In this document: positions 1 to 64,000 of the stretch, in pieces
Position numbering within the stretch: the stretch's first letter is position 1
Layout: each line of letters begins with the position of its first letter
From: Prochlorococcus marinus str. MIT 9211
Lineage (GTDB): Bacteria > Cyanobacteriota > Cyanobacteriia > PCC-6307 > Cyanobiaceae
Direction: 5' to 3'
Length of the DNA: 64,000 nucleotides
Assembly: GCF_000018585.1 (NCBI RefSeq)
Contig: NC_009976.1
Coordinates: 248,001-312,000 of the forward strand
Made by a program: the position numbers and the translations under genes
Notes under the pieces: model-generated
What the model was told of the DNA's origin: nothing
What the model saw: the letters and a program-made list of their open reading frames with translations, nothing else
Databases searched by the model: none

Positions 1-68
1 AAATCTTTTTGGATAAAGCTGCGATAGCTTTAACTGAAGACTTGTTGAATTTCCTCAAAGAACTATGA
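1..68 (+). CDS. 3' end of a gene upstream of gatC, possibly creatininase family (partial)
   Basis: An open frame runs from the window edge to a TGA at 66-68 and encodes the tail [21 protein letters not shown]. Its stop overlaps the gatC start (ATGA), which indicates translational coupling. From memory of picocyanobacterial gene order, the gene before gatC is often a creatininase (creatinine amidohydrolase) family member. About twenty residues cannot prove that, so the family name is inference from context. Confidence 0.45.
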
Positions 69-358
69 CTAAAATTACTTCTGATGATGTTCGTAAAGTA
101 GCAACTCTTGCAAGATTAAATTTGCCAGAAGATCTTATTGATACCTATACCAGCCAACTTGAAAAAATATTGGGCTATGTGGCTCAATTAGAAGAGGTTG
201 ACACTGAAGATATCCCTCCAACATCAAGAGCAGTTGAGGTGACCAATGTTTTAAGGGAGGATATTATTCAAGAAACAGATATTCGAGAAGATCTAATAAA
301 CTTAGCTCCGAATAGAGAAGGGGACTTTTTTCGAGTACCAAAGATTCTTTCTGAATAG
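65..358 (+). CDS. gatC: Aspartyl/glutamyl-tRNA(Asn/Gln) amidotransferase subunit C
   Basis: GatC is the small subunit of GatCAB, which amidates misacylated Glu-tRNA(Gln), and Asp-tRNA(Asn) where formed. Cyanobacteria need it because they lack glutaminyl-tRNA synthetase. The 97-residue length is normal. The N-terminal [12 protein letters not shown] helix and the later VLREDII segment and C-terminal FFRVPKIL are family hallmarks. GatC stabilises the GatA-GatB interface and has no catalytic residues of its own. The ATG overlaps the stop of the upstream gene, so it is probably translated from the same mRNA. gatA and gatB are not in the window. Confidence 0.95.
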
Positions 359-371
359 TTTAAGTTTTATT

Positions 372-1397
372 TTACTTAGGTAAAACGGCTGTTTTATGAA
401 TTAAGTTAATCCAACTCTTTTTTAGTCGATAATTTGGCATTAATTTAGCTAGAGGGCGCATTTTGCTTCTATTTTTTCTATGACTTCTAATCCCAAGAAA
501 AATATCATATAGAAAGTTAAAACTATCTTGTTTACTTTCAAAGATTCCCATTCTCTGAGGAGAGCCTTTTGCATCTAATAGAGGTTTGGTTTTTTCATAA
601 GCTGCTTTGTATTCAAACCAAGGAATAGATGGCCAAAGGTGATGAATAAGATGATAGTTTTGACCCATTATCAGAATATTCATAACTCTACTTGGATAAA
701 CCCGCGCATTCTTCCATTTATTGCGTGCTAGAAATGGTCTATGAGGTAGGTAATCGAAGAATATTCCTAAAGTTACACCTACCATTAGGGCAGGGCCAAA
801 CCATAAATTATAAATAATATTCATGAAGTCAAATTTAATTCCAGCAAGAACTATTGATAAAAATATTGCTCTTTCTAAGCCCCATTGCATTAGTTCATAA
901 CGGCGCCAAAGTTTGCGCTGAAAAAAGAAATATTCGTGATAAAAAAATCTTGGAGCAATTAACCAAACTGGGCCAAAAGTGCTAACAATGTGATCAGGAT
1001 CATTCTTAGGATCATTCACATGAGAGTGATGTTGTAGATGGACTCTAGTGAAAACGGGGAAGCTAAAGCCCAATAAAATTGCTGCTCCATGCCCCATCGC
1101 TTGATTTATCCACTTGTTGGGATGAGCTGCTTTGTGGCATGCATCATGAATGACTGTTCCCTCCATATGCAATGAAAGGAATGCCATCCCAACTAGTACT
1201 GGCAATGGCCAATCACCTTCGTACCATTGCCAGATAGTTAAGAATGCGATGAGATATCCACCTAGAAACAATGCCACTGTTGGGTTTATAGAATCAGGCG
1301 GATCTAGATAGTCTTTAATAACCTTTTGCCAAAATGCAAAAGATTGAGATTTCTCTGAGACTTCTTTGGCCTGAGCGACATCTAGTATCTGGGTCAT
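372..1397 (-). CDS. crtR: Beta-carotene hydroxylase
   Basis: CrtR is a membrane di-iron hydroxylase that converts beta-carotene to zeaxanthin; related activity is expected on the alpha-carotene branch in Prochlorococcus. The three histidine clusters of the fatty-acid-desaturase superfamily are all visible: HDACH at residues 84-88, HLQHH at 120-124 and HLIHH at 249-253. Between and around them lie hydrophobic membrane segments (about 40-57, 66-80, 178-215). The 341-residue length fits the CrtR type rather than the shorter CrtZ type. It converges on gatC with a 13-base gap, and tRNA-Leu lies upstream on the same strand. The start is the ATG of MTQILDVAQ. Confidence 0.93.
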   Translation of the reverse strand: MTQILDVAQAKEVSEKSQSFAFWQKVIKDYLDPPDSINPTVALFLGGYLIAFLTIWQWYEGDWPLPVLVGMAFLSLHMEGTVIHDACHKAAHPNKWINQAMGHGAAILLGFSFPVFTRVHLQHHSHVNDPKNDPDHIVSTFGPVWLIAPRFFYHEYFFFQRKLWRRYELMQWGLERAIFLSIVLAGIKFDFMNIIYNLWFGPALMVGVTLGIFFDYLPHRPFLARNKWKNARVYPSRVMNILIMGQNYHLIHHLWPSIPWFEYKAAYEKTKPLLDAKGSPQRMGIFESKQDSFNFLYDIFLGIRSHRKNRSKMRPLAKLMPNYRLKKSWINLIHKTAVLPK

Positions 1398-1532
1398 TGC
1401 TTTTTTGGATTAATCCCTAGAAGAAAAATCATTTTTGGAAGTTTTGAGAATGATTTTTAATTCGGGTGTTTCCATTCCCAAGAGAAACTTTCTTAATAGA
1501 TAAAACCACTTTATCTAGAATTGCCTTAATAG

Positions 1533-1614
1533 TGCCCACCGGGAGACTTGAACTCCCACGACCGAAGTCACTGGTACCTAAAACCAGCGCGTCTACCAAT
1601 TCCGCCAGGTGGGC
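1533..1614 (-). tRNA. tRNA-Leu (anticodon UAG)
   Basis: The minus strand folds as a class II tRNA. The acceptor stem pairs GCCCACC with GGTGGGC, the T arm contains the conserved GTTCAAG, and the variable arm is long as expected for tRNA-Leu. The anticodon stem CTGGT/ACCAG encloses the loop TTTAGGT, giving anticodon TAG, which reads CUN leucine codons. The discriminator base is A and CCA is not encoded. Confidence 0.95.
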
Positions 1615-1667
1615 TTACTGTTCAACTTAAGACAAAATATATAAAGTCATGGTCATTCTAGGAAATC

Positions 1668-2216
1668 ATGTTGGCCGTTTTTATTGGTGACCTTTCTGTT
1701 TTAGTAGGGTTTGTAATTTTAATTTTACCTTTGGTGCTTACTGAGTTGAGTCGGGCTCGAGATTCTTTATGGGGAGCCTTGGTAATCATTTTAGGTTTAA
1801 TTCTGATTACAGAGAATGATCGTTTTACTGGCACGCCAATGCTAGCAGTCCTTTTGGGAGCATTAATTATTTCAAGACTTTTATTGGAGGTCTCTAATAA
1901 TCGATGGCAGCAATTAAGTCCCGAAGAAAAAATTGCTTTGAAGTCGTTTCAAAAGTGGAATATCAGCATTAGGCAATTATTTTTAATCTTTGCAAAATTA
2001 TGGTCTATCTGTTTGGAGCTAATTAAAGCTTTACTTCCAAAAAAACAAACAAATTCAACTGTAAAAAAGTGGATTCGCCCAGATCCTTCCGCTGAATCCA
2101 AAACCTTAACTCCAAAGGAATTTTTTTCTGATGAGACTTCACCATCGGATTTGAAAACTGACCCAGATCAGAATTCATCACTAAAAAAGAGCAATTTTAC
2201 CTCTGAGGACTCATAA
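1668..2216 (+). CDS. Small membrane protein upstream of ileS, possibly Ycf66-like
   Basis: A 182-residue protein. The N-terminal half holds about three hydrophobic segments (residues 2-25, 33-47, 56-72). A soluble region containing NNRWQQLSPEEK follows. The C-terminal 50 residues are polar, rich in Ser, Asp, Lys and Pro, and probably disordered. The arrangement of N-terminal hairpins plus variable tail recalls the Ycf66 family of cyanobacteria and plastids, and I recall similar genes just before ileS in picocyanobacteria. The family call is a tentative memory match. It ends 22 bases before the ileS start, so the two are likely cotranscribed. No function is proposed. Confidence 0.65.
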   Translation: MLAVFIGDLSVLVGFVILILPLVLTELSRARDSLWGALVIILGLILITENDRFTGTPMLAVLLGALIISRLLLEVSNNRWQQLSPEEKIALKSFQKWNISIRQLFLIFAKLWSICLELIKALLPKKQTNSTVKKWIRPDPSAESKTLTPKEFFSDETSPSDLKTDPDQNSSLKKSNFTSEDS

Positions 2217-2238
2217 TCTTTTTTAACGAAGGATCAAT

Positions 2239-5148
2239 GTGACCAAGGAGACACGTCAGGGCGAGCAAAACCGCCCATCCTACAAAGAATCACTCAATCT
2301 TCTAAAGACAAGCTTTGGTATGCGTGCCAATGCAACTCTTAGGGAACCTGAGCTTCAAAACTTTTGGGCGGACAAAGGAATAGACCTGGAACTTGGTTTG
2401 GCCAATAAAGGTCCATCTTTTACTTTGCATGATGGCCCTCCTTATGCAAATGGGGCTCTTCATATGGGACATGCCCTTAATAAAGTTCTGAAAGACATAA
2501 TTAATAAATTTCACATTATGCGGGGGCACAAAGTACATTTTGTCCCTGGATGGGATTGCCATGGACTACCTATTGAGCTCAAAGTTCTACAAACCCTCTC
2601 AAATAAAGAAAGACAAGCTTTAACTCCTATTCAATTAAGAAAAAAGGCTGCTGCTTATGCAAGTAAGCAGGTAAAAGGTCAAATGGAAGGTTTTAAACGA
2701 TGGGGCATATGGGGAAATTGGAATAAACCTTATTTAACCCTTCAAAAAGAATACGAATCTGCTCAAGTGAAATTATTTGGTCAGATGGTGCTCAAGGGAT
2801 ACATCTATAGAGGGCTTAAGCCAGTGCATTGGAGTCCTAGTTCTAGGACAGCTTTGGCTGAGGCAGAATTAGAATATCCAGAAGCACATACCAGTCCCAG
2901 TGTATATGTTGCTTTTTCAGTAATACATTTACCTCAAAGCTTATCTGAAAATCTTATTAAGCAAGGCTTAGAACTTCCAGGTGATGAAGTCGAATTAAGT
3001 AAAAGATTGAAAGTATGTATTTGGACCACTACGCCTTGGACTTTGCCTGCAAATGCAGCAGTATCTGTAAATTCTAATCTTGATTATTCTTTTGTTAGAC
3101 ATGAAGAAAAAGGCCAGATCTTAATTTTTGCTACTGAACTTTTAGAAGAAGTATCTGAGATATTAGGGATTAGCTTCAAACAAGTTGCAAATGCTAAAGG
3201 TGAATCTTTGAAAGGAATTCTTTATAAACATCCTTTATATGAAAGAACGGCTCCAATTGTTCTTGGCGGTAGTTATATAACCACTCAATCTGGTACAGGC
3301 TTAGTTCATACTGCACCTGGTCATGGAATTGATGATTTCAAGACAGGACTTCAAAATAATTTAGAAGTATTTTGTCCAGTTGATGAGAAAGGAATTTTTA
3401 CTTCAGAGGCAGGCAAATTTGAAGGACTAAATGTTTTAAAGGATGCAAATAAAGAAATTATTAGCTCCCTTGAGATTTCTGGCTCTTTATTAAAAGAGCT
3501 ACCTTATGTACATAAATATCCATATGACTGGAGAACAAAAAAACCAACTATATTTAGAGCAACTGAGCAATGGTTTGCGTCTGTTGAAGGCTTTAGAGAA
3601 GATGCTCTAAAAGCAATTGATGATGTTGAGTGGCTACCAGAATCTGGACGCAATCGTATTCAATCCATGGTACGCGAAAGAGGTGATTGGTGTATTTCTA
3701 GGCAGCGGACTTGGGGTATACCAATACCAGTATTTTATAAAAAAAATACCAATGAAATTTTATTAAATAAGGAAACTATTGATCATATTGAAAATCTTTT
3801 TGCTCAGTATGGAGCAGATATTTGGTGGGAATTTGATGAGTCTAAACTTTTGCCTCCATCTTTAGCTTCTGAATCACATCATTGGCAAAAAGGAGTTGAC
3901 ACTATGGATGTTTGGTTTGACTCTGGTTCTAGTTGGGCTTCAGTCAGTTGTCAAAGAGATGAACTGGGCTATCCAGCCGATCTTTACTTGGAAGGCACAG
4001 ATCAGCATCGAGGCTGGTTTCAGTCTTCATTGTTAACATCCGTTGCTGTCAATGGTCATGCTCCTTATAAAAAAGTTTTAACTCATGGGTTTGCTTTAGA
4101 TGAAAATGGTAGGAAGATGAGTAAATCATTGGGCAATATTATTGATCCAACAGTAATAATTAATGGAGGAACAAATAAGAAAACTGACCCTGCATATGGA
4201 GCTGACGTTCTTAGGCTTTGGGTAAGTTCAGTTGATTATTCAGTTGATGTTCCTATCGGTTCTAACATCTTAAAACAACTCTCTGATGTTTATAGAAAAG
4301 TTAGGAATACTTCTCGCTATCTTCTTGGTAACTTGCATGATTTTGACCCTAAAAAAAATTCGGTTGATATAGATAACTTGCCAATACTTGACAAATGGAT
4401 GCTTAATAGAACAGCAGAAGTCATAGATGAGATTACATTGGCTTTTGAGAAATATGAGTTTTCTAGATTCTTTCAATTATTACAAAGCTTCTGTACAGTT
4501 GACCTGTCTAATTTTTACTTAGATATTGCGAAAGATAGACTTTATGTGAGTGCACCTGATGATCCCAGAAGAAGAGCTTGTCAGACTGTAATGGCTTTAA
4601 TTATAGAGAAATTAGCAGGTCTTATCTCTCCAGTTTTATGTCATATGGCTGAAGATATTTGGCAGAATATACCCTATCAACTTTCTGAAGAATCTGTATT
4701 TAAAAGAGGCTGGCCAGTGTCTCCAAGCAATTGGAAGAGAGCTTCTTTAACTGAACCTATTTCTTTAATTCGAGAACTTAGGACATCAGTTAACCGTGTC
4801 TTAGAAGGTTGCAGAAATAGGCAGGAGCTAGGCTCTTCCTTGGAAGCAGGATTGCGGCTTGAGATAACTAATCAGGGTCTTTTAGATGCAATAGACTTTC
4901 TTGCTAAGAATGGTGACCATGATGTTGATTGTATTAGAGATTGGTTTCTTGTGTCACAACTTCAAATAGGAGGAGAGCCTTGGGCTGAAGTCTTAATAAG
5001 CCAACAATTTGAATTAGGAGTTATTGAGATATCTAATGCAAGGGGATATAAGTGTGAACGATGTTGGCATTATGAACAAGATATTGGTAGTTGCTCTGAA
5101 CATCCAACATTATGTGGAAGATGTGTGACTGTAATGAATAGGCTTTAA
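2239..5148 (+). CDS. ileS: Isoleucyl-tRNA synthetase
   Basis: A class I aminoacyl-tRNA synthetase of 969 residues that charges tRNA(Ile) and edits mischarged Val-tRNA(Ile). The HIGH signature appears as HMGH at 75-78 within [14 protein letters not shown]. The CP1 editing region includes [15 protein letters not shown] and the [12 protein letters not shown] stretch. The KMSKS loop is intact at 626-630. The C-terminus carries the bacterial-type zinc finger, with Cys at about 939, 942, 959 and 962. The start is GTG at 2239, in [19 protein letters not shown]; the next part matches the usual N-terminal FxMRANLxxREP pattern. Full length, no defects. Confidence 0.97.
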
Positions 5149-5173
5149 AATAAAATAAAGAATAAATTTTTGT

Positions 5174-5494
5174 TTATAACCAATTACTTTCTTTTAGGAA
5201 TTCTTCTATTTTTAATGGCCCTCGAACTATTTTATCCTGTGAAGGATTCATTGGTGCTAGTAGTAACTCAGCTTCAATGAGATTTGCATTTCTAGGTAGT
5301 GTTGGTTTGTCTAGATCAAAATCTGTTGAATGAGTTGTACAACTACTAAATCCTTTATAGATTAATATCTCTAATGGTCTTTTACTTTCATCTTTTTCTA
5401 CAATAAAGCCTTTTAACCTAAGAATTTTATTTATATGCAATTGACTAATTCTTTCTAATATTAATAACATTTTTTCATTATTTGAAAGAGCCAT
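5174..5494 (-). CDS. Small conserved protein of unknown function
   Basis: A 106-residue soluble protein with no signal peptide or membrane segment. It looks mixed alpha/beta: an N-terminal helix (NEKMLLILERISQLHINKIL), a strand-rich middle (LEILIYKGFSSCTTHSTDFD) and a PLRNAN-like loop followed by AELLLAPMNPSQDKIV. I think it belongs to a small family shared by cyanobacteria and plant plastids, but cannot name it with confidence. It lies three bases downstream of the DUF3177-like gene on the same strand, so the two form an operon. It ends 25 bases from ileS, convergently. Confidence 0.7.
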   Translation of the reverse strand: MALSNNEKMLLILERISQLHINKILRLKGFIVEKDESKRPLEILIYKGFSSCTTHSTDFDLDKPTLPRNANLIEAELLLAPMNPSQDKIVRGPLKIEEFLKESNWL

Positions 5495-5497
5495 ATA

Positions 5498-6109
5498 TCA
5501 GAAACCTCCTGCAATCCTCCCTTGTTTGGGGAAGCGGACCAATAACCATTGAAGAAGTCCCACAAGATATGCAATTAATGCTAGATAGCCAAGGAAAGCT
5601 GCTAATGATTCAGTCCAGTTGGCACCAAATAAAAAGTTGAATAAGCCCTTTAGCATGATATGTGATTTTATTGGAGCTTCTTTCCAAGCATTACAAGATT
5701 GATTAGATAAAGATTGAATACATGACAGACTTGAAAAGCTGAGACTGAGATATATGACTCCAAAAAAACTAATTATCCACCTCCATACTTTAACTATAAA
5801 ATTAAGAGGTTTCCAATGAGGTAAGTCTCTTAATTCTTCATTGAGATCTACCCAGAACCAAATTGACGTTACCAAGAGGAAGGGAGCCGCAAAGGAAGTT
5901 AAATGACCTATAGACCTATCTCCAGTTAGAAGAAGGATGCTGATCGGAATTAGACTAGCAACCTTCCAATAAATTGATAGCAATCTAACAATTGAATATT
6001 CTTTTTTAATGCTGGCCCAAATTAATAGAATTAAGGGAAGTCCAAAAGCAAAAGTAGCCCCTAGTTTGTAGGTAAGCCAAACAAGAGTGCGAAATGAGAT
6101 CTCAGCCAT
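5498..6109 (-). CDS. DUF3177-like multi-pass membrane protein
   Basis: A 203-residue protein with about five hydrophobic segments (roughly residues 12-32, 43-62, 70-88, 108-128 and 168-192) and polar loops, including the charged DLNEELRDLPHWKP. Length, topology and location next to trmB match the cyanobacterial family DUF3177, whose function is unknown. This is a memory match, not a search. It starts at an ATG and is divergent from trmB with about 80 bases between them. The next gene on the strand follows after three bases, so an operon is likely. Confidence 0.72.
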   Translation of the reverse strand: MAEISFRTLVWLTYKLGATFAFGLPLILLIWASIKKEYSIVRLLSIYWKVASLIPISILLLTGDRSIGHLTSFAAPFLLVTSIWFWVDLNEELRDLPHWKPLNFIVKVWRWIISFFGVIYLSLSFSSLSCIQSLSNQSCNAWKEAPIKSHIMLKGLFNFLFGANWTESLAAFLGYLALIAYLVGLLQWLLVRFPKQGRIAGGF

Positions 6110-6192
6110 TCCATAACTTTATCTCTTTTTGAGTATCAATTCTGCAAAGAACTCTCTTAGGCTTCTTAAATGAACCCTTGCGTTTTTAAAGA

Positions 6193-6849
6193 GTGCGACA
6201 ACATGTCAACCCTTTGAGTAGATTCTTTCAAGTTGAGCTAGAGCTTCCAGAACCAAATGAGCTTTTTTTAGATGGAAGCTTGCCAATTCATTTGGATATA
6301 GGCTCGGCAAAAGGTAAGTTTTTGATTAAATTTGCTTCTTTAGAAAAGCAATGGAATTTTTTGGGTGTTGACATTAGAAATTCACTTGTTCAAGCTGCTG
6401 AGAAAGAAAGGAAAGAACTAGGCTTAGAGAATTTAAACTTCTTATTTTGCAATGCAAATGTTAGCTTAATAAAATGGTTGAGATCTTTAAAGAAAGGTCA
6501 ATTAAAGAGAGTTTCTATACAGTTTCCTGATCCATGGTTTAAAAAACGTCATCAGAAGCGCAGGGTTTTAAATACTTCACTATTAATGGCATTGGCTTCA
6601 GCTTTAGGAACTGGCTCGCAGTTATTTATTCAGAGTGATGTCCTTCCTGTGATTAATTCAATGATTGATATTATAGAGAGAAGTGAATGCTTTGAAAGTA
6701 TTAATCCAGGACCTGAAATCTGGTTGAAAAATAATCCTTTTCAGTTATCTACTGAGCGGGAAGAGTATGCAATAAGTAGAGAATTAACTGTTTACAGAGC
6801 ATTATTTTATAGGACTGAAAAAGATTTGCCTAAAACTATAGGTATTTAA
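6193..6849 (+). CDS. trmB: tRNA (guanine-N7-)-methyltransferase
   Basis: TrmB makes m7G46 in the variable loop of tRNAs using S-adenosylmethionine. The sequence has the Rossmann-fold SAM loop [11 protein letters not shown] (residues 34-44), the GVDIR acidic strand end and the family signature [14 protein letters not shown], which contributes catalytic and tRNA-binding residues. The start is GTG at 6193, chosen because the conserved opening MRQHVNPLS follows directly. At 218 residues it is of normal length. It is divergent from the DUF3177-like gene and convergent with glmM. Confidence 0.95.
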
Positions 6850-6890
6850 AATTAATGTGAACTCTTGTTTGACTTGAATAGATAACTTAC

Positions 6891-8288
6891 TTAAGCAGCG
6901 TTTAAATCCTCTTGAGCTACTTCTGCAAGATGAGAACTCCATGAATCAACTAAAAGAGGGTCTTTAGATTCAACCATCACCCTTAACAATGGCTCGGTCC
7001 CACTTTCTCTAATAAGAATTCTTCCTTCCTTTCCCATTGCTAATTTAGCCTTTTGAACTGCTGCTTGAAGTGGTTGAGATTCTTTCCAGGGTCTGCATAC
7101 AGGTGCATTAGTTATTGGTACATTTATTAGTTTTTGGGCATATGGCTTGAAGCTTTGATTTCGCCATTCAAAAAGCCGAAGATCAAGGCCAGCACATATC
7201 GTTGAAAGTTGTATAGCCGTAAGCAGACCATCTCCACATAGCTTATTCATGCTTGAGAGAATATGACCTGATTGTTCTCCTCCTAAGTTTGCATTAGTTT
7301 TTAGCATTGCTTCGTGAACATGGCGATCACCTACGGACGTTCTTTCTAATAAACCTCCTTGCCCTAGCCAAGCTTTTTCTAGCCCAAGGTTTGACATTGA
7401 TGTGGTAACTAACCTTTTTTCATTCAGTTTATTCTTCGCTTTAAGATGTGAACCCCATAAATAAAGAATATGATCTCCATCTATGACTCGCCCTTTTTCA
7501 TCAATAGCCATTAATCTGTCAGCGTCTCCATCAAAAGCAAAACCCATTTGAGCATTCTTTGAAAGAACGGCTTCTTTTAGCTGATTAAGATTGGTCGATC
7601 CACAGTTGACATTAATTTTCCCTCCATCAGCTTTCCCATTTATTGTGCTTACATTTGCTCCTAAAGCCTTAAAAATCTTTTCTCCACATGATGTGGCTGA
7701 TCCCCAGCATAGATCTAGAACAATTGATACATTAGCCAAGCTTTGGTCTTTGGCAGACTCTAAAAGGCTATTCTCATAATCTCCAAGAAGTTCATTGCGG
7801 AAATAGACTTGTCCAATATTTTTTGAAGTACTTATTTCTTGTAATAGGCCTTGCTCAATAATATTTTGTTGTCCAAGTGTAATTTTATTACCAGTCGAAT
7901 TAAAAAACTTTATTCCATTATCTTCTGGTGGATTGTGGCTTGCAGAAACCATGGCACCTCCAGAAGCGCCAAATCTTTGAATGAGGTGCGGTACTGCAGG
8001 TGTTGTGCATAGGCCTAATACCCAAACTTCTTTGCCAGCAGCCGTCAAACCAGCTGCCAATGCAGAAACAATCATTGAGCCGCTCTGACGAGAGTCTTTA
8101 CCGATTAGGAAAGGCCCTTCACCAGAAATTGCTAGGCCAAACCAGTATCCAATTTTGAAAACAATATTTTCTGTTAGCAAATTCTTTGCATTTCCTCGGA
8201 TCCCATCTGTTCCGAAGATTGAAGATTCTTTTGATAAAGGCGAAAGGCCAATGGGGTCCATTTCATTGTGGCTATTTGATATAGCCAA
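6891..8288 (-). CDS. glmM: Phosphoglucosamine mutase
   Basis: GlmM interconverts glucosamine-6-phosphate and glucosamine-1-phosphate, supplying UDP-GlcNAc for peptidoglycan and lipopolysaccharide. The phosphoserine loop VSASHNPPEDNGIKFF has its catalytic Ser at about 117. The metal loop FAFDGDADR, the sugar loop GGEQSGH and the phosphate-binding RESGTEPLLRVM are all present and distinguish GlmM from phosphomannomutases. The 465-residue length is normal. It begins with ATG and is divergent from txlA, with a 94-base gap that must hold both promoters. A second member of the alpha-D-phosphohexomutase superfamily lies at 41056-42513. Confidence 0.95.
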   Translation of the reverse strand: MAISNSHNEMDPIGLSPLSKESSIFGTDGIRGNAKNLLTENIVFKIGYWFGLAISGEGPFLIGKDSRQSGSMIVSALAAGLTAAGKEVWVLGLCTTPAVPHLIQRFGASGGAMVSASHNPPEDNGIKFFNSTGNKITLGQQNIIEQGLLQEISTSKNIGQVYFRNELLGDYENSLLESAKDQSLANVSIVLDLCWGSATSCGEKIFKALGANVSTINGKADGGKINVNCGSTNLNQLKEAVLSKNAQMGFAFDGDADRLMAIDEKGRVIDGDHILYLWGSHLKAKNKLNEKRLVTTSMSNLGLEKAWLGQGGLLERTSVGDRHVHEAMLKTNANLGGEQSGHILSSMNKLCGDGLLTAIQLSTICAGLDLRLFEWRNQSFKPYAQKLINVPITNAPVCRPWKESQPLQAAVQKAKLAMGKEGRILIRESGTEPLLRVMVESKDPLLVDSWSSHLAEVAQEDLNAA

Positions 8289-8382
8289 GAAGGTTAAATC
8301 GGCTGAACATTAGCTCAAATAGAAACCTTTTCCTAATAAATCATTCAAATAATGCCAAAGTGAGTTCTGAATCAGATTTTTT

Positions 8383-8949
8383 ATGGCAGATAATTCTTCA
8401 TTAATTGCCCTCAGCAAACTACAAAAAATTCTTTTGATGCTGGTGGCTTTTGTACTATCTGCAGCACTTTTGATCATGAAGATTAGTGTTGCTTCAGTGC
8501 AGCCACTCGAGCAACTGGCTCGTAGTTCGCTGTTGCCAGAAATAGCTTTAGCCAATGGTAAACCAACTATTTTCGAGTTCTATGCAGATTGGTGTGAAGT
8601 ATGTCAAAAAATGTCCCCCTCAATAGTCGACTTAGAAAAAAGGATGGGGGATAAACTTGATATTGTTTTATTGAATGTAGATAATCAGAGGTGGTCTCCC
8701 CTGATTGATAAATATAATGTTAATGGAATACCTCAATTCATTTTCTTTAATCAAGATGGGGATCTTAAGGGAATTTCCATTGGCCTATTAAGCTCTGAAA
8801 AAATAATTAAGGCATCAGAGTATCTTATAGACAATAAAGAGCTAACTGATATTGAAGAGTTCAATAATATGTCTCCAGATAGATTTAAATTCACAGATTT
8901 GATTGATACCTCTAAGTCCAGGCCTGTTAATCCTAGAAGCCATAGTTAA
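8383..8949 (+). CDS. txlA: Membrane-anchored thioredoxin-like protein (TxlA/HCF164 type)
   Basis: A 188-residue protein with one N-terminal membrane helix (about 15-37) and a thioredoxin domain containing the redox motif WCEVC (Cys71 and Cys74) and the cis-proline loop NGIPQF. This matches TxlA of cyanobacteria and HCF164 of plastids. Those proteins face the thylakoid lumen and reduce disulfides, for example during cytochrome c or b6f maturation. The domain sequence FEFYADWCEVC is strongly typical. The C-terminal 45 residues beyond the thioredoxin core are polar. It converges on thyX with only three bases between the stops. Confidence 0.88.
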   Translation: MADNSSLIALSKLQKILLMLVAFVLSAALLIMKISVASVQPLEQLARSSLLPEIALANGKPTIFEFYADWCEVCQKMSPSIVDLEKRMGDKLDIVLLNVDNQRWSPLIDKYNVNGIPQFIFFNQDGDLKGISIGLLSSEKIIKASEYLIDNKELTDIEEFNNMSPDRFKFTDLIDTSKSRPVNPRSHS

Positions 8950-8952
8950 AAC

Positions 8953-9585
8953 TTACCAATCAAGAGCCTTTGCGACTATAGGGAATTGTTGAGAGAAAAT
9001 TGTTTTACAGGCATTTGCAATTTCCATATGTTCTTTTTGAGTGCCATAACCTGACCTTAAATTGATATAATGGATCCAGGATCTGCAAGAACCACTCATA
9101 TATATTCTTGTAGGAGTTGCAAGTGGTAAAATGAATCTTGCACACTCTTTTGCTATTCCAGATTCAAGCATTTCTTGATATAGGTTGAGAGAGTCTTCAA
9201 ACTGCTTCTTTATTTTTATCTTGAAACGGGCAGTTATTTCTTCGGGTAAGTCATGTATTGAATTTTGCCTATTTTTATTATCTTGTCTCCTTAATTCAGG
9301 GACAGGAATTTGACCTAGCTGGCTACTGTCTGCATACCTTTGGGAGAATTCTTGAAATGTAAAAGATCTATGGCGAAGAATTTGAGCAGCTATGCCTCTA
9401 TTTGTTTCAATTTGAATAGTCATAAATGCTTGTTCAAAGACACTCCAATGTTCATGCTTGATGCAATATCTTAAAAGCTTTGTAAAATCTTCATTGTCCT
9501 GGTTTTTGGGATTACTAACTCTGGCAATATATGCCATAGTTTTTTCAGCATCTGGAGTTGCTGTAACCAGATGAACACTATTCAT
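8953..9585 (-). CDS. thyX: Flavin-dependent thymidylate synthase
   Basis: ThyX methylates dUMP to dTMP using methylenetetrahydrofolate and FAD/NADPH. The signature RHR-x7-S is present as RHRSFTFQEFS (residues 71-81), with YAD following. At 210 residues it has normal ThyX length, and there is no similarity to ThyA. It follows dcd after two bases, so the cobO-like, dcd and thyX genes read as one operon. dCTP deaminase feeds the dUMP pool that ThyX uses. The start is the ATG of MNSVHLVTATPDAE. Confidence 0.95.
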   Translation of the reverse strand: MNSVHLVTATPDAEKTMAYIARVSNPKNQDNEDFTKLLRYCIKHEHWSVFEQAFMTIQIETNRGIAAQILRHRSFTFQEFSQRYADSSQLGQIPVPELRRQDNKNRQNSIHDLPEEITARFKIKIKKQFEDSLNLYQEMLESGIAKECARFILPLATPTRIYMSGSCRSWIHYINLRSGYGTQKEHMEIANACKTIFSQQFPIVAKALDW

Positions 9586-9587
9586 TG

Positions 9588-10181
9588 TTATATCTTTGCA
9601 AGAGTTACTTTCTCAGGTTGATTTTGATATTTACCCTTGCGGTCACTATAGGTTGTTTCACAAGGGTCTCCTTCTAGGAAGAGGAGTTGGCATATACCTT
9701 CATTAGCATATATTCGACAATCTGCTCCAGAACTATTGCTGAACTCCAGAGTCAGATGTCCTTCCCAGCTTGCTTCTGCTGGGGTTGTATTAACTATTAT
9801 GCCAAGCCGTGCATAAGTGCTTTTACCAAGACAAACAACAGTAATGTTTGCAGGGACTTTCATTCTCTCTAATGCGACTCCTAGGCCATATGAATGTGCA
9901 GGGAGGATGAAGTAATCTCCGTCGTCATCTTTATGGAGAGGGGTTGATTCTAAGTTATCTGGATTAAATCTTTTGGGATTCATTACTGTCCCAGGTACAT
10001 GACGAAAGATTAGGAATTCTTTAGAGGACAATCGAAGATCATAGCCATAAGACGAGCAGCCAAAACTTAAGACAGGATTTTGTTTTGAAGCAGGATTAAG
10101 GTGCCTAATCAGAGTGCTTTGGAAAGGTTTAAGCATTCCTTCTTTTGCTTTCTGACTAATCCAGCGATCGTTTTTAAGCAT
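9588..10181 (-). CDS. dcd: dCTP deaminase
   Basis: Dcd deaminates dCTP to dUTP, the precursor of dUMP. The 197-residue sequence shows the family's nucleotide-binding segments: LGKSTYARLGI (a loop used in triphosphate binding) and TPAEASWEGHLTLEFSN, which includes the catalytic Glu region. The N-terminal SFGCSSYGYDLRL is also typical of Dcd. Its ATG overlaps the stop of the upstream cobO-like gene by one base (TAATG), indicating coupled translation. thyX follows after two bases. I cannot say from sequence whether it is mono- or bifunctional with dUTPase. Confidence 0.94.
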   Translation of the reverse strand: MLKNDRWISQKAKEGMLKPFQSTLIRHLNPASKQNPVLSFGCSSYGYDLRLSSKEFLIFRHVPGTVMNPKRFNPDNLESTPLHKDDDGDYFILPAHSYGLGVALERMKVPANITVVCLGKSTYARLGIIVNTTPAEASWEGHLTLEFSNSSGADCRIYANEGICQLLFLEGDPCETTYSDRKGKYQNQPEKVTLAKI

Positions 10182-10819
10182 TATTTAGAGCACCTTAGTT
10201 CAGTAACTTGGTCTGCCATTGCTACAACTTCCTTTGGTATGAAAGGACCTGTAAGAATTACATCTATAGCGCGAGGTCGCTGTTCAAGTGTTTCGATGAG
10301 GTCTGTTTCTTGAACAAAACCTAATTTAATTGCAAGTCCTACCTCGTCTAAAACAAGTTTATGAATATTTTCCTTTAGTAAGTTTTGCTGACAGATTTGC
10401 CAAATTGCCTGCACGGCTTGTTTTGCCTGAATAAATTGGCTGGATAAATGGTCTGCAATGCTTTGTTCATTGCCAAGATAGCAGGGTAAATCAGGCCTGA
10501 TCCAATGAAGCCTTCCACAGAGTTGAATCCCTTTGGAAGGGCCTTGATCAACGCCTCCTTTTAGTAATTGAGCTATTAGGACTTCGCTGCCAAGTCCAGC
10601 TGATCGGAGAGCTTCGCTGAGAACAACAGGAAAACTACCTCCAAAATTAGCCATATGAACTTGCAGTTGTCCTTGAGGTTCGACAATACGAAGAATTGGC
10701 TTTGGATTTTCAAAAGGAATAGACCTTAAATTGCTATCCTTTTCCGGCGCATTTTTATTTATGTAGCTTGGGCTGGCAGTCAAAAAACTAAAATAACTAT
10801 GTTTCAAATCTAGCGGCAT
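10181..10819 (-). CDS. CobO/BtuR-family protein lacking the Walker A motif
   Basis: The 212-residue protein aligns by eye with cob(I)alamin adenosyltransferase of the CobO/BtuR type. It has EALRSAGLGSEVLIAQLLKG, matching the family's ALRAxGxGxxVxxxQFxKG, then LVLDEVGLAIKLG, RPRAIDVILTG and ADQVTEL. However, the segment that should be the P-loop (GxGKTT) reads MANFGGSFPVV, with no Lys-Ser/Thr. ATP binding in the usual way therefore looks impossible. The N-terminal ~45 residues are variable. It is coupled to dcd by a one-base overlap. Either it is a structural or regulatory paralogue or the enzyme has been repurposed. The fold call is fairly secure; the activity is not. Confidence 0.75.
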   Translation of the reverse strand: MPLDLKHSYFSFLTASPSYINKNAPEKDSNLRSIPFENPKPILRIVEPQGQLQVHMANFGGSFPVVLSEALRSAGLGSEVLIAQLLKGGVDQGPSKGIQLCGRLHWIRPDLPCYLGNEQSIADHLSSQFIQAKQAVQAIWQICQQNLLKENIHKLVLDEVGLAIKLGFVQETDLIETLEQRPRAIDVILTGPFIPKEVVAMADQVTELRCSK

Positions 10820-11023
10820 GATCCAGGTTCACAATGAGTAGACACTACAGATAGTGTTGAGATTATCGATTTCGGGCTATTTTTGCTTTGGTTACTGAGA
10901 TCTCTTAATGCTTTATTTATATGAAGCAACTATGTGAGCATTAAAAAAAAGTTCAAAAAAGTCATTATTGCTACAAGTGGTTTTATAACCCGTCCTTAGC
11001 GTCGATTAAATCGCTTTGCCGAT
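10820..11023 (+). promoter_or_regulatory. cobO-like/ntcA divergent promoter region with NtcA-like site
   Basis: This 204-base divergent gap must carry promoters for both directions. On the ntcA side, 10961-10974 reads GTCATTATTGCTAC, matching the NtcA consensus GTA-N8-TAC except for one base in the left half. Exactly 22 bases later comes TAGCGT (10997-11002), which fits the TAN3T -10 box of class II NtcA-activated promoters. This layout would mean positive autoregulation, as reported for ntcA in other cyanobacteria. The transcript leader would be short (about 15 bases). No binding evidence is available here. Confidence 0.4.
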
Positions 11024-11758
11024 ATGGCAACTGCTGCTAGTGGCTTTAGCCGTTACTCAAATCAATCTTTAGGGGGACAGTCTCCTAACCAGGGTAATGA
11101 TCCAAATCAACCTAAGAAGACTCTCCTTGAGGTAATTCGAGGTCTTGATGGGGCAACCTCCGAGTTGGTTGAGCGCTCTAAAACAATCTTTTTCCCTGGC
11201 GATCCTGCCGAGAGAGTGTATTTAATTAGAAGAGGAGCTGTTCGTTTGACCAGGGTTTATGAGTCAGGAGAAGAGATAACGGTTGCTTTGTTAAGAGAAA
11301 ACAGTTTGTTTGGAGTCCTTTCCCTTTTAACTGGGCACAGATCTGATCGTTTTTACCATGCTTTGGCATTTACTCGTGTCGAGATGGTATCTGCCCCTGC
11401 AGGCTCTGTAAGAAATGCGATTGAAGCAGATAGTGGCGTAGGACTTCTTTTGTTGCAAGGCTTGTCAAGCAGGATTTTGCAAACAGAGACCATGATTGAA
11501 ACCTTGACCCATAGAGACATGTCTTCTCGACTAGTTAGCTTTCTTTTAGTGCTTTGTAGAGATTTTGGAGTACCAGGTGATAGAGGAATTACTATTGACC
11601 TTCGCCTTTCTCATCAGGCCATAGCGGAAGCCATAGGATCGACTCGTGTAACAATTACTCGTCTACTAGGTGATTTGAGAGGGTTAGGCTTACTACAGAT
11701 TGATAGAAAAAAAATCACGGTATTTGATCCAATAGCCCTTGCTAAACGTTTTAACTAA
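11024..11758 (+). CDS. ntcA: Global nitrogen regulator NtcA
   Basis: NtcA is a CRP-family activator that binds 2-oxoglutarate and switches on ammonium transport and nitrogen assimilation genes when nitrogen is scarce. The cyclic-nucleotide-like beta roll spans about residues 45-150 ([20 protein letters not shown] is typical). The C-terminal winged helix includes [19 protein letters not shown], with the recognition helix at about 206-217 very close to NtcA of other cyanobacteria. At 244 residues it carries the usual picocyanobacterial N-terminal extension. The start is ATG. Its likely target amt1 lies in this window with a perfect NtcA box. Confidence 0.97.
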
Positions 11759-11820
11759 AATTACTATTTGTCTCCATTATAAAATAACTTTGTTTTAGTC
11801 CTACTTAACTTTCTTTTCTT

Positions 11821-12798
11821 GTGACGGGCTGGTTGTTAATTATTTTCTTGCTTATTCTTGGCGGCGTACTATCTACGCTTGGAGATTTTCTAGGCACCAA
11901 GATAGGGAAGGCGCGTCTAAGCATATTCAAATTAAGGCCAAGAAGAACAGCAGTACTGATAACAATTTTAACTGGTAGTTTTATAAGCTCTATTTCATTA
12001 ATGTTGATGCTCTTGGTTGATAGGCAACTAAGAGATGGTTTATTCAGATTAAATGATATTCAAACTGAGTTAAAGGAAAGCAGATCAGCTTTATTGCCCT
12101 TGCAAAAACAAAGAAGTATTCTTGAAGAAAGAATTGAGAAAAGAGAGAAGGAACTTATTAATTTAGAGAAGAATTTCTTTGCTTTAAGGAAAGGAGAAGT
12201 AGTTATAACTAGTGGCGAATCCTTAGGGACATTTACTATTCAACTCAATGAGAAGTCTGATATTGATGAAGAGATAGAGAATATATTTACTAGAGCAAAT
12301 TTTAATGCTTTTATGCGTGTCAAACCTGGAGAAAAACCCGATCGAAGACTAATCCTTGTGAGATTAGACCATGTCCAACGTATGAAATCAATTATTTCGG
12401 ATAATCGTAAATGGGTTATTAATATACGATCAGCAGGAAATGTTTTACTAGGAGAAAATTATGTATATGCTTTTCCTGAAGTTCTTTTGAATCAAAATAT
12501 CGTCACTAAGGGCGAGATAATAGCTAGCAATTCTCTTGAAAGGAATGATTACAAACCTCATACCTTAAATAAGAAGGTAAAGCTCTTATTAGCTTCAACC
12601 TTGGCTGAAGTAAAGAGGCGAGGATCCTTAGTTTCAGAAATACAAGTTGATACAAAATCAATTAATTCATTGAGGAATAAGTTAAAGCGATTCGACACAA
12701 GCAAAACTAGCTTGGAGGTTATTTCTAATAAAAATAGTGATACTGCTGAAAACGTATCGGTTTCTCTTAGGATTAGTAAGATTCCATCTAAGAATTAG
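11821..12798 (+). CDS. DUF3084-family membrane protein
   Basis: A 325-residue protein starting at GTG 11821. Two membrane helices (about 3-24 and 43-64) flank a basic loop (KARLSIFKLRPRRTA). A coiled-coil stretch follows (about 70-125, ELKESRSALLPLQKQRSILEE and on), then a soluble domain with FFALRKGEVVI and IRSAGNVLLGE. This organisation matches cyanobacterial DUF3084 proteins, which have no known function. It follows ntcA by about 60 bases and precedes the YqgF-like gene by 13 bases. The ntcA/DUF3084/YqgF-like order is, as I recall, conserved in related genomes. Confidence 0.8.
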   Translation: MTGWLLIIFLLILGGVLSTLGDFLGTKIGKARLSIFKLRPRRTAVLITILTGSFISSISLMLMLLVDRQLRDGLFRLNDIQTELKESRSALLPLQKQRSILEERIEKREKELINLEKNFFALRKGEVVITSGESLGTFTIQLNEKSDIDEEIENIFTRANFNAFMRVKPGEKPDRRLILVRLDHVQRMKSIISDNRKWVINIRSAGNVLLGENYVYAFPEVLLNQNIVTKGEIIASNSLERNDYKPHTLNKKVKLLLASTLAEVKRRGSLVSEIQVDTKSINSLRNKLKRFDTSKTSLEVISNKNSDTAENVSVSLRISKIPSKN

Positions 12799-12811
12799 TC
12801 CATATAAATTT

Positions 12812-13252
12812 ATGAATTATGCTATTGCTATAGACCCAGGAAGAGAAAAATGCGGACTTATACTTGCTGATCTCGATAATCACATTGTGATAGAAGGCAA
12901 GGTTGTAATCTCTTCTTCAGTACTTGATTTGATAATTAAATGGCAAAATAACTATGAAATTAAATTAATTATTCTTGGTAATGGAACAAGTAGTAATTTC
13001 TGGTATTTAAAGCTTATAGAGGTATGTAAATTATCTATTAAACTCGTAGAAGAAAGCGGAACAACCTTTAGAGCAAGAGGAAGGTATTTTGAAATCTCAT
13101 CACCTAACTTTTTCTTGCGCTTTATACCAAAACAAATGCGAATACCACCAAAAAATTTGGACTCTTTTGCTGCATTACTTTTATTAGAGGACTACCTTCA
13201 CAGAAAGTTTCAATGGTTAGGAGATATTAGTCTTAAAACTTGGCCCGAATAA
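12812..13252 (+). CDS. YqgF/RuvX-like RNase H-fold protein
   Basis: I place the start at ATG 12812, because the sequence MNYAIAIDPGREKCGLILAD then opens with the family's first strand and acidic residue. The open frame extends upstream to 12737 but that part overlaps DUF3084. The 146-residue protein has the DPGxxxxG motif of RuvC/YqgF-like nucleases (DPGREKCG), a second strand LIILGNGT in place of the usual glycine-rich segment, and a C-terminal LDSFAALLLLEDYL containing an acidic residue. It may be a resolvase-fold nuclease or a catalytically reduced relative of the pre-16S rRNA processing factor. It sits 13 bases after DUF3084. Confidence 0.7.
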   Translation: MNYAIAIDPGREKCGLILADLDNHIVIEGKVVISSSVLDLIIKWQNNYEIKLIILGNGTSSNFWYLKLIEVCKLSIKLVEESGTTFRARGRYFEISSPNFFLRFIPKQMRIPPKNLDSFAALLLLEDYLHRKFQWLGDISLKTWPE

Positions 13253-13490
13253 TAAATATGTAATCTCCTCCTGCTTCAAGAGAATAATCAGCTTTGATTA
13301 GAAACCTTAAAAGAGCATCTTGAATCAATGCCTTTCCTAAGGAAGGCTCTAGCAATAGTTCGCCATTGGCATATCTCCATATAAATTCCCATTTAAACTC
13401 TCCAGCAGAAACTTCTCCTGCAAGAGATCTATTTAAAAAACTTTGACTATGTACTCTTAAGTATGCTGTTGTTGAAGGCTTTTGATGCAT
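13233..13490 (-). CDS. DUF3146-like small protein
   Basis: An 85-residue soluble protein whose sequence (TAYLRVHSQSF, GEVSAGEFKWEFIWRY, EPSLGKALIQDALLRFL, LEAGGDYIFIIRA) matches my memory of cyanobacterial DUF3146. It is probably a compact alpha/beta domain. The function is unknown. Its stop overlaps the end of the YqgF-like gene by 20 bases in convergent orientation. It follows pth on the same strand, with its ATG only four bases beyond the pth stop region, so a pth-DUF3146 operon is likely. Confidence 0.75.
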   Translation of the reverse strand: MHQKPSTTAYLRVHSQSFLNRSLAGEVSAGEFKWEFIWRYANGELLLEPSLGKALIQDALLRFLIKADYSLEAGGDYIFIIRAKF

Positions 13491-13494
13491 TTAA

Positions 13495-14115
13495 CTAAAT
13501 ATCTGTAAACTTAGAGTGCATAGAATTTAGATGATTTGCTGCTTTTTCTAATCCAACCTCTTGAATTAAATTTAAACCTAATACAACCTCATTTAAAACA
13601 CTTTGCATGACTAATTGTTCCTTTGAATTAAAAGCACCAAGCACATGAGAAACAGTTCTGACTTGTTTTTCTTCAAAGGCGATTACAGGTTTTCCAATGC
13701 CTACTCTTAACCTGCTGAAATTTTGTGTACCAAGATTATTTATAATACTTTTGAGGCCATTATGTCCTCCAGCACCTCCTTGGTACCGGAGTCTTAATTT
13801 ACCTAAAGGTAGGTCGATGTCATCAACAATAATTAGGATGTGATTTGGTTGAAGACCAAACCAATGCATTGCTGCTTTTACAGCTCTACCGCTTTCATTC
13901 ATATATGTATCGGGCATAAGCAGTCTTCTTTTTTGAGCACCAATCCCAATCTCTGCCAGTTGCCCAAATAATTTTTTACTCGTACTAAAAGAAGCACACT
14001 CTTTTGTTGCAAGCTTCTCTAAGACCATAAACCCTACGTTATGGCGAGTAGAGCTGTATTTAGAACCAGGATTCCCTAGCCCTACCAATAAACTTGGGTC
14101 AGCACTAGTACTCAT
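13495..14115 (-). CDS. pth: Peptidyl-tRNA hydrolase
   Basis: Pth recycles tRNAs from prematurely released peptidyl-tRNA. The motif VGLGNPGSKYSSTRHNVGF is near-perfect, with catalytic His at about 25. The GGAGGHNGLKSI segment and the DDIDLPLG acidic stretch are also conserved. The 206-residue length is normal. It begins with ATG, lies 29 bases downstream of tatA on the same strand, and is followed by the DUF3146-like gene. Nothing unusual. Confidence 0.96.
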   Translation of the reverse strand: MSTSADPSLLVGLGNPGSKYSSTRHNVGFMVLEKLATKECASFSTSKKLFGQLAEIGIGAQKRRLLMPDTYMNESGRAVKAAMHWFGLQPNHILIIVDDIDLPLGKLRLRYQGGAGGHNGLKSIINNLGTQNFSRLRVGIGKPVIAFEEKQVRTVSHVLGAFNSKEQLVMQSVLNEVVLGLNLIQEVGLEKAANHLNSMHSKFTDI

Positions 14116-14144
14116 TCTGATTCTTGTGATATGAGCAGGTTTTT

Positions 14145-14396
14145 CTAATCAATTTTGTTTTGAATTAACGAATCTCCTTGATTATCCGCACCCTCTTTGG
14201 TCGCAGACTCAGAATTATCTGGTTCTGTCATCGCTTTTTGAATTTCACTTTCAAACTCTGTAGAGGCCTTTTGAAGACCTTTTAGTGTTTTGCCAAGGGT
14301 TCTTCCTAGTTCAGGCAGACGCTTTGGTCCAAAAATAACCAATGCAAGCCCAACTATCACAGCAATCTCAGGCAATCCAACGCCAAAGATATTCAT
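14145..14396 (-). CDS. tatA: Twin-arginine translocase subunit TatA/E
   Basis: An 83-residue protein with the TatA layout: a short N-terminal membrane helix (LPEIAVIVGLALVIFGPKRL), the FGPKRLPELGR hinge and amphipathic helix (KTLKGLQKAST), then a polar acidic tail. TatA oligomers form the pore that moves folded proteins across the plasma or thylakoid membrane. It starts with ATG, lies 30 bases downstream of psbH and precedes pth on the minus strand. tatC is not in the window. TatA versus TatB cannot be told apart strictly; the length and FGPK motif favour TatA. Confidence 0.93.
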   Translation of the reverse strand: MNIFGVGLPEIAVIVGLALVIFGPKRLPELGRTLGKTLKGLQKASTEFESEIQKAMTEPDNSESATKEGADNQGDSLIQNKID

Positions 14397-14426
14397 GAGT
14401 GAACCTCTTTTGTTTCTAAACTTTTC

Positions 14427-14630
14427 CTATTTAACCCCGTTCCAATCAACAGAGAAACCCTGTAAAAGCAGAGACTGGTTGTAAATCTGTAGAAGAATTA
14501 CTAAAAATACCAGAAGCAAGACACCAATAAAAGCCATAACTGGTACTGCTCCCCAGCCAGCTACAACCTTGCCTTGGCCAGAATTACCAATGGATTTCAG
14601 TAGAGATCCTAGAGCTGTTTTTTGTCCCAT
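14427..14630 (-). CDS. psbH: Photosystem II reaction center protein H
   Basis: PsbH is a 67-residue thylakoid protein with one membrane helix, [20 protein letters not shown] (about 30-49). The preceding [12 protein letters not shown] and following [16 protein letters not shown] are the family signatures. It stabilises the QB site and assembly of PSII around CP47. The stroma-side N-terminus is short, as in cyanobacteria. It is divergent from psbN (86-base gap), an arrangement found in most cyanobacteria and plastids. Confidence 0.97.
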
Positions 14631-14716
14631 TTTGAGTTTTGAGCCTCAGTTAATGATTCATTTTCGATATTGTATGGGAAATTGTCTCTCAGGTACCCAA
14701 CCTGTAGAAAGTTTTG

Positions 14717-14857
14717 ATGGAAACTTCATCTCTTGCTCTTCAATTAGCAATAATCGTTTTGGTTGTATTGCTAGGCCTAACAGGATTAGGGGTTTATATG
14801 GCTTTTGGCCCTGCTGCAAAGGGGTTAGATGACCCATGGGATGAGCATGATGACTGA
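14717..14857 (+). CDS. psbN: PsbN protein
   Basis: A 46-residue protein, METSSLALQL at the start and DDPWDEHDD at the end, with one membrane helix (about 9-30). The C-terminal GPAAKGLDDPWDEHDD is close to the PsbN consensus. PsbN is needed for repair and assembly of PSII rather than being a stable subunit of the mature complex. It is encoded opposite psbH, as usual. The start ATG 14717 and stop TGA 14855-14857 were read directly; the gene is too short for a standard ORF cut-off. Confidence 0.95.
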   Translation: METSSLALQLAIIVLVVLLGLTGLGVYMAFGPAAKGLDDPWDEHDD

Positions 14858-14992
14858 GTGGATTTTTACAAAAATGTTTATATTTCCAGTTAATTCAGCT
14901 TCGAAACATTTCAATCCAGGTTCATAAGGGGGGTAATTAGGCATCAAGGCCCCATAAAATACGCGTGGTTCTCTAGATGCTGGTCGGTATTC

Positions 14993-15121
14993 ATGCTTGC
15001 TTTAAAGATTTCCGTATACACGGTCGTCTTCTTTTTTGTTGGAGTCTTTTTGTTTGGTTTCTTGGCTAGTGATCCGTCAAGAACACCAGCCAGAAAGGAC
15101 TTAGAAGGCCCTCAAGACTAA
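14993..15121 (+). CDS. psbI: Photosystem II reaction center protein I
   Basis: A 42-residue single-helix PSII subunit. The sequence begins [12 protein letters not shown], continues with a hydrophobic stretch [12 protein letters not shown], and ends [17 protein letters not shown]. PsbI normally begins MLTLKIxVY and contains NDPxRNPxR, so this is clear. It sits next to the D1 protein and stabilises the reaction center. The coding region was read by hand from ATG 14993 to TAA 15119-15121. It is 135 bases after psbN and is followed by the LptD-like gene on the same strand. Confidence 0.95.
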
Positions 15122-15199
15122 ACAAATAGGCTGCAAGGCCAATCAGAACTAATACTGGCCATTAATGGCTGTGTATGGCTCTGATTGTGTAATTATTGT

Positions 15200-17404
15200 G
15201 TGCGTCGACAGAATGTTTTGGCGCCGATAGTCTCTAATGCTTGGATCTCAGGACTTTTTTCTGCTGGCTGCTTAGTTTTTGCGCCTTTAGAAAGTTTTTT
15301 GGCTGATGCCAAAGCGTTTGAAATCCACACTTCAGTTCAAGGAGTTAATACTAACCAACGAATTCGTTTGCTTAAAGACGAGCGCAGACAATATTTGGCA
15401 TCTAATATCTTAATTGCTTCACACTCAGTTAAGGATAACTTTCCTCATAAGAAAAAAGACCTTTCTCAGTTATCTATAGACGCTTCAGGTAGTCATTCTC
15501 AAATACAAAATACGCATAAAGAGATTCATCTCGATAGTGAATCTTCTTTTCTCAGAGTTGATATTCATGCCGATCGCCAATATTGGGAAACGGATAATGT
15601 ATTTGTAGCTGAAGGTAATGTTGTTGTATCTTTCAATCAAGGTATACTTCGAGCAGAAAAAATTGTTTTTGACCGATCTAAAAATCTTCTTTTTGCAACT
15701 GGTGATGTTCGCTTTATGCGAGGAGAACAATACTTTAGGGCCAGTTATTTTAGATATAACTTAGTAAGCAAGAATGGATACTTAGACGATGTCTATGGAG
15801 TAATCAAAGTCAACCTTTTAACTAATGATCTTAACATAAACTCTTCAACTAACATTAATAAAAAGCAATCTAGGAATACTATACCAAATAATTCAGCTTC
15901 TAGGATTACTCTAAATGATGGAGTAGTTATAGAAGGAGGTAAAATTGATTTAGGTTTAAATCCATTTGTTGCTGGTGATCTCTCTGATAAAGGTATAAAT
16001 AGCTGGCGATTTAACTCTCCAAAAGTCATAATTAATCGATCAGGTTGGAAAGCTAAAATAATGACTTTTTCTAATGATCCATTTAACCCTGCTCAAGCCA
16101 AGCTTGTTGCTAAGAATGTAATTGCGAATGAGAATAAAGATGGCACTTTGCTAATTAAATCTAGTAAGACAAAGTTAATATTAGAGGATCAATTAAATAT
16201 CCCTATTGGTAAAAGATCCTTTGGAGCTAATCAAGAAAATGAAGAACGTTGGATCTTAGGATTTGATACAAAAGACAGAGATGGATTATATATAGGAAGA
16301 AAGTTTAAGCCTATTCAGTTAGATGAGAATTATGAATTATCACTGCAGCCACAATTTCTTTTTCAACGAGCTATTAATGAAAAAACAAATGCTTACCCTG
16401 AATCAGATTTATCTGTTTTGAGCCCTAAGGTATCACAATCAACAAAATTTTCAGATTTAATAGGAATGAAGGCAAAATTAAAAGGAAAAACATTTAATAT
16501 GCAGTCAGAATTATCTGCAAACATAAGCAGTTTCAATCCAGATAGATTTGCTAATGGAAGTCGATATTGGGGTGCCCTTAAAGATTCTTTTGATCTTGGT
16601 GGGATTAAAGATATCAATGCAGTTCTTTTTGCAGCTTATCGTTATAAATCATGGAATGGTTCTTTGGGAAGAAGTGATATTTATACTTCAGTTGGTGGCT
16701 ACGTGGATAAAGAAGTGGATTGGGGAAATGGGACTTCCCGTTATGAATATAGATTTAGATCTGGAATCGGTAAATATCAAGCTGAAGCTTTAAAATCTCT
16801 TACTTTATCTCATCTATGGAGAGCAAGCATCTTTAACTCTTTGAATATTTCATACCCTATATATATGTTCGAAGATGCCAGTTCAGTCAATCAAGTTAAA
16901 CCAAGATATTCCATGGCAAAAATTAACCCTGGCATTATTCTTAATACAGAAATTTTTTCGACTTATTTTCATTACGAAGGTGGAGATAGTCAGTTTTCAT
17001 TCGGAGTAAATGCAGGGCCTGAGTTAACATTAGGAAACTTTAGAAAGCCTTTCCTAGATTATACAAAAGTATCAATTATGCCAGGCTTTACTGTTAAAGC
17101 TGGCGATAGTCCATTTAAATTTGACAATGAAGTTGACCTTCAGAAAATTTCTTTTCAATTAACTCAACAAATATATGGTCCTTTGCTTCTTTCGGGTATT
17201 TACAATGTCAATATTGACAAAGACTCTGATCAATATGGAAAATCTTTAAGTTCTAAATTAGCCATTTTATGGGAACGCAGATCGTATGCTTTGGGTATAT
17301 TCTATGATATTAATGATAACTCTGGAGGTTTGATGTTCAGATTGAATGGGTTTGACATTGAAAGGGCACTAATCCCAAATGATTCAATTGTAGATACTAT
17401 CTAA
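15200..17404 (+). CDS. LptD/OstA-like outer membrane protein (DUF3769 type)
   Basis: About 734 residues from GTG 15200; TTG 15185 is the alternative start, and a stop immediately precedes it. No ATG fits the N-terminus. An apparent signal segment comes first (roughly SGLFSAGCLVFAPLESFLADAKA). Residues about 120-195 are an OstA/LptA-like beta jelly-roll (RQYWETDNVFVAEGNVVVSF, GILRAEKIVFDRSKNLLFATGDVRF). The remainder is rich in alternating aromatic and polar residues and short beta repeats, as in an outer-membrane barrel. This matches cyanobacterial LptD-type proteins annotated with DUF3769, which insert lipopolysaccharide into the outer membrane. The LptD family is confident, the exact start is not. 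Confidence 0.8.
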   Translation: MRRQNVLAPIVSNAWISGLFSAGCLVFAPLESFLADAKAFEIHTSVQGVNTNQRIRLLKDERRQYLASNILIASHSVKDNFPHKKKDLSQLSIDASGSHSQIQNTHKEIHLDSESSFLRVDIHADRQYWETDNVFVAEGNVVVSFNQGILRAEKIVFDRSKNLLFATGDVRFMRGEQYFRASYFRYNLVSKNGYLDDVYGVIKVNLLTNDLNINSSTNINKKQSRNTIPNNSASRITLNDGVVIEGGKIDLGLNPFVAGDLSDKGINSWRFNSPKVIINRSGWKAKIMTFSNDPFNPAQAKLVAKNVIANENKDGTLLIKSSKTKLILEDQLNIPIGKRSFGANQENEERWILGFDTKDRDGLYIGRKFKPIQLDENYELSLQPQFLFQRAINEKTNAYPESDLSVLSPKVSQSTKFSDLIGMKAKLKGKTFNMQSELSANISSFNPDRFANGSRYWGALKDSFDLGGIKDINAVLFAAYRYKSWNGSLGRSDIYTSVGGYVDKEVDWGNGTSRYEYRFRSGIGKYQAEALKSLTLSHLWRASIFNSLNISYPIYMFEDASSVNQVKPRYSMAKINPGIILNTEIFSTYFHYEGGDSQFSFGVNAGPELTLGNFRKPFLDYTKVSIMPGFTVKAGDSPFKFDNEVDLQKISFQLTQQIYGPLLLSGIYNVNIDKDSDQYGKSLSSKLAILWERRSYALGIFYDINDNSGGLMFRLNGFDIERALIPNDSIVDTI

Positions 17405-17430
17405 CCATTAGAGATCGAAATCACTTTTGA

Positions 17431-18054
17431 TTAATGTATATATTGATTTAAATAAGGCAAAGTGCTTTTTGTCAGATTAATTTTTTCTTTCTGAGACATT
17501 AAAGTAGATGTTGCATCCCAGTTTCCTGAGTTCAGCATTAATGCAGCTCCTTCTTCAATTTTTAGTTTCCAGGATTGATTTCTAAATTCAATTAACTTTT
17601 TTCTCAGATTAATACTGCAAAAATATTTACTTTTGCTATTTTCTATAGATTCAATTAGTGAGCTTAGTTCATTCTCTATAAGTGTGACACAAGGTATGCC
17701 AAGACTTAGACAATTTCCATGAAATATCTCAGCAAAACTATTTCCAATTATTGCTCGAATACCCCATCTCATAAGAGCCTGTGGCGCATGTTCTCGACTT
17801 GATCCACAGCCAAAGTTTTTGTTGACAATCAGGATCGAAGCCCCTTTATTTTCTTCTATGTCAAATACATGAGAGCCATTTTTTTCTTTCCTATCATCCG
17901 CAAAAACATTTTCTCCAAGGTTGTCAAAACTTACACACTTAAGAAATCGAGCGGGAATAATTCTATCGGTGTCTATGTCATTCCCTTTGAGAATTATGCT
18001 TTTACCTTTTACTAAGGTTATGCATCCTTTGGGAAAGGTATATGAAGAGCTCAT
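17431..18054 (-). CDS. leuD: 3-isopropylmalate dehydratase small subunit
   Basis: LeuD is the swivel domain of isopropylmalate isomerase in leucine biosynthesis. The sequence has GNDIDTDRIIPARFLK and the active-site segment NKNFGCGSSREHAPQAL, with NSFAEIFHGNCLSLGIP after it, all conserved. The 207-residue length is normal, with a slightly extended C-terminus. It follows leuC on the same strand with six bases between, so leuC-leuD form an operon. It starts with ATG. The product works as a heterodimer with LeuC. Confidence 0.95.
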   Translation of the reverse strand: MSSSYTFPKGCITLVKGKSIILKGNDIDTDRIIPARFLKCVSFDNLGENVFADDRKEKNGSHVFDIEENKGASILIVNKNFGCGSSREHAPQALMRWGIRAIIGNSFAEIFHGNCLSLGIPCVTLIENELSSLIESIENSKSKYFCSINLRKKLIEFRNQSWKLKIEEGAALMLNSGNWDATSTLMSQKEKINLTKSTLPYLNQYIH

Positions 18055-18060
18055 GGGCTT

Positions 18061-19476
18061 CTATGGTCCTTGGTTAATTAGGTTCCTTACATCTGTTACA
18101 GATCCAGAAATAGCAGCAGCGGCAACCATTGCTGGACTCATTAACAATGTTCTTCCTCTGGCTGATCCTTGTCTTCCTTTAAAGTTCCTATTGCTAGAAC
18201 TAGCGCTTATTTGATTGCCTTCTAATCGATCTGGGTTCATTGCAAGACACATAGAGCAACCTGGCTTTCTCCATTCAAACCCTGCATTTTGAAATAAAAC
18301 ATCTAAACCTTCTGCTTCAGCAGCTTTAGCTACTTTCTCAGAGCCAGGAACTACAAAGGCTTTAATACCCTTAGCCACATGTCTATTTTTAACAATCTTT
18401 GCTGCTGCTTGAAGATCACTTAGGCGGCCATTAGTACAACTTCCTATAAAACAAACGTCTATTCCAAGACCTTCAATAGAGCTTCCTGGATGCAGATTCA
18501 TATAAAGATAAGCTTCTCTTGCTGTTTGTTGGTCACTTGTCTCTAGTGAGTCGACCTTTGGTATTAATTCGTCAATCCCAATCGCTTGGCCGGGTGTAAT
18601 ACCCCAAGTGACTGTTGGGGAGATTTTGCATGCATCAAATTTCACTTCGTCGTCAAAAATCGCATTCTGATCAGAGGCTAATTCCTTCCACCATTGGAGA
18701 GCAGACTCCCATTCCTGGCCAGTTGGTATATAGGGCTTCCCTTCTAAGTAATCAAAGGTTGTTTGATCAGGATTGACATATCCGCATCTTGCTCCACCTT
18801 CTATAGCCATATTGCATATAGTCATTCTCTCTTCCATTGAGAGTTTTTTTATTGCGGGCCCAGCAAACTCATAAGCATATCCAACGCCTCCTTTGACGCC
18901 AAGATGGCGAATTACATGAAGGATAAGATCTTTTGCAAAAACACCATTGGTGAGTTGACCATCTACCCAAATTCTACGAACCTTTAACTTTTTCATTGCC
19001 AGGCTTTGGGTAGCGAGTACATCTCTAACTTGGCTGGTGCCAATCCCAAATGCGATTGCACCAAAAGCTCCATGGGTAGAGGTATGAGAGTCTCCACAAG
19101 CAATCGTCATGCCAGGTTGTGTTAGACCTGATTCTGGTGCCATCACATGGACGATGCCTTGATTCCCTGAACCTATTCCAAATAGTTTGATGTGATGGTT
19201 TGAGCAATTTTTTTCAAGTGTATGAAGCATTTCCTCAGCTAGAGGATCTGAGAAAGGTCTTTGGTGATTTGTAGTGGGTACTATGTGGTCGACGGTTGCA
19301 ATTGTTCTATCAGGACAATTTACGGAGAGTCCTTTTTCTTCTAAAGCTGCAAATGCTTGAGGACTGGTTACTTCATGAATCAAATGAAGCCCAACAAATA
19401 ACTGGGTAGCTCCTCCAGGGAGATCTGCTATCCGATGAAGATCCCAGACTTTGTCGTAGAGCGTTTTTGAGCTCAA
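18061..19476 (-). CDS. leuC: 3-isopropylmalate dehydratase large subunit
   Basis: LeuC carries the [4Fe-4S] cluster of isopropylmalate isomerase, which converts 2- to 3-isopropylmalate. The 471-residue protein shows the aconitase-family segments [31 protein letters not shown], and the cluster ligands in [10 protein letters not shown] and the later [10 protein letters not shown]. The C-terminus has [12 protein letters not shown], typical of LeuC. The start ATG gives [14 protein letters not shown]. It is 24 bases downstream of cinA on the same strand and directly upstream of leuD. Confidence 0.97.
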
Positions 19477-19500
19477 AGCTTACTCCTTATTAAAGTGACC

Positions 19501-20796
19501 TTAGCTCTGGTTATGCATAAATAAACGCAGTAGGTCGAGGCTTCTAATAACACTCAATTGTTGAATTTCCTCTCTTGTTTTATGCGAACTAAAGTTGACT
19601 TGAATTGATTTAATGATGCTTTGGCTAGCAATTCCAAAATGTACTAGCCCAACAGGCTTGTCTTGGGTTCCTCCAGCTGGTCCTGCAATTCCGGTAATAG
19701 CAAGGCCCCAGTCAGTTTGAAACTTCTCTCGAACCCGTTTAGCCATTTCTTTTGCCACAGAAGAAGAAACAGCTCCATTGCGCTCCAGCATGTCGAGGGG
19801 AACACCCAGGAAATGGTGCTTTATCCAATTGCTGTAAACAATTACCCCTCCTAAGAACACATCCGATGCTCCAGGAATAGATGTTAAAGCAGCTCCAAGT
19901 GCACCCCCAGTACAAGACTCTGCAATCGAAATAGTTTCACTATGCTCTTTTAATGATTTAATAACGACTGAAGCTAACGTTTCATCATTAGAACCGAAAT
20001 AAAACTTTTTCCCTATTTTTAATAATTTAGTTTCAATAGGCATGATTAACTTTTTTGCATCTCTATGATTCTTGGCTTTTGCTGTGATACGTAATTTTAC
20101 TTCACCTAATGATGCATATGGTGCAATAGTAGGATTTTCCCCTGACATAATATCGCCAACTTTCTCTGCTAAAGATGATTCGCTAATCCCTGTAAATTTA
20201 AGTGTCTTGCTCATAATCACATCTTTAATTAATAAGTTACTTTTTAGCCAATTTATCGCATTTATAGAAAACATTTTTTCCATTTCAGATGGCACACCAG
20301 GCAAGCTAATTATTGTAAATCCAGGCTTTGGATCCCAAATGATTCCAGGCGCAGTACCTGTTGGATTTTGAATTAAATCTGCACCTTCTGGGTGAAGTGC
20401 TTGTGTTTTGTTTATGGTAGGCATCTTTTCTGAAGATAATTTATACTTTTCTTCGAGATCTATTAAGATTTCTTTGCTTTCGACAAGTCGAGTATTAAAT
20501 GCAGTAGCTATTGCTTCTGTAGTTAAATCATCAGGTGTTGGGCCTAAACCGCCAGTAGTTATTAATATCCTGCTGCGATTAGAAATTTCTTGAATGGTTT
20601 GCTTGATTCTTTCTAAATTATCACCAACAACTGTTTGGCGAAAATGTTCTAATCCTATAGAGGCTAATTGCTCTGCTAACCATTTTGCATTACTATTTAA
20701 AATGCTACCAAGAAGCAACTCACTGCCTATACAAAGGATTTCGACTGAATTTTCTTTATCTTTACTGTTTAATTGATTGCTCACTAGCTCAGTCAT
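19501..20796 (-). CDS. cinA: CinA-family protein (NMN amidohydrolase/ADP-ribose pyrophosphatase type)
   Basis: The N-terminal MoaB/MogA-like domain ([35 protein letters not shown]) is joined to a C-terminal CinA domain ([40 protein letters not shown]). Studied CinA proteins deamidate nicotinamide mononucleotide and hydrolyse ADP-ribose, recycling pyridine nucleotides. The frame is open to 20823, but I choose ATG 20796 ([15 protein letters not shown]), which overlaps the glyA end by only eight bases and yields about 431 residues, near family length. The gene order glyA-cinA-leuC-leuD on one strand suggests a single transcript. Confidence 0.9.
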
Positions 20797-22039
20797 ATAG
20801 CGGGAATCGATTGCATAAATCAAGAACCCTTTGCTGACATTTGTTTTTTAATATTAAGTCCGTTGGGTTTAACAGGCGATCAGCGATCAAATCTGCGACT
20901 TCTAAGAATGCTGGCTCATCAAAACCTCGAGTGGTTAATGCTGCAGTACCTAATCTGAGCCCACTAGTTACGAATGGGGATTTTGGATCAAAAGGGACCG
21001 TATTCTTATTGGTAGTGACATTTATTGCACTAACAAGTGAATCAGCTTCTTTCCCAGTCATATCAATACTTCTTAGATCTAGAAGAACAATGTGGTTATC
21101 AGTTCCATTGCTTACAACTGCTATGCCTCTATCTTGCATTCGTTTTGCAAGAGCTTTTGAATTTTTCACAAGTTGTTCGCAATAGGAACTAAACCCTGGC
21201 TTCAAGGCTTCTCCAAAAGCCACTGCTTTTGCCGCAATAACATGCTCCAGTGGACCTCCTTGACTGCCAGGAAATACGGCCTTGTCAAATCTTTTGCCAA
21301 ATTCTGCATTTCTGCAGAGTATTAACCCGCCTCTAGGCCCTCGAAGTGTTTTATGGGTCGTTGTGGTAACCACATCGCAATGGGGTATTGGACTTGGATG
21401 GATTCCAGTTGCAACCAGCCCTGCGATATGGGCCATATCTGCTAACAAATATGCTCCAACTTCATCTGCAATTGATCTAAAAGCTAAAAAATCAATATTT
21501 CTTGGATAAGCAGAGTATCCACAAATTATTAATTTTGGTCGATTTTTTAGAGCAATTTCACGGACATTCTCCATTTCAAGTCTTTGTGTCTCTTTATCTA
21601 CTCCGTAATGAATAGCTTTAAACCATTTGCCACTAACGTTCACTGGAGAACCATGAGTTAAATGGCCACCATGGGAAAGGTCCATTCCCATAATTTTTTC
21701 GCCAGGTTCCAAGAGAGATAGGAATACCGAGAAATTAGCCTGGGCTCCACTATGAGGTTGAACATTTGCCCATTCGGCTTTAAATAATTGCTTGGCTCTT
21801 TCAATTGCTAAACCTTCAATCTTATCAATGTGTTCACAGCCTCCGTAGTAGCGCTTATTTGGAAGACCTTCTGCATATTTATTGGTTAAAACAGACCCCT
21901 GAGCTTCCATTACTGCTTTGGAGGTAAAGTTCTCGCTTGCAATAAGCTCCAAGTGATTCTCTTGCCGTTTACTTTCTTCTTGTATTAGAGAGGCAATATT
22001 TGGATCAGCATCCTCTAGAGCGGAATTAATATGAGTCAA
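20789..22039 (-). CDS. glyA: Serine hydroxymethyltransferase
   Basis: GlyA transfers the serine hydroxymethyl group to tetrahydrofolate, supplying glycine and one-carbon units for purine and thymidylate synthesis. It is a PLP enzyme of 416 residues. The PLP lysine lies in [16 protein letters not shown]. The family opening ELIASENF, the YYGG segment and the [11 protein letters not shown] region are conserved. It starts with ATG ([14 protein letters not shown]). It is upstream of cinA with an eight-base overlap, and tRNA-Arg lies upstream on the same strand. Confidence 0.97.
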
Positions 22040-22150
22040 TTAAAAAGCCTCTTCTTTTTTAATCGGATAGTAAGCAAAGCATCAAGCTTTGCAAAAAAAA
22101 CTTCCTCTTATTTTTCTTTTAGATGCTGATCTCAGCAAAAACCTTTGAAA

Positions 22151-22224
22151 CGCGCCTGGAGAGATTCGAACTCCCGACCCTCTGATCCGTAGTCAGATGC
22201 TCTAATCCGCTGAGCTACAGGCGC
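22151..22224 (-). tRNA. tRNA-Arg (anticodon ACG)
   Basis: The minus-strand sequence folds to a standard cloverleaf. The acceptor GCGCCTG pairs with CAGGCGC, the D arm contains AGCTCAGCGGATTAGAGC and the T arm contains GTTCGAAT. The anticodon loop CTACGGA within the stem TCTGA/TCAGA gives ACG, expected to be edited to ICG and read CGU, CGC and CGA. The discriminator is G. CCA is not encoded. Confidence 0.96.
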
Positions 22225-22314
22225 AATAAACAATTAATAAGAACTTATTTAAGTCCCTTTAGTCAACTATATTGATGTTTATAGCTTCAAAATCATATAA
22301 ATACTGAAAAATTT

Positions 22315-22575
22315 ATGCCAATCAAGTGGTATGGAACGGGAAATCAATCAGATCCTCTCTATTTGCATTTCTCTCGAATAGTTAATTTGACTCTTCATAC
22401 GATGGCTTTTGCCGCAGTAAATAGTGGTCTTTGGTTCTTTCAGCAAATCAAGCACCCCTGGACCAATCTTCAATTTTTTACTGGGTTTTGGCTGGTTTTG
22501 TTAGGTTTACATCTAACTATTGTGATTCTCAAACGACCTTCACAGGCAAAAGACCCTCTCCTAAAAAAGAGTTGA
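22315..22575 (+). CDS. Small two-helix membrane protein, unknown function
   Basis: An 86-residue protein with two hydrophobic segments (about 24-44 LTLHTMAFAAVNSGLWFFQ and 53-71). These are separated by a QQIKHPWTNL loop, followed by a basic tail (KRPSQAKDPLLKKS). I recall similar small proteins in picocyanobacteria but no family name. The start is ATG, about 90 bases downstream of the tRNA-Arg gene in the opposite direction. The next gene begins 30 bases later on the same strand. Confidence 0.75.
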   Translation: MPIKWYGTGNQSDPLYLHFSRIVNLTLHTMAFAAVNSGLWFFQQIKHPWTNLQFFTGFWLVLLGLHLTIVILKRPSQAKDPLLKKS

Positions 22576-22604
22576 ACGGCATCTACTGCAGCAAAATTTT
22601 TTTC

Positions 22605-22895
22605 ATGACTATTGATTCCAATCAACTCAGGGATATACAGAATGCGATCTCAGATCGTATTTATATCCAAATTGAGAACTGGAATCTTTATTTGGGAGAT
22701 GCTGGTCTTTCACAAAAGTTAGCTATTGAATGCAAAGCAAATCTGGATAATGGTTCAGCTGTTGCTGCGCGAAAAGCAATTGAGGCTGTTCAAGTTCGTC
22801 TTGGTGGCGGGAATACACAATTGCCGTTAGCAAGATTAATTTCTTCAGCGCAAATTTTTGAACTTGAAGAGATTTTGGACCCCTACTGCAGATAA
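22605..22895 (+). CDS. DUF3181-like small protein
   Basis: I choose ATG 22605 (MTIDSNQLRDIQNAISDRIY), giving 96 residues. A longer frame upstream overlaps the preceding gene and has no family character. The segments SDRIYIQIENWNLYLGDAGLS and VQVRLGGGNTQLPLARLI match the cyanobacterial family DUF3181 as I remember it, including the basic/glycine VRLGGG stretch. It is a soluble helical protein of unknown function, and lies in a cluster of three small genes reading in the same direction. Confidence 0.75.
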   Translation: MTIDSNQLRDIQNAISDRIYIQIENWNLYLGDAGLSQKLAIECKANLDNGSAVAARKAIEAVQVRLGGGNTQLPLARLISSAQIFELEEILDPYCR

Positions 22896-22919
22896 TGTTG
22901 CTTTACTTACAACCCCATC

Positions 22920-23183
22920 GTGCTCATTATTGAGGTCACAAATGCTCGAGAAGTCGTTCGCAAACGCATCGGGCGACTAGGCGAACGACTTATAGGGAAA
23001 GTTGTTGATCCAGAGTCTCAGGTGGAAAAAGCATTGATCCAGGAAATGGAAACGGCATTTCAAGAGTTTGGGATTGAAGCTCGAATACTTTCAGTTCAGG
23101 GTCCAAGGCTTGAAGGCAGTGAATCTATTGAGTTCCCGATTCATGTGAGAGAAGAGCGTGATATAAAGCTTAAGGATGGTTGA
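22920..23183 (+). CDS. Small conserved protein, unknown function
   Basis: An 87-residue soluble protein from GTG 22920. The N-terminus is basic and may bind nucleic acid or a membrane surface (REVVRKRIGRLGERLIG). A helical middle (ESQVEKALIQEMETAFQEFG) is followed by two strands (EARILSVQGPRL, ESIEFPIHVREER). I do not recognise a named family. The last 14 bases overlap the murJ stop in convergent orientation. It follows the DUF3181-like gene by 24 bases and is probably in the same transcript. Confidence 0.7.
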   Translation: MLIIEVTNAREVVRKRIGRLGERLIGKVVDPESQVEKALIQEMETAFQEFGIEARILSVQGPRLEGSESIEFPIHVREERDIKLKDG

Positions 23184-24777
23184 TTTTATTTTCAAAAAGA
23201 ATCATTAATTCATTTACTTCTTTGATATGTAACACTATTCCACTTCTTACAAAGATAATGAGACCGCATAATATTGCAAGAGTTAATTTGACTAATTCAA
23301 AAATGTAAATAGAAGAAAAAATTGATATTGAATTAATTGCCCAAGCTATTAATCCTGAGAATAATCCACAAATAATAAGTTTTAGGATATTAATGCTTAA
23401 TTTTTTTAAAGGGATGTCATTTAGCTTTTGATTTAATTTCAGTAGAAGACCTATACAAGTAAAAATATTTACCCCGACTGTAGCAAGTACAATTCCTTGT
23501 ACTCCAAAATCAATTGATAATTGATGCCCCCAAGGTGATGGAGCTCCAATAAGAAACCAATCTAGAAATATATTTAAAATTATTCCTGCAAAAGAAAAAC
23601 TAAAAGGTGTTTTGCCATCACCAATTGCATAAAAAACTCTAACTAATAGATCCCTACCTAGGTAGGCTGGCATTCCAATACCATAAGCTACAAGGAGGCT
23701 TCCGACAAGATCAATTGCTTGAGAATCAAAAGCACCTCTACCGTAAATTAGAGATACTATTGAAGTTCCTACGCTTATGAAAAGTGATCCTAATCCAATC
23801 ATACTTACCGAAGAAAGCATTATGCTTTGACTTATTTTTTTTATTAATTCTGGTTTGTCTTCAACTTTTGTGAGTTTGGCAAAAGTTGGCAAGAAAGGTA
23901 TTAAAAGTGCGTTAGATATTAAACCTAAAGGTGCCTGTATTAAAAAGTTTGCATAACCTAAACCTGAAGCTGCACCTATAATATTTGAAGCAAAAAATAG
24001 ATCTGTTACTACATTGACTTGTAACATTCCTGAAGACAGAATTGCAGGTGTCAGTATTCTCCATACTTCTTTAACTCCTGGATGACTCCAATCCCAAGAT
24101 AATTTTAATTTAATTAGCCCCTTTCTTATTAATGAGGGTATTTGTAAGAGAAATTGCAATAAGGCACCTAATAGGGTCGCCTGTGCAAGGATTATTCCTC
24201 CTCTGAGACTAAGTTCTACAGAATCTTTTGTTGGACCATAATATATCCAAAAAGAGCCAGAAAATATTATTAAAACTATACTCGAGATTATTGGAGATAT
24301 AGAAGGTAGAAAGAACTCATTAGTCGCATTTAGTGCGCCAAAACTAATACCAATTAATCCAGAAAACAGCAGAATTGGGGACATTATTTCCAGTTGCTTA
24401 GTCGCTATTTCATGGGTTTCAAGGCTTAGCCCAGGCCCAATTACCTTTATGATTGGATCTGCTGCAATGAATAAAATGATACTAATTATTATCAATAAAA
24501 GACTTATTAAAGTGTTAATTGATGAAAGTATATAAGCTTTCTCCTTTTTACTACTTCTGCTTAAGACTGTAACTATTGAATTGTGAAGGGGACCATTAAT
24601 ACCTCCAATCAGAATTAGGAAAAAACCTGGTATTACATATGCATAGTTATAAGCGTCATATGCTGCACCCACTCCAAATGCACCTGCAACAACAAGTTGA
24701 CGGATTAACCCACCAGACTTGCTAAGCAGAGTTCCTAAACTAACTATTCCAGCGATTTTTCTAAGTGATCTTTTCAT
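23170..24777 (-). CDS. murJ: Lipid II flippase MurJ (MviN family)
   Basis: A 535-residue membrane protein with about 13-14 hydrophobic segments, as in MurJ, which moves lipid-linked peptidoglycan precursors across the inner membrane. The N-terminal SLGTLLSKSGGLIRQLVVAGAFG is the family hallmark, with the conserved Arg and the AYDAYNYAYVIPGF loop. Further markers are PAILSSGMLQVNVV and GRGAFDSQA. It begins with ATG (MKRSLRKIAGIVS). It converges on the small gene at 22920 and is divergent from sfsA. Confidence 0.93.
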   Translation of the reverse strand: MKRSLRKIAGIVSLGTLLSKSGGLIRQLVVAGAFGVGAAYDAYNYAYVIPGFFLILIGGINGPLHNSIVTVLSRSSKKEKAYILSSINTLISLLLIIISIILFIAADPIIKVIGPGLSLETHEIATKQLEIMSPILLFSGLIGISFGALNATNEFFLPSISPIISSIVLIIFSGSFWIYYGPTKDSVELSLRGGIILAQATLLGALLQFLLQIPSLIRKGLIKLKLSWDWSHPGVKEVWRILTPAILSSGMLQVNVVTDLFFASNIIGAASGLGYANFLIQAPLGLISNALLIPFLPTFAKLTKVEDKPELIKKISQSIMLSSVSMIGLGSLFISVGTSIVSLIYGRGAFDSQAIDLVGSLLVAYGIGMPAYLGRDLLVRVFYAIGDGKTPFSFSFAGIILNIFLDWFLIGAPSPWGHQLSIDFGVQGIVLATVGVNIFTCIGLLLKLNQKLNDIPLKKLSINILKLIICGLFSGLIAWAINSISIFSSIYIFELVKLTLAILCGLIIFVRSGIVLHIKEVNELMILFENKINHP

Positions 24778-24861
24778 ACTTTTTCTAGAAAAAAGGGGAT
24801 CAATTATTTAGGTGTTTTTTCGATCTATTCTCTCAATGTATTGCAAGGAAATCTGATTTCC

Positions 24862-25632
24862 ATGATTGGCAAGAGTCTTCTAACTTTCTCTACTCTTAAT
24901 GAAGGCATTTTATTAAAGCGATATAAGCGTTTTTTGGCTGATGTTGAACTTGATACTGGACATATAGTCACTGCACATTGCGCAAATACTGGACCTATGA
25001 CTGGGGTCTTAAAGCCAGGCGGTCGGGTTAGAGTCAGATACGCACCATCTCCTTCCCGCAAACTTTCTTGGTCTTGGGAGCAAGCTCAAGTTGTCAATCA
25101 GGCTGGAAATCGTATTTGGGTTGGCGTTAATACAGCATTGCCAAACAAGATTGTTCGACTAGCTATTGAAGCAGGCTGTTTTAGAGAAGCATTAGGAGAA
25201 ATTGCTCGAATTCGCAATGAAGTTAAATATGGAAGGACTGGGAATAGTCGTATAGATCTTCTTTTAACTCCTGGAGAAAATAATTGTGATCAGCGTCAAA
25301 TATTTCTTGAGATTAAAAACACTACTTGGACTGATGGTTCATTGGCTCTTTTCCCTGACACAGTTACGGAAAGAGGTCAAAAGCATTTACAGGAAATGAT
25401 TGATGTTCTGCCTAATGCAAGAGCATTACTGGTTCCATGTATTAGTAGGAATGATGTTGACTTGTTTGCCCCTGGGGATGCTGCTGATCCTATATATGGC
25501 AATCTGTTTAGACAAGCTTTAAGCGAGGGGGTGGAGGTTATGCCTTGTTGTTTTGGTTTCTTCAGTGACCATATTACGTGGGAAGGCATGCGCCCGTTTA
25601 GAGAAACTCAAACAATTTTTCCCTTGCCCTAG
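24862..25632 (+). CDS. sfsA: SfsA family protein
   Basis: SfsA was named for stimulating maltose fermentation in E. coli; its biochemical role is unclear, and it is often described as a DNA-binding or nuclease-like protein. The sequence has LLKRYKRFLADVEL, TAHCANTGPMTG, YGRTGNSRIDLLL and the FLEIKNTTW segment with DTVTERGQKHL, which are the conserved blocks. I prefer ATG 24862 (MIGKSLLTFSTLNEG, 256 residues); TTG 24841 would add seven residues. It is divergent from murJ and is followed by amt1. Confidence 0.92.
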   Translation: MIGKSLLTFSTLNEGILLKRYKRFLADVELDTGHIVTAHCANTGPMTGVLKPGGRVRVRYAPSPSRKLSWSWEQAQVVNQAGNRIWVGVNTALPNKIVRLAIEAGCFREALGEIARIRNEVKYGRTGNSRIDLLLTPGENNCDQRQIFLEIKNTTWTDGSLALFPDTVTERGQKHLQEMIDVLPNARALLVPCISRNDVDLFAPGDAADPIYGNLFRQALSEGVEVMPCCFGFFSDHITWEGMRPFRETQTIFPLP

Positions 25633-25691
25633 AATGATCAAATGAAAAAGCTAACTGATACCTTTGTTAAATCCAACAAATAACTAAATTC

Positions 25692-25705
25692 GTATAAACG
25701 ATTAC
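25692..25705 (+). promoter_or_regulatory. NtcA box upstream of amt1
   Basis: The sequence GTATAAACGATTAC is a perfect match to the NtcA consensus GTA-N8-TAC. It lies about 85 bases before the chosen amt1 start. A -10-like element follows at about the right distance: TATTTA begins 24 bases later, or TAGAAT (matching TAN3T) 28 bases later. This is the arrangement of class II NtcA-activated promoters, and ammonium transporters are classical NtcA targets. ntcA itself is encoded 14 kb upstream. Confidence 0.8.
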
Positions 25706-25790
25706 CAGAAGGATTACAAGATTTCTCCATATTTAGAATTGTACTTTCTGAGTTTCGTTGAACTCAGCTTTTTGCAGTTTTTGTTTTTTT

Positions 25791-27221
25791 ATGACTTCTG
25801 CTTTGCAGACTCCCTCAAGTCGTCGAGTTGAACGACTTCAAGAGGCAAGTCTATTAAGAGGGCCGATGCTTCTTTTGAAGAGCATAAGAGGATTTAATTC
25901 TCGTAGTTCTTTAATTTGGCTTGCTTGTGTCCCTCTTGCCCTATTTGGTTTAGGACTATTTAACCTTTCAGCGCATGCAGGAGATTTTGCGCTTACCACT
26001 CAAGCACTTGCAGACAATCTTTGGATAATGGTTGCCGCAGTGTTAGTAATTTTCATGAATGCAGGCTTTGCGATGGTGGAAGCCGGCATGTGTAGGCAGA
26101 AAAATGCTGTCAACATTCTTGCTAAGAACCTAATAGTGTTTACTCTTGCAGTATCTGCTTATTGGTTTATTGGGTATAAATTGATGTATACAGGCTCTTG
26201 GGTCATTCCAGGGGTTTTGAAATTAGGTACTCCTTTCTTTAATCCAGCACCTACTGATCCAGCTGGATTGGTTCCAAGTATTGACTTTCTGTTCCAAGCT
26301 GCTTTTGCTGGTACAGCCGCAACGATTGTTTCAGGAGTAGTTGCTGAAAGAATCAAGTTTGGTGAGTTTGTCGTTTTTTCATTAGTCCTTACAGCAGTTA
26401 TTTATCCGATTGCTGGATCTTGGCAATGGAATGGTGATGGATGGTTGGCTCAGTTGGGTTTTTATGACTTTGCAGGATCTAGTATTGTTCACTCAGTTGG
26501 AGCATGGGCTGGCCTTATTGGTGCAATTGCTTTAGGTCCACGGATTGGAAAATTTGTGGATGGTAGGTCTCAGGCTTTACCAGGGCACAATATGGCTATT
26601 GCAACTCTTGGAGCATTGATCCTTTGGATTGGTTGGTATGGATTCAATGGCGGCTCAGTGCTTGCTTTTAACGAAGCAGTTCCATATGTCGCTGTTACAA
26701 CTACTCTTGGTGCTGCTGGTGGAGGTATAGCAGCCACATTGTTGAGTCAGTTAAATACTGGAAAACCAGATTTAACAATGACTATCAATGGCATTTTGGC
26801 AGGGCTCGTAAGTGTTACTGCTGGCGCGGATGGACTTAGCTTGTGGTCTTCTTGGCTTGTCGGAGCAATCGGTGGACTTCTAGTTGTTTGGTCAGTTGCT
26901 TTTGTTGATGGTCTTCAGATCGATGACCCTGTTGGGGCTGTTTCAGTGCATGGTACATGTGGGGTATGGGGAACTCTTGCTGTTGGCCTTTTTTATGGAG
27001 GAAAAGGAGTTTTTGCAGGAGGCACTCTTTCTCAGCTTTTAATTCAAGCTGTTGGTGCAGCAAGCTATGCAATTTTCACAATTCTTACTTGCTGGATAGC
27101 TTGGTCAATTATTGGAGGCTTCTTTGGAGGTATTCGAGTTACAGAGGAAGAGGAGCTCAAAGGCCTTGATATTGGTGAGCATGGAATGGAAGCATATCCA
27201 GACTTTGCTTCAGCTCAATAA
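25791..27221 (+). CDS. amt1: Ammonium transporter Amt1
   Basis: An Amt/Rh family channel for ammonium uptake, with 11 membrane helices after an N-terminal extension that ends in a likely signal peptide (SLIWLACVPLALFGLGLFNLSAHAG). Family marks include the DNLWIMVAAVLVIFMNAGFAMVEAG first helix, the twin pore His region (DFAGSSIVHSVG and later AVSVHGTCGVWG) and GFNGGSVLAFN. I choose ATG 25791 (MTSALQTPSSRR); TTG 25758 and ATG 25866 are other options. A perfect NtcA box lies upstream and a strong terminator downstream, so it looks monocistronic and nitrogen-regulated. Confidence 0.95.
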   Translation: MTSALQTPSSRRVERLQEASLLRGPMLLLKSIRGFNSRSSLIWLACVPLALFGLGLFNLSAHAGDFALTTQALADNLWIMVAAVLVIFMNAGFAMVEAGMCRQKNAVNILAKNLIVFTLAVSAYWFIGYKLMYTGSWVIPGVLKLGTPFFNPAPTDPAGLVPSIDFLFQAAFAGTAATIVSGVVAERIKFGEFVVFSLVLTAVIYPIAGSWQWNGDGWLAQLGFYDFAGSSIVHSVGAWAGLIGAIALGPRIGKFVDGRSQALPGHNMAIATLGALILWIGWYGFNGGSVLAFNEAVPYVAVTTTLGAAGGGIAATLLSQLNTGKPDLTMTINGILAGLVSVTAGADGLSLWSSWLVGAIGGLLVVWSVAFVDGLQIDDPVGAVSVHGTCGVWGTLAVGLFYGGKGVFAGGTLSQLLIQAVGAASYAIFTILTCWIAWSIIGGFFGGIRVTEEEELKGLDIGEHGMEAYPDFASAQ

Positions 27222-27243
27222 TTGAATCTGACGATTTAATTTT

Positions 27244-27273
27244 AAAAAGCCTGGCTTTACGCCAGGCTTTTTT
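27244..27273 (+). terminator. Rho-independent terminator after amt1
   Basis: A perfect 12-base-pair inverted repeat, AAAAAGCCTGGC and GCCAGGCTTTTT, encloses a five-base loop (TTTAC) and runs into six Ts. It begins about 20 bases after the amt1 stop. It is nearly symmetric, but ispH starts downstream in the same direction, so its main job should be to end the amt1 transcript. Confidence 0.93.
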
Positions 27274-27326
27274 GTGTTTTCTTTCAATTCCTAATAGAGT
27301 CTTTGAAATAGACTGGTTTAATTGAG

Positions 27327-28541
27327 ATGGATACTCAAGCTTTTAAGAGATCTCTTCATCATTCAGATAGATATAATCGAAGGGGGTTTGAATCTCCTAC
27401 AAAAAGAGCCCAGGCTCTTGAAAAGGCTTATCAAAGTAATTTGATTGGATCGATTAGAGATAATGGATATTTATTTGAGCACGGCAGATTACGGGTAAAG
27501 CTTGCAGAGGCATTTGGCTTTTGTTGGGGAGTAGAACGAGCAGTTGCAATGGCCTATGAAACAAGAAGACATTACCCCAAGGAAAGTATTTGGATTACTA
27601 ATGAGATTATTCACAATCCTTCGGTGAATGATCACTTGAGAAATATGAATGTGCGATTTATTTCAGCTGAAAAAGGAATTAAAAATTTCTCTTCTGTCCA
27701 AGAAGGTGATGTCGTCATACTGCCTGCATTTGGAGCAACAGTTCAAGAGATGAAGCTCTTGCATGAGCGTGGTTGTCACATTATTGATACAACTTGTCCT
27801 TGGGTCTCAAAGGTTTGGCATACCGTTGAGAAGCATAAGAAACATGAATTCACTTCGATTATTCATGGCAAAGTAAAACATGAGGAAACTCTTGCAACAA
27901 GCTCTTTTGCAGGTACCTATCTTGTTGTACTTGATCTCGAAGAGGCTCAATACGTAGCTAATTATATTCTGGGTAAAGGAGATAGAGAAGAGTTCCTGAA
28001 AAGGTTTTCCAAAGCTTCATCTCAAGGCTTTGACCCAGATAGAGATCTTCAAAGACTTGGAGTTGCTAATCAGACAACCATGCTAAAAAGTGAAACCGAG
28101 GAAATTGGCCGTTTATTTGAGAAAACCATGCTTCGTAAGTATGGTCCAGCTGAATTAACTGAGCATTTTTTAGCTTTTAATACTATTTGTGATGCTACTG
28201 AAGAGCGGCAGGATGCAATGTTCTCGCTGGTTGATGAGCCTTTAGATCTACTTGTAGTTATTGGAGGTTTTAACTCTTCAAATACCACGCATCTTCAAGA
28301 AATTGCTATCAGCAGAGGTATTCGCTCTTTTCATATCGATACTCCAGAGAGGATAGGTGATCAAGAAAATACTATTACGCACAAACCTTTAGGAGATGAT
28401 TTAATAACTGAGAAGAATTTTTTGCCTGAAGGAAATATAAGTGTCGGCATTACATCTGGTGCATCAACCCCAGATAGAGTGGTTGAACATGTAATTCATA
28501 AGCTTATTAATCTTAGCGAGGAGAAGGCTTTTGTGGATTAA
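27327..28541 (+). CDS. ispH: 4-hydroxy-3-methylbut-2-enyl diphosphate reductase
   Basis: IspH (LytB) makes IPP and DMAPP in the last step of the MEP pathway, feeding carotenoids, chlorophyll phytyl chains and quinones. The three cluster-ligating cysteines are in [21 protein letters not shown] and [11 protein letters not shown]. At 404 residues it is the longer cyanobacterial/plant type, with an N-terminal extension ([18 protein letters not shown]) and a large insert relative to E. coli. The start ATG is about 55 bases after the amt1 terminator. Confidence 0.95.
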
Positions 28542-28658
28542 AAATAAAAATATTTTTTGGCCGAAATTCCAAATTACTTAGCAATTTTACTTAAGTTTCA
28601 ATAGTTCTCTCTTAATTTGTGATTAGCAACTAATATAGATACCTATTGCTTATAAGTG

Positions 28659-29231
28659 ATGTCTGAATCTGGCAATTACAAATCTCAGGAACCTGGTTCT
28701 TCAAGAGACTTGCCATCCATTAATCAACCTCAGAAAGTGGAAGTGGTCGTTGCTAGTCCTTCTGCAGAAGGTGAAGTTAATATTTTGGGCGAGCTTGCAA
28801 TCTTTGTTCTTAGAGTCGCCTTTAGCTTGTTTATGATTCATCATGGACTAGAAAAGCTTCAGGATCCAGAGGGCTTTGCAGAGTTTGTAGTAGGCAAATA
28901 TTTTGGTTTTTTACCTGGAGATCCAATTATTTGGACTTTTGCTGCAGGCATTACACAAGTCTTATGTCCGTTAGGTCTTGCAATTGGAGTTTTTGCAAGA
29001 CTTTCTGCATTAGGCCTTCTTTCAACAATGGTATTTGCTATTTATTTTCATTTAATTGATACGGGGTTCGAAGGTTTTCCTTTGGCAGTAGTAAATGATC
29101 ATAACTATGCTTTTGAACTATCTTCAATTTATGCTGCAATATCTCTATATTTTTTATGCTCTGGCCCTGGAAGATTATCTGCTTTTCGAAAGAAAAATAA
29201 AGTTACTTATTATCCTAAAGGTGCAAAGTAA
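28659..29231 (+). CDS. DoxX-family membrane protein
   Basis: A 190-residue protein starting at ATG 28659; a GTG lies directly before it. The first 45 residues are polar and probably disordered. The rest has four hydrophobic helices (about 47-65, 88-108, 110-131 and 148-165). The motif ILRVAFSLFMIHHGLEKLQDP and the LCPLGLAIGVFARLSALGLL helix are characteristic of DoxX/DoxD-type proteins. Family members are associated with redox or quinone functions, but this one is uncharacterised. It is flanked by ispH upstream and convergent purH downstream. Confidence 0.82.
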   Translation: MSESGNYKSQEPGSSRDLPSINQPQKVEVVVASPSAEGEVNILGELAIFVLRVAFSLFMIHHGLEKLQDPEGFAEFVVGKYFGFLPGDPIIWTFAAGITQVLCPLGLAIGVFARLSALGLLSTMVFAIYFHLIDTGFEGFPLAVVNDHNYAFELSSIYAAISLYFLCSGPGRLSAFRKKNKVTYYPKGAK

Positions 29232-29277
29232 CATATTATTTGAAGATTATTTTTAGATAGATTATCTCTATTAATTA

Positions 29278-30834
29278 TTAATGAAGGAAATGTCTTTTAC
29301 CAGTAAATATCATAGAGAGACCTAATTGATTGCATGCATCTATAGATGATTGGTCTCGAATACTTCCTCCTGGTTGAATTATTGATTTGATTCCATATCT
29401 TGATGCCAAATGTACTGTGTCATCAAAGGGAAAGAAGCCATCACTAGCTAATACAGCACCTTGAGCTTTTTCTCCTGCAGCTTCCAGAGCTATTTTTGCT
29501 GCCCCTATTCTATTCATTTGCCCTGCACCTATTCCTAAAGTTTGACCAGCAGATGCAACTACTATTGCATTTGATCTAACATGTCTTACTACTCGCCAGG
29601 CGAAAGCTAGATCAGCTTTGTCTTCAATAGACATTTGTAATTTTGTAGGAACTTTCCATTCATTAGGTTCAATTAATTTGTCATCAACTTCCTGAACCAA
29701 TATTCCTCCTAAAATGCTTCTTATATACTTACGTTCGGACGACTTTATAGAGCTGTGACTAAGTTTAATTATCCTTAAATTTTTTTTCGTTGAAAGGATC
29801 TCTAAAGCGTTAGCGTCATAGTCTGGAGCTACTACACATTCTAAAAATAGACTGCTTAGTTCTTTTGCTGTAGCAGCATCTAAATTGCAGTTAAGAGCAA
29901 CAATTCCTCCAAATGCACTAATTGAGTCGCACTCAAGGGCCAGGTTGAATGCATTGCTCAGATTATTGCTTACAGCTACTCCACAAGGATTAGTGTGCTT
30001 AATAATGACTGCAGCTTTCTCGCACGAATTGCCTTTATTGCCTAAGTCATATCCAAATTCTCTTATTGTTGCAACAGCAGCTTCTAGATCTAGAAGATTA
30101 TTTGTGCTGAGCTCTTTACCTTGTAATTGTTCAGCTTGCCCCCACCCTTGATTAACTGCGCTATACCAATTTGCATTTTGATGAGGATTCTCTCCATACC
30201 TCAGAGTTTGTTTAATTGGTTGAGAAGTTAAATATGGAGAATATTTAGATTCAATTTGCTTGCTTAACCATTGGCTAATTGCTATGTCATAACTTGCGGT
30301 GTGCTCGAAAGCTTCAAGAGCGAGTTTTGCTTTGATAGTTGTTGAAATCTCCCCAGCTTCTAATTTTTCAAGAAAAGCGTCATATTGATTTGGATTAGTC
30401 AGAATACTTACTGATTCATGGTTTTTGGCTGCTGCGCGAATCATTGCAGGCCCGCCAATATCAATATTTTCTATTGCGTTATCCCATGTAACATCTGGAT
30501 CAGAGATTGTTTCTTGAAATGGATAAAGGTTTACGACTACAAGATCAATATTTTTGATGTTTTCTTTTTCGAGATCAAATTGATGAGATGAATTTCCTTG
30601 CTTGGCAAGTATTCCGCCATGTATTCGAGGATGAAGAGTTTTTACTCGGCCACCAAGAATTTCTGGAGCTCCAGTGTAATCAGAAACTGTTTTGACAGGG
30701 ATATTTGCTTCTTTCAGCGCTCTAGCAGTACCTCCACTGGAAATAATCTCAAAACCATGAAGGGTTGTTAATGTTTTCGCAAAAGGAATTAGCCCATCTT
30801 TATTGGAAACACTTATTAATGCTATACGGGCCAT
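29278..30834 (-). CDS. purH: Bifunctional AICAR transformylase/IMP cyclohydrolase
   Basis: PurH carries out the last two steps of IMP synthesis. The N-terminal methylglyoxal-synthase-like domain (about 1-130; [43 protein letters not shown]) is the cyclohydrolase. The C-terminal domain formylates AICAR and has [14 protein letters not shown] and [13 protein letters not shown], with the catalytic Lys-His pair, and the terminal [15 protein letters not shown]. The 518-residue length is normal, with no gaps. It starts with ATG (MARIALISV) and is divergent from the esterase gene. Confidence 0.96.
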
Positions 30835-30894
30835 GAGGAAGATTAAATAGGTCTATAAAGAGCTAACTTACGCATCTAAGGACAAAAATGCTTA

Positions 30895-31500
30895 ATGGAA
30901 GAGGATCTTATTTCTGTCGACTTTGAAAATGCTACTCATCGACTGATATTGCTTCATGGTTGGGGGGCTGATGCAGAAGATTTAGTCCCTGTTGGAAAAG
31001 CATTGGCAAATCAGCTTTCTATTGGATTGCAGTTGATTTGTCTGAGAGCACCTGAACATTTGAGTGAAGGGGATGGTCGTCAGTGGTATCCACTTTTCCC
31101 GCCAGATTGGTCAGCAGTCCCAGACGCTATAAAAAAATTACAAAGTCGATTCCAGAAAAATTCTTTTAGTTCAATTCCTTTTTCCAAGACATTTTTGTTG
31201 GGCTTTTCCCAAGGTGGCGCAATGGCGTTGGCTAGTGGCTGCGCATTCCCTTTCGCTGGTTTAATTGGCTGTAGTGCTTACCCTCACCCAGATTGGCTAC
31301 CACAGGCCAATACACCGCCAATCTTTTTGACTCATGGGGACAATGATGAATTAGTTCCTTTAGAAGCTGCGAAAAAAATATTTGCCCTAGCCAAACAAAA
31401 CAACAACCAATGTGATATTTATACCTTTAATGGTGGGCATGAAATCCCTCAAGAAGCTATAGATCAGATTAGCTCTTTTATTAGTAGTAGATGTGTTTAA
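30895..31500 (+). CDS. Alpha/beta-hydrolase, phospholipase/carboxylesterase family
   Basis: A 201-residue hydrolase of the small esterase family that includes E. coli YpfH and acyl-protein thioesterases. The oxyanion segment LLHGWGADAEDLVPVG, the nucleophile elbow GFSQGG (Ser at about 103), the Asp in HGDNDELVP and the His in NGGHEIP make a complete catalytic triad. No signal peptide is seen, so it is cytosolic. The substrate is unknown. It starts at ATG 30895 and is divergent from purH; the DUF3155 gene converges on it. Confidence 0.88.
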   Translation: MEEDLISVDFENATHRLILLHGWGADAEDLVPVGKALANQLSIGLQLICLRAPEHLSEGDGRQWYPLFPPDWSAVPDAIKKLQSRFQKNSFSSIPFSKTFLLGFSQGGAMALASGCAFPFAGLIGCSAYPHPDWLPQANTPPIFLTHGDNDELVPLEAAKKIFALAKQNNNQCDIYTFNGGHEIPQEAIDQISSFISSRCV

Positions 31501-31512
31501 TAAAAAAGTAAA

Positions 31513-31881
31513 TCAAACAAAAGCATATTCGTATTCTTCTATTTCTTCCCAATCATCAGAAGTAAGTTCTAATCCATCAAACATATTATGCTCTCCAACT
31601 GAATCAACAATTCCTCTAAGCGATGGGAAAAGGAAATGATTCTCTTCAGCATATTGTGCACTGAATAAACCTTTCTCCCCCCAAAAGAAACGATCAGTTG
31701 TGTGTTCGTTGCGACGAACATTAAGAATTGATGGAGACTTAAGTCCAGCTTCTGCGATGTACCGCCTAGCTGCTGTTACAGGCTTACAATCTCCTGTTTC
31801 AAGGTGAAAAGTTGGCACATGTGCCATGACTCTTTGGCCAGCAAGACGTCTACGGCTAATGCGTTTGCGCTTTTTTGACAT
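31513..31881 (-). CDS. DUF3155-family protein
   Basis: A 122-residue protein with a strongly basic N-terminus (KKRKRISRRRLAGQRVMA), a conserved middle (FHLETGDCKPVTAARRYIAEAG; FFWGEKGLFSAQYAEENHFLFPS) and an acidic C-terminus ending in EEIEEYEYAFV. The combination matches DUF3155, a cyanobacterial family of unknown function. The basic end could contact nucleic acid or ribosomes, but this is only a guess from charge. It starts at ATG and has a 313-base intergenic region upstream. Confidence 0.82.
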   Translation of the reverse strand: MSKKRKRISRRRLAGQRVMAHVPTFHLETGDCKPVTAARRYIAEAGLKSPSILNVRRNEHTTDRFFWGEKGLFSAQYAEENHFLFPSLRGIVDSVGEHNMFDGLELTSDDWEEIEEYEYAFV

Positions 31882-32194
31882 GAGAAAAACTCTTTTGAAT
31901 TAAAAAGGAGTTGAGATTTGCCGGGAAATCCGACTTAATAAAAGTGGTTTGCTAGACAGAAACTATTTTGATGAAAAAACCAATCTCTTTAGCTTCTGAA
32001 AGGCAAGCTCAGGGGACCCATCAACCTCTGATATAGCCTTGGTAGCACTATTGGTGCAACTTTGCCAAATTGACCTTTGGGAGAATCCAAGGATTTTCTT
32101 TATTGGCCCATTTCTTTAATCTTAATTAGTTTTTTTTTATTTATCAAGTGATTTTCTCTTCCATTTTCTACTCGTGTAAATTGATCTAGTAATT
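31882..32194. other. 313-base intergenic region with hairpin potential, no gene identified
   Basis: The gap lies between the divergent DUF3155 and histidine-kinase genes and is longer than any other gap here. It has a better-structured centre (32030-32090) in which TTGG-GCAC at 32039-32048 pairs with GTGC-CCAA at 32054-32068. Nearby, CCTTTGG and TCCAAGG could form a second hairpin. AT-rich tracts lie on both sides. The only short ORF I see is 31971-32036 (21 codons), without family signals. It could hold an unannotated structured RNA or simply two promoters. Confidence 0.35.
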
Positions 32195-33325
32195 ATGCAG
32201 TTTTCGGATAGGTTCCTAAATCTTGTTCATCAGCAATTAAACAGCTTCGAAAAGGAGGCTGAGCTGGAAAATGTTGTCGTATATGTAGCTCAGAGCAATC
32301 AGGAGGGATCACCAACTTTAGAAGTAGTCGGACAAATTCCAAGAAATAGGAAGAAAGTTTTGCCTCCAATTGCAAATGACCCTGATTTAAGAGTGCCTTC
32401 TCCTAATCGGAGGTGGTATCCATTGCAAGATGGTTCTGTTTTGTTAGGTGTGCTTAGAGCTGAGCGTTTTTCTTCAGAACAAGGATGGCCAGATCTTCTA
32501 GACCAGCAATTGCAAGCTACTGCTTCGGCTTTGTCTAATTGCTTGAGTTTAGAGCTTGACCGAAAGAGACTTCTAGAAGAACTAACTCAACAGAGAGAGC
32601 AAATTGGGATGTTGGTTCATCAGTTAAAAAACCCTTTGGCAGCTTTAAAAACATATGCACAGCTTCTTTTGAGAAAACTTGGTCCTGAGAGCTCTCAAAG
32701 AAGCTTGGTTGAAGGACTAATGACCGAACAGAAGCAATTTAATAAATACTTAATAGCGCTGGATCAGTTAAGCCATACTAAGACTCCTAATAAAGCATTA
32801 ACTTCCGCTAGATTATTATTGCCTCCGCTATTAACTAACTCAGATAATTTGGACTTAAGAGAATTACTTAAGCCTTTAATTGATCGAGCATCTGTAACTT
32901 CTAAGTTGCAGGGCCGAGAATGGTTTGGACCTGTAAATTGGCCAAATTGGACTAAAGAAGATCGCCCTATTTCAGAAGGAGTTATAGCAGAGATAGTGGC
33001 TAACCTTTTGGAAAATGCTTTTCGCTATAGCCCCCCTGGAGTTTCTCTTGGGATGACTTTCAATGAAGAAGGAATTTGTGTTTGGGATGCTGGTGATCCA
33101 ATCCCTACTGAAGAAAGAGATCGCATTTTCTTTAGAGGGTTTAGAAGTGAAAATATTACCGATTTTCAAGGTACTGGATTAGGCTTAGCTTTAGGTAAGG
33201 AACTGGCAGAAGAGTTTGGAGGCGAATTATACTTGGAGACGAAACCTAAACGCTTTGATGACTCTCTACCTAATAAAGGAAATGCATTTATACTTAGTAT
33301 ACCTCCAAGAAAAATCCCAGAATAA
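32195..33325 (+). CDS. Soluble sensor histidine kinase
   Basis: A 376-residue kinase without membrane helices. The N-terminal part (about 1-125) is a small GAF/PAS-like sensory region. A HisKA dimerisation domain with the H box VHQLKNPLAALKTYAQLL follows (His142), then a HATPase_c domain with the N box NLLENAFRYSP, G1 WDAGDPIP and G2 GTGLGLAL. All ATP and phosphoacceptor residues are present. No response regulator lies nearby, so its partner is unknown. Prochlorococcus has few histidine kinases. The 3' end overlaps cobS by 32 bases convergently. Confidence 0.9.
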   Translation: MQFSDRFLNLVHQQLNSFEKEAELENVVVYVAQSNQEGSPTLEVVGQIPRNRKKVLPPIANDPDLRVPSPNRRWYPLQDGSVLLGVLRAERFSSEQGWPDLLDQQLQATASALSNCLSLELDRKRLLEELTQQREQIGMLVHQLKNPLAALKTYAQLLLRKLGPESSQRSLVEGLMTEQKQFNKYLIALDQLSHTKTPNKALTSARLLLPPLLTNSDNLDLRELLKPLIDRASVTSKLQGREWFGPVNWPNWTKEDRPISEGVIAEIVANLLENAFRYSPPGVSLGMTFNEEGICVWDAGDPIPTEERDRIFFRGFRSENITDFQGTGLGLALGKELAEEFGGELYLETKPKRFDDSLPNKGNAFILSIPPRKIPE

Positions 33326-34100
33326 TCAACATTAATGTTTCTGTTAATACACAAGAGGCACCATATGAATCACCGTTGTGACCTCCTAGGCGATTACCCA
33401 ACCAATTAGGTATCAAAAATACCGGGATAGTGCCCACTAAAGTTCCAATTAATAAATTAAATCGAACTATTTTAGTTTCTGGAATAATTGAAAATATAGT
33501 TGATATAATAACAATTATTATCAATGAAGGTATAATTTCTTTTAAAAACCCTTTCCAGTTATCTTTGTGGAACTTTCCCATTCCTTTATCTTTCAAATAG
33601 GGGAATTTATCTATTGCCCATAAAGGAGAAATTCTTCCAAAAAATGATGCTATTGGAATTGCTATAATTGATAGATTATTTAATTTCAACAGTGCTGAAA
33701 TTTGAATCAAAATAATAGCAATAATAGCGAGACTACCAATTGCTCCTGCATTGCTATCTTTCATGGCTTCCATTTGCTTTTCCTGTCCTGCTGCTATCCC
33801 ATCTGCCGTATCTATTAACCCATCAAAATGAAGGCCACCAGTCAGATAAATTGCTAAGGCAACTGATATAAGAGCCAATGATTCTGTTGGCCAACCTAGT
33901 TTAGAAAGTATTAACCAGATAGTAATTTGTATACATCCTATAAAAAAACCTATTGCTGGTCCAAAGCGTGCGATGCGCTTGAACTGTGGCTTTATACCTG
34001 GCCAATGAGGCAAAATTGTATAAAAGACCCATGCGCCAGCAAAGTCCTTTAGCCAGTTCGGTGGAATCAGAAAAAACTTTTTTAATGCCCTGAATAACAC
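33294..34100 (-). CDS. cobS: Adenosylcobinamide-GDP ribazoletransferase (cobalamin synthase)
   Basis: CobS joins the lower-ligand nucleotide to adenosylcobinamide-GDP in the last steps of B12 synthesis; in cyanobacteria the product is pseudocobalamin. The 268-residue membrane protein has about six hydrophobic segments and the CobS motif GGLHFDGLIDTADGIAAG, which contains the metal-binding acidic residues, with GAIGSLAIIA after it. The frame starts at ATG (MLFRALKKFFLI). It converges with the kinase gene (32-base overlap) and is divergent from tgt. Confidence 0.93.
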   Translation of the reverse strand: MLFRALKKFFLIPPNWLKDFAGAWVFYTILPHWPGIKPQFKRIARFGPAIGFFIGCIQITIWLILSKLGWPTESLALISVALAIYLTGGLHFDGLIDTADGIAAGQEKQMEAMKDSNAGAIGSLAIIAIILIQISALLKLNNLSIIAIPIASFFGRISPLWAIDKFPYLKDKGMGKFHKDNWKGFLKEIIPSLIIIVIISTIFSIIPETKIVRFNLLIGTLVGTIPVFLIPNWLGNRLGGHNGDSYGASCVLTETLMLIILGFFLEVY

Positions 34101-34165
34101 CGTAGGTTGTTAGATAATTAAAGGCTGATTAAGCCTTTAATTATATTTACAAAAGTAATTCGGCT

Positions 34166-35284
34166 GTGTTTAGTTTTCAGATCAACTCAAATTGTTCTAG
34201 TACCCGAGCTCGCGTGGGGTGCCTAAATACACCTCATGGAGATGTCCATACGCCTCAGTTCATGCCTGTAGGAACGCTTGGAACGGTTAAAGGAGTTTCT
34301 CCTGATCAGTTATTGAAGACGGGCTCAGAGATGATTCTTGCTAATACTTATCACTTACATCTGCAGCCTGGTGAGGAGATAGTTCATGAGGCTGGGGGGC
34401 TGCATAAATTTATGGGTTGGGATCAGCCAATCCTTACTGACTCTGGAGGCTACCAAGTGTTTAGTTTGGGGAAATTGAATAAAATTGATGATGAAGGAGT
34501 CGAATTTAAGAATCCACGCGATGGAAGTCATCTCAAGTTGACTCCTGAGATAGCTATACAAATTCAGATGAGTTTAGGGTCAGATATTGCTATGGCATTT
34601 GATCAATGTCCTCCATACCCAGCAACCTTTAATGATGTCGAAGAAGCTTGTCTTAGAACTCATAATTGGTTAGAGAGGTCTATCGCAATCCACAACAAAT
34701 CAGACCAGGCTTTGTTTGGGATTATTCAAGGAGGCTGCTACCCCGAGTTGAGAGAGGAAAGTGCAAGGGTTGTCTCTAGCTTTAATTTGCCTGGAATAGC
34801 AATTGGGGGAGTTAGCGTGGGTGAACCAAGTGATCAAATTAATCATATTGTTCGCAAAGTCGCCCCTTTGTTACCCGAGGGAATCCCAAGGTATTTAATG
34901 GGTATTGGATCTCTTAGAGAACTTGCAATTGCTGTTTCTAATGGAATTGATCTTTTTGATTGTGTAATGCCTACAAGATTGGGACGGCATGGCACAGCTT
35001 TAGTTAGTGGTGAAAGATGGAATTTGAGAAATGCAACTTTTAGAAATGATCACAAACCTTTAGATGAAACTTGTCTTTGTGAAACTTGCACTAACCACAC
35101 GAGAGCCTATCTCCATCATCTAATTCGTAGTGAGGAACTGCTTGGTCTAACCCTTTTAAGCGTCCATAACATAAGTCATTTGATTCGTTTTACACGCGCA
35201 ATGGGCAGAGCGATCGAGGACGGATGTTTTTCAGAGGATTTCGCTCCATGGCAGAAAGACTCCATTGCGCATTACACGTGGTAG
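34166..35284 (+). CDS. tgt: Queuine tRNA-ribosyltransferase
   Basis: TGT exchanges the wobble G34 of certain tRNAs for preQ1 (bacteria) on the way to queuosine. The 372-residue enzyme shows [28 protein letters not shown] with the general base Asp, [10 protein letters not shown] with the nucleophilic Asp, and a zinc site [17 protein letters not shown]. The start is GTG 34166 (MFSFQINSN). It is divergent from cobS, with a 65-base gap, and is followed by psbK after about 30 bases. Confidence 0.95.
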
Positions 35285-35316
35285 CGTCTCTTCGAATGTA
35301 AATGAATTATTTAGGG

Positions 35317-35460
35317 ATGGCACCGCTTACCCTCGACTTGCTTGCACAGTTACCTGAGGCTTACCGAATTTATGCTCCAACGGTTGATGTGCTCCCGTTA
35401 ATTCCTCTTCTGTTTTTCTTGCTTGTATTTGTTTGGCAAGCAGCAGTGGGCTTCCGTTGA
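35317..35460 (+). CDS. psbK: Photosystem II reaction center protein K
   Basis: A 47-residue precursor, [20 protein letters not shown] at the start and [11 protein letters not shown] at the end. The PEAYxxxxPxVDVLPxIP segment and the WQAAVGFR tail are the PsbK consensus. The N-terminal residues before LPEAY are removed in the mature protein. It is a single-helix subunit near CP43. I choose ATG 35317; an in-frame ATG at 35302 would add five residues. It follows tgt on the same strand. Confidence 0.94.
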
Positions 35461-35525
35461 ATTTATTTATTTGATTTAAGTTGTTACTGTACAACTTGCA
35501 AATTTTTAAATTTCAGCAGTTTTAA

Positions 35526-35544
35526 TGGGCTATTGCTTAGCCCA
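35526..35544. terminator. Possible hairpin terminator after psbK
   Basis: A perfect seven-base-pair stem, TGGGCTA and TAGCCCA, with the five-base loop TTGCT is followed by AATATTTTAA. It lies about 65 bases beyond the psbK stop and 38 bases from the convergent oxidoreductase gene's stop. The U tract is weak, so it may act for either strand or not at all. Confidence 0.4.
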
Positions 35545-35582
35545 AATATTTTAATGAGAACTTAAGCTATTTAGCGGTTAGG

Positions 35583-36587
35583 CTAAATGGCTTTTTCTAA
35601 TGAGATTCCCTCTCCAGGATGATCAACAGCGTGTTCTATTAGATCTGCAAGAAAAAGTGCTCTAGATGCTTGCTGCCCATCTACAGCAGGAGTTTCTAAG
35701 CCTCTTACGCATTGAAGAAAATGTTCAAGCTCTGCGTATAAAGGTTCAATTGAAGTGGTACTAACTTCTTCAATAAATCCATCATTTCTATATAGCAATT
35801 CTCCATGATCTGCCGAATACCATTCATGTGATCGACGATGAATGTGCAGTGTGTGGTTTAGGAAATCTGTTTCAACAAGACTTTTCTTGCAATGTGCGGT
35901 AAGACTACGAATCTTTTTATGACTCATTTTGCTTGCAGTAAGACTCGCCACCACACCATTACTAAAACCAAGAGTTGCATTTACATAATCCATAGGACCA
36001 TCTCCGCTACGGCCACCAACTGCAGCCAACCTAACTACAGGGGCATTAGCAAGCTCAAGTACTAGATCAAGATCATGAATCATTAGATCTAACACCACAG
36101 AAACATCATTAGCTCTATCTGCATGAGGACTATGACGTCTTGCTTCTAAAACAACAACTTCCTCGTTAGTGACTACTTTCGTTAATTCTTTAAAAGCTGG
36201 ATTAAACCTTTCTATATGACCAACTTGAAGTAATCGATTGGCTTTATTTGATGCGGCTATGAGATCTGAAGCTTCTAATTGACTTGCCGCAATTGGCTTT
36301 TCTATAAGAACATGCTTTTTAGCCTCAAGACAATTAAGACCAACTTTATGATGAAGCAACGTAGGAACTGCAATGCAGACAGCCTCTACTTGATCTAGCA
36401 AGCTCTCGTAGTTTTCATACCATTCACAATTAAATTGCTCAGTAGCAAGTTGGCCTCGATCGGGATCTAAATCAGCCACACCAATTAGCTCTGCATCTTT
36501 AAGAAGGCTTAAAACACGGGCATGGTGCCAGCCCATGTTCCCAATTCCTATTACCCCAACCTTTACAGGAGTCATGGCTGGGGTCAT
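35583..36587 (-). CDS. Gfo/Idh/MocA-family oxidoreductase
   Basis: A 334-residue NAD(P)-dependent oxidoreductase. The N-terminal Rossmann domain has KVGVIGIGNMGWHHARVL, VAVP and HVLIEKPIA, which includes the conserved EKP motif. The C-terminal alpha/beta domain includes QVGHIERFNPAF and LMIHDLDLVL. The substrate is a sugar or nucleotide-sugar in most relatives and cannot be named here. Some cyanobacterial relatives act in nucleotide-sugar synthesis together with DegT aminotransferases, and one DegT gene lies at 46942, but they are not adjacent. Starts at either of two nearby ATGs. Confidence 0.87.
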   Translation of the reverse strand: MTPAMTPVKVGVIGIGNMGWHHARVLSLLKDAELIGVADLDPDRGQLATEQFNCEWYENYESLLDQVEAVCIAVPTLLHHKVGLNCLEAKKHVLIEKPIAASQLEASDLIAASNKANRLLQVGHIERFNPAFKELTKVVTNEEVVVLEARRHSPHADRANDVSVVLDLMIHDLDLVLELANAPVVRLAAVGGRSGDGPMDYVNATLGFSNGVVASLTASKMSHKKIRSLTAHCKKSLVETDFLNHTLHIHRRSHEWYSADHGELLYRNDGFIEEVSTTSIEPLYAELEHFLQCVRGLETPAVDGQQASRALFLADLIEHAVDHPGEGISLEKAI

Positions 36588-36624
36588 GAAACGGTCACAA
36601 TGAATTTACTGAGATTACTCTCCA

Positions 36625-37908
36625 TCAATCCTTATCAGTAACTTTTTGGGGCAACATTATTTTTACTAGATCAATTCTTGGCCCTCTCATAGAAGTAATT
36701 TCAAAAATAATTCCATTATCTAGAAGGGTTTCTCCTTTGGAAGGAACGCTTTGAAGCTTTTCTAATAAGAAGCCAGCAAGCGTATAGTGATTTATGTTTT
36801 CAGGAAGATCGATATTCAATTGTCGATTAAGTTCAATAATTTCTAGATCGCCTGCAGCAATCCACGTTTTGGAACTGTTATTTATTCTTCGTAGAATAGG
36901 CTCTTTTTTACCTGAATCAATTTCTTCACCAACGATTTCTCCTGTTAAGTCTGCTGCTGTTATAAGCCCTTCAGTCCCTCCATGCTCATCGACCACTAAC
37001 AAAAAAGGGTTTCCTTTTCTTATTAAGGGAAGCAACATCTCTAATGTGCAAGTTTCTGCAACTCGTGCAACAGGCTTGATATATTTTTCCAAAGGTGTAT
37101 CAGGATTCATTTCTCCTTTCGAAATTGGCTCGGCTAAGAGGCGCAGGTCTAGAACTCCAAGAACGTTATCAAGTGAATCACCAATAACCAAAAAACGAGC
37201 ATGTCGAGTTAAATGAACTTTGCTCATTAATTCAGAGAAAAGAACATTTCTGGGAAGGGTCACCATCCCTGAACGAGGGACCATAACTTCGCGAACTTGT
37301 GTATCTCTAAGCGCGAAGACACCTTCCAGAATATTTTTTTCATCAGGGTGCAGACCAGTAACTTTGCCTGATTCAATAAGGGTTTCTAATTCTCCTGCTG
37401 ATAAAGCAGTAACTAATGATTCCCACTGCATGTTCAACCCAATTAACCTCAGTAAAAAAGAAGAGATTGTTTCTAATAAAGAAAGAATAGGAGTCATTGC
37501 TCTTATTACTCCTTCTAGAAGAGGCGAGATTCGCAGAGCAGATTTTTCAGGATTGCTAAGAACCAATGCTTTTGGTAGGAGGCCAGAAAGCAATGTTCCA
37601 AGTAAGACAATGCTCAGAAAGATGGTGAGATTTAATAAGCGAGATTTTGATTCTGTAGAAAAGAACCATAAGTTTGCTAGTTCATTTGCTAACCATCCCA
37701 AGGCAACTAGCGCAATTGTTATACCTAGTTGAGCGGCCATTAATGTTCTACGTAACCTTTTTTGCAGCCTGTGAATTGAATGGGCGCCTGGTTGCTTTTC
37801 CTCAATCAGTCTTTCTACTCGACTTGGCCTAAGTCGTAATATTGCAAGCTCTCCTGCAGCAAAAAATGCTGGCAGTGAAAGTAGTATTGCGAGAAGAAGA
37901 AGCCTCAT
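36625..37908 (-). CDS. CNNM/CorC-type membrane protein with DUF21, CBS and CorC_HlyC domains
   Basis: About 427 residues. The N-terminal half has four hydrophobic segments (DUF21/CNNM), including FAAGELAILRLRPSRVERL. Two CBS domains follow (VREVMVPRSGMVTLPRNV; DEHGGTEGLITAADLTGEIVGE), then a C-terminal CorC_HlyC domain (AAGDLEIIELNRQL; NHYTLAGFLLEKL). Relatives are sometimes called hemolysins but are better regarded as Mg2+ or other divalent-cation exporters or regulators. The frame begins at TTG 37920, but ATG 37908 is more likely. It is 14 bases from tRNA-Met. Confidence 0.9.
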   Translation of the reverse strand: MRLLLLAILLSLPAFFAAGELAILRLRPSRVERLIEEKQPGAHSIHRLQKRLRRTLMAAQLGITIALVALGWLANELANLWFFSTESKSRLLNLTIFLSIVLLGTLLSGLLPKALVLSNPEKSALRISPLLEGVIRAMTPILSLLETISSFLLRLIGLNMQWESLVTALSAGELETLIESGKVTGLHPDEKNILEGVFALRDTQVREVMVPRSGMVTLPRNVLFSELMSKVHLTRHARFLVIGDSLDNVLGVLDLRLLAEPISKGEMNPDTPLEKYIKPVARVAETCTLEMLLPLIRKGNPFLLVVDEHGGTEGLITAADLTGEIVGEEIDSGKKEPILRRINNSSKTWIAAGDLEIIELNRQLNIDLPENINHYTLAGFLLEKLQSVPSKGETLLDNGIIFEITSMRGPRIDLVKIMLPQKVTDKD

Positions 37909-37921
37909 CAAGATGATCAAA

Positions 37922-37994
37922 TGGGGGTGGCGAGGATCGAACTCGCCTAAGGCGAATTATGAGTTCGCTGCATTCACCAGATTGCTACACCCCC
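37922..37994 (-). tRNA. tRNA-Met (anticodon CAU, elongator-like)
   Basis: A minus-strand cloverleaf with acceptor GGGGGTG/CACCCCC, discriminator A, T arm GTTCGATC and anticodon loop CTCATAA in the stem GCGAA/TTCGC, so the anticodon is CAT. It lacks the three G-C pairs and mismatched first acceptor pair of the initiator tRNA, so it is not fMet. A CAT anticodon can also read isoleucine (AUA) if lysidine is made; sequence alone does not exclude that, and the elongator call is the more likely. Confidence 0.85.
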
Positions 37995-38105
37995 CTTCTA
38001 AAGGATTTTTACAAGGTTTTAGTGTGTTGTGAAGACCTTTAAAGGAATAATAATTACATGGATCGATATTGAAGCAACTCAATCCTTAAAGATGTCATTT
38101 TCAAA

Positions 38106-38690
38106 ATGAATCCAATTGCACAATCTAAAGACTCTTCAAGAGAAAAGCTTTTAAGCCTGCTTGCCTCTAATGCTTATAGGCATGGCACATTCACCTTGTC
38201 TTCAGGTAAAAAGAGTAACCATTATGTAAATTGCAAGCCTGTAACACTTAGTGGATTTGGCCTCGTATTGTTAAGCGATTTATTCCTTCCTCATGTTGAA
38301 GAAGACTCTATCGCTGTTGCGGGCCTTACGTTAGGAGCAGATCCTTTGGTTAGCGGCTTAGCAATGGCTGCTGCTCAACAAGAAAGGACACTTAATGCCT
38401 TAATTGTGAGGAAAGAGCCTAAAGGACATGGGACTGAGGCTTGGATTGAAGGACCTCTTCCTCCAAAAGGATCTGTGATCACTGTTCTAGAGGATGTTGT
38501 AACTACTGGAGGCTCTTCTCTTAAAGCAGTTTCGCAAATTTCGAAAGCAGGTTATAAAGTTAATAGGATTCTTGCAATTGTTGATAGGCAAGAGGGTGCT
38601 GCTATGGAAATACAAAAATCAGGTTTGCTGCTTATCAGTCTTTTTAACCTTGATGAGCTTGTCCAGAGAGCCAAAGACATATCGAGTTGA
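38106..38690 (+). CDS. pyrE: Orotate phosphoribosyltransferase
   Basis: PyrE makes orotidine monophosphate from orotate and PRPP in pyrimidine synthesis. The 194-residue protein has the family's [17 protein letters not shown] and the PRPP-binding loop [15 protein letters not shown], with the catalytic Lys stretch [10 protein letters not shown]. It starts at ATG 38106. The stop TGA overlaps the TTG start of ygfZ (TTGA), so the two are translationally coupled. tRNA-Met lies upstream on the opposite strand. Confidence 0.96.
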
Positions 38691-39529
38691 ATTTCCCAAA
38701 CTCTTTTTTTTGGAAAGCAGCTCTACCTCGATTTCGATTAAATGGTCGAGGTAGTAGAAAGTTCTTGCAAGGGCAAACAACTGCTGAAATAATCCATCCC
38801 GAGGGAAATCATAAATATTTAAGAACTTGCTGGCTTTCGCCGACTGGGAGGCTTAAAGCATTATTAGAGGTTAGATTCATCGACCAAGATGCTGAGGTGG
38901 TTGTACTTGGAGGGAACAGTCAAAAATTATTAAATGGATTTGATCAAGTTATTTTCCCTTCGGATCAGGTTGAGATTCAATCTATAGGTTTTATTCAAAG
39001 AGTTCAGGAGCTCTCTTATAAAAAAACTTGGGGTGAATGTTATGTCGAATGGCTTTTGCCTTCTGAATCTACAAGTTCTGTTTTTGATGGATTTCAGCCT
39101 GCCAATAAAAATCAAATTGAAGAATGGAGAATTAGACAGGGTCTGCCTATTGGTCTTGGAGAATTAAACGAGAAAACTAACCCTTTCGAGCTAGGACTGT
39201 CTAATTTAATCAATCTAAATAAGGGGTGTTATTTAGGACAAGAAACTATGGCAAAATTAAAAAATAATTCATTATTAAAACAACAATTGCGTTTTTGGGA
39301 GATTAATAAAGAAATGACTTCTGATGATACTTTGGTTGGGAATTACCTAGAAATAGGCGGGGATAAAGCAGGCTACATTACTTCATCTATGCAAATAGAA
39401 GATGGTAAGACTATTGGACTTGCTTTGATAAGAAGAAAGTACATCTCTGAGAAGTTATTATTTATTGCAGACACGTCTATTTCATTAGAAGTAACTTCAC
39501 CGATAGGATTTGTAGATTTCTTAATATAG
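38687..39529 (+). CDS. ygfZ: YgfZ/GcvT-like folate-binding protein
   Basis: A 280-residue protein related to the glycine-cleavage T protein. It has the C-terminal signature [14 protein letters not shown] (the K-G-C-Y-x-G-Q-E motif with its essential Cys) and an N-terminal [21 protein letters not shown]. In E. coli and mitochondria such proteins help assemble or repair Fe-S clusters using tetrahydrofolate. The start is TTG 38687, within the overlap with pyrE (TTGA), because no later start preserves the N-terminal motif. It converges on the next gene. Confidence 0.9.
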
Positions 39530-39530
39530 G

Positions 39531-41003
39531 CTATTTATGTTCTCTATCATTATTTAAAAGCCATTGTGCTATAACCCAGGTTGCTATGCAGTCATCCTGA
39601 TTGTATCTGAGGAGTTTTTTAAGGTTAGCCTTGTGCACTATTGAATTGTTTTGTGTTGAACGCCATTGTCTCCACCATAGTAAAGCTTGAGCTCCATCCA
39701 CATTCTTTTGGTCCCATTTAAAACCTAACCATTGAGCAACACCTTTGAGGCCATAGCTATTAACTGGTAATAGCCAATGTTTTCTTACTCTTTCGTGAAC
39801 ATCTACAAATCTATTTTGAATAGAATTTAATTCTAAATCTGGCATCCCATGACGCTTTGCCATCTTTTGAAAAGACAAGTATTCTGTCTCTCCATAATGA
39901 AGAATGGGCCAGGAATTAAAATTATTAAATTGTTTATAAATTTCAAATAAAGTATCTTTTTCATCCTTATTAGAGATAGTAAGTATATTATTATAATTAA
40001 AATTATCTACATCCCAATTCCTGATTCCTGTTTTCCTAATAGAAATAAAACCATGAAGAAAATCATGGTTAGCATCTGGATCAGATTCTATATCATAAAT
40101 AATAACACCAGGCACATTGCTTAGTTCAGGTAAGACAGGGTTTGTATTTATCCTCTTAGGTATTGAGCTTAGCTGTACTTTAGCTTGATTAATTAATTGA
40201 TGGGAAAGCATGTCATTTTTGCCCCCAAAAGTGTCTAGCTTATCGCTTAGAAAAATTGACTTTGCTTTTGCTAATTCTGTAATATTGTTAATTCCAATTG
40301 ATTGAAGAATTTCCTGTCGCTTTGAACCAATTCCATTGATTTCACTTAGATGACCTTCTTCTAAAGCTTTCTTATTGCATACTTTATTCCAGGGGCAAAG
40401 CACACATTTTTTTCTGTCTGAGGTTAGTGATGGCGGATCTTTTTTATCTAAGTCTATAATCAATTTATTTATTGAATTAAGTAATTGCTGGTGAAGCTTC
40501 TTACTAAGGAAAACTTTATCTATCTCTAGGCCGTTTTTAGTTAATGAGATGGCTAAACCTTCGTCTATAGATGATTGCTGGAATTGTTCTAGTAAATGCC
40601 CCCATAAGGCAAGGCTAAGTCTATGATTTCTTGTAATTCTACGCCCTTGCCTGACAATTACGGGTTGGTATTTGAAGTTCCCAAAGCAACTATTCCCTTT
40701 TGTTTTGTGAAGTATCAAAGGGTGAGCTTCTATGTGATGATTAAAAAAATTGCTTGTTTTTAGTCTGATCCCAACAACGTTTTCCTCTCCTTTAAGGCAA
40801 CCTTTAATGCCATAACCTGGCTTTGTACAGGAAAATGCTTTGAGACTTTTGTATTGGTGATCAAGTTGCAGGCTTCTGTGAGCTAGCCAAATTTTTCTTT
40901 CTTTATTTTCATATACATCCAACCAGGCTTTACGCTTGCAGCGAATCCAACTGCTTAGCAAACGATCTGTAATTATCTTGCTTTCTATTGGAGGGATACT
41001 CAT
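39531..41003 (-). CDS. TM0106-type RecB-like protein with HhH and RNase H-fold parts
   Basis: A 490-residue protein. The N-terminus has a Cys in WIRCKRKAWLD, and the cluster CVLCPWNKVC follows at about residues 210-219. This resembles the four-cysteine Fe-S cluster of Cas4/AddB/RecB nucleases. Between them the nuclease core (GNFKYQPVIVRQGRRI) lacks an obvious D...ExK active site. A helix-hairpin-helix segment (NGIGSKRQEILQSIGI) and a C-terminal YprB-like RNase H domain follow, with acidic residues in IIYDIESDPD and RYNQDDCIATW. This is the TM0106 architecture. The role is unknown, probably DNA repair. Confidence 0.78.
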   Translation of the reverse strand: MSIPPIESKIITDRLLSSWIRCKRKAWLDVYENKERKIWLAHRSLQLDHQYKSLKAFSCTKPGYGIKGCLKGEENVVGIRLKTSNFFNHHIEAHPLILHKTKGNSCFGNFKYQPVIVRQGRRITRNHRLSLALWGHLLEQFQQSSIDEGLAISLTKNGLEIDKVFLSKKLHQQLLNSINKLIIDLDKKDPPSLTSDRKKCVLCPWNKVCNKKALEEGHLSEINGIGSKRQEILQSIGINNITELAKAKSIFLSDKLDTFGGKNDMLSHQLINQAKVQLSSIPKRINTNPVLPELSNVPGVIIYDIESDPDANHDFLHGFISIRKTGIRNWDVDNFNYNNILTISNKDEKDTLFEIYKQFNNFNSWPILHYGETEYLSFQKMAKRHGMPDLELNSIQNRFVDVHERVRKHWLLPVNSYGLKGVAQWLGFKWDQKNVDGAQALLWWRQWRSTQNNSIVHKANLKKLLRYNQDDCIATWVIAQWLLNNDREHK

Positions 41004-41055
41004 ACATAGACCTTAAGGTGCTTGTTTTTTCTTTTATTTCAACTAAGTCTTAGAT

Positions 41056-42513
41056 ATGTTTAAGAATTCCTTGAAATTGCAATCTGATCCAATCCGATTT
41101 GGCACAGATGGTTGGCGAGGTGTTTTAGGGGTTGATATCACTCTAGAAAGGTTGCTTTCTGTGGCGACAGCAGCGACTCAGGAACTTGCTTACCGTGCTC
41201 CAAAGGGATTAAGCAATAAAGTTATCATTGGCTATGATCAAAGGTTTTTAGCGCCTGAGTTTGCTGCAGCTATCTCTTGTGCTGTCAGAGGTTGCGAACT
41301 TGAGCCATTAATTTCCGAAACTCCAGTAACAACTCCGGCGTGTAGCTGGGCTGTTGTTCAGCATCAAGCTATAGGGGCATTAGTCATTACTGCTAGCCAC
41401 AACCCTCCTGAATGGCTTGGTTTGAAGATTAAGGGACCATCTGGATGTTCTGTAGATAGTGACTTCACCCAGGCAGTTGAGCACAGGCTTTTGGCAGGGG
41501 GGATAACTATGCCAATTAACGGCATAACAGAAAGCTTTAATTGTCGAGAGCAGCATATAGCTGGCTTAAAGCGAAAGTTTGATATAGAGAAAATTGCAAA
41601 TGGACTTAAGGCAATGGGCCTCAAGGTAATAATTGACTATATGCATGGGTCTGCTGCTGGCTGTATCGCAGAACTTTTTGGGGATGGTTCACAAGAATTT
41701 TTACAAGAAATTCGAGTAAATAGAGACCCATTGTTTGGCGGAAATCCTCCAGAGCCTTTATCGCAGTATTTAGGTCAACTCATCTCATCTGTTAAAGCCT
41801 CTTCAGCTGCTGGTACGCAATCATTGGGTTTAGTTTTTGATGGCGATGGTGATCGAATCGCTGCAATAGATGAACAAGGGCGATTTTGCAGTAATCAATT
41901 GTTAGTACCTCTTTTTATAGATCATCTTGTTGGTGTGAAGAATTTGCCAGGATGTGTAATTAAAACTGTCAGTGGATCAGATTTGATAGCTCTTGTTGCA
42001 GAAAAATTAGGGCGAGAAGTGATTGAAGTTCCTGTTGGTTTTAAGTTTATTGCTTCAGAAATGTTTAATAGAGATGTGCTACTTGGGGGAGAGGAATCAG
42101 GAGGTATAGGTTTTGGATCTCATATCCCTGAAAGAGATGCTTTATATGCTGCTTTGGTTTTGTTAGAAGCTGTCACTTCTATAAAGATGCCTTTAGGCGA
42201 AAGAGTAAATACTTTGCATGATTGTTTTGGTAAAAGTTATTATGACCGAATAGATTTAAGACTTGAAGATAACAATTGCCGAGTAAGATTAGAAGAATTA
42301 TTGAGAAACAGTCCTCCGAATTCAATCTCTGATGAGATAGTACAAGAGGTTATTATGATTGATGGCTACAAGTTGAAATTAGGAGAATGCCACTGGCTTA
42401 TGTTTAGGTTCTCTGGTACAGAACCTCTTTTGAGGATCTATTGCGAAGCTCCAACTCCAATTCAAGTTGAGAAGAATCTTGCATGGGCAAGGCAATTTGC
42501 TGTAGAAATATGA
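41056..42513 (+). CDS. Phosphoglucomutase/phosphomannomutase
   Basis: A 485-residue alpha-D-phosphohexomutase. The substrate loop RFGTDGWRG, the phosphoserine loop ITASHNPPEWLGLKIK (Ser about 114), the metal loop FDGDGDRIA, the GGEESGG sugar loop and the phosphate loop RFSGTEPLLRIY are all intact. It most likely interconverts glucose-6-phosphate and glucose-1-phosphate for glycogen and sugar nucleotides. Phosphomannomutase activity cannot be excluded. It is distinct from glmM at 6891. Its stop overlaps the rdgB start (ATGA). It starts at ATG 41056 and is divergent from the TM0106-type gene. Confidence 0.9.
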   Translation: MFKNSLKLQSDPIRFGTDGWRGVLGVDITLERLLSVATAATQELAYRAPKGLSNKVIIGYDQRFLAPEFAAAISCAVRGCELEPLISETPVTTPACSWAVVQHQAIGALVITASHNPPEWLGLKIKGPSGCSVDSDFTQAVEHRLLAGGITMPINGITESFNCREQHIAGLKRKFDIEKIANGLKAMGLKVIIDYMHGSAAGCIAELFGDGSQEFLQEIRVNRDPLFGGNPPEPLSQYLGQLISSVKASSAAGTQSLGLVFDGDGDRIAAIDEQGRFCSNQLLVPLFIDHLVGVKNLPGCVIKTVSGSDLIALVAEKLGREVIEVPVGFKFIASEMFNRDVLLGGEESGGIGFGSHIPERDALYAALVLLEAVTSIKMPLGERVNTLHDCFGKSYYDRIDLRLEDNNCRVRLEELLRNSPPNSISDEIVQEVIMIDGYKLKLGECHWLMFRFSGTEPLLRIYCEAPTPIQVEKNLAWARQFAVEI

Positions 42514-43118
42514 GTGTCAATTCTCAAAAAAATAATAATAACTTGGTTGTAGCGAGTGGGAATATGGGGAAGGTTGAGGAGTTTAAGCAACTTTTATCTG
42601 GTTTAAGTTTAAATATTATTAGTCAACCAGATGGAGTTAAAGTGGATGAAACAGGAGAAACTTTTTCAGATAATGCAAAGTTAAAAGCTCTTTATGTGGC
42701 AAAATTTACAGGGGAATTTGCTCTTGCTGATGATTCTGGATTAGTTGTAGAAGCTTTAGATGGTGCTCCTGGTGTTTACTCTGCTAGATATGGCAATACT
42801 GATAAAGAAAGGGTCGATAGATTGCTGAGAGAATTATTACCTTTTAAGAATAGAAATGCATCTTTTATTTCTTCACTTTGCTTGGCTTCGGCAGAAGATG
42901 GTGTTTTATTTGAGGTTGAAGGAAGATGTGAAGGAATTATTACATATACAGCAAGAGGTAATAAAGGTTTTGGTTATGATCCAGTCTTTGAAGTTAGAGG
43001 TACTGGATTGACATTCGCAGAGATGAGAGCAAAAGATAAAAGGCTTGTAAGTCATCGTGGCAAAGCTTTTGAGGCATTAATGCCAAGCCTAAAAAAATTA
43101 TTCAGCCTTAAATATTGA
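42510..43118 (+). CDS. rdgB: Non-canonical purine NTP pyrophosphatase (RdgB/HAM1)
   Basis: RdgB hydrolyses ITP, dITP and XTP, keeping damaged purines out of nucleic acids. The family motifs are LVVASGNMGKVEEF, LADDSGLVVEALDGAPGVYSARY and FGYDPVFEV. I choose ATG 42510 (MSVNSQKNNNN), overlapping the mutase stop as ATGA. The open frame extends 27 bases further upstream but without a plausible reason to start there. The length is 202 residues, normal for the family. It converges on the carotenoid oxygenase gene. Confidence 0.95.
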   Translation: MSVNSQKNNNNLVVASGNMGKVEEFKQLLSGLSLNIISQPDGVKVDETGETFSDNAKLKALYVAKFTGEFALADDSGLVVEALDGAPGVYSARYGNTDKERVDRLLRELLPFKNRNASFISSLCLASAEDGVLFEVEGRCEGIITYTARGNKGFGYDPVFEVRGTGLTFAEMRAKDKRLVSHRGKAFEALMPSLKKLFSLKY

Positions 43119-43147
43119 TGATTTAAATAAAGCTTACCCGAGTTAAT

Positions 43148-44635
43148 TTAACCTTCAACCCAACTTCCATGTAATCCATGAGGAATTGCCAGCGGTAACT
43201 CCAAAATAGCTTGTTCACTTAAATCATTGGCGTTTAAAATTACTAAATCACTAGCTAGTCTTTCCCCATTCCATACAACAGTTAAAACCCAACCATCATC
43301 CTCATTTGATGAACTAGTTGGTACCATGATTGGTTCACTGACAAATCCTCTTGGTGCAGCACTCCAAATATGCTTTTGTGAATTAAATAAATCGAATTTC
43401 TTAATGTTCTGCAGAGGGCCATTCCCATGCTCTTTCTGTGCAGTTGCCATCCAGCTGTATCTGGCTTTCATTCCAAGCATTCGAGGATTAACCATTGCGA
43501 ATTCACAACATTGATTGCTTAATACTTCTGTTGTAACATTTTTGTTTAATAAGTTAATCCTGCATTTCTTTAATATACCTTCAGGAATTTCATCAAAATT
43601 AATCTCTAGAAAATTTTCATTAGGCTGAATTGAAGGAAAGTCATTATAGAAAATACTTTCAATAACGACCTCTGAGTTCTCTTCCCAAGCATTTAGATGA
43701 TGAAAAACAAATCCATCTGGAGCCTCAAATATCCTAGGTGGCTCTAATGCATAGCAGCCTGAATCTCTAGGAATTAATAAGAACCTTCCTTTGTTATTTT
43801 TTGAAGATGATAAACATTGAGCGGCACCTTTTTGACCAAATATGAATGGCAATGGGTTGAAGTCAATTGCATTTTGTAAGAACACTGCCCAATTTGGAGT
43901 AATTGCAAAGTCATGTAGGAATGCAAATCCATTAAAGGTATCTTTTCGGTTGGATATCAATACTCCTGCGTCATCACCTTGGGTTGAAAACTCCATTAAC
44001 CGTATGGTGCTTTTGGGGCCTGTATTTACTCCAAAAGTTACCATTCTAGATTGATTGTTATGGCCTGGATCAAATCGAGGATGAGCACTAAAAGCTTCAC
44101 CTGGGTTTAGCACTCCATTTAAGTTGGAAATTCCATGAGTGTCTAAACTTCTAGGGTCAAGTGAGTAAGGACTTGCTGCTTCCCAGAGGGCCAAAAGTTC
44201 ATTGCCAAGCAACACAACATTTGTATTGGCAATATTTTTTAAACGAAGATCGAAAGCATTAGATAAAGCCCCTCCGGCTTTTTGGGTCCCAAATACCCCT
44301 CTATATATAAATTTTCCAGCTTTTTCTTCTTCTTGCCAGGCTTTTGTTCTAACAAAACGATTGGTGAGATTTGCTTTACCTTCCTCGAACCTTAGGGAGG
44401 TAATCATTCCATCCCCATCGAATGGATGATGGACCCATTGTCCATTTCTCTCTAATCGGCCTGGTCCATTTCGGTACAAAGTACCAAATAGATCTTTTGG
44501 TATTGCACCTTTAGCAGCCTTTAATTCAAAGTTACTGAATTCTTTATCAACATTAGAGTAAGCACTTGACCAGTCACTCCTTTCAAAGTTTTCAGAAGCC
44601 TTCGTTTTCGTTGTTGGGAAGGCGTTCTCAGACAC
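43148..44635 (-). CDS. Carotenoid cleavage oxygenase
   Basis: A 495-residue member of the Fe(II)-dependent carotenoid oxygenase family (apocarotenoid 15,15'-oxygenase type), which cleaves carotenoid double bonds. Metal-ligand histidines are visible at their expected places: HPFDGDG near the start, AHPRFDP, FLHDFAITPN, FHHLNAWEE, and HGLHGSW at the C-terminus. The substrate cannot be assigned. It starts with ATG (MSENAFPTTKTK). It lies on the same strand as hisB, 75 bases downstream, and converges on rdgB. Confidence 0.92.
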   Translation of the reverse strand: MSENAFPTTKTKASENFERSDWSSAYSNVDKEFSNFELKAAKGAIPKDLFGTLYRNGPGRLERNGQWVHHPFDGDGMITSLRFEEGKANLTNRFVRTKAWQEEEKAGKFIYRGVFGTQKAGGALSNAFDLRLKNIANTNVVLLGNELLALWEAASPYSLDPRSLDTHGISNLNGVLNPGEAFSAHPRFDPGHNNQSRMVTFGVNTGPKSTIRLMEFSTQGDDAGVLISNRKDTFNGFAFLHDFAITPNWAVFLQNAIDFNPLPFIFGQKGAAQCLSSSKNNKGRFLLIPRDSGCYALEPPRIFEAPDGFVFHHLNAWEENSEVVIESIFYNDFPSIQPNENFLEINFDEIPEGILKKCRINLLNKNVTTEVLSNQCCEFAMVNPRMLGMKARYSWMATAQKEHGNGPLQNIKKFDLFNSQKHIWSAAPRGFVSEPIMVPTSSSNEDDGWVLTVVWNGERLASDLVILNANDLSEQAILELPLAIPHGLHGSWVEG

Positions 44636-44710
44636 TGTTTATTTTTATTAGGAGAGTTAATGATCGCGCAAATACTTTCAAAACGCGAATGAAATGTTTC
44701 AGCCTTGGCT

Positions 44711-45337
44711 TCAAATTTGTTTTGGTTTGCTTCCTGCCTGCTCTAGAACGCCTTTGCTGCTAGGTATAGCATCTCCTCTTCTAGGGTCTAATTCAGTTGC
44801 CAATCTTAGTGCTCTAGCAAATGCTTTGAAACATGCTTCAACTATGTGATGAGAATTAGTACCATCTAGTTGACGAATATGAAGGGTTAGCCCGCTGTTG
44901 TTTACAACGGCAATAAAAAATTCTTTTACTAATTCTGTTTCATAGCTACCGATTCTTTGAGAAGGGATGTTTAGGCCGTAGCTCAGATGAGGCCGCCCAG
45001 AGCAATCAAGAACAACTTGAACTAATGCCTCATCCAAAGGCGCAGAAAAGTGTCCAAATCGATTGATCCCTTGCCTTTCCCCGAGGGATTCAGATAATGC
45101 TTGCCCAATTGCGATTCCAACGTCCTCATTAGTGTGATGATCATCAATATGTGTATCTCCTTTTGCGATTACTTCTAAATCAAAAAGTCCATGACTTGAT
45201 AACTGTTGAAGCATGTGATCAAGAAAAGCAACACCAGTGGAAATCTTGCATTTGCCTTTTCCATCAAGTCCTAATCGAACGGTGACATTCGTCTCTTTAG
45301 TGACGCGATGCACTTCGCCTGTCCTTTGAAGACTCAT
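44711..45337 (-). CDS. hisB: Imidazoleglycerol-phosphate dehydratase
   Basis: HisB removes water from imidazoleglycerol phosphate in histidine synthesis. The two manganese-binding motifs [14 protein letters not shown] and [16 protein letters not shown] are clear. I choose ATG 45337 ([18 protein letters not shown], 208 residues) because a GGAG ribosome-binding site lies six bases before it. The frame also has a GTG four codons upstream. It is the monofunctional cyanobacterial type, without a phosphatase domain. It follows fabI at a 36-base distance. Confidence 0.95.
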
Positions 45338-45373
45338 ATGGTTCTCCACTCTGAAGGCATTTTGAAACCTAGA

Positions 45374-46156
45374 TCACATTCCATTAATGCAATACCCTGC
45401 ATCAACGTAAATAGTTTGCCCTGAAATCCCACTTGATAGATCGCTTAGTAAGAAAGTTGCTGTATTTCCAACTTCAGTTTGGGTCACAGTTCGGCGTAAG
45501 GGAGCTTTCTCTTCCACATTATGGATCATGTCAAGTATGCCTCCAATTGCGGAGCTTGCCAATGTTCTAATAGGGCCTGCACTAATAGCATTTACTCGCA
45601 CTTGTTTCTCTGGTCCAAGCTCGGCTGAAAGATACCTTACTGAAGCTTCAAGAGCAGCCTTCGCAACTCCCATAACGTTGTAATTAGGAATTGCTCGTTC
45701 TGCACCTAGATAGGTAAGAGTAACTACTCCAGCCTTTTCGCTGAAAAGAGGTTTTGCATATTTACAAAGTGGAGCAAGAGAGTAAGCACTGATGTCTAAT
45801 GCTCTGGCAAAACCTTCTGATGTTGTGTCACTATAATCTCCTACAAGCTCTTCTTTCCCAGCGAAAGCAAGGCAATGCACAAGACCATCTAATACTCCCC
45901 ACTTTTCTTTTATGGCATTAAATACTTCTTCAATTTGGACAGAGTTTTGAACATTTAGAGGGAGAAATAAAGATGGATTTAGGGGAGAAGTTAATTCTCT
46001 AACTTTTGCTTCAAACCGTCCTTTCTCGTCAGGAAGATAGGTGATCCCAAGTTCAGCCCCTGCAGCATGTAACTGTTGGGCAATCCCCCAAGCTATTGAG
46101 CGATTGTTTGCAATTCCTGTGACAAGGATTTTTTTACCACTTAGATCTAGGAGCAT
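45374..46156 (-). CDS. fabI: Enoyl-[acyl-carrier-protein] reductase (NADH)
   Basis: FabI performs the last reduction of each fatty-acid elongation cycle. The short-chain dehydrogenase fold begins with ILVTGIANNRSIAWGIA, and the YNVMGVAKAALE segment supplies the Tyr and Lys of the FabI active site (YxxxMxxxK). The 260-residue length is normal. It starts with ATG (MLLDLSGKKILVTG), lies upstream of hisB on the same strand and is divergent from the redoxin gene. No sign of a variant class. Confidence 0.95.
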   Translation of the reverse strand: MLLDLSGKKILVTGIANNRSIAWGIAQQLHAAGAELGITYLPDEKGRFEAKVRELTSPLNPSLFLPLNVQNSVQIEEVFNAIKEKWGVLDGLVHCLAFAGKEELVGDYSDTTSEGFARALDISAYSLAPLCKYAKPLFSEKAGVVTLTYLGAERAIPNYNVMGVAKAALEASVRYLSAELGPEKQVRVNAISAGPIRTLASSAIGGILDMIHNVEEKAPLRRTVTQTEVGNTATFLLSDLSSGISGQTIYVDAGYCINGM

Positions 46157-46268
46157 TTGTTTGGGAAATATTTAAATGGTTTTAATTATTCTCTACTACT
46201 GAGGTGCCTCTTATCTATTTAACTAAGCAACTATTTTAAAAGAGCCTAATTTTGCCAGCATCATTCTT

Positions 46269-46889
46269 ATGGTTAGAACGACATCGACGATGTTGCCTTT
46301 AGGTACAGCCTTGCCCTTCTTTGACTTACCTGTTGTTCAAGGAACATCTTTTCGGCACCCTATTACTCAAAAGAAGTTTGATCGAATTAGCAGCAAACTC
46401 TTTAAAACGAAGCCATTGCTCATAATGATTCTTTGTGCTCATTGTCCCTTTGTAAAGCATGTAGAGAGTCAATTAACGAAATTGGACCAAGATTATCTTG
46501 ATGAAGTTGATTTCCTCGCTATAGCAAGCAATAGCTTAATTACCCACCCGCAAGATGGCCCTGAGAACCTTTTAGCTCAATCTATAGGGCATGGATGGAG
46601 ATTCCCATACTTGCTTGACTCTGATCAGCACTTTGCTAAATCGCTGCATGCTTCTTGTACCCCTGAGTTTTTTCTTTTTTCTCCTAACCAACAGGGCAGG
46701 CAAAGTTTGAATTATCGAGGTCAGCTAGATGGCAGCAGGCCAGGTAACGAAGTTCCATTAACCGGGATTGATTTGCGCATGGCTATAAAAGCTGTTTTAA
46801 AAAAAGAAAAAGTTTTTTTGAATCAAAAACCTTCTATTGGGTGCAATATTAAGTGGCACCCTGGCAATGAACCGTCTTGGTTTGGTTGA
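46269..46889 (+). CDS. Thioredoxin-fold (redoxin/AhpC-TSA-like) protein
   Basis: A 206-residue protein with a thioredoxin-like fold. The motif ILCAHCPFVKHVE contains a CxxC pair (CAHC) where redoxins have the active site, and a later TPEFFLF carries the cis-proline. Near the C-terminus GCNIKWHPGN has another conserved Cys. I recall this Cys-rich C-terminal motif from a bacterial thioredoxin-like family. It is probably a soluble thiol oxidoreductase or peroxiredoxin relative. The partner is unknown. It starts at ATG 46269. Confidence 0.78.
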   Translation: MVRTTSTMLPLGTALPFFDLPVVQGTSFRHPITQKKFDRISSKLFKTKPLLIMILCAHCPFVKHVESQLTKLDQDYLDEVDFLAIASNSLITHPQDGPENLLAQSIGHGWRFPYLLDSDQHFAKSLHASCTPEFFLFSPNQQGRQSLNYRGQLDGSRPGNEVPLTGIDLRMAIKAVLKKEKVFLNQKPSIGCNIKWHPGNEPSWFG

Positions 46890-46941
46890 TTTGACATTGC
46901 AATCTAGAAGCTTGACTACTTAAAGCTTTAAGGTGCCTTTT

Positions 46942-48135
46942 ATGCAGGTGCCACCTTTTAGTCTTGATCAACAGCTGTCCGATATAGGGCATCAATTGGA
47001 GACTGCTGCTTCCAAGGTCCTTAGGAGTGGCCACTACATAGGGGGAAAAGAGGTTGATGACTTTGAGAAGTCCTTTGCTGCAAGCGTTTGTGTCCCATAT
47101 GCGATTGGTTGCAATAGTGGAACTGATGCCTTGATACTTGCTTTAAGAGCGTTAGATATAGGCCCTGGAGATGAAGTCTTGACACCTTCGTTTAGTTTCT
47201 TTGCAACAGCAGAAGCAATTAGCAACGTAGGAGCTAAACCAGTATTTATTGATATAGATCCTAAGAATTTTCTTATAAATACAGGATTGATAGAAAAAGC
47301 TATTACTTCTGCAACCAAGGCAATTTTGCCAGTGCACCTTTTTGGATGTCCTGTTGATATGGATGTAATTGTTTCTATAGCTAAGAAAAACCGACTAAAG
47401 ATTATTGAAGATTGTGCACAAGCAGCTGGCTCATATTGGCGAGGCAAGCCTGTTGGAGGTATAGGAGATATTGGCTGTTTTAGCTTTTTTCCTACTAAGA
47501 ATTTAGGTGCTGCAGGTGATGGAGGTGCTGTTACTACACATGACCCTGAAATAGCTCAAAGAGTTAGAGAAATTGCCGTTCATGGAATGCCTAGAAGATA
47601 TTTTCATACCAATCTTGGATATAACAGCCGTTTAGATGCTTTGCAAGCAGCTATTCTAAGCGTGAAATTACCCATGCTTTCTGACTGGGTTAAAAAGCGT
47701 CAGGCAATTGCCTTAAGATATCAAAAACTTTTAAAAGGAATACCAGGCTTAGAAATGCCTGGAGACTCTATAAATGATCAAGATCTTTGTGGTCATTCTT
47801 GGAATCAATTTGTAGTAAAGATTAAAGGAAATAATCTTAGTAAAAAACTAGATAGAGAAGAAATCTTTGATCATCAAGAAAATAATTTGTCTGATAGTAC
47901 TTATAGGGATTGGTTAAAGGAGGAATTATCAAAAAATGGCGTTAATACAATTATTTACTACCCAATCCCAATTCATCTACAACCTATTTATCAAGAGATT
48001 GGCTATAAAGATTGTAAATTACCTTTTACAGAAAAAGTTTCGCATCAAGTTCTAAGCCTACCTATTTTCCCAGAGTTAACTCTTGACAAGCAAGACTATG
48101 TTGTGAATCAAATTAGGAATTTACTACTAGTCTGA
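46942..48135 (+). CDS. DegT/DnrJ/EryC1/StrS-family aminotransferase
   Basis: A PLP-dependent sugar aminotransferase family protein of 397 residues. The conserved segments are GVPYAIGCNSGTDALILAL-like CNSGTDALILALRALD, GDEVLTPSFSFFATAEAI and the PLP lysine in FSFFPTKNLGAAGDGGAV. It probably transaminates a keto-sugar nucleotide for envelope glycans. An insertion of about 25 polar residues (around NLSKKLDREEIFDHQENN) interrupts the usual C-terminal domain. I choose ATG 46942 (MQVPPFSLDQQL); the frame also has a GTG at 46933. The upstream redoxin gene ends about 50 bases away. Confidence 0.9.
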   Translation: MQVPPFSLDQQLSDIGHQLETAASKVLRSGHYIGGKEVDDFEKSFAASVCVPYAIGCNSGTDALILALRALDIGPGDEVLTPSFSFFATAEAISNVGAKPVFIDIDPKNFLINTGLIEKAITSATKAILPVHLFGCPVDMDVIVSIAKKNRLKIIEDCAQAAGSYWRGKPVGGIGDIGCFSFFPTKNLGAAGDGGAVTTHDPEIAQRVREIAVHGMPRRYFHTNLGYNSRLDALQAAILSVKLPMLSDWVKKRQAIALRYQKLLKGIPGLEMPGDSINDQDLCGHSWNQFVVKIKGNNLSKKLDREEIFDHQENNLSDSTYRDWLKEELSKNGVNTIIYYPIPIHLQPIYQEIGYKDCKLPFTEKVSHQVLSLPIFPELTLDKQDYVVNQIRNLLLV

Positions 48136-48222
48136 TAAATGAAATAATTACTAAATTTATTAAAAGAATGAGACTTATTTTAAATAAACTATTTATTAAT
48201 CTAACCAAGCTTATTTTTCCCC

Positions 48223-48792
48223 TTAAAGGTTGAGGAATTGACAAGCTCTATGCCAAGCTGTAATGCTTTTGCCATCCAGGGGCTCATTACCACTTGCAAT
48301 AGCATGTTCTAGCTCGTTTTTGGTCATTTCTAAGACTTCAATATCTTCATCTTCGTCTCCTAAAGGTTTTTTTTCTAACGGAGTTAAGTTTTGAGCTAGA
48401 AAAAGATGAATTACCTCATCGGAATATCCTGGGCAAGGAAGCATTAAACCTAGGTTATGCCATTGCTTTGCTTGATAGCCAGATTCTTCACCTAATTCTC
48501 TTTTGATAGAGCTAAGTGGATCTTCGTTGGCTTCGAGTGTACCAGCTGGAAATTCAAGGATTCTTCTGGAAACTGCGAATCGGTATTGACGTAAGAGAAT
48601 TACATTGCCATTTTCTTGTATCGGTACAGCTAGAGCGGCACCAGGATGTCGGATCATTCCAAAACTACCTTCTATACCAATTGGTAATTGGATTTTATTT
48701 ACTTCAAAACGAAGTTTTTTTACATCAATAGATCTTTGGTTTGAAAGAATTGGAGATGGTTCAGGGGGTGGCAATGGAGTCATAACGAACAT
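48223..48792 (-). CDS. NUDIX hydrolase (ADP-ribose pyrophosphatase type)
   Basis: A 189-residue protein whose NUDIX box, GTLEANEDPLSSIKRELGEESGY, retains the REL and EE metal-binding core. The preceding RILEFPAGTLE and following WHNLGLMLPCPGYSDEV are typical of the ADP-ribose pyrophosphatase branch. The substrate is not provable from sequence. It starts with ATG (MFVMTPLPPP). It converges on the DegT gene, and folK ends about 55 bases upstream on the same strand. Confidence 0.88.
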   Translation of the reverse strand: MFVMTPLPPPEPSPILSNQRSIDVKKLRFEVNKIQLPIGIEGSFGMIRHPGAALAVPIQENGNVILLRQYRFAVSRRILEFPAGTLEANEDPLSSIKRELGEESGYQAKQWHNLGLMLPCPGYSDEVIHLFLAQNLTPLEKKPLGDEDEDIEVLEMTKNELEHAIASGNEPLDGKSITAWHRACQFLNL

Positions 48793-48846
48793 GTATAGAT
48801 GATTAGCAAACTTTTTATCTGTTTTTGTAGAGTTTTTTAAATCGCT

Positions 48847-49428
48847 TTATTCTTCCCAGCCTTCTTGAGGGGGAATTTGTCTAATCCCATATGCTTCTCT
48901 TTGTATTGATGCTGCTAATGGAATTAACACAAAGTCCCTCTCTATGAATCGAGGATGAGGCAGGACAAGTATTTTTTTGTTTATATGCAAATCACCCCAG
49001 GCAAGAAGGTCTATATCAAGGGTTCTTGGGCCCCACTTTACTTTGGAGAGCTCTCTTGCTCTCCCAAAGTTTTTTTCTAGTTCTAGAAATCGCTTTAATA
49101 AATCTATTGCTCTATCCTCTGTAGGCCTGATAGAAGCAAATTTCTCTCCTCTAACTACAAGGACAGCATTTATATAATTTGGTTGGTTGCTAGGCCCACC
49201 AATTGGTTGGGTTTCATACAATGGAGACCATTGCCAGTGAAGATTTGAAATAATTGGCAAAAAAGTTTTATTTGCTGGCACTAAAGCTTTGATCCATTCG
49301 CAGATCAATTGTTCTATCTGAGGTTTGACGGTTATAAGGGTAGAGACTGGAGGCCCTGCTGGACTAGGAATATTGGAACCTAGAGCAATTGCAAGAGTAT
49401 TTTGTTTGTAATAGTTCAAAGATGACAT
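48847..49428 (-). CDS. folK: 2-amino-4-hydroxy-6-hydroxymethyldihydropteridine pyrophosphokinase
   Basis: HPPK transfers pyrophosphate to the pterin precursor of folate. The motif ALGSNIPSPAGPP is the pterin-binding start of the domain, and WGPRTLDIDLLAWGD with LPHPRFIERDFVLIPLA holds the Mg-ATP site. At 193 residues it is of normal size, with no dihydropteroate synthase fused. It starts with ATG and is divergent from chlD, with a 53-base gap. It is on the same strand as the NUDIX gene. Confidence 0.94.
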   Translation of the reverse strand: MSSLNYYKQNTLAIALGSNIPSPAGPPVSTLITVKPQIEQLICEWIKALVPANKTFLPIISNLHWQWSPLYETQPIGGPSNQPNYINAVLVVRGEKFASIRPTEDRAIDLLKRFLELEKNFGRARELSKVKWGPRTLDIDLLAWGDLHINKKILVLPHPRFIERDFVLIPLAASIQREAYGIRQIPPQEGWEE

Positions 49429-49481
49429 GCTTTCATAAGTAATACAGGTACAAAAATGATCAGGCTAGTGAGTCTCGATGA

Positions 49482-51599
49482 TTGCAAGTGGAACACACCA
49501 CTGTGAATAGCCCAAGCCTCTCTTCCATGAAGACTGATGCTCGAGCTTTCCCTTTAGCTGCAATAACTGGTCATGGGACGCTGAAGCTTGCATTGATGCT
49601 CGCAGCAGTTGATCCTGGTCTAGGAGGGGTGATTATTGCAGGAGGGAGAGGCACAGGGAAGTCTGTCTTAGCTAGAGGATTACATGAGCTTTTGCCACCT
49701 ATAGAAGTTTTAGATCTTGATCTTCAGAAAGACTCGGAATATTTACGACCAGTTGGATTAAACCTAGATCCACACTTGCCTAATGAATGGGATGACGTTA
49801 CTAACCAAATAATTAATAATCATAAGAGGTTTTTAGATGATCAAGATAACTTTGAATTGCCTACAAAAGTTATTAAGGCCCCTTTTATCCAGGTCCCATT
49901 AGGTATTACGGAAGACAGACTGGTTGGTTCGGTAGATGTTGCATCTTCACTTGCATCAGGTAATGCAGTTTTTCAGCCTGGTTTGTTGGCTGAGGCTCAC
50001 AGAGGTGTTCTTTATATAGATGAATTGAATCTTTTGGATGATGGGATTGTCAACTTAATGCTTGCTGCAGTGGGATCAGGTGAGAATTTAATTGAAAGAG
50101 AGGGTTTGAGTCTTAGTCATCCATGCCGCCCGCTCTTGATTGCTACTTATAACCCTGAAGAGGGTGCGGTTCGTGATCACTTGCTAGATAGGTTCGCCAT
50201 TGTACTATCAGCAGATCAGGCTATTTCGAATATTCAAAGGGTAGAAATTACACAATCATCTATTGCTTTTGCTCAATCGAGCGAAGATTTTTTAAACACC
50301 TGGTCTGAAGCAACTGAAGCTATGGCTACTCAGTTGCTATTGGCTAGGCAATGGCTACCTGATGTTCAAATAACTAAAGAGCAGATTGAATATTTAGTGA
50401 ATGAAGCAATAAGAGGAGGTGTGGAAGGACATCGTTCTGAGTTATACGCTGCTCGTGTGGCAAAAGCACATGCAGCTCTTTGTGGTAGAGATAAGGTTGA
50501 AGCGGAAGATTTACAAGTTGCTGTTCGCCTTGTTATAGCTCCTAGGGCGCTCCAATTGCCTCCCACTGATGAGCAAATGGAGCCACCGCCTCCTGAGGAT
50601 CAACCTCCTCCTCCCGATCAATCGCAAGAGGATGACTTGGAGGATCAAGATTCTGAAGATGAGGATGAAGATGATACTCCTGAAGATCAGTCGTCACCTC
50701 CTATCCCCGAAGAATTTATGCTGGATCCGGAGGCTTGCGCTATTGACCCTGATTTATTGCTTTTCTCTTCTGCTAAATCAAAAAGTGGTAACAGTGGTAG
50801 CCGATCTGCTGTTTTTAGTGATAATCGTGGTCGCTATGTTAAGCCGATTATTCCTCGAGGACCAGTTTCAAGAATTGCAGTTGATGCAACGTTAAGGGCA
50901 GCAGCCCCATATCAGAAAGCTCGTCGTGAGAGAGAACCTTCAAGAAAGGTAATTGTTGAGGAAGGAGATTTGCGAGCGAAGCTTCTTCAAAGGAAAGCAG
51001 GAGCCTTAGTAATTTTTCTGGTTGATGCTAGTGGATCAATGGCATTAAATCGTATGCAGAGTGCTAAAGGAGCATTGATTAGATTGCTCTCAGAAGCTTA
51101 TGAAAATAGAGATGAAGTTTCTTTGATTCCATTTAGAGGAGAACAGGCAGATGTTTTGTTACCGCCAACCAGATCTATAACTGCAGCGAAACGACGGCTT
51201 GAGACTATGCCTTGCGGCGGTGGGTCCCCACTTGCACATGGCTTGACGCAAGCTGCAAGAGTTGGTGCTAATGCTCTCTCCACGGGAGATCTAGGACAGG
51301 TTGTAGTAGTGGCAATCACTGACGGAAGAGGAAATGTGCCTTTAGGGGTATCCTTGGGGCAACCTCAGATAGAGGGAGAAGATCCTGTTGATTTAAAACA
51401 AGAAGTTTTAGATGTAGCTAGTCGCTATAGAAGTTTAGGAATTAAGTTATTGGTGATTGATACAGAAAGAAAATTTATTGCAAGTGGGATGGGTAAAGAT
51501 TTAGCTGAGGCTGCAGGAGGTAAGTATGTGCAATTACCGAAAGCCAGTGATCAGGCGATTGCGTCAATTGCTATGGATGCTATTGGTGAAGTGAAGTGA
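49482..51599 (+). CDS. chlD: Magnesium chelatase subunit D
   Basis: ChlD, with ChlI and ChlH, inserts Mg2+ into protoporphyrin IX, committing it to chlorophyll. The N-terminal AAA+ domain (about 20-330) includes [14 protein letters not shown] and [17 protein letters not shown] Pro-rich then acidic linker follows ([17 protein letters not shown] and a run of Asp/Glu). The C-terminal VWA domain has the MIDAS motif [14 protein letters not shown]. The start is GTG 49482. The 705-residue length is normal. The last codons fall in a GTGAA tandem repeat that spans the stop. Confidence 0.96.
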
Positions 51600-51615
51600 A
51601 GTGAAGTGAAGTGAA
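51586..51615. repeat. GTGAA pentanucleotide tandem repeat across the chlD stop
   Basis: Six perfect copies of GTGAA in a row, beginning 14 bases before the end of chlD and continuing 16 bases beyond its stop. The TGA stop at 51597-51599 is formed across two copies. Because GTGAA repeats place a TGA in every frame, gain or loss of one unit would change only the last residues. It ends ten bases before the MCE gene's stop. Confidence 0.97.
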
Positions 51616-51625
51616 GTTATAACTT

Positions 51626-52471
51626 TTAAGGATATAAATCATTAAATAACTTGCCTATACCAATTGCAGCACTTTGTATAGCCGAAGTTAGCTCTTCATT
51701 GTTAATCATCTTGCTTAAATCAGTCGCTAATTTGTCTAGCTTTTGAGTAGTTGAACTCATTGATTTTGCTGTTTGTTTTATATGACCCAGTGTCTCTGGA
51801 TTGTCTACAACAGCTAAAATATTGTTTATATGCGCAACAGTTTTCTTTAATTCAGTAATTATTGGTTTTGCTCTTATCATCTCCTCTTTTGAAAGCTCAA
51901 TTAGCTCTTTTAACTCTTGTTGTGTTTCATCAAACTGACCGATTGATTTGACCATCTTTGAAATAACCTCTTCTTCACCTGCTTGGTCTAGAAGCTCATT
52001 TAACTCTTCTGTTAGTGTAGAAATATTTTTAATTGCTTGTCCTTTTATTGTGTCTCCATCGCAGACAATTAAATTACTAGGACAGTCTTTTTTGTTGGGT
52101 AAAGAAGTTATATTTTGACTATGGACCCCTTTACTGATTAATGAAACTTCCATGTCTCTGCCAAGGACAGAACTAGCTAAAACTTTTGCATAAACTGGCT
52201 TGAATAACAACAATTTATTTGTATTAAGCCTAAGATTTGCCTTAACATTTCTTGTGTTAAATGATATTTTTTCAACAGAGCCTACTTTAATGCCTCTAAA
52301 AGTCACAGGGGTTCCATCTGATAGTCCACTTGCATCATCAAAAGTTGCAACAATATTCCAATCGTTTCTTCCAACTCTAAAGCCTTGCAACCAAATTATT
52401 ATGCCAGAAAGTAATACTACTCCTCCTAAAAGAGTAAATCCAACAATGGCTTCACGGTAGCTCCTCCTCAT
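51626..52471 (-). CDS. MCE-domain lipid transport protein (MlaD/TGD2 type)
   Basis: A 281-residue protein with one N-terminal membrane helix (AIVGFTLLGGVVLLSGIIIWLQG) followed by an MCE domain (ATFDDASGLSDGTPVTFRGIKVGSVEKI) and a helical, coiled-coil C-terminus. MCE proteins form hexameric rings that bridge lipids between membranes: MlaD in proteobacteria and TGD2 in plastids. It follows its ABC ATPase gene with five bases between, forming an operon. The permease partner is not in the window. It converges on chlD. Confidence 0.9.
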   Translation of the reverse strand: MRRSYREAIVGFTLLGGVVLLSGIIIWLQGFRVGRNDWNIVATFDDASGLSDGTPVTFRGIKVGSVEKISFNTRNVKANLRLNTNKLLLFKPVYAKVLASSVLGRDMEVSLISKGVHSQNITSLPNKKDCPSNLIVCDGDTIKGQAIKNISTLTEELNELLDQAGEEEVISKMVKSIGQFDETQQELKELIELSKEEMIRAKPIITELKKTVAHINNILAVVDNPETLGHIKQTAKSMSSTTQKLDKLATDLSKMINNEELTSAIQSAAIGIGKLFNDLYP

Positions 52472-52476
52472 ATCTA

Positions 52477-53289
52477 TTAGATTATTTCAGGTTGAATAGG
52501 GCCTTGAAGGCTACCAGTTCGGAACTGTTTTATAAAAGAGTTATCTGATTCTTTAAATTCCTTTATTGTTCCATCCCATTGGATTTTCCCGCCATACAGC
52601 ATTAATACTCTTTCTGCAGATCGTTCAATTGTGCTCATCACATGGCTAACTACTATTGAGCATCCTTTTGCAACATTGGTAGTTTTTATTATCAAATCTT
52701 CTATCCGTGTGCAGGCTATGGGATCTAGGCCAGAAGTTGGTTCGTCAAATAATAATAATGGCATGGAAGAAGATTGCAATGAGGACCCTTTTACCAATGC
52801 TCGTGCAAAACTTACTCTTTTTTGCATGCCTCCACTGAGTTGACTTGGTAATTTATTGCTTACATTGTAAAGCCCAACTTCTTGTAGGCATGAAATAACA
52901 ATTTCTTTTATTTTACTTTCACTCATAGATTGGTTTTTTCTTAATAGAAAACCTACATTTTCTTCTACTGTTAAAGAGCCAAGGAGTGCAGGATTTTGAA
53001 AAACTAAACGTACATCAGGAGGATTAGTTTGATCCAGCCTTAAGTAACTTTGAGTGCTGCCAAATAATTTCAGATTACCGCTTGTTGGGAGCAAAAGACC
53101 TGCTAAGACTCTTAGAGTGGTTGACTTCCCACAGCCTGATGGACCAATTATTGCTATTTTCTCGCCTGGTTTCATTACTAAATTAAATTTATTTAAAACG
53201 GGCTTGGAATCCCATTCAACTAATAAATTCTCAATTTCAACAATTGGTTCAGCATTGTCTTGGGTTTTTATTGATTTTGAATGTTCCAT
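52477..53289 (-). CDS. ABC transporter ATPase, MCE-associated (MlaF/TGD3 type)
   Basis: A canonical ABC ATPase: Walker A GPSGCGKSTTLRVLAG, signature LSGGMQKRVSFARAL, Walker B LLLFDEPTSGLDP and switch His VVSHVM. The LSGGMQKR variant is typical of the MlaF/TGD3 branch that energises MCE lipid transport. I choose ATG 53289 ([13 protein letters not shown], 270 residues). A TTG at 53319 is also in frame but would overlap the next gene's start. It lies five bases upstream of the MCE gene on the same strand. Confidence 0.9.
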   Translation of the reverse strand: MEHSKSIKTQDNAEPIVEIENLLVEWDSKPVLNKFNLVMKPGEKIAIIGPSGCGKSTTLRVLAGLLLPTSGNLKLFGSTQSYLRLDQTNPPDVRLVFQNPALLGSLTVEENVGFLLRKNQSMSESKIKEIVISCLQEVGLYNVSNKLPSQLSGGMQKRVSFARALVKGSSLQSSSMPLLLFDEPTSGLDPIACTRIEDLIIKTTNVAKGCSIVVSHVMSTIERSAERVLMLYGGKIQWDGTIKEFKESDNSFIKQFRTGSLQGPIQPEII

Positions 53290-54789
53290 CTGGCTTTCTT
53301 TAAGTGGACTGAAGGTCAAGTTCCCTTAGAGTTATCTATAAATAATCTCTGTGCGAGTTTTTTAGAGTTGTCCTCGATTAATAAACCATTTAGAAAAAGA
53401 AGGAGAAGAAATCAGGCCCATGCTGATTTGTCGAAGAATAGCTTCAGAAGAATCAATGAAATTAACTTTATAAGGAGATTGCAAAGAGCAGTGCGTTGGC
53501 TATTGCCTGGATTGGTTGTAAAACGCTGGATGTTTACTTCAGGCATTGGGTTAATAATAGCTCTTCTTGGAGCTGCTATATGGGCTGACTTAAACCCTAT
53601 TTATTGGGCAGTTGAAAGATTGTTTTGGTTTCTTGAAGGAATTACCACGTTCCTACCTAGAAGTTTTACTGGACCAATTGTTTTTTTAATTGGTATTGGT
53701 CTTCTGCTTTGGGGGCAGAGTAGGAGCTTTGATTCAATACAAAAAGCTGTTGCTCCTGATAAAGATGCAGTTTTAGTAGACGCATTAATGGTTAAGAGCA
53801 AATTGAATAGGGGGCCAAATATTGTTGCTATTGGAGGTGGAACTGGCTTAGCTTCACTACTTCAAGGTTTGAAGAGATATAGCAGTCGCATAACCGCAAT
53901 TGTCACAGTTGCAGACGATGGAGGAAGCAGTGGAATTTTGCGAAGAGAGCTTGGTGTGCAGCCGCCAGGGGATATTCGCAATTGTCTTGCAGCTCTATCA
54001 AATGAAGAGCCTCTTTTAACAAGACTTTTTCAATATCGCTTTTCATCTGGGACTGGATTGGCAGGTCATAGTTTTGGCAATCTCTTTCTTTCAGCATTGA
54101 CTTCTATTACAGGCAATATTGATACAGCTATTACAGCTTCTAGTCGAATCCTGTCCGTTCAAGGCCAAGTTGTTCCAGCAACTAATGCTGATGTATGTCT
54201 TTGGGCTGAATTGGAGAATGGAGAGGTTGTTGAAGGGGAGTCATCAATAGGTCGCGCTTCTAGCCCAATAGTTCGTATTGGTTGCTATCCAGAAAAACCT
54301 CCTGCAATTAGCAGAGCTTTAGATGCAATAGAGAATGCGGAATTAATCTTGCTGGGTCCAGGAAGTCTTTATACTTCTCTTTTGCCAAACTTATTGGTGC
54401 CAGAAATAGTCGCTGCGATACAAAAAAGTAAAGCGCCAAAATTATATATCTGTAATTTAATGACTCAGCCAGGAGAAACAGATGGTCTAGATGTAGCAGG
54501 ACATATCAGAGCTATTGAGGCTCAATTAGCAAGTCTTGGCATTACTAATAGGATTTTCAATGAAATACTTGTTCAAGAAGCTCTTGCCCCATCTCCTTTG
54601 ATTGAGTATTACCGATCACGAGGGGCAGAGCCTGTTAAATGTGATCGTAATAGCCTTCTTTCTAAGGGGTACAGGGTTTATCAGGCATCACTTCAGGGTT
54701 CTAAAGCTACCCCTACTTTGAGGCATGATCCAAGGAGTCTTTCTTTAGCTGTTATGCGCTTTTATCGAAAATATAAAAGAAAGAATTAA
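53281..54789 (+). CDS. YvcK/CofD-like protein with two N-terminal membrane helices
   Basis: A protein of up to 502 residues. Its core begins near [18 protein letters not shown], followed by [16 protein letters not shown] and [12 protein letters not shown], the signature of the YvcK/CofD family. YvcK in Bacillus affects cell wall and carbon metabolism and binds UDP-sugars. Ahead of it are a basic stretch (RKRRRRNQ) and two hydrophobic segments (about 82-100 and 120-148), an addition also seen in other cyanobacteria. ATG 53281 would overlap the divergent ABC gene, so the real start may be later, for example TTG 53368. It is convergent with ndhJ. Confidence 0.85.
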
Positions 54790-55334
54790 TAAGCATCTTG
54801 CATTTCATAGAAATCTGGCTGAATATAATCTTTTCGTAGTGGCCATCCTCTCCAGTCTTCAGGCATTAGTAGCCTTTTAGGGTGTGGGTGACCATCAAAA
54901 TTAATACCAAACATGTCATAGGTTTCTCTTTCTTGCCAATCACATCCTCGAAATAATTTATATAAACTGGGTACTCTTAGGCTTCCATTCCTATCAAGGA
55001 AAACTTTTAACCTAACTTCTCGAGGCTTATCGCCTTCATTAAAATCTTTCATTTCCATTAGGTGATAAAAGCAAACTAGAGATAAGCCAGGGCCTTCGTC
55101 ATAACCACCTTGACACTGCAAATAATTAAAACCATTCATTTTTAATTCTGAAACAATCTTGAAAAGTTGTTGTGGGTCGACTCCTAAATTTTCAATTCCA
55201 ATTTCATCAGGCTCAAGAAGTTTATGTATTAAACCTTTTTGATTAAGCCATTTACTGATTGGTCCTGGTTCAATTTGAGGACCTTGATCAGTATTTGTAA
55301 GTTCTGATGTTTGAGTTTCTTCGTTCATTGGCAA
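54786..55334 (-). CDS. ndhJ: NAD(P)H-quinone oxidoreductase subunit J
   Basis: NdhJ is a peripheral-arm subunit of the cyanobacterial NDH-1 complex (respiration, cyclic electron flow). The sequence has [23 protein letters not shown] and the 30-kDa subunit signature [14 protein letters not shown], with [17 protein letters not shown] at the end. The 182-residue length is normal. It is the last gene of ndhC-ndhK-ndhJ and starts with ATG five bases after ndhK. It overlaps the end of the YvcK-like gene by four bases convergently. Confidence 0.95.
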
Positions 55335-55339
55335 GGTTT

Positions 55340-56098
55340 TTATTGGGCAATTTCTTTGGTTGCTTCATTTTGATCTTCAAGAGGAATCTCTTGAGAAGGG
55401 CTTAAAGCTTGTTTTTGAGTGCTTGCATTTAGATAGGCCCCGGTTACTTGAGATTGGACTCTCTTCATTTTATGAGGAACGCTGAAGTATCGATGCTTCT
55501 GGAGCATTTTTTCGCGTTCTTGGAATGATTCATTCCCAACCTTTTTTCTTAGTTTTATAACAGCATCAAAAATTGCTTCTGGTCTAGGGGGGCATCCAGG
55601 TAAATAAAGGTCTACAGGTATTAGTTTGTCGACCCCTCTTACGGCAGTAGTTGAGTCAGCACTAAACATTCCACCTGTAATGGTGCATGCTCCCATCGCT
55701 ATGACATATTTTGGGTCAGGCATTTGTTCATATAACCGAACAAGTGCGGGAGCCATTTTCATCGTTACTGTCCCAGCCACTATTAAAAGATCAGCTTGCC
55801 TAGGTGAACTTCTTGGAACTAAACCAAATCGATCAAAATCAAATCTTGAACCAATCAAAGCAGCAAATTCAATGAAGCAGCAAGCTGTTCCATATAAAAG
55901 TGGCCAAAGACTACTTAATCTGGCCCAGTTATGAAGATCATCAAGACTAGTCAGAATAATATTTTCGCTTAATTCGTTTGTGACATTTGGCGCTCCTACT
56001 GGTCCGCAGGTGGCTTCTCGAATGTCTCGAACTGCATTTATAGAAGGAAGATCGGTCAACGGATTAGCTCCATTCAAGTGCACCTTTGCGCCATGCAT
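55340..56098 (-). CDS. ndhK: NAD(P)H-quinone oxidoreductase subunit K
   Basis: NdhK carries the N2 [4Fe-4S] cluster next to the quinone site of NDH-1. The cluster ligands appear as the tandem pair in [15 protein letters not shown], the Cys in [11 protein letters not shown] and the Cys in [10 protein letters not shown]. The sequence to about residue 205 is very close to its cyanobacterial relatives, and a variable tail of 40 residues follows. The start ATG 56098 overlaps the end of ndhC by 35 bases; a later GTG or TTG start cannot be excluded. Confidence 0.95.
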
Positions 56099-56426
56099 AT
56101 GCTAGTGCGACAATAAGGATTGCGATGAAAATCAGGGCTTCAATAAACGCTAACAACCCAAGTTTATGAAATGCAACTGCCCAGGGGTACAAAAAAACCG
56201 TTTCAACATCAAAAATCACGAAGACTAAAGCAAACATGTAATAACGAATATTGAATTGAATCCATGCACCTCCAATCGGCTCCATGCCAGATTCATAGGT
56301 CAGTTCTCTTTCGCCAGTTTGGCTTTTTGGGGATAGAAGCTTGTTTGTTACTAAAGCAAGAACTGGAACAGCTGCCGAAATTAGTAAAAAACCTAGGAAT
56401 GCGTCATAACCTTGGAGTGAGAACAT
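56064..56426 (-). CDS. ndhC: NAD(P)H-quinone oxidoreductase subunit 3
   Basis: NdhC is a 120-residue membrane subunit with three hydrophobic helices (about 8-28, 62-82 and 92-112). The conserved [18 protein letters not shown] loop and [16 protein letters not shown] are the family's signature and lie near the quinone-binding region. It begins with ATG ([12 protein letters not shown]), overlaps the ndhK start, and heads the ndhC-K-J operon. It is divergent from the rubredoxin gene. Confidence 0.96.
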
Positions 56427-56511
56427 TAGTTATTAAAAACTTGATTCTTAGTTTGACTTTCGCTTATCGGTAGTTTCATAGATAGAGTTAGGTGAGTGAG
56501 TGAGTGTGGAA

Positions 56512-56946
56512 ATGGTGAGCGATGAATCAAAAACTGCATTAGATAGGGATCCAGCCAATCCAATTGGCAAAGATTCGATAGATGCAGATCAAATGAAAGA
56601 TCAGGTTCTCTCAGATTTTAAGCAAGATCTGAGAGAACATCGTTTTGAGTGTAGAGAATGTGGATACATTTATGATCCAAAGGAAGGATTGAGTAAGTAC
56701 AAAATTTCAAAGGGTACTGCTTTTATAGATCTTGACAAGCAAAAATTCCGTTGTCCAGTTTGTAGGTCAGGTTTTGAGGCCTATAAAGATATTGGCGCTG
56801 CATTTCAACCAATCGAGGGATTTGAGGAGAATATTAAATATGGTTTTGGTTTCAATACTCTTCCACCAGGACAGAAGAATGTTTTGATTTTTGGTGGTTT
56901 AGCCTTAATGGCAGCCTGCTTCTTATCCCTTTATTCATTGCATTAG
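56512..56946 (+). CDS. rubA: Membrane-bound rubredoxin (PSII assembly, RubA type)
   Basis: A 144-residue protein. A central rubredoxin domain has two CxxC pairs (FECRECGYIYDPKEG and FRCPVCRSGFEAY) binding one iron, and a C-terminal membrane helix (NVLIFGGLALMAACFLSLY) follows. This matches RubA, which is required for PSII or PSI assembly in cyanobacteria. It lies immediately upstream of ycf48 and psbEFLJ, which supports that role. I choose ATG 56512; GTG 56500 is also in frame. The N-terminal 40 residues are acidic and variable. Confidence 0.93.
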   Translation: MVSDESKTALDRDPANPIGKDSIDADQMKDQVLSDFKQDLREHRFECRECGYIYDPKEGLSKYKISKGTAFIDLDKQKFRCPVCRSGFEAYKDIGAAFQPIEGFEENIKYGFGFNTLPPGQKNVLIFGGLALMAACFLSLYSLH

Positions 56947-56955
56947 TTCATCACT

Positions 56956-57975
56956 ATGAATCGATTATTCAAGTTTTCTGCAAATCTTGCTTTATTTATT
57001 TGTCTTTTATTCGTCTTAAGCGGTTGTGTATCAACAACGCGCCTCCCAATTGCAAGCTCTACTCCTTGGGAGCAAATTCAACTTGCTAGTGATGACAACC
57101 CGCTAGATATAGCTTTTGTGGATAAAAATCATGGTTTTTTGGTTGGGGCAAATCGTTTAATTCGTGAAACGAGTGATGGAGGAGCCACTTGGCAAAATAG
57201 GGAGTTAGACCTTGGTAGTGAAGAAAATTTCCGCTTAATCAGTATTGACTTCTTAGGAAATGAAGGCTGGATAGTAGGTCAGCCAGGACTAGTAATGCAT
57301 AGCAATGATGGGGGACAAAGTTGGGTTCGTTTGGTCCTTGGCAATAAATTGCCTGGAGATCCTTACTTGATAACCACTTTGGGGAATGATTCTGCTGAAT
57401 TGGCAACAACCGCAGGTGCTGTATATCGTACTAATGATGGAGGATCTAATTGGGAGTCCAAAGTGGCTGAAGCTTCAGGGGGAGCTAGAGATCTACGAAG
57501 AAGCAATGATGGTGATTATGTAAGCGTGAGTAGCCTCGGTAATTTTTTCAATACGCTTGAACAAGGTCAGGGAAATTGGCAACCTCATCAAAGAGCTAGT
57601 AGTAAACGGGTCCAGACATTGGGTTATCAACCCAACGGCTCTTTATGGATGTTGTCTAGAGGAGCTGAGATTCGTTTTAATGACAGTACTGGTAACTATG
57701 AGAGCTGGTCTAAGCCAAAAGTCCCAATCGTTAATGGATACAATTATTTGGATATGGCTTGGGATCCAAATGGGGATATTTGGGCAGGAGGAGGGAATGG
57801 AACCCTTTTAGTTAGCAAAGATGGTGGGGAAAATTGGGAAAAAGATCCGATTGGTGAATTAATTCCAACAAATTTTATTCGCATCCTTTTTATTGATAAT
57901 GAGATGTCTGATCAGCCAAAAGGCTTTGCAATTGGTGAAAGAGGGCATCTTTTGAGGTGGGTTGGATACGCTTAA
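56956..57975 (+). CDS. ycf48: Photosystem II assembly factor Ycf48 (HCF136-like)
   Basis: A 339-residue lipoprotein. It has a signal peptide with lipobox FVLSGC, then a seven-bladed beta propeller made of repeats such as [38 protein letters not shown] and [12 protein letters not shown]. Ycf48/HCF136 binds precursor D1 and aids formation of the PSII reaction center. The DGGxxW motif marks each blade. It starts with ATG nine bases after rubA and is followed by psbE after about 100 bases. The set looks like one operon. Confidence 0.95.
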
Positions 57976-58073
57976 AAATGTTTGAATCCGCAACGCTCTG
58001 TAACCATGCTGATAAACCATCGCAACTTTAGTTACAGCCTTGATAGGATCAATCAGCTAATACGCGTGAGGCT

Positions 58074-58322
58074 ATGGCTGCCGGCTCCACCGGGGAACGC
58101 CCGTTTTTTGAAATCATTACCAGTGTCCGCTACTGGATCATCCATGCGGTAACTCTCCCAGCGATTTTTATCGCAGGATTTTTGTTTGTGTCTACAGGCC
58201 TTGCCTATGACGCATTTGGGACTCCAAGACCAGATACCTATTTCCAGGCATCTGAATCGAAGGCCCCAGTTGTATCACAGCGCTTTGAATCTAAGGCTCA
58301 ACTTGACTTGCGCCTGAAATAA
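58074..58322 (+). CDS. psbE: Cytochrome b559 subunit alpha
   Basis: PsbE is an 82-residue thylakoid protein whose single helix ([21 protein letters not shown], about 22-42) contains the heme-ligating His in RYWIIHAVT. The motifs [15 protein letters not shown] and [14 protein letters not shown] are universal. With PsbF it binds the b559 heme and is essential for PSII. Start ATG 58074 ([10 protein letters not shown]). It is the first gene of psbE-psbF-psbL-psbJ. Confidence 0.98.
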
Positions 58323-58325
58323 CCA

Positions 58326-58472
58326 ATGACAAATTCCTCTTCTCCATTACAGGCTGTTGAAGTACGTACCTATCCAATCTTTACGGTGCGTTGGCTTGCA
58401 GTACATGCATTGGCCATTCCAACAGTATTTTTCTTAGGTGCAATTGCAGCAATGCAGTTCATCCGTCGTTGA
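58326..58472 (+). CDS. psbF: Cytochrome b559 subunit beta
   Basis: A 48-residue protein: [20 protein letters not shown], then [20 protein letters not shown] and ending AAMQFIRR. The heme-ligating His is in [27 protein letters not shown] is nearly invariant in cyanobacteria and plastids. It begins three bases after the psbE stop and is read with it. The N-terminus is a few residues longer than in plants. Confidence 0.97.
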
Positions 58473-58493
58473 TTAATCGACTAATCTTTAGCC

Positions 58494-58613
58494 ATGCAAG
58501 TTAATCCAAATCCCAACAAGCTTCCGGTTGAATTAAACCGTACCAGTCTTTACTTAGGGCTGTTGCTTACGTTTGTTATGGGGATTTTGTTCTCAAGCTA
58601 TTTCTTTAATTAA
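58494..58613 (+). CDS. psbL: Photosystem II reaction center protein L
   Basis: A 39-residue subunit: [20 protein letters not shown], then [19 protein letters not shown]. The [16 protein letters not shown] segment is the PsbL signature. It is one helix near the QA site and stabilises PSII dimers. The coding region was read by hand (ATG 58494, TAA 58611-58613) and starts 21 bases after psbF. Confidence 0.96.
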
Positions 58614-58627
58614 ACTCTTCTTTAATC

Positions 58628-58822
58628 ATGTCTAAATTAAGGGGGCCTGATGGCCGAATTCCAGACAGGCTGCCTGATGGCCGTCCAGCTGTTTCTTGGG
58701 AACGACGCTGGACAGAAGGAACTTTACCTTTATGGCTTGTCGCTACTGCAGGCGGGATAGCAGTAATTTTTGTTCTGGGTATCTTTTTCTACGGTTCTTA
58801 TACCGGTGTTGGTTCAGCCTAA
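58628..58822 (+). CDS. psbJ: Photosystem II reaction center protein J
   Basis: A 64-residue PsbJ, the last gene of the psbEFLJ operon. The C-terminal helix and tail [23 protein letters not shown] followed by [11 protein letters not shown] are the family hallmark. The N-terminus ([22 protein letters not shown]) is longer than the plant form and typical of picocyanobacteria. PsbJ affects quinone exchange and PSII assembly. It begins 14 bases after psbL and converges on mtnP. Confidence 0.96.
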
Positions 58823-58837
58823 AGAGGGTAAATTTAT

Positions 58838-59788
58838 TTATTCATCCTCTATCAGATTCCCCCAGTAAGGCTTAGTAAATAGGTCTATCTTGACAAGAGT
58901 CTGTTGAGGAACTTTTTCTTTTGCTGTCATAAGACTATTCTTGAGGGCGGAATGTGCTTCGCTTTCTGGTCTTATTGAGGCAACTTTTTTTGCAGTTGCC
59001 TCAACGATTTTGTTGGCAACGCTTGCGTTAGTTTGCAGATTTTCAATGACCATATCTACACTTACATTTCCATAACCTTCGTGCCAGCAGTCATAGTCTG
59101 ACACCATACTTATAGAGGCATAAGCTATTTCTGCTTCACGAGCTAACCTTGCCTCTGTATGGTTTGTCATGCCAATGACAGTGCATCCCCAACTTCGATA
59201 GAGTTGAGATTCTGCTCTTGTAGAAAAAGCTGGTCCTTCCATTGCTAGATAAATTCCTCCTCGATGGAGCTGTCTGCCCTCGGGCATTAACTTTTGACCT
59301 TCTTCTGTTAAAAGCCTAGAAAGAGTTGGGCAGAAAGGGTCTGCCATGGTGACATGTGCAACTGCACCATCAGAGAAAAAAGTAAGAGGTCTTTGATGAG
59401 TTCTATCAATAAACTGGTCAGGCACCACCATATCCAAAGGTCTTACTTGTTCTTGAAGTGAACCAACTGCTGAGGGTGCAAGTATCCATCGGACACCTAA
59501 AGAACGAAGTGCCCAGATATTTGCTCGATATGGGATACCTGTTGGGGTAAATGTATGATGCCTTCCATGCCTTGCGAGAAAAACTACTTCCATCCCCCCA
59601 AGAATTCCCAATCTCAATTTGTCAGAAGGTTTCCCATAAGGTGTGTCAATCTCTATCTCTTTTATATTTTCAAGATTATTGATTGAATAAAGACCACTTC
59701 CACCTAAAACTCCAAGCCTGGATTTCCCCAAATGGCCATGGCTAGAACTGTTTTCCTGAAAATCTGATGAAAAATGTTGGCTGATCAT
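58838..59788 (-). CDS. mtnP: S-methyl-5'-thioadenosine phosphorylase
   Basis: MtnP splits methylthioadenosine, a by-product of polyamine synthesis, into adenine and methylthioribose-1-phosphate. The 316-residue protein has LGVLGGSGLYSINN, ARHGRHHTFTP, APSAVGSLQEQ and GMTNHTEARLAREAEIAY, which mark the MTAP branch of the purine nucleoside phosphorylases. The N-terminal 22 residues are variable. The start (ATG 59788) overlaps the start of the selD fusion by 15 bases in divergent orientation. Confidence 0.93.
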   Translation of the reverse strand: MISQHFSSDFQENSSSHGHLGKSRLGVLGGSGLYSINNLENIKEIEIDTPYGKPSDKLRLGILGGMEVVFLARHGRHHTFTPTGIPYRANIWALRSLGVRWILAPSAVGSLQEQVRPLDMVVPDQFIDRTHQRPLTFFSDGAVAHVTMADPFCPTLSRLLTEEGQKLMPEGRQLHRGGIYLAMEGPAFSTRAESQLYRSWGCTVIGMTNHTEARLAREAEIAYASISMVSDYDCWHEGYGNVSVDMVIENLQTNASVANKIVEATAKKVASIRPESEAHSALKNSLMTAKEKVPQQTLVKIDLFTKPYWGNLIEDE

Positions 59789-61957
59789 TTTTTACTAGCC
59801 GGTGGTGGTCATACCCATGCACTTATTTTGCGTCGTTGGGCGATGCACCCCCATCTAAGGCCTAAAGGTTTAATTACTTTAATTAATAGAAGTAGTAGAA
59901 ATATATATTCAAGTATGTTTCCTGGAATAATTTCTCGGCAATATAAATTTGATGATGCTGTTATAGACCTTGCCTCTCTAGCTAATAGATCTGGTGTTTC
60001 ATTTGTTATTGGGGAAATCATAGGGTTAGATCCAGAGAGAAAAAAATTATTCTTAGAAAACAGACCTCCTATTGGCTTCTCATTGCTTAGTCTTGATGTA
60101 GGGTCCGAGACTTTTGCGGATTTCAAAAATTTTGCACATATTGAAGAAAAATTAGTAGCCGAAATTAAACCTTTTAGATCCTCTTATGAATGGATTGAAC
60201 AATTTGATGATGATCCAATACTAGATTCTCAACCTCTTACTGTTATTGGATCTGGTCATTCAGCTTTTGAAATTGTGCTGGCATTACGAAAAAGATGGCC
60301 TAGACGTCCATTAAGATTGCAGGCTTATGAAAGCAAGATCAATAAAAAATTTAGGAAGGGTCTGCTTGCAGCAGATATTGACTTAAGAACTAATCAAGAG
60401 TTTGTTAGAGGGCCTGTGCTTCTTTGTACAGGGAATAAACCTCAATCATGGATTCAGAAAAGTGGGTTACAAGTTAACCATCAAGGGAGGGTGCTAACAG
60501 AAGACACCCTCCAAGCAATTAATAAACCACATATTTTTGCAGTTGGTGATTGTGGGGTAATAGCAAATAGACAAAGACCAGCATCGGGGGTTTGGGCTGT
60601 GAGAGCTGCAAAGCCTTTGGCATTAAATATTGAAAGACTCGCAAAAGGCTTAAAGCCATTTTCTTGGCATCCCCAGAAAATTGTTTTGCAATTAATAGGA
60701 GGTCATTTTAAATCAAGTATGCCTTCTGGCTGGGCACTTTGGGGACCATTTTCAATAGGCCCAAGCTCTTTGATTTGGAAGTGGAAGGAATCAATAGACA
60801 GGCATTTTATAAATATATTTGATACATCTAAGGATATGAAAAAGGTAAAAGCTGAGAGCAATCTTTTATGCAGAGGTTGTGCAGCCAAAGTTTCTGAAGG
60901 AACCTTAAAAGAAGCTTTGAAAGAAGTTGATCTACAAAAATTAGGAGATTACCCAGAAGATGCATCTATGGTTTCTTCTTCTAAAGGAACTGGAACCTTG
61001 ATGCAAAGCGTTGACGGTTTCCCAGCATTAATTAGCGATCCGTGGCTTAATGCTCGCCTTACTGCTTTACATGCTTGCTCTGATATTTGGGCATCAGGGG
61101 CATCAGTGATCTCTGCTCAAGCGGTAATAACACTTCCAGTATTAAATTCCTACTTACAAAAAGAATTATTGGTTCAATCTATTGCAGGTATTAAATCTGT
61201 CTTGGAACCTCAGGGAGCAAAACTGATAGGTGGTCATACTTTTGAATCAAGAAATGAACCTATAGAGCAAATTACTCTTGGTATAGAAATTTCTCTTTCT
61301 ATTAACGGCATCTTAAAACCTGGTCAACTTCCTTTGAATAAAAGAGGCTTAAAACCAAAAGATGAACTTCTTATTAGTAGAGGCTTAGGCAGTGGAGTTA
61401 TTTTTGCAGGTACTATGCATGGTGCTACTTCTTCAGAGGTTTTAGAAACAACTTTAGATACTTTATCCCAAAGTCAACATTTTCTCTTAGAAGATATTAA
61501 AAAACCTATTAATCAAAATCTCGATTCTTTCGTAATAAATGCTTGCACAGATATAACAGGTTATGGCCTATTAGGTCATCTAGGGGAGATGCTTAAGTCA
61601 AGTAATCACTTTCGTGAATTGAGAGGGGAATCTGGTTTGAGGATTAAGCTTTATCCAGATTCTATTCCTATTTTAAAAGGTGCCAAGAAACTTTTAAGAA
61701 GTGGATTTTCTAGTACTTTTGCTCAATCAAACAGGTCTTTTTTTAGCTTATTAAATTCTTTCAAAAATGCACCTCCATTAATTGATTTAGATCTTGGCGA
61801 TATTCAGCATGAGAGTATAGAACATCAGGTCATAAAAGAATTAATCGTTGATCCACAAACGTGTGGGCCATTACTAGTCTCATGCCCACAAAATGTGAGT
61901 CAGATTTTGCTTAATAAGGGCCCATGGGTTCGAATTGGTTTAGTAGATGAAATTTAG
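59774..61957 (+). CDS. selD: Oxidoreductase-SelD fusion (selenide, water dikinase)
   Basis: A 727-residue two-domain protein. Residues about 1-340 are an NADH dehydrogenase-type FAD oxidoreductase (FLLAGGGHTHALILRRW FAD motif; LTVIGSGHSAFEIVLALRK NAD motif; HIFAVGDCG). Residues about 363-727 are selenophosphate synthetase, with catalytic CRGCAAK (Cys369 and Lys372), the DPWLNARLTALHACSDIWA segment and GGHTFESR. SelD makes selenophosphate for selenouridine or selenocysteine. The start ATG 59774 overlaps mtnP divergently. The fusion is recorded in some cyanobacteria. There is no selenocysteine in the protein itself. Confidence 0.93.
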   Translation: MLADHFLLAGGGHTHALILRRWAMHPHLRPKGLITLINRSSRNIYSSMFPGIISRQYKFDDAVIDLASLANRSGVSFVIGEIIGLDPERKKLFLENRPPIGFSLLSLDVGSETFADFKNFAHIEEKLVAEIKPFRSSYEWIEQFDDDPILDSQPLTVIGSGHSAFEIVLALRKRWPRRPLRLQAYESKINKKFRKGLLAADIDLRTNQEFVRGPVLLCTGNKPQSWIQKSGLQVNHQGRVLTEDTLQAINKPHIFAVGDCGVIANRQRPASGVWAVRAAKPLALNIERLAKGLKPFSWHPQKIVLQLIGGHFKSSMPSGWALWGPFSIGPSSLIWKWKESIDRHFINIFDTSKDMKKVKAESNLLCRGCAAKVSEGTLKEALKEVDLQKLGDYPEDASMVSSSKGTGTLMQSVDGFPALISDPWLNARLTALHACSDIWASGASVISAQAVITLPVLNSYLQKELLVQSIAGIKSVLEPQGAKLIGGHTFESRNEPIEQITLGIEISLSINGILKPGQLPLNKRGLKPKDELLISRGLGSGVIFAGTMHGATSSEVLETTLDTLSQSQHFLLEDIKKPINQNLDSFVINACTDITGYGLLGHLGEMLKSSNHFRELRGESGLRIKLYPDSIPILKGAKKLLRSGFSSTFAQSNRSFFSLLNSFKNAPPLIDLDLGDIQHESIEHQVIKELIVDPQTCGPLLVSCPQNVSQILLNKGPWVRIGLVDEI

Positions 61958-61974
61958 ACTTTTAGTAAATTTTT

Positions 61975-63240
61975 TTATGAAGTTTCACTATTTGATATCC
62001 CTTTGTCGAGAGTCTCTGCCCGAAGCCTTTGTAACTCTTTGCCCAGCTTTGGACCTTCTGTCCAGCCTTGAGTTAGAAGTTCCTTGGCAGTGATTTTAGA
62101 TTCTATTTTGCGCCATTCAGATAGCCATCTTAGGCAATATTCCCAAAGTGGAGTTTCTAAAGATATAGCAATACCAATTGACTCAGGATACCAATTTCTA
62201 CTCTCTATTGCATTACACCAATTAGAAGGTAACCAGCTTAAGTATTCTTTTGATTGAGCTAAATATGTAAAATATTCTTTAATATTAATTGCTTGGGATA
62301 AGCAAGTTTGTTGATAGTTACCTAATTGCAATCTTGCAGCTAAAGAACATGGGTCTTTGGCACCAGCGACTAAGGCGGTTAATGGTGGAATACCTAATTG
62401 CGATGCTTTAAGAATTCTTTGATGCCAATTTTTATCTATTTGAATCTGTGTATCTAGTAATGATAATGCTTCCCAATCTTGTAGAAGTTGTAATGCTTGT
62501 TCCCATGGCTCTTTCTCAAGCAAAAGCTCTAATTCCATCCGAAGCCTGGTTGAAAGTGCTGGTGGTGCTTTACTTAAGGGCTCATCTGGCCGCCAATCCC
62601 ATGGCCATAATTTTATTGTGGATTTTATTTGCTTGAGTGATTCATCATCTAAAATAAAGTTCAGTCTGGAAGCGTAACGGGCACCACGTATTATTCTAGT
62701 GGGATCGTCGGAAACACTTTTGGAGTGCATGAACTTTAGTTTGCGCTTGGATATATCTTCCCTACCTTGAAAAATATCTATAAATGTATTATTTATTAAC
62801 TCTAAAGCCATTGCATTTATTGGAAAATCCCTTCTAATTAGATCTTCTTCAATATTGCAGTTGAAAACTTGAGGATTTTCTCCAGGTGCGCTATAAGATT
62901 CAGTTCTTGCAGTAGAGAAGTCAAATAAAGTATCACCTATCTTTAACTGAATTGTTTTAAAGGATGAACTCTCACGAGTAATAATGACTTTGTCCGAACC
63001 TAAAATTAACCTAATTTGCGTAGCTAACTCTTTAACGGGACCTTCTATTACAAGATCAATATCTTCAAATTTTGTGAGAGGTTCTTTCTCAAATGAATGA
63101 ATAATATGATCCCTTAATATTCCTCCAACAATTGCAACTCTTTTAATACCTACGTTCTTAGCAGCTCTTCTTAAAACTGTTAAAAAATCTCTTGGCAAGC
63201 CAGGAAATTCATTAAGGAAGTCCGGATTTGCCGGCTTCAT
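61975..63240 (-). CDS. cca: CCA tRNA nucleotidyltransferase/poly(A) polymerase family
   Basis: A class II nucleotidyltransferase that adds or repairs the 3' CCA of tRNAs. tRNA genes here lack an encoded CCA, so the activity is needed. Motifs are VAIVGGILRDHII, FEDIDLVIEG (catalytic aspartates), RRDFPINAMALEL and DDPTRIIRGARYASRL. The C-terminal region (about 260-421) is variable. The 421-residue protein starts with ATG (MKPANPDFLNEF). Distinguishing CCA- from A-adding activity would need testing. It lies downstream of the helicase gene on the same strand. Confidence 0.92.
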   Translation of the reverse strand: MKPANPDFLNEFPGLPRDFLTVLRRAAKNVGIKRVAIVGGILRDHIIHSFEKEPLTKFEDIDLVIEGPVKELATQIRLILGSDKVIITRESSSFKTIQLKIGDTLFDFSTARTESYSAPGENPQVFNCNIEEDLIRRDFPINAMALELINNTFIDIFQGREDISKRKLKFMHSKSVSDDPTRIIRGARYASRLNFILDDESLKQIKSTIKLWPWDWRPDEPLSKAPPALSTRLRMELELLLEKEPWEQALQLLQDWEALSLLDTQIQIDKNWHQRILKASQLGIPPLTALVAGAKDPCSLAARLQLGNYQQTCLSQAINIKEYFTYLAQSKEYLSWLPSNWCNAIESRNWYPESIGIAISLETPLWEYCLRWLSEWRKIESKITAKELLTQGWTEGPKLGKELQRLRAETLDKGISNSETS

Positions 63241-63300
63241 GATTTCTTCAATTGGATAGTTTGTATTAAAATCATTAGTAAGTTAATGAGTAGATGCACT

Positions 63301-64000
63301 TTAATTATCTTTTATAGGCTGAATTGGTGCTAGTCGAGGATCAAGAATTTTTGGGCCCATTCCAACAAACTTTATTGCAATAGAAATTTTCTCGCCACTC
63401 CCAAAAATATGAGTTACTTCCCCTTCCCCAAAGGCTGAATGAAGTACTTTATTGCCCACTTCCCATGAGACTCCAGGTGCTGGACCGGAATATTTACGCC
63501 TTACTGCATTTGTTGGCAAATTTTTTGATATGCCTGATGAATTGAGTTGATCTTCACGTCTGTCAACTCTGGTAAGTCGATCCATGCGGCGCTCTCGTCT
63601 CAAGGCAGCACCTCCAGCTAATTGGATATCGCCTTCAATAAGTTCTGATGGAATTTCTGAAAGAAAGATTGATGAGACAGCAGGTTCTCGCATCCCTCCC
63701 CAAATTCTTCGTTCAGTTGCATGAAATAGAAACAATCTTTCTTTTGCTCTGGTAAGCCCTACATAGCAGAGTCTTCTTTCTTCTTCTAAAGAAGCGGGAT
63801 CATCCAGTGATCGATAGCTTGGGAATAGCCCTTGTTCTAGTCCTACAAGGCATACAATCGGAAATTCCAACCCTTTACTGCTATGCAATGTCATTAAAGT
63901 GATCCGATCATGGGCAGTATCTTTTTTATCGGCATCGCTTGCTAAAGCAGCAGTAGCTAAAAAACCTTCTAGATCCGCGGCTTCATTCTCTTCCTGGTAT
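63301..64000 (-). CDS. UvrD/PcrA-family ATP-dependent DNA helicase (C-terminal part)
   Basis: The 3' portion of a helicase gene whose start lies beyond the window. The frame stays open through the last base, so the Met at 63894 is internal. Motif V (ITLMTLHSSKGLEFPIVCL, LEQGLFPSY) and motif VI (EEERRLCYVGLTRAKERLFL) are clear. The tail ends with the Tudor-like VGNKVLHSAFGEGEVTHIFG of PcrA-type helicases. It acts in repair and unwinding. About 233 codons are seen of an expected 750-800. Confidence 0.93.
   Translation of the reverse strand, partial: YQEENEAADLEGFLATAALASDADKKDTAHDRITLMTLHSSKGLEFPIVCLVGLEQGLFPSYRSLDDPASLEEERRLCYVGLTRAKERLFLFHATERRIWGGMREPAVSSIFLSEIPSELIEGDIQLAGGAALRRERRMDRLTRVDRREDQLNSSGISKNLPTNAVRRKYSGPAPGVSWEVGNKVLHSAFGEGEVTHIFGSGEKISIAIKFVGMGPKILDPRLAPIQPIKDN

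Follow-up and report, generated by a model that had tools for sequence, protein, structure and literature searches.

ATP:corrinoid adenosyltransferases of the CobA/CobO/BtuR type (PF02572; PDB 1g5r, 1g64 and 4hut) are among the closest described relatives of the protein considered here. An adenosyltransferase can also act beyond synthesis: the human enzyme, ATR, can hand adenosylcobalamin (AdoCbl) to a client enzyme (PMC8633584). In cyanobacteria the CobO type further includes a tandem protein with two CobO domains (PRK07413). A gene called cobO and one for a class II ribonucleotide reductase (RNR) both occur in the cyanophage P-SS2, and the authors assign no definite role to these genes (PMC2784084). 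In Prochlorococcus MED4, the AdoCbl-dependent class II RNR, NrdJ, showed the largest change over the day among the proteins measured (PMC3430701).

The window analysed here, a stretch of 64,000 nucleotides from Prochlorococcus marinus MIT 9211, carries a CobO-like gene that resembles this family in fold, in homology (profile E 3.4e-25) and in a VLDE motif, but differs from it in having no Walker A motif (P-loop), no FTW motif on the corrinoid side and no C-terminal tail, and in reading TGP, TGT or TGS in place of TGR. The features of the locus are as follows.

8953..9585, minus strand: thyX (flavin-dependent thymidylate synthase), which comes third in the run
9588..10181, minus strand: dcd, encoding dCTP deaminase; one base is shared between its start and the stop of the CobO-like gene
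10181..10819, minus strand: CobO-like protein of 212 aa in the PRK07414 group, lacking a P-loop; open reading frame with ATG start, PF02572, CobA fold
10244..10252, minus strand: TGP where active CobO has TGR, residues 190-192 (alignments)
10343..10354, minus strand: Walker B-like VLDE, kept, residues 156-159; E159 is invariant in 62 aligned proteins
10628..10651, minus strand: Walker A-aligned site, ANFGGSFP for GHGKGKTT, residues 57-64 (alignment to the genome's own canonical CobO)
11024..11758, plus strand: ntcA, divergent neighbour, conserved as a neighbour in picocyanobacteria only

The stop codon of the CobO-like gene and the start codon of dcd have one base in common within TAATG at 10179-10183, dcd and thyX are spaced by 2 bases, and ntcA lies upstream of the CobO-like gene on the opposite strand. 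In alignment with the canonical CobO, the arginine of TGR is gone from the window protein along with FTW and the tail, and KGG (within QFLKGG), VLDE and the ALR arginine are retained. The original prediction described a CobO-family protein that has lost Walker A, keeps the fold-defining segments, is coupled to dcd and adjoins thyX. It is borne out on each point by ANFGGSFP at the site, by KGG and VLDE, by the one-base overlap and by the position of thyX next after dcd.

Distribution against ribonucleotide reductase class

The gene was followed through two draws of genomes, 291 of the class and 234 of one order, the second partly overlapping the first. It was scored present where a match to the PRK07414 model had E < 1e-25, a threshold chosen because CobO-type paralogues mostly match no more strongly than about 1e-22; paralogue matches reach 1e-28 in two genomes of Prochlorococcus, both of which possess the gene in any case. 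In the first draw, both the gene and the tandem CobO were absent from 12 nearly complete genomes with a class I small subunit and without class II, as well as from G388 (77% complete); three genomes with both RNR classes retain the gene. In the second draw it was absent from 110 of the 113 class I genomes, and the three that keep it also possess class II. It was present in 114 of the 121 genomes without class I, the remaining seven lacking it. Fisher's test for gene against RNR class gives p = 2e-53, a value that assumes independence among the genomes, although they are related. When 40 class I genomes without the gene were searched again for the RTPR type of class II, 39 had none and one (G470) had both classes; in five class I families this re-test covered a few genera only, so the absence of class II applies to the genomes re-tested rather than to every class I genome. 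A restriction of the association to RTPR-type enzymes was rejected, as genomes with the other type, NrdJ_Z, carry the gene too. The link of the CobO-like gene to class II RNR is well supported, and the connection to a B12-dependent class II RNR that was originally proposed is real as a statistical connection, evident from the distribution of the gene.

Relatedness was considered on a quickly built rpoB tree (76 genomes), many of whose forks are weak; the long-branched window genome is clearly misplaced in it, and a genome discussed below (G250) was scored as lacking class II. This tree calls for at least 10 changes in the class II trait and 11 in the gene. Supported branches alone leave 6 independent contrasts, with the gene changing in the same direction in 4.6 of them on average and in the opposite direction in none (median two-sided p 0.06). 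The gene is missing in several independent class I-only lineages. Class II without the gene is found in one genus (g138 of family f35, five genomes), in two Gloeobacterales-like genomes, in G470 and in five draft genomes, and the gene without detected class II only in seven fragmented or partial assemblies. This pattern of exceptions gives the rule that the gene implies class II, with the reverse true in most lineages; genus g138, the Gloeobacterales-like genomes and G470 indicate that the gene is not strictly required where class II is present.

Two cases deserve separate mention. In the genus of G470 (g128, family f34), G470 has gained class I beside its RTPR and is without the gene, and its relatives, such as G233, have class II only and keep the gene; it is possible that G470 represents an intermediate stage. 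G250 (family f32; 3.8 Mb in one contig, rated 99% complete) has no RNR by the RTPR, NrdJ_Z and class I small-subunit models, and it lacks the CobO-like gene and retains the tandem CobO.

The same genomes bear on the possibility that the protein is a general factor of corrinoid metabolism, acting in late B12 synthesis or salvage and lost with the arrival of class I because less B12 is needed. The CobO ancestry is in keeping with such a role, and the need for B12 does fall: among the 110 class I genomes from which the gene is absent, 12 have no CobO-type match at all. However, the other 98 retain at least one CobO-type match and yet lack this gene, and in 8 of 8 class I genomes checked the match is an intact canonical CobO with GKT, FTW and TGR; the operon, too, is composed of deoxynucleotide genes. 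A tie to B12 biosynthesis as such is therefore disfavoured, and we regard a general corrinoid role as unlikely. Class I-only genomes are also without the tandem CobO and usually keep the canonical one, which points to a link with the use of AdoCbl rather than with the synthesis of B12.

Operon, family and active site

In every picocyanobacterial locus fetched, dcd lies directly downstream of the CobO-like gene, and ntcA is usually upstream; thyX follows dcd in most Prochlorococcus-like loci. In other families dcd is downstream on the same strand and within 1.5 kb in 33 of 58 loci, a few of which are cut short by contig ends. Eight genomes, mostly chosen because dcd does not adjoin the gene, have no common neighbour theme, their neighbours including an SSB gene (one locus), ABC transporters and PEP carboxylase. 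The gene for NrdJ is not adjacent in the loci examined. Control by NtcA through GTA-N8-TAC was rejected, with zero such sites between the CobO-like gene and ntcA and six in the whole window, no more than chance; promoter and terminator scans likewise gave nothing above chance. In two genomes of one family (f13), the neighbouring Dcd shares only about 45% identity with the Dcd usual in cyanobacteria, yet its gene still adjoins the CobO-like gene. These genomes carry NrdJ_Z instead of RTPR, so that both enzymes have been replaced and the neighbourhood kept. A thioredoxin-like gene facing thyX (8383-8949 of the window) is found near the operon in most picocyanobacterial loci, and it is possible that it has a role in NrdJ reduction.

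The window protein matches PF02572 (CobA_CobO_BtuR) above the Pfam cut-off (E 2.9e-21). Among NCBIfam models it fits NF005648/PRK07414 best, a model named 'P-loop NTPase family protein', at 144.7 bits, the cut-off of 248 not being reached; low scores against this model are general among picocyanobacterial members. A control genome, that of Synechococcus elongatus, has a PRK07414 match above the cut-off and carries RTPR. The window protein forms a clade with PRK07414 members that pass the cut-off (bootstrap/SH-aLRT 100/100), apart from CobO and the tandem CobO. A tree of 42 domains, in which long branches were flagged and the branching order of the groups was not used, places the P-loop-less proteins, canonical CobO and the two tandem halves in four separate groups. 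Essentially every one of the family's 121 genomes has an orthologue. The P-loop-less family is old, occurs in nearly all crown cyanobacteria and is not peculiar to MIT 9211.

Whether the motif is lost clade-wide, a point raised with the original prediction, is answered by the orthologues: GK[S/T] occurs in none of 107 distinct sequences across cyanobacteria, taken from numerous families as well as from picocyanobacteria. Members outside Prochlorococcaceae have a sequence like TSSHRNFFT at the site, and those of picocyanobacteria one like TAPYRGSFS. Purifying selection on the gene is strong, with dN/dS of 0.008-0.24 in nine close orthologue pairs, and a sequencing error or local decay is ruled out by these values, well below 1, together with the absence of the motif throughout. 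Residues G50, G77, Q84, G89, G93, W106, R108, W140, G191, P195, A202 and T206, in addition to E159, are invariant in the 62 aligned proteins. Identity to the nearest relatives is about 65% for the CobO-like protein versus about 90% for Dcd and NtcA, a faster change than that of its neighbours which would suit a non-catalytic protein.

An AlphaFold2 model built from 62 orthologues has a mean pLDDT of 87.6, with residues 1-40 poorly defined. Its best match among solved structures is Salmonella CobA (4hut; Z 19.4, rmsd 2.8, 151 residues), and the model predicts that the CobA/CobO fold is retained. RecA and thymidine kinase chains match it at Z near 12, well below CobA. These lower matches, the retained Walker B-like VLDE and ALR arginine, and the shared operon with dcd and thyX would all suit a nucleotide sensor, in which the CobO fold, though lacking a P-loop, binds a (deoxy)nucleoside triphosphate and controls Dcd or NrdJ. 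Against this, the phosphate-binding loop is absent in every member examined, and the arginine at position 60, a possible substitute for the loop that is conserved in 95% of the family, is a glycine in the window protein. Dcd is, moreover, widely present without such a CobO-like partner. We consider a sensor slightly less probable even than the general corrinoid factor. The new nucleotide-binding mode suggested at the outset also finds no support, since the other active-site signatures are missing too.

The MIT 9211 genome contains two further CobO-type genes, both intact. One is a canonical cobO, in which P-loop, FTW and TGR are all present; the other is a tandem CobO of 403 aa with a P-loop and TGR in each half. 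An intact adenosyltransferase elsewhere in the genome, which the original prediction had singled out for checking, is thus provided by the canonical cobO and by the tandem gene with its two P-loops, and the P-loop-less protein is a third, separate CobO-type protein. That it is still an active adenosyltransferase with an altered ATP site is very improbable: although VLDE, QFLKGG and the helix arginine survive, it has lost Walker A, FTW, the arginine of TGR and the C-terminal tail, and two intact CobO-type genes stand in the same genome.

Proposed role and comparison with known systems

With the phosphate site and further active-site signatures lost, synthesis of AdoCbl by this protein is unlikely. 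The reading that we prefer, and hold to be about evenly poised, is that it is a non-catalytic CobO/CobA paralogue serving the AdoCbl-dependent class II RNR of cyanobacteria, NrdJ. According to this model, the P-loop-less protein would act together with the tandem CobO and its two intact P-loops, and the pair would make, deliver or recharge AdoCbl on NrdJ. The P-loop-less partner would not be an enzyme but a subunit for docking or regulation, or else an escort of the corrinoid. RTPR-type reductases use triphosphates. Dcd (dCTP to dUTP) and ThyX would therefore act in the steps after NrdJ, which would explain the operon.

The distribution of the tandem CobO with class II RNR is nearly identical to that of the CobO-like gene. 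One may speculate, more tentatively and on balance doubtfully, that PRK07413 and PRK07414 form a dedicated cyanobacterial module for loading adenosyl-(pseudo)cobalamin onto class II RNR or maintaining it there, both being lost when class I takes over. Phage genomes bear on the tandem gene: the cobO of P-SS2 is of the tandem type (51% identical over 94%), and among phages only this copy and weak matches were found, with no copy of the P-loop-less gene. The P-SS2 pairing ties the tandem CobO to class II RNR, and not directly the P-loop-less protein. In the P-SS2 gene (GQ334450, 18803-19837) the N-terminal half has LDD and TGE for LDE and TGR, and judging from these residues it looks degenerate. 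What counts against a helper of NrdJ is that some class II genomes are without the gene, that nrdJ is not its neighbour in the loci examined, that the tree test allowing for relatedness gives no better than p 0.06, that P-SS2 has the tandem and not this gene, and that co-distribution cannot show contact.

To our knowledge, no loading or reactivation factor is known for class II RNRs, and none appeared in the literature searches. Searches on PRK07413 and PRK07414, and on likely MED4 locus tags, found no papers. The tie that the P-loop-less protein shows with RNR class and with the tandem CobO seems new, being in no paper retrieved by the searches. Much of the photosynthetic biomass of the ocean relies on class II RNRs for its DNA precursors. 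A conserved pseudoenzyme that is catalogued as a P-loop NTPase despite having no P-loop, and whose presence tracks RNR class, is a concrete candidate, testable in culturable cyanobacteria. We regard the CobO-like protein as a good candidate helper of the B12-dependent RNR, a testable candidate rather than a demonstrated mechanism.

Among known groups, PRK07414/NF005648 is close, being the best NCBIfam match, falling in one clade with the window protein and having the same dcd neighbourhood; the window protein differs from its members in scoring below the cut-off and in having lost the arginine found in 95% of them. The name of this group implies a P-loop, yet none of the members examined has one. 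The tandem CobO (PRK07413/NF005647) belongs to the same Pfam family and accompanies class II RNR in almost the same genomes, but consists of two domains, both of which have TGR and an intact P-loop, and forms a separate clade. The human ATR (MMAB) has a PduO-type fold, unrelated to that of CobA/CobO. As an adenosyltransferase that also escorts AdoCbl it offers a possible precedent, from which the cyanobacterial protein differs in that ATR is catalytically active and serves another client enzyme.
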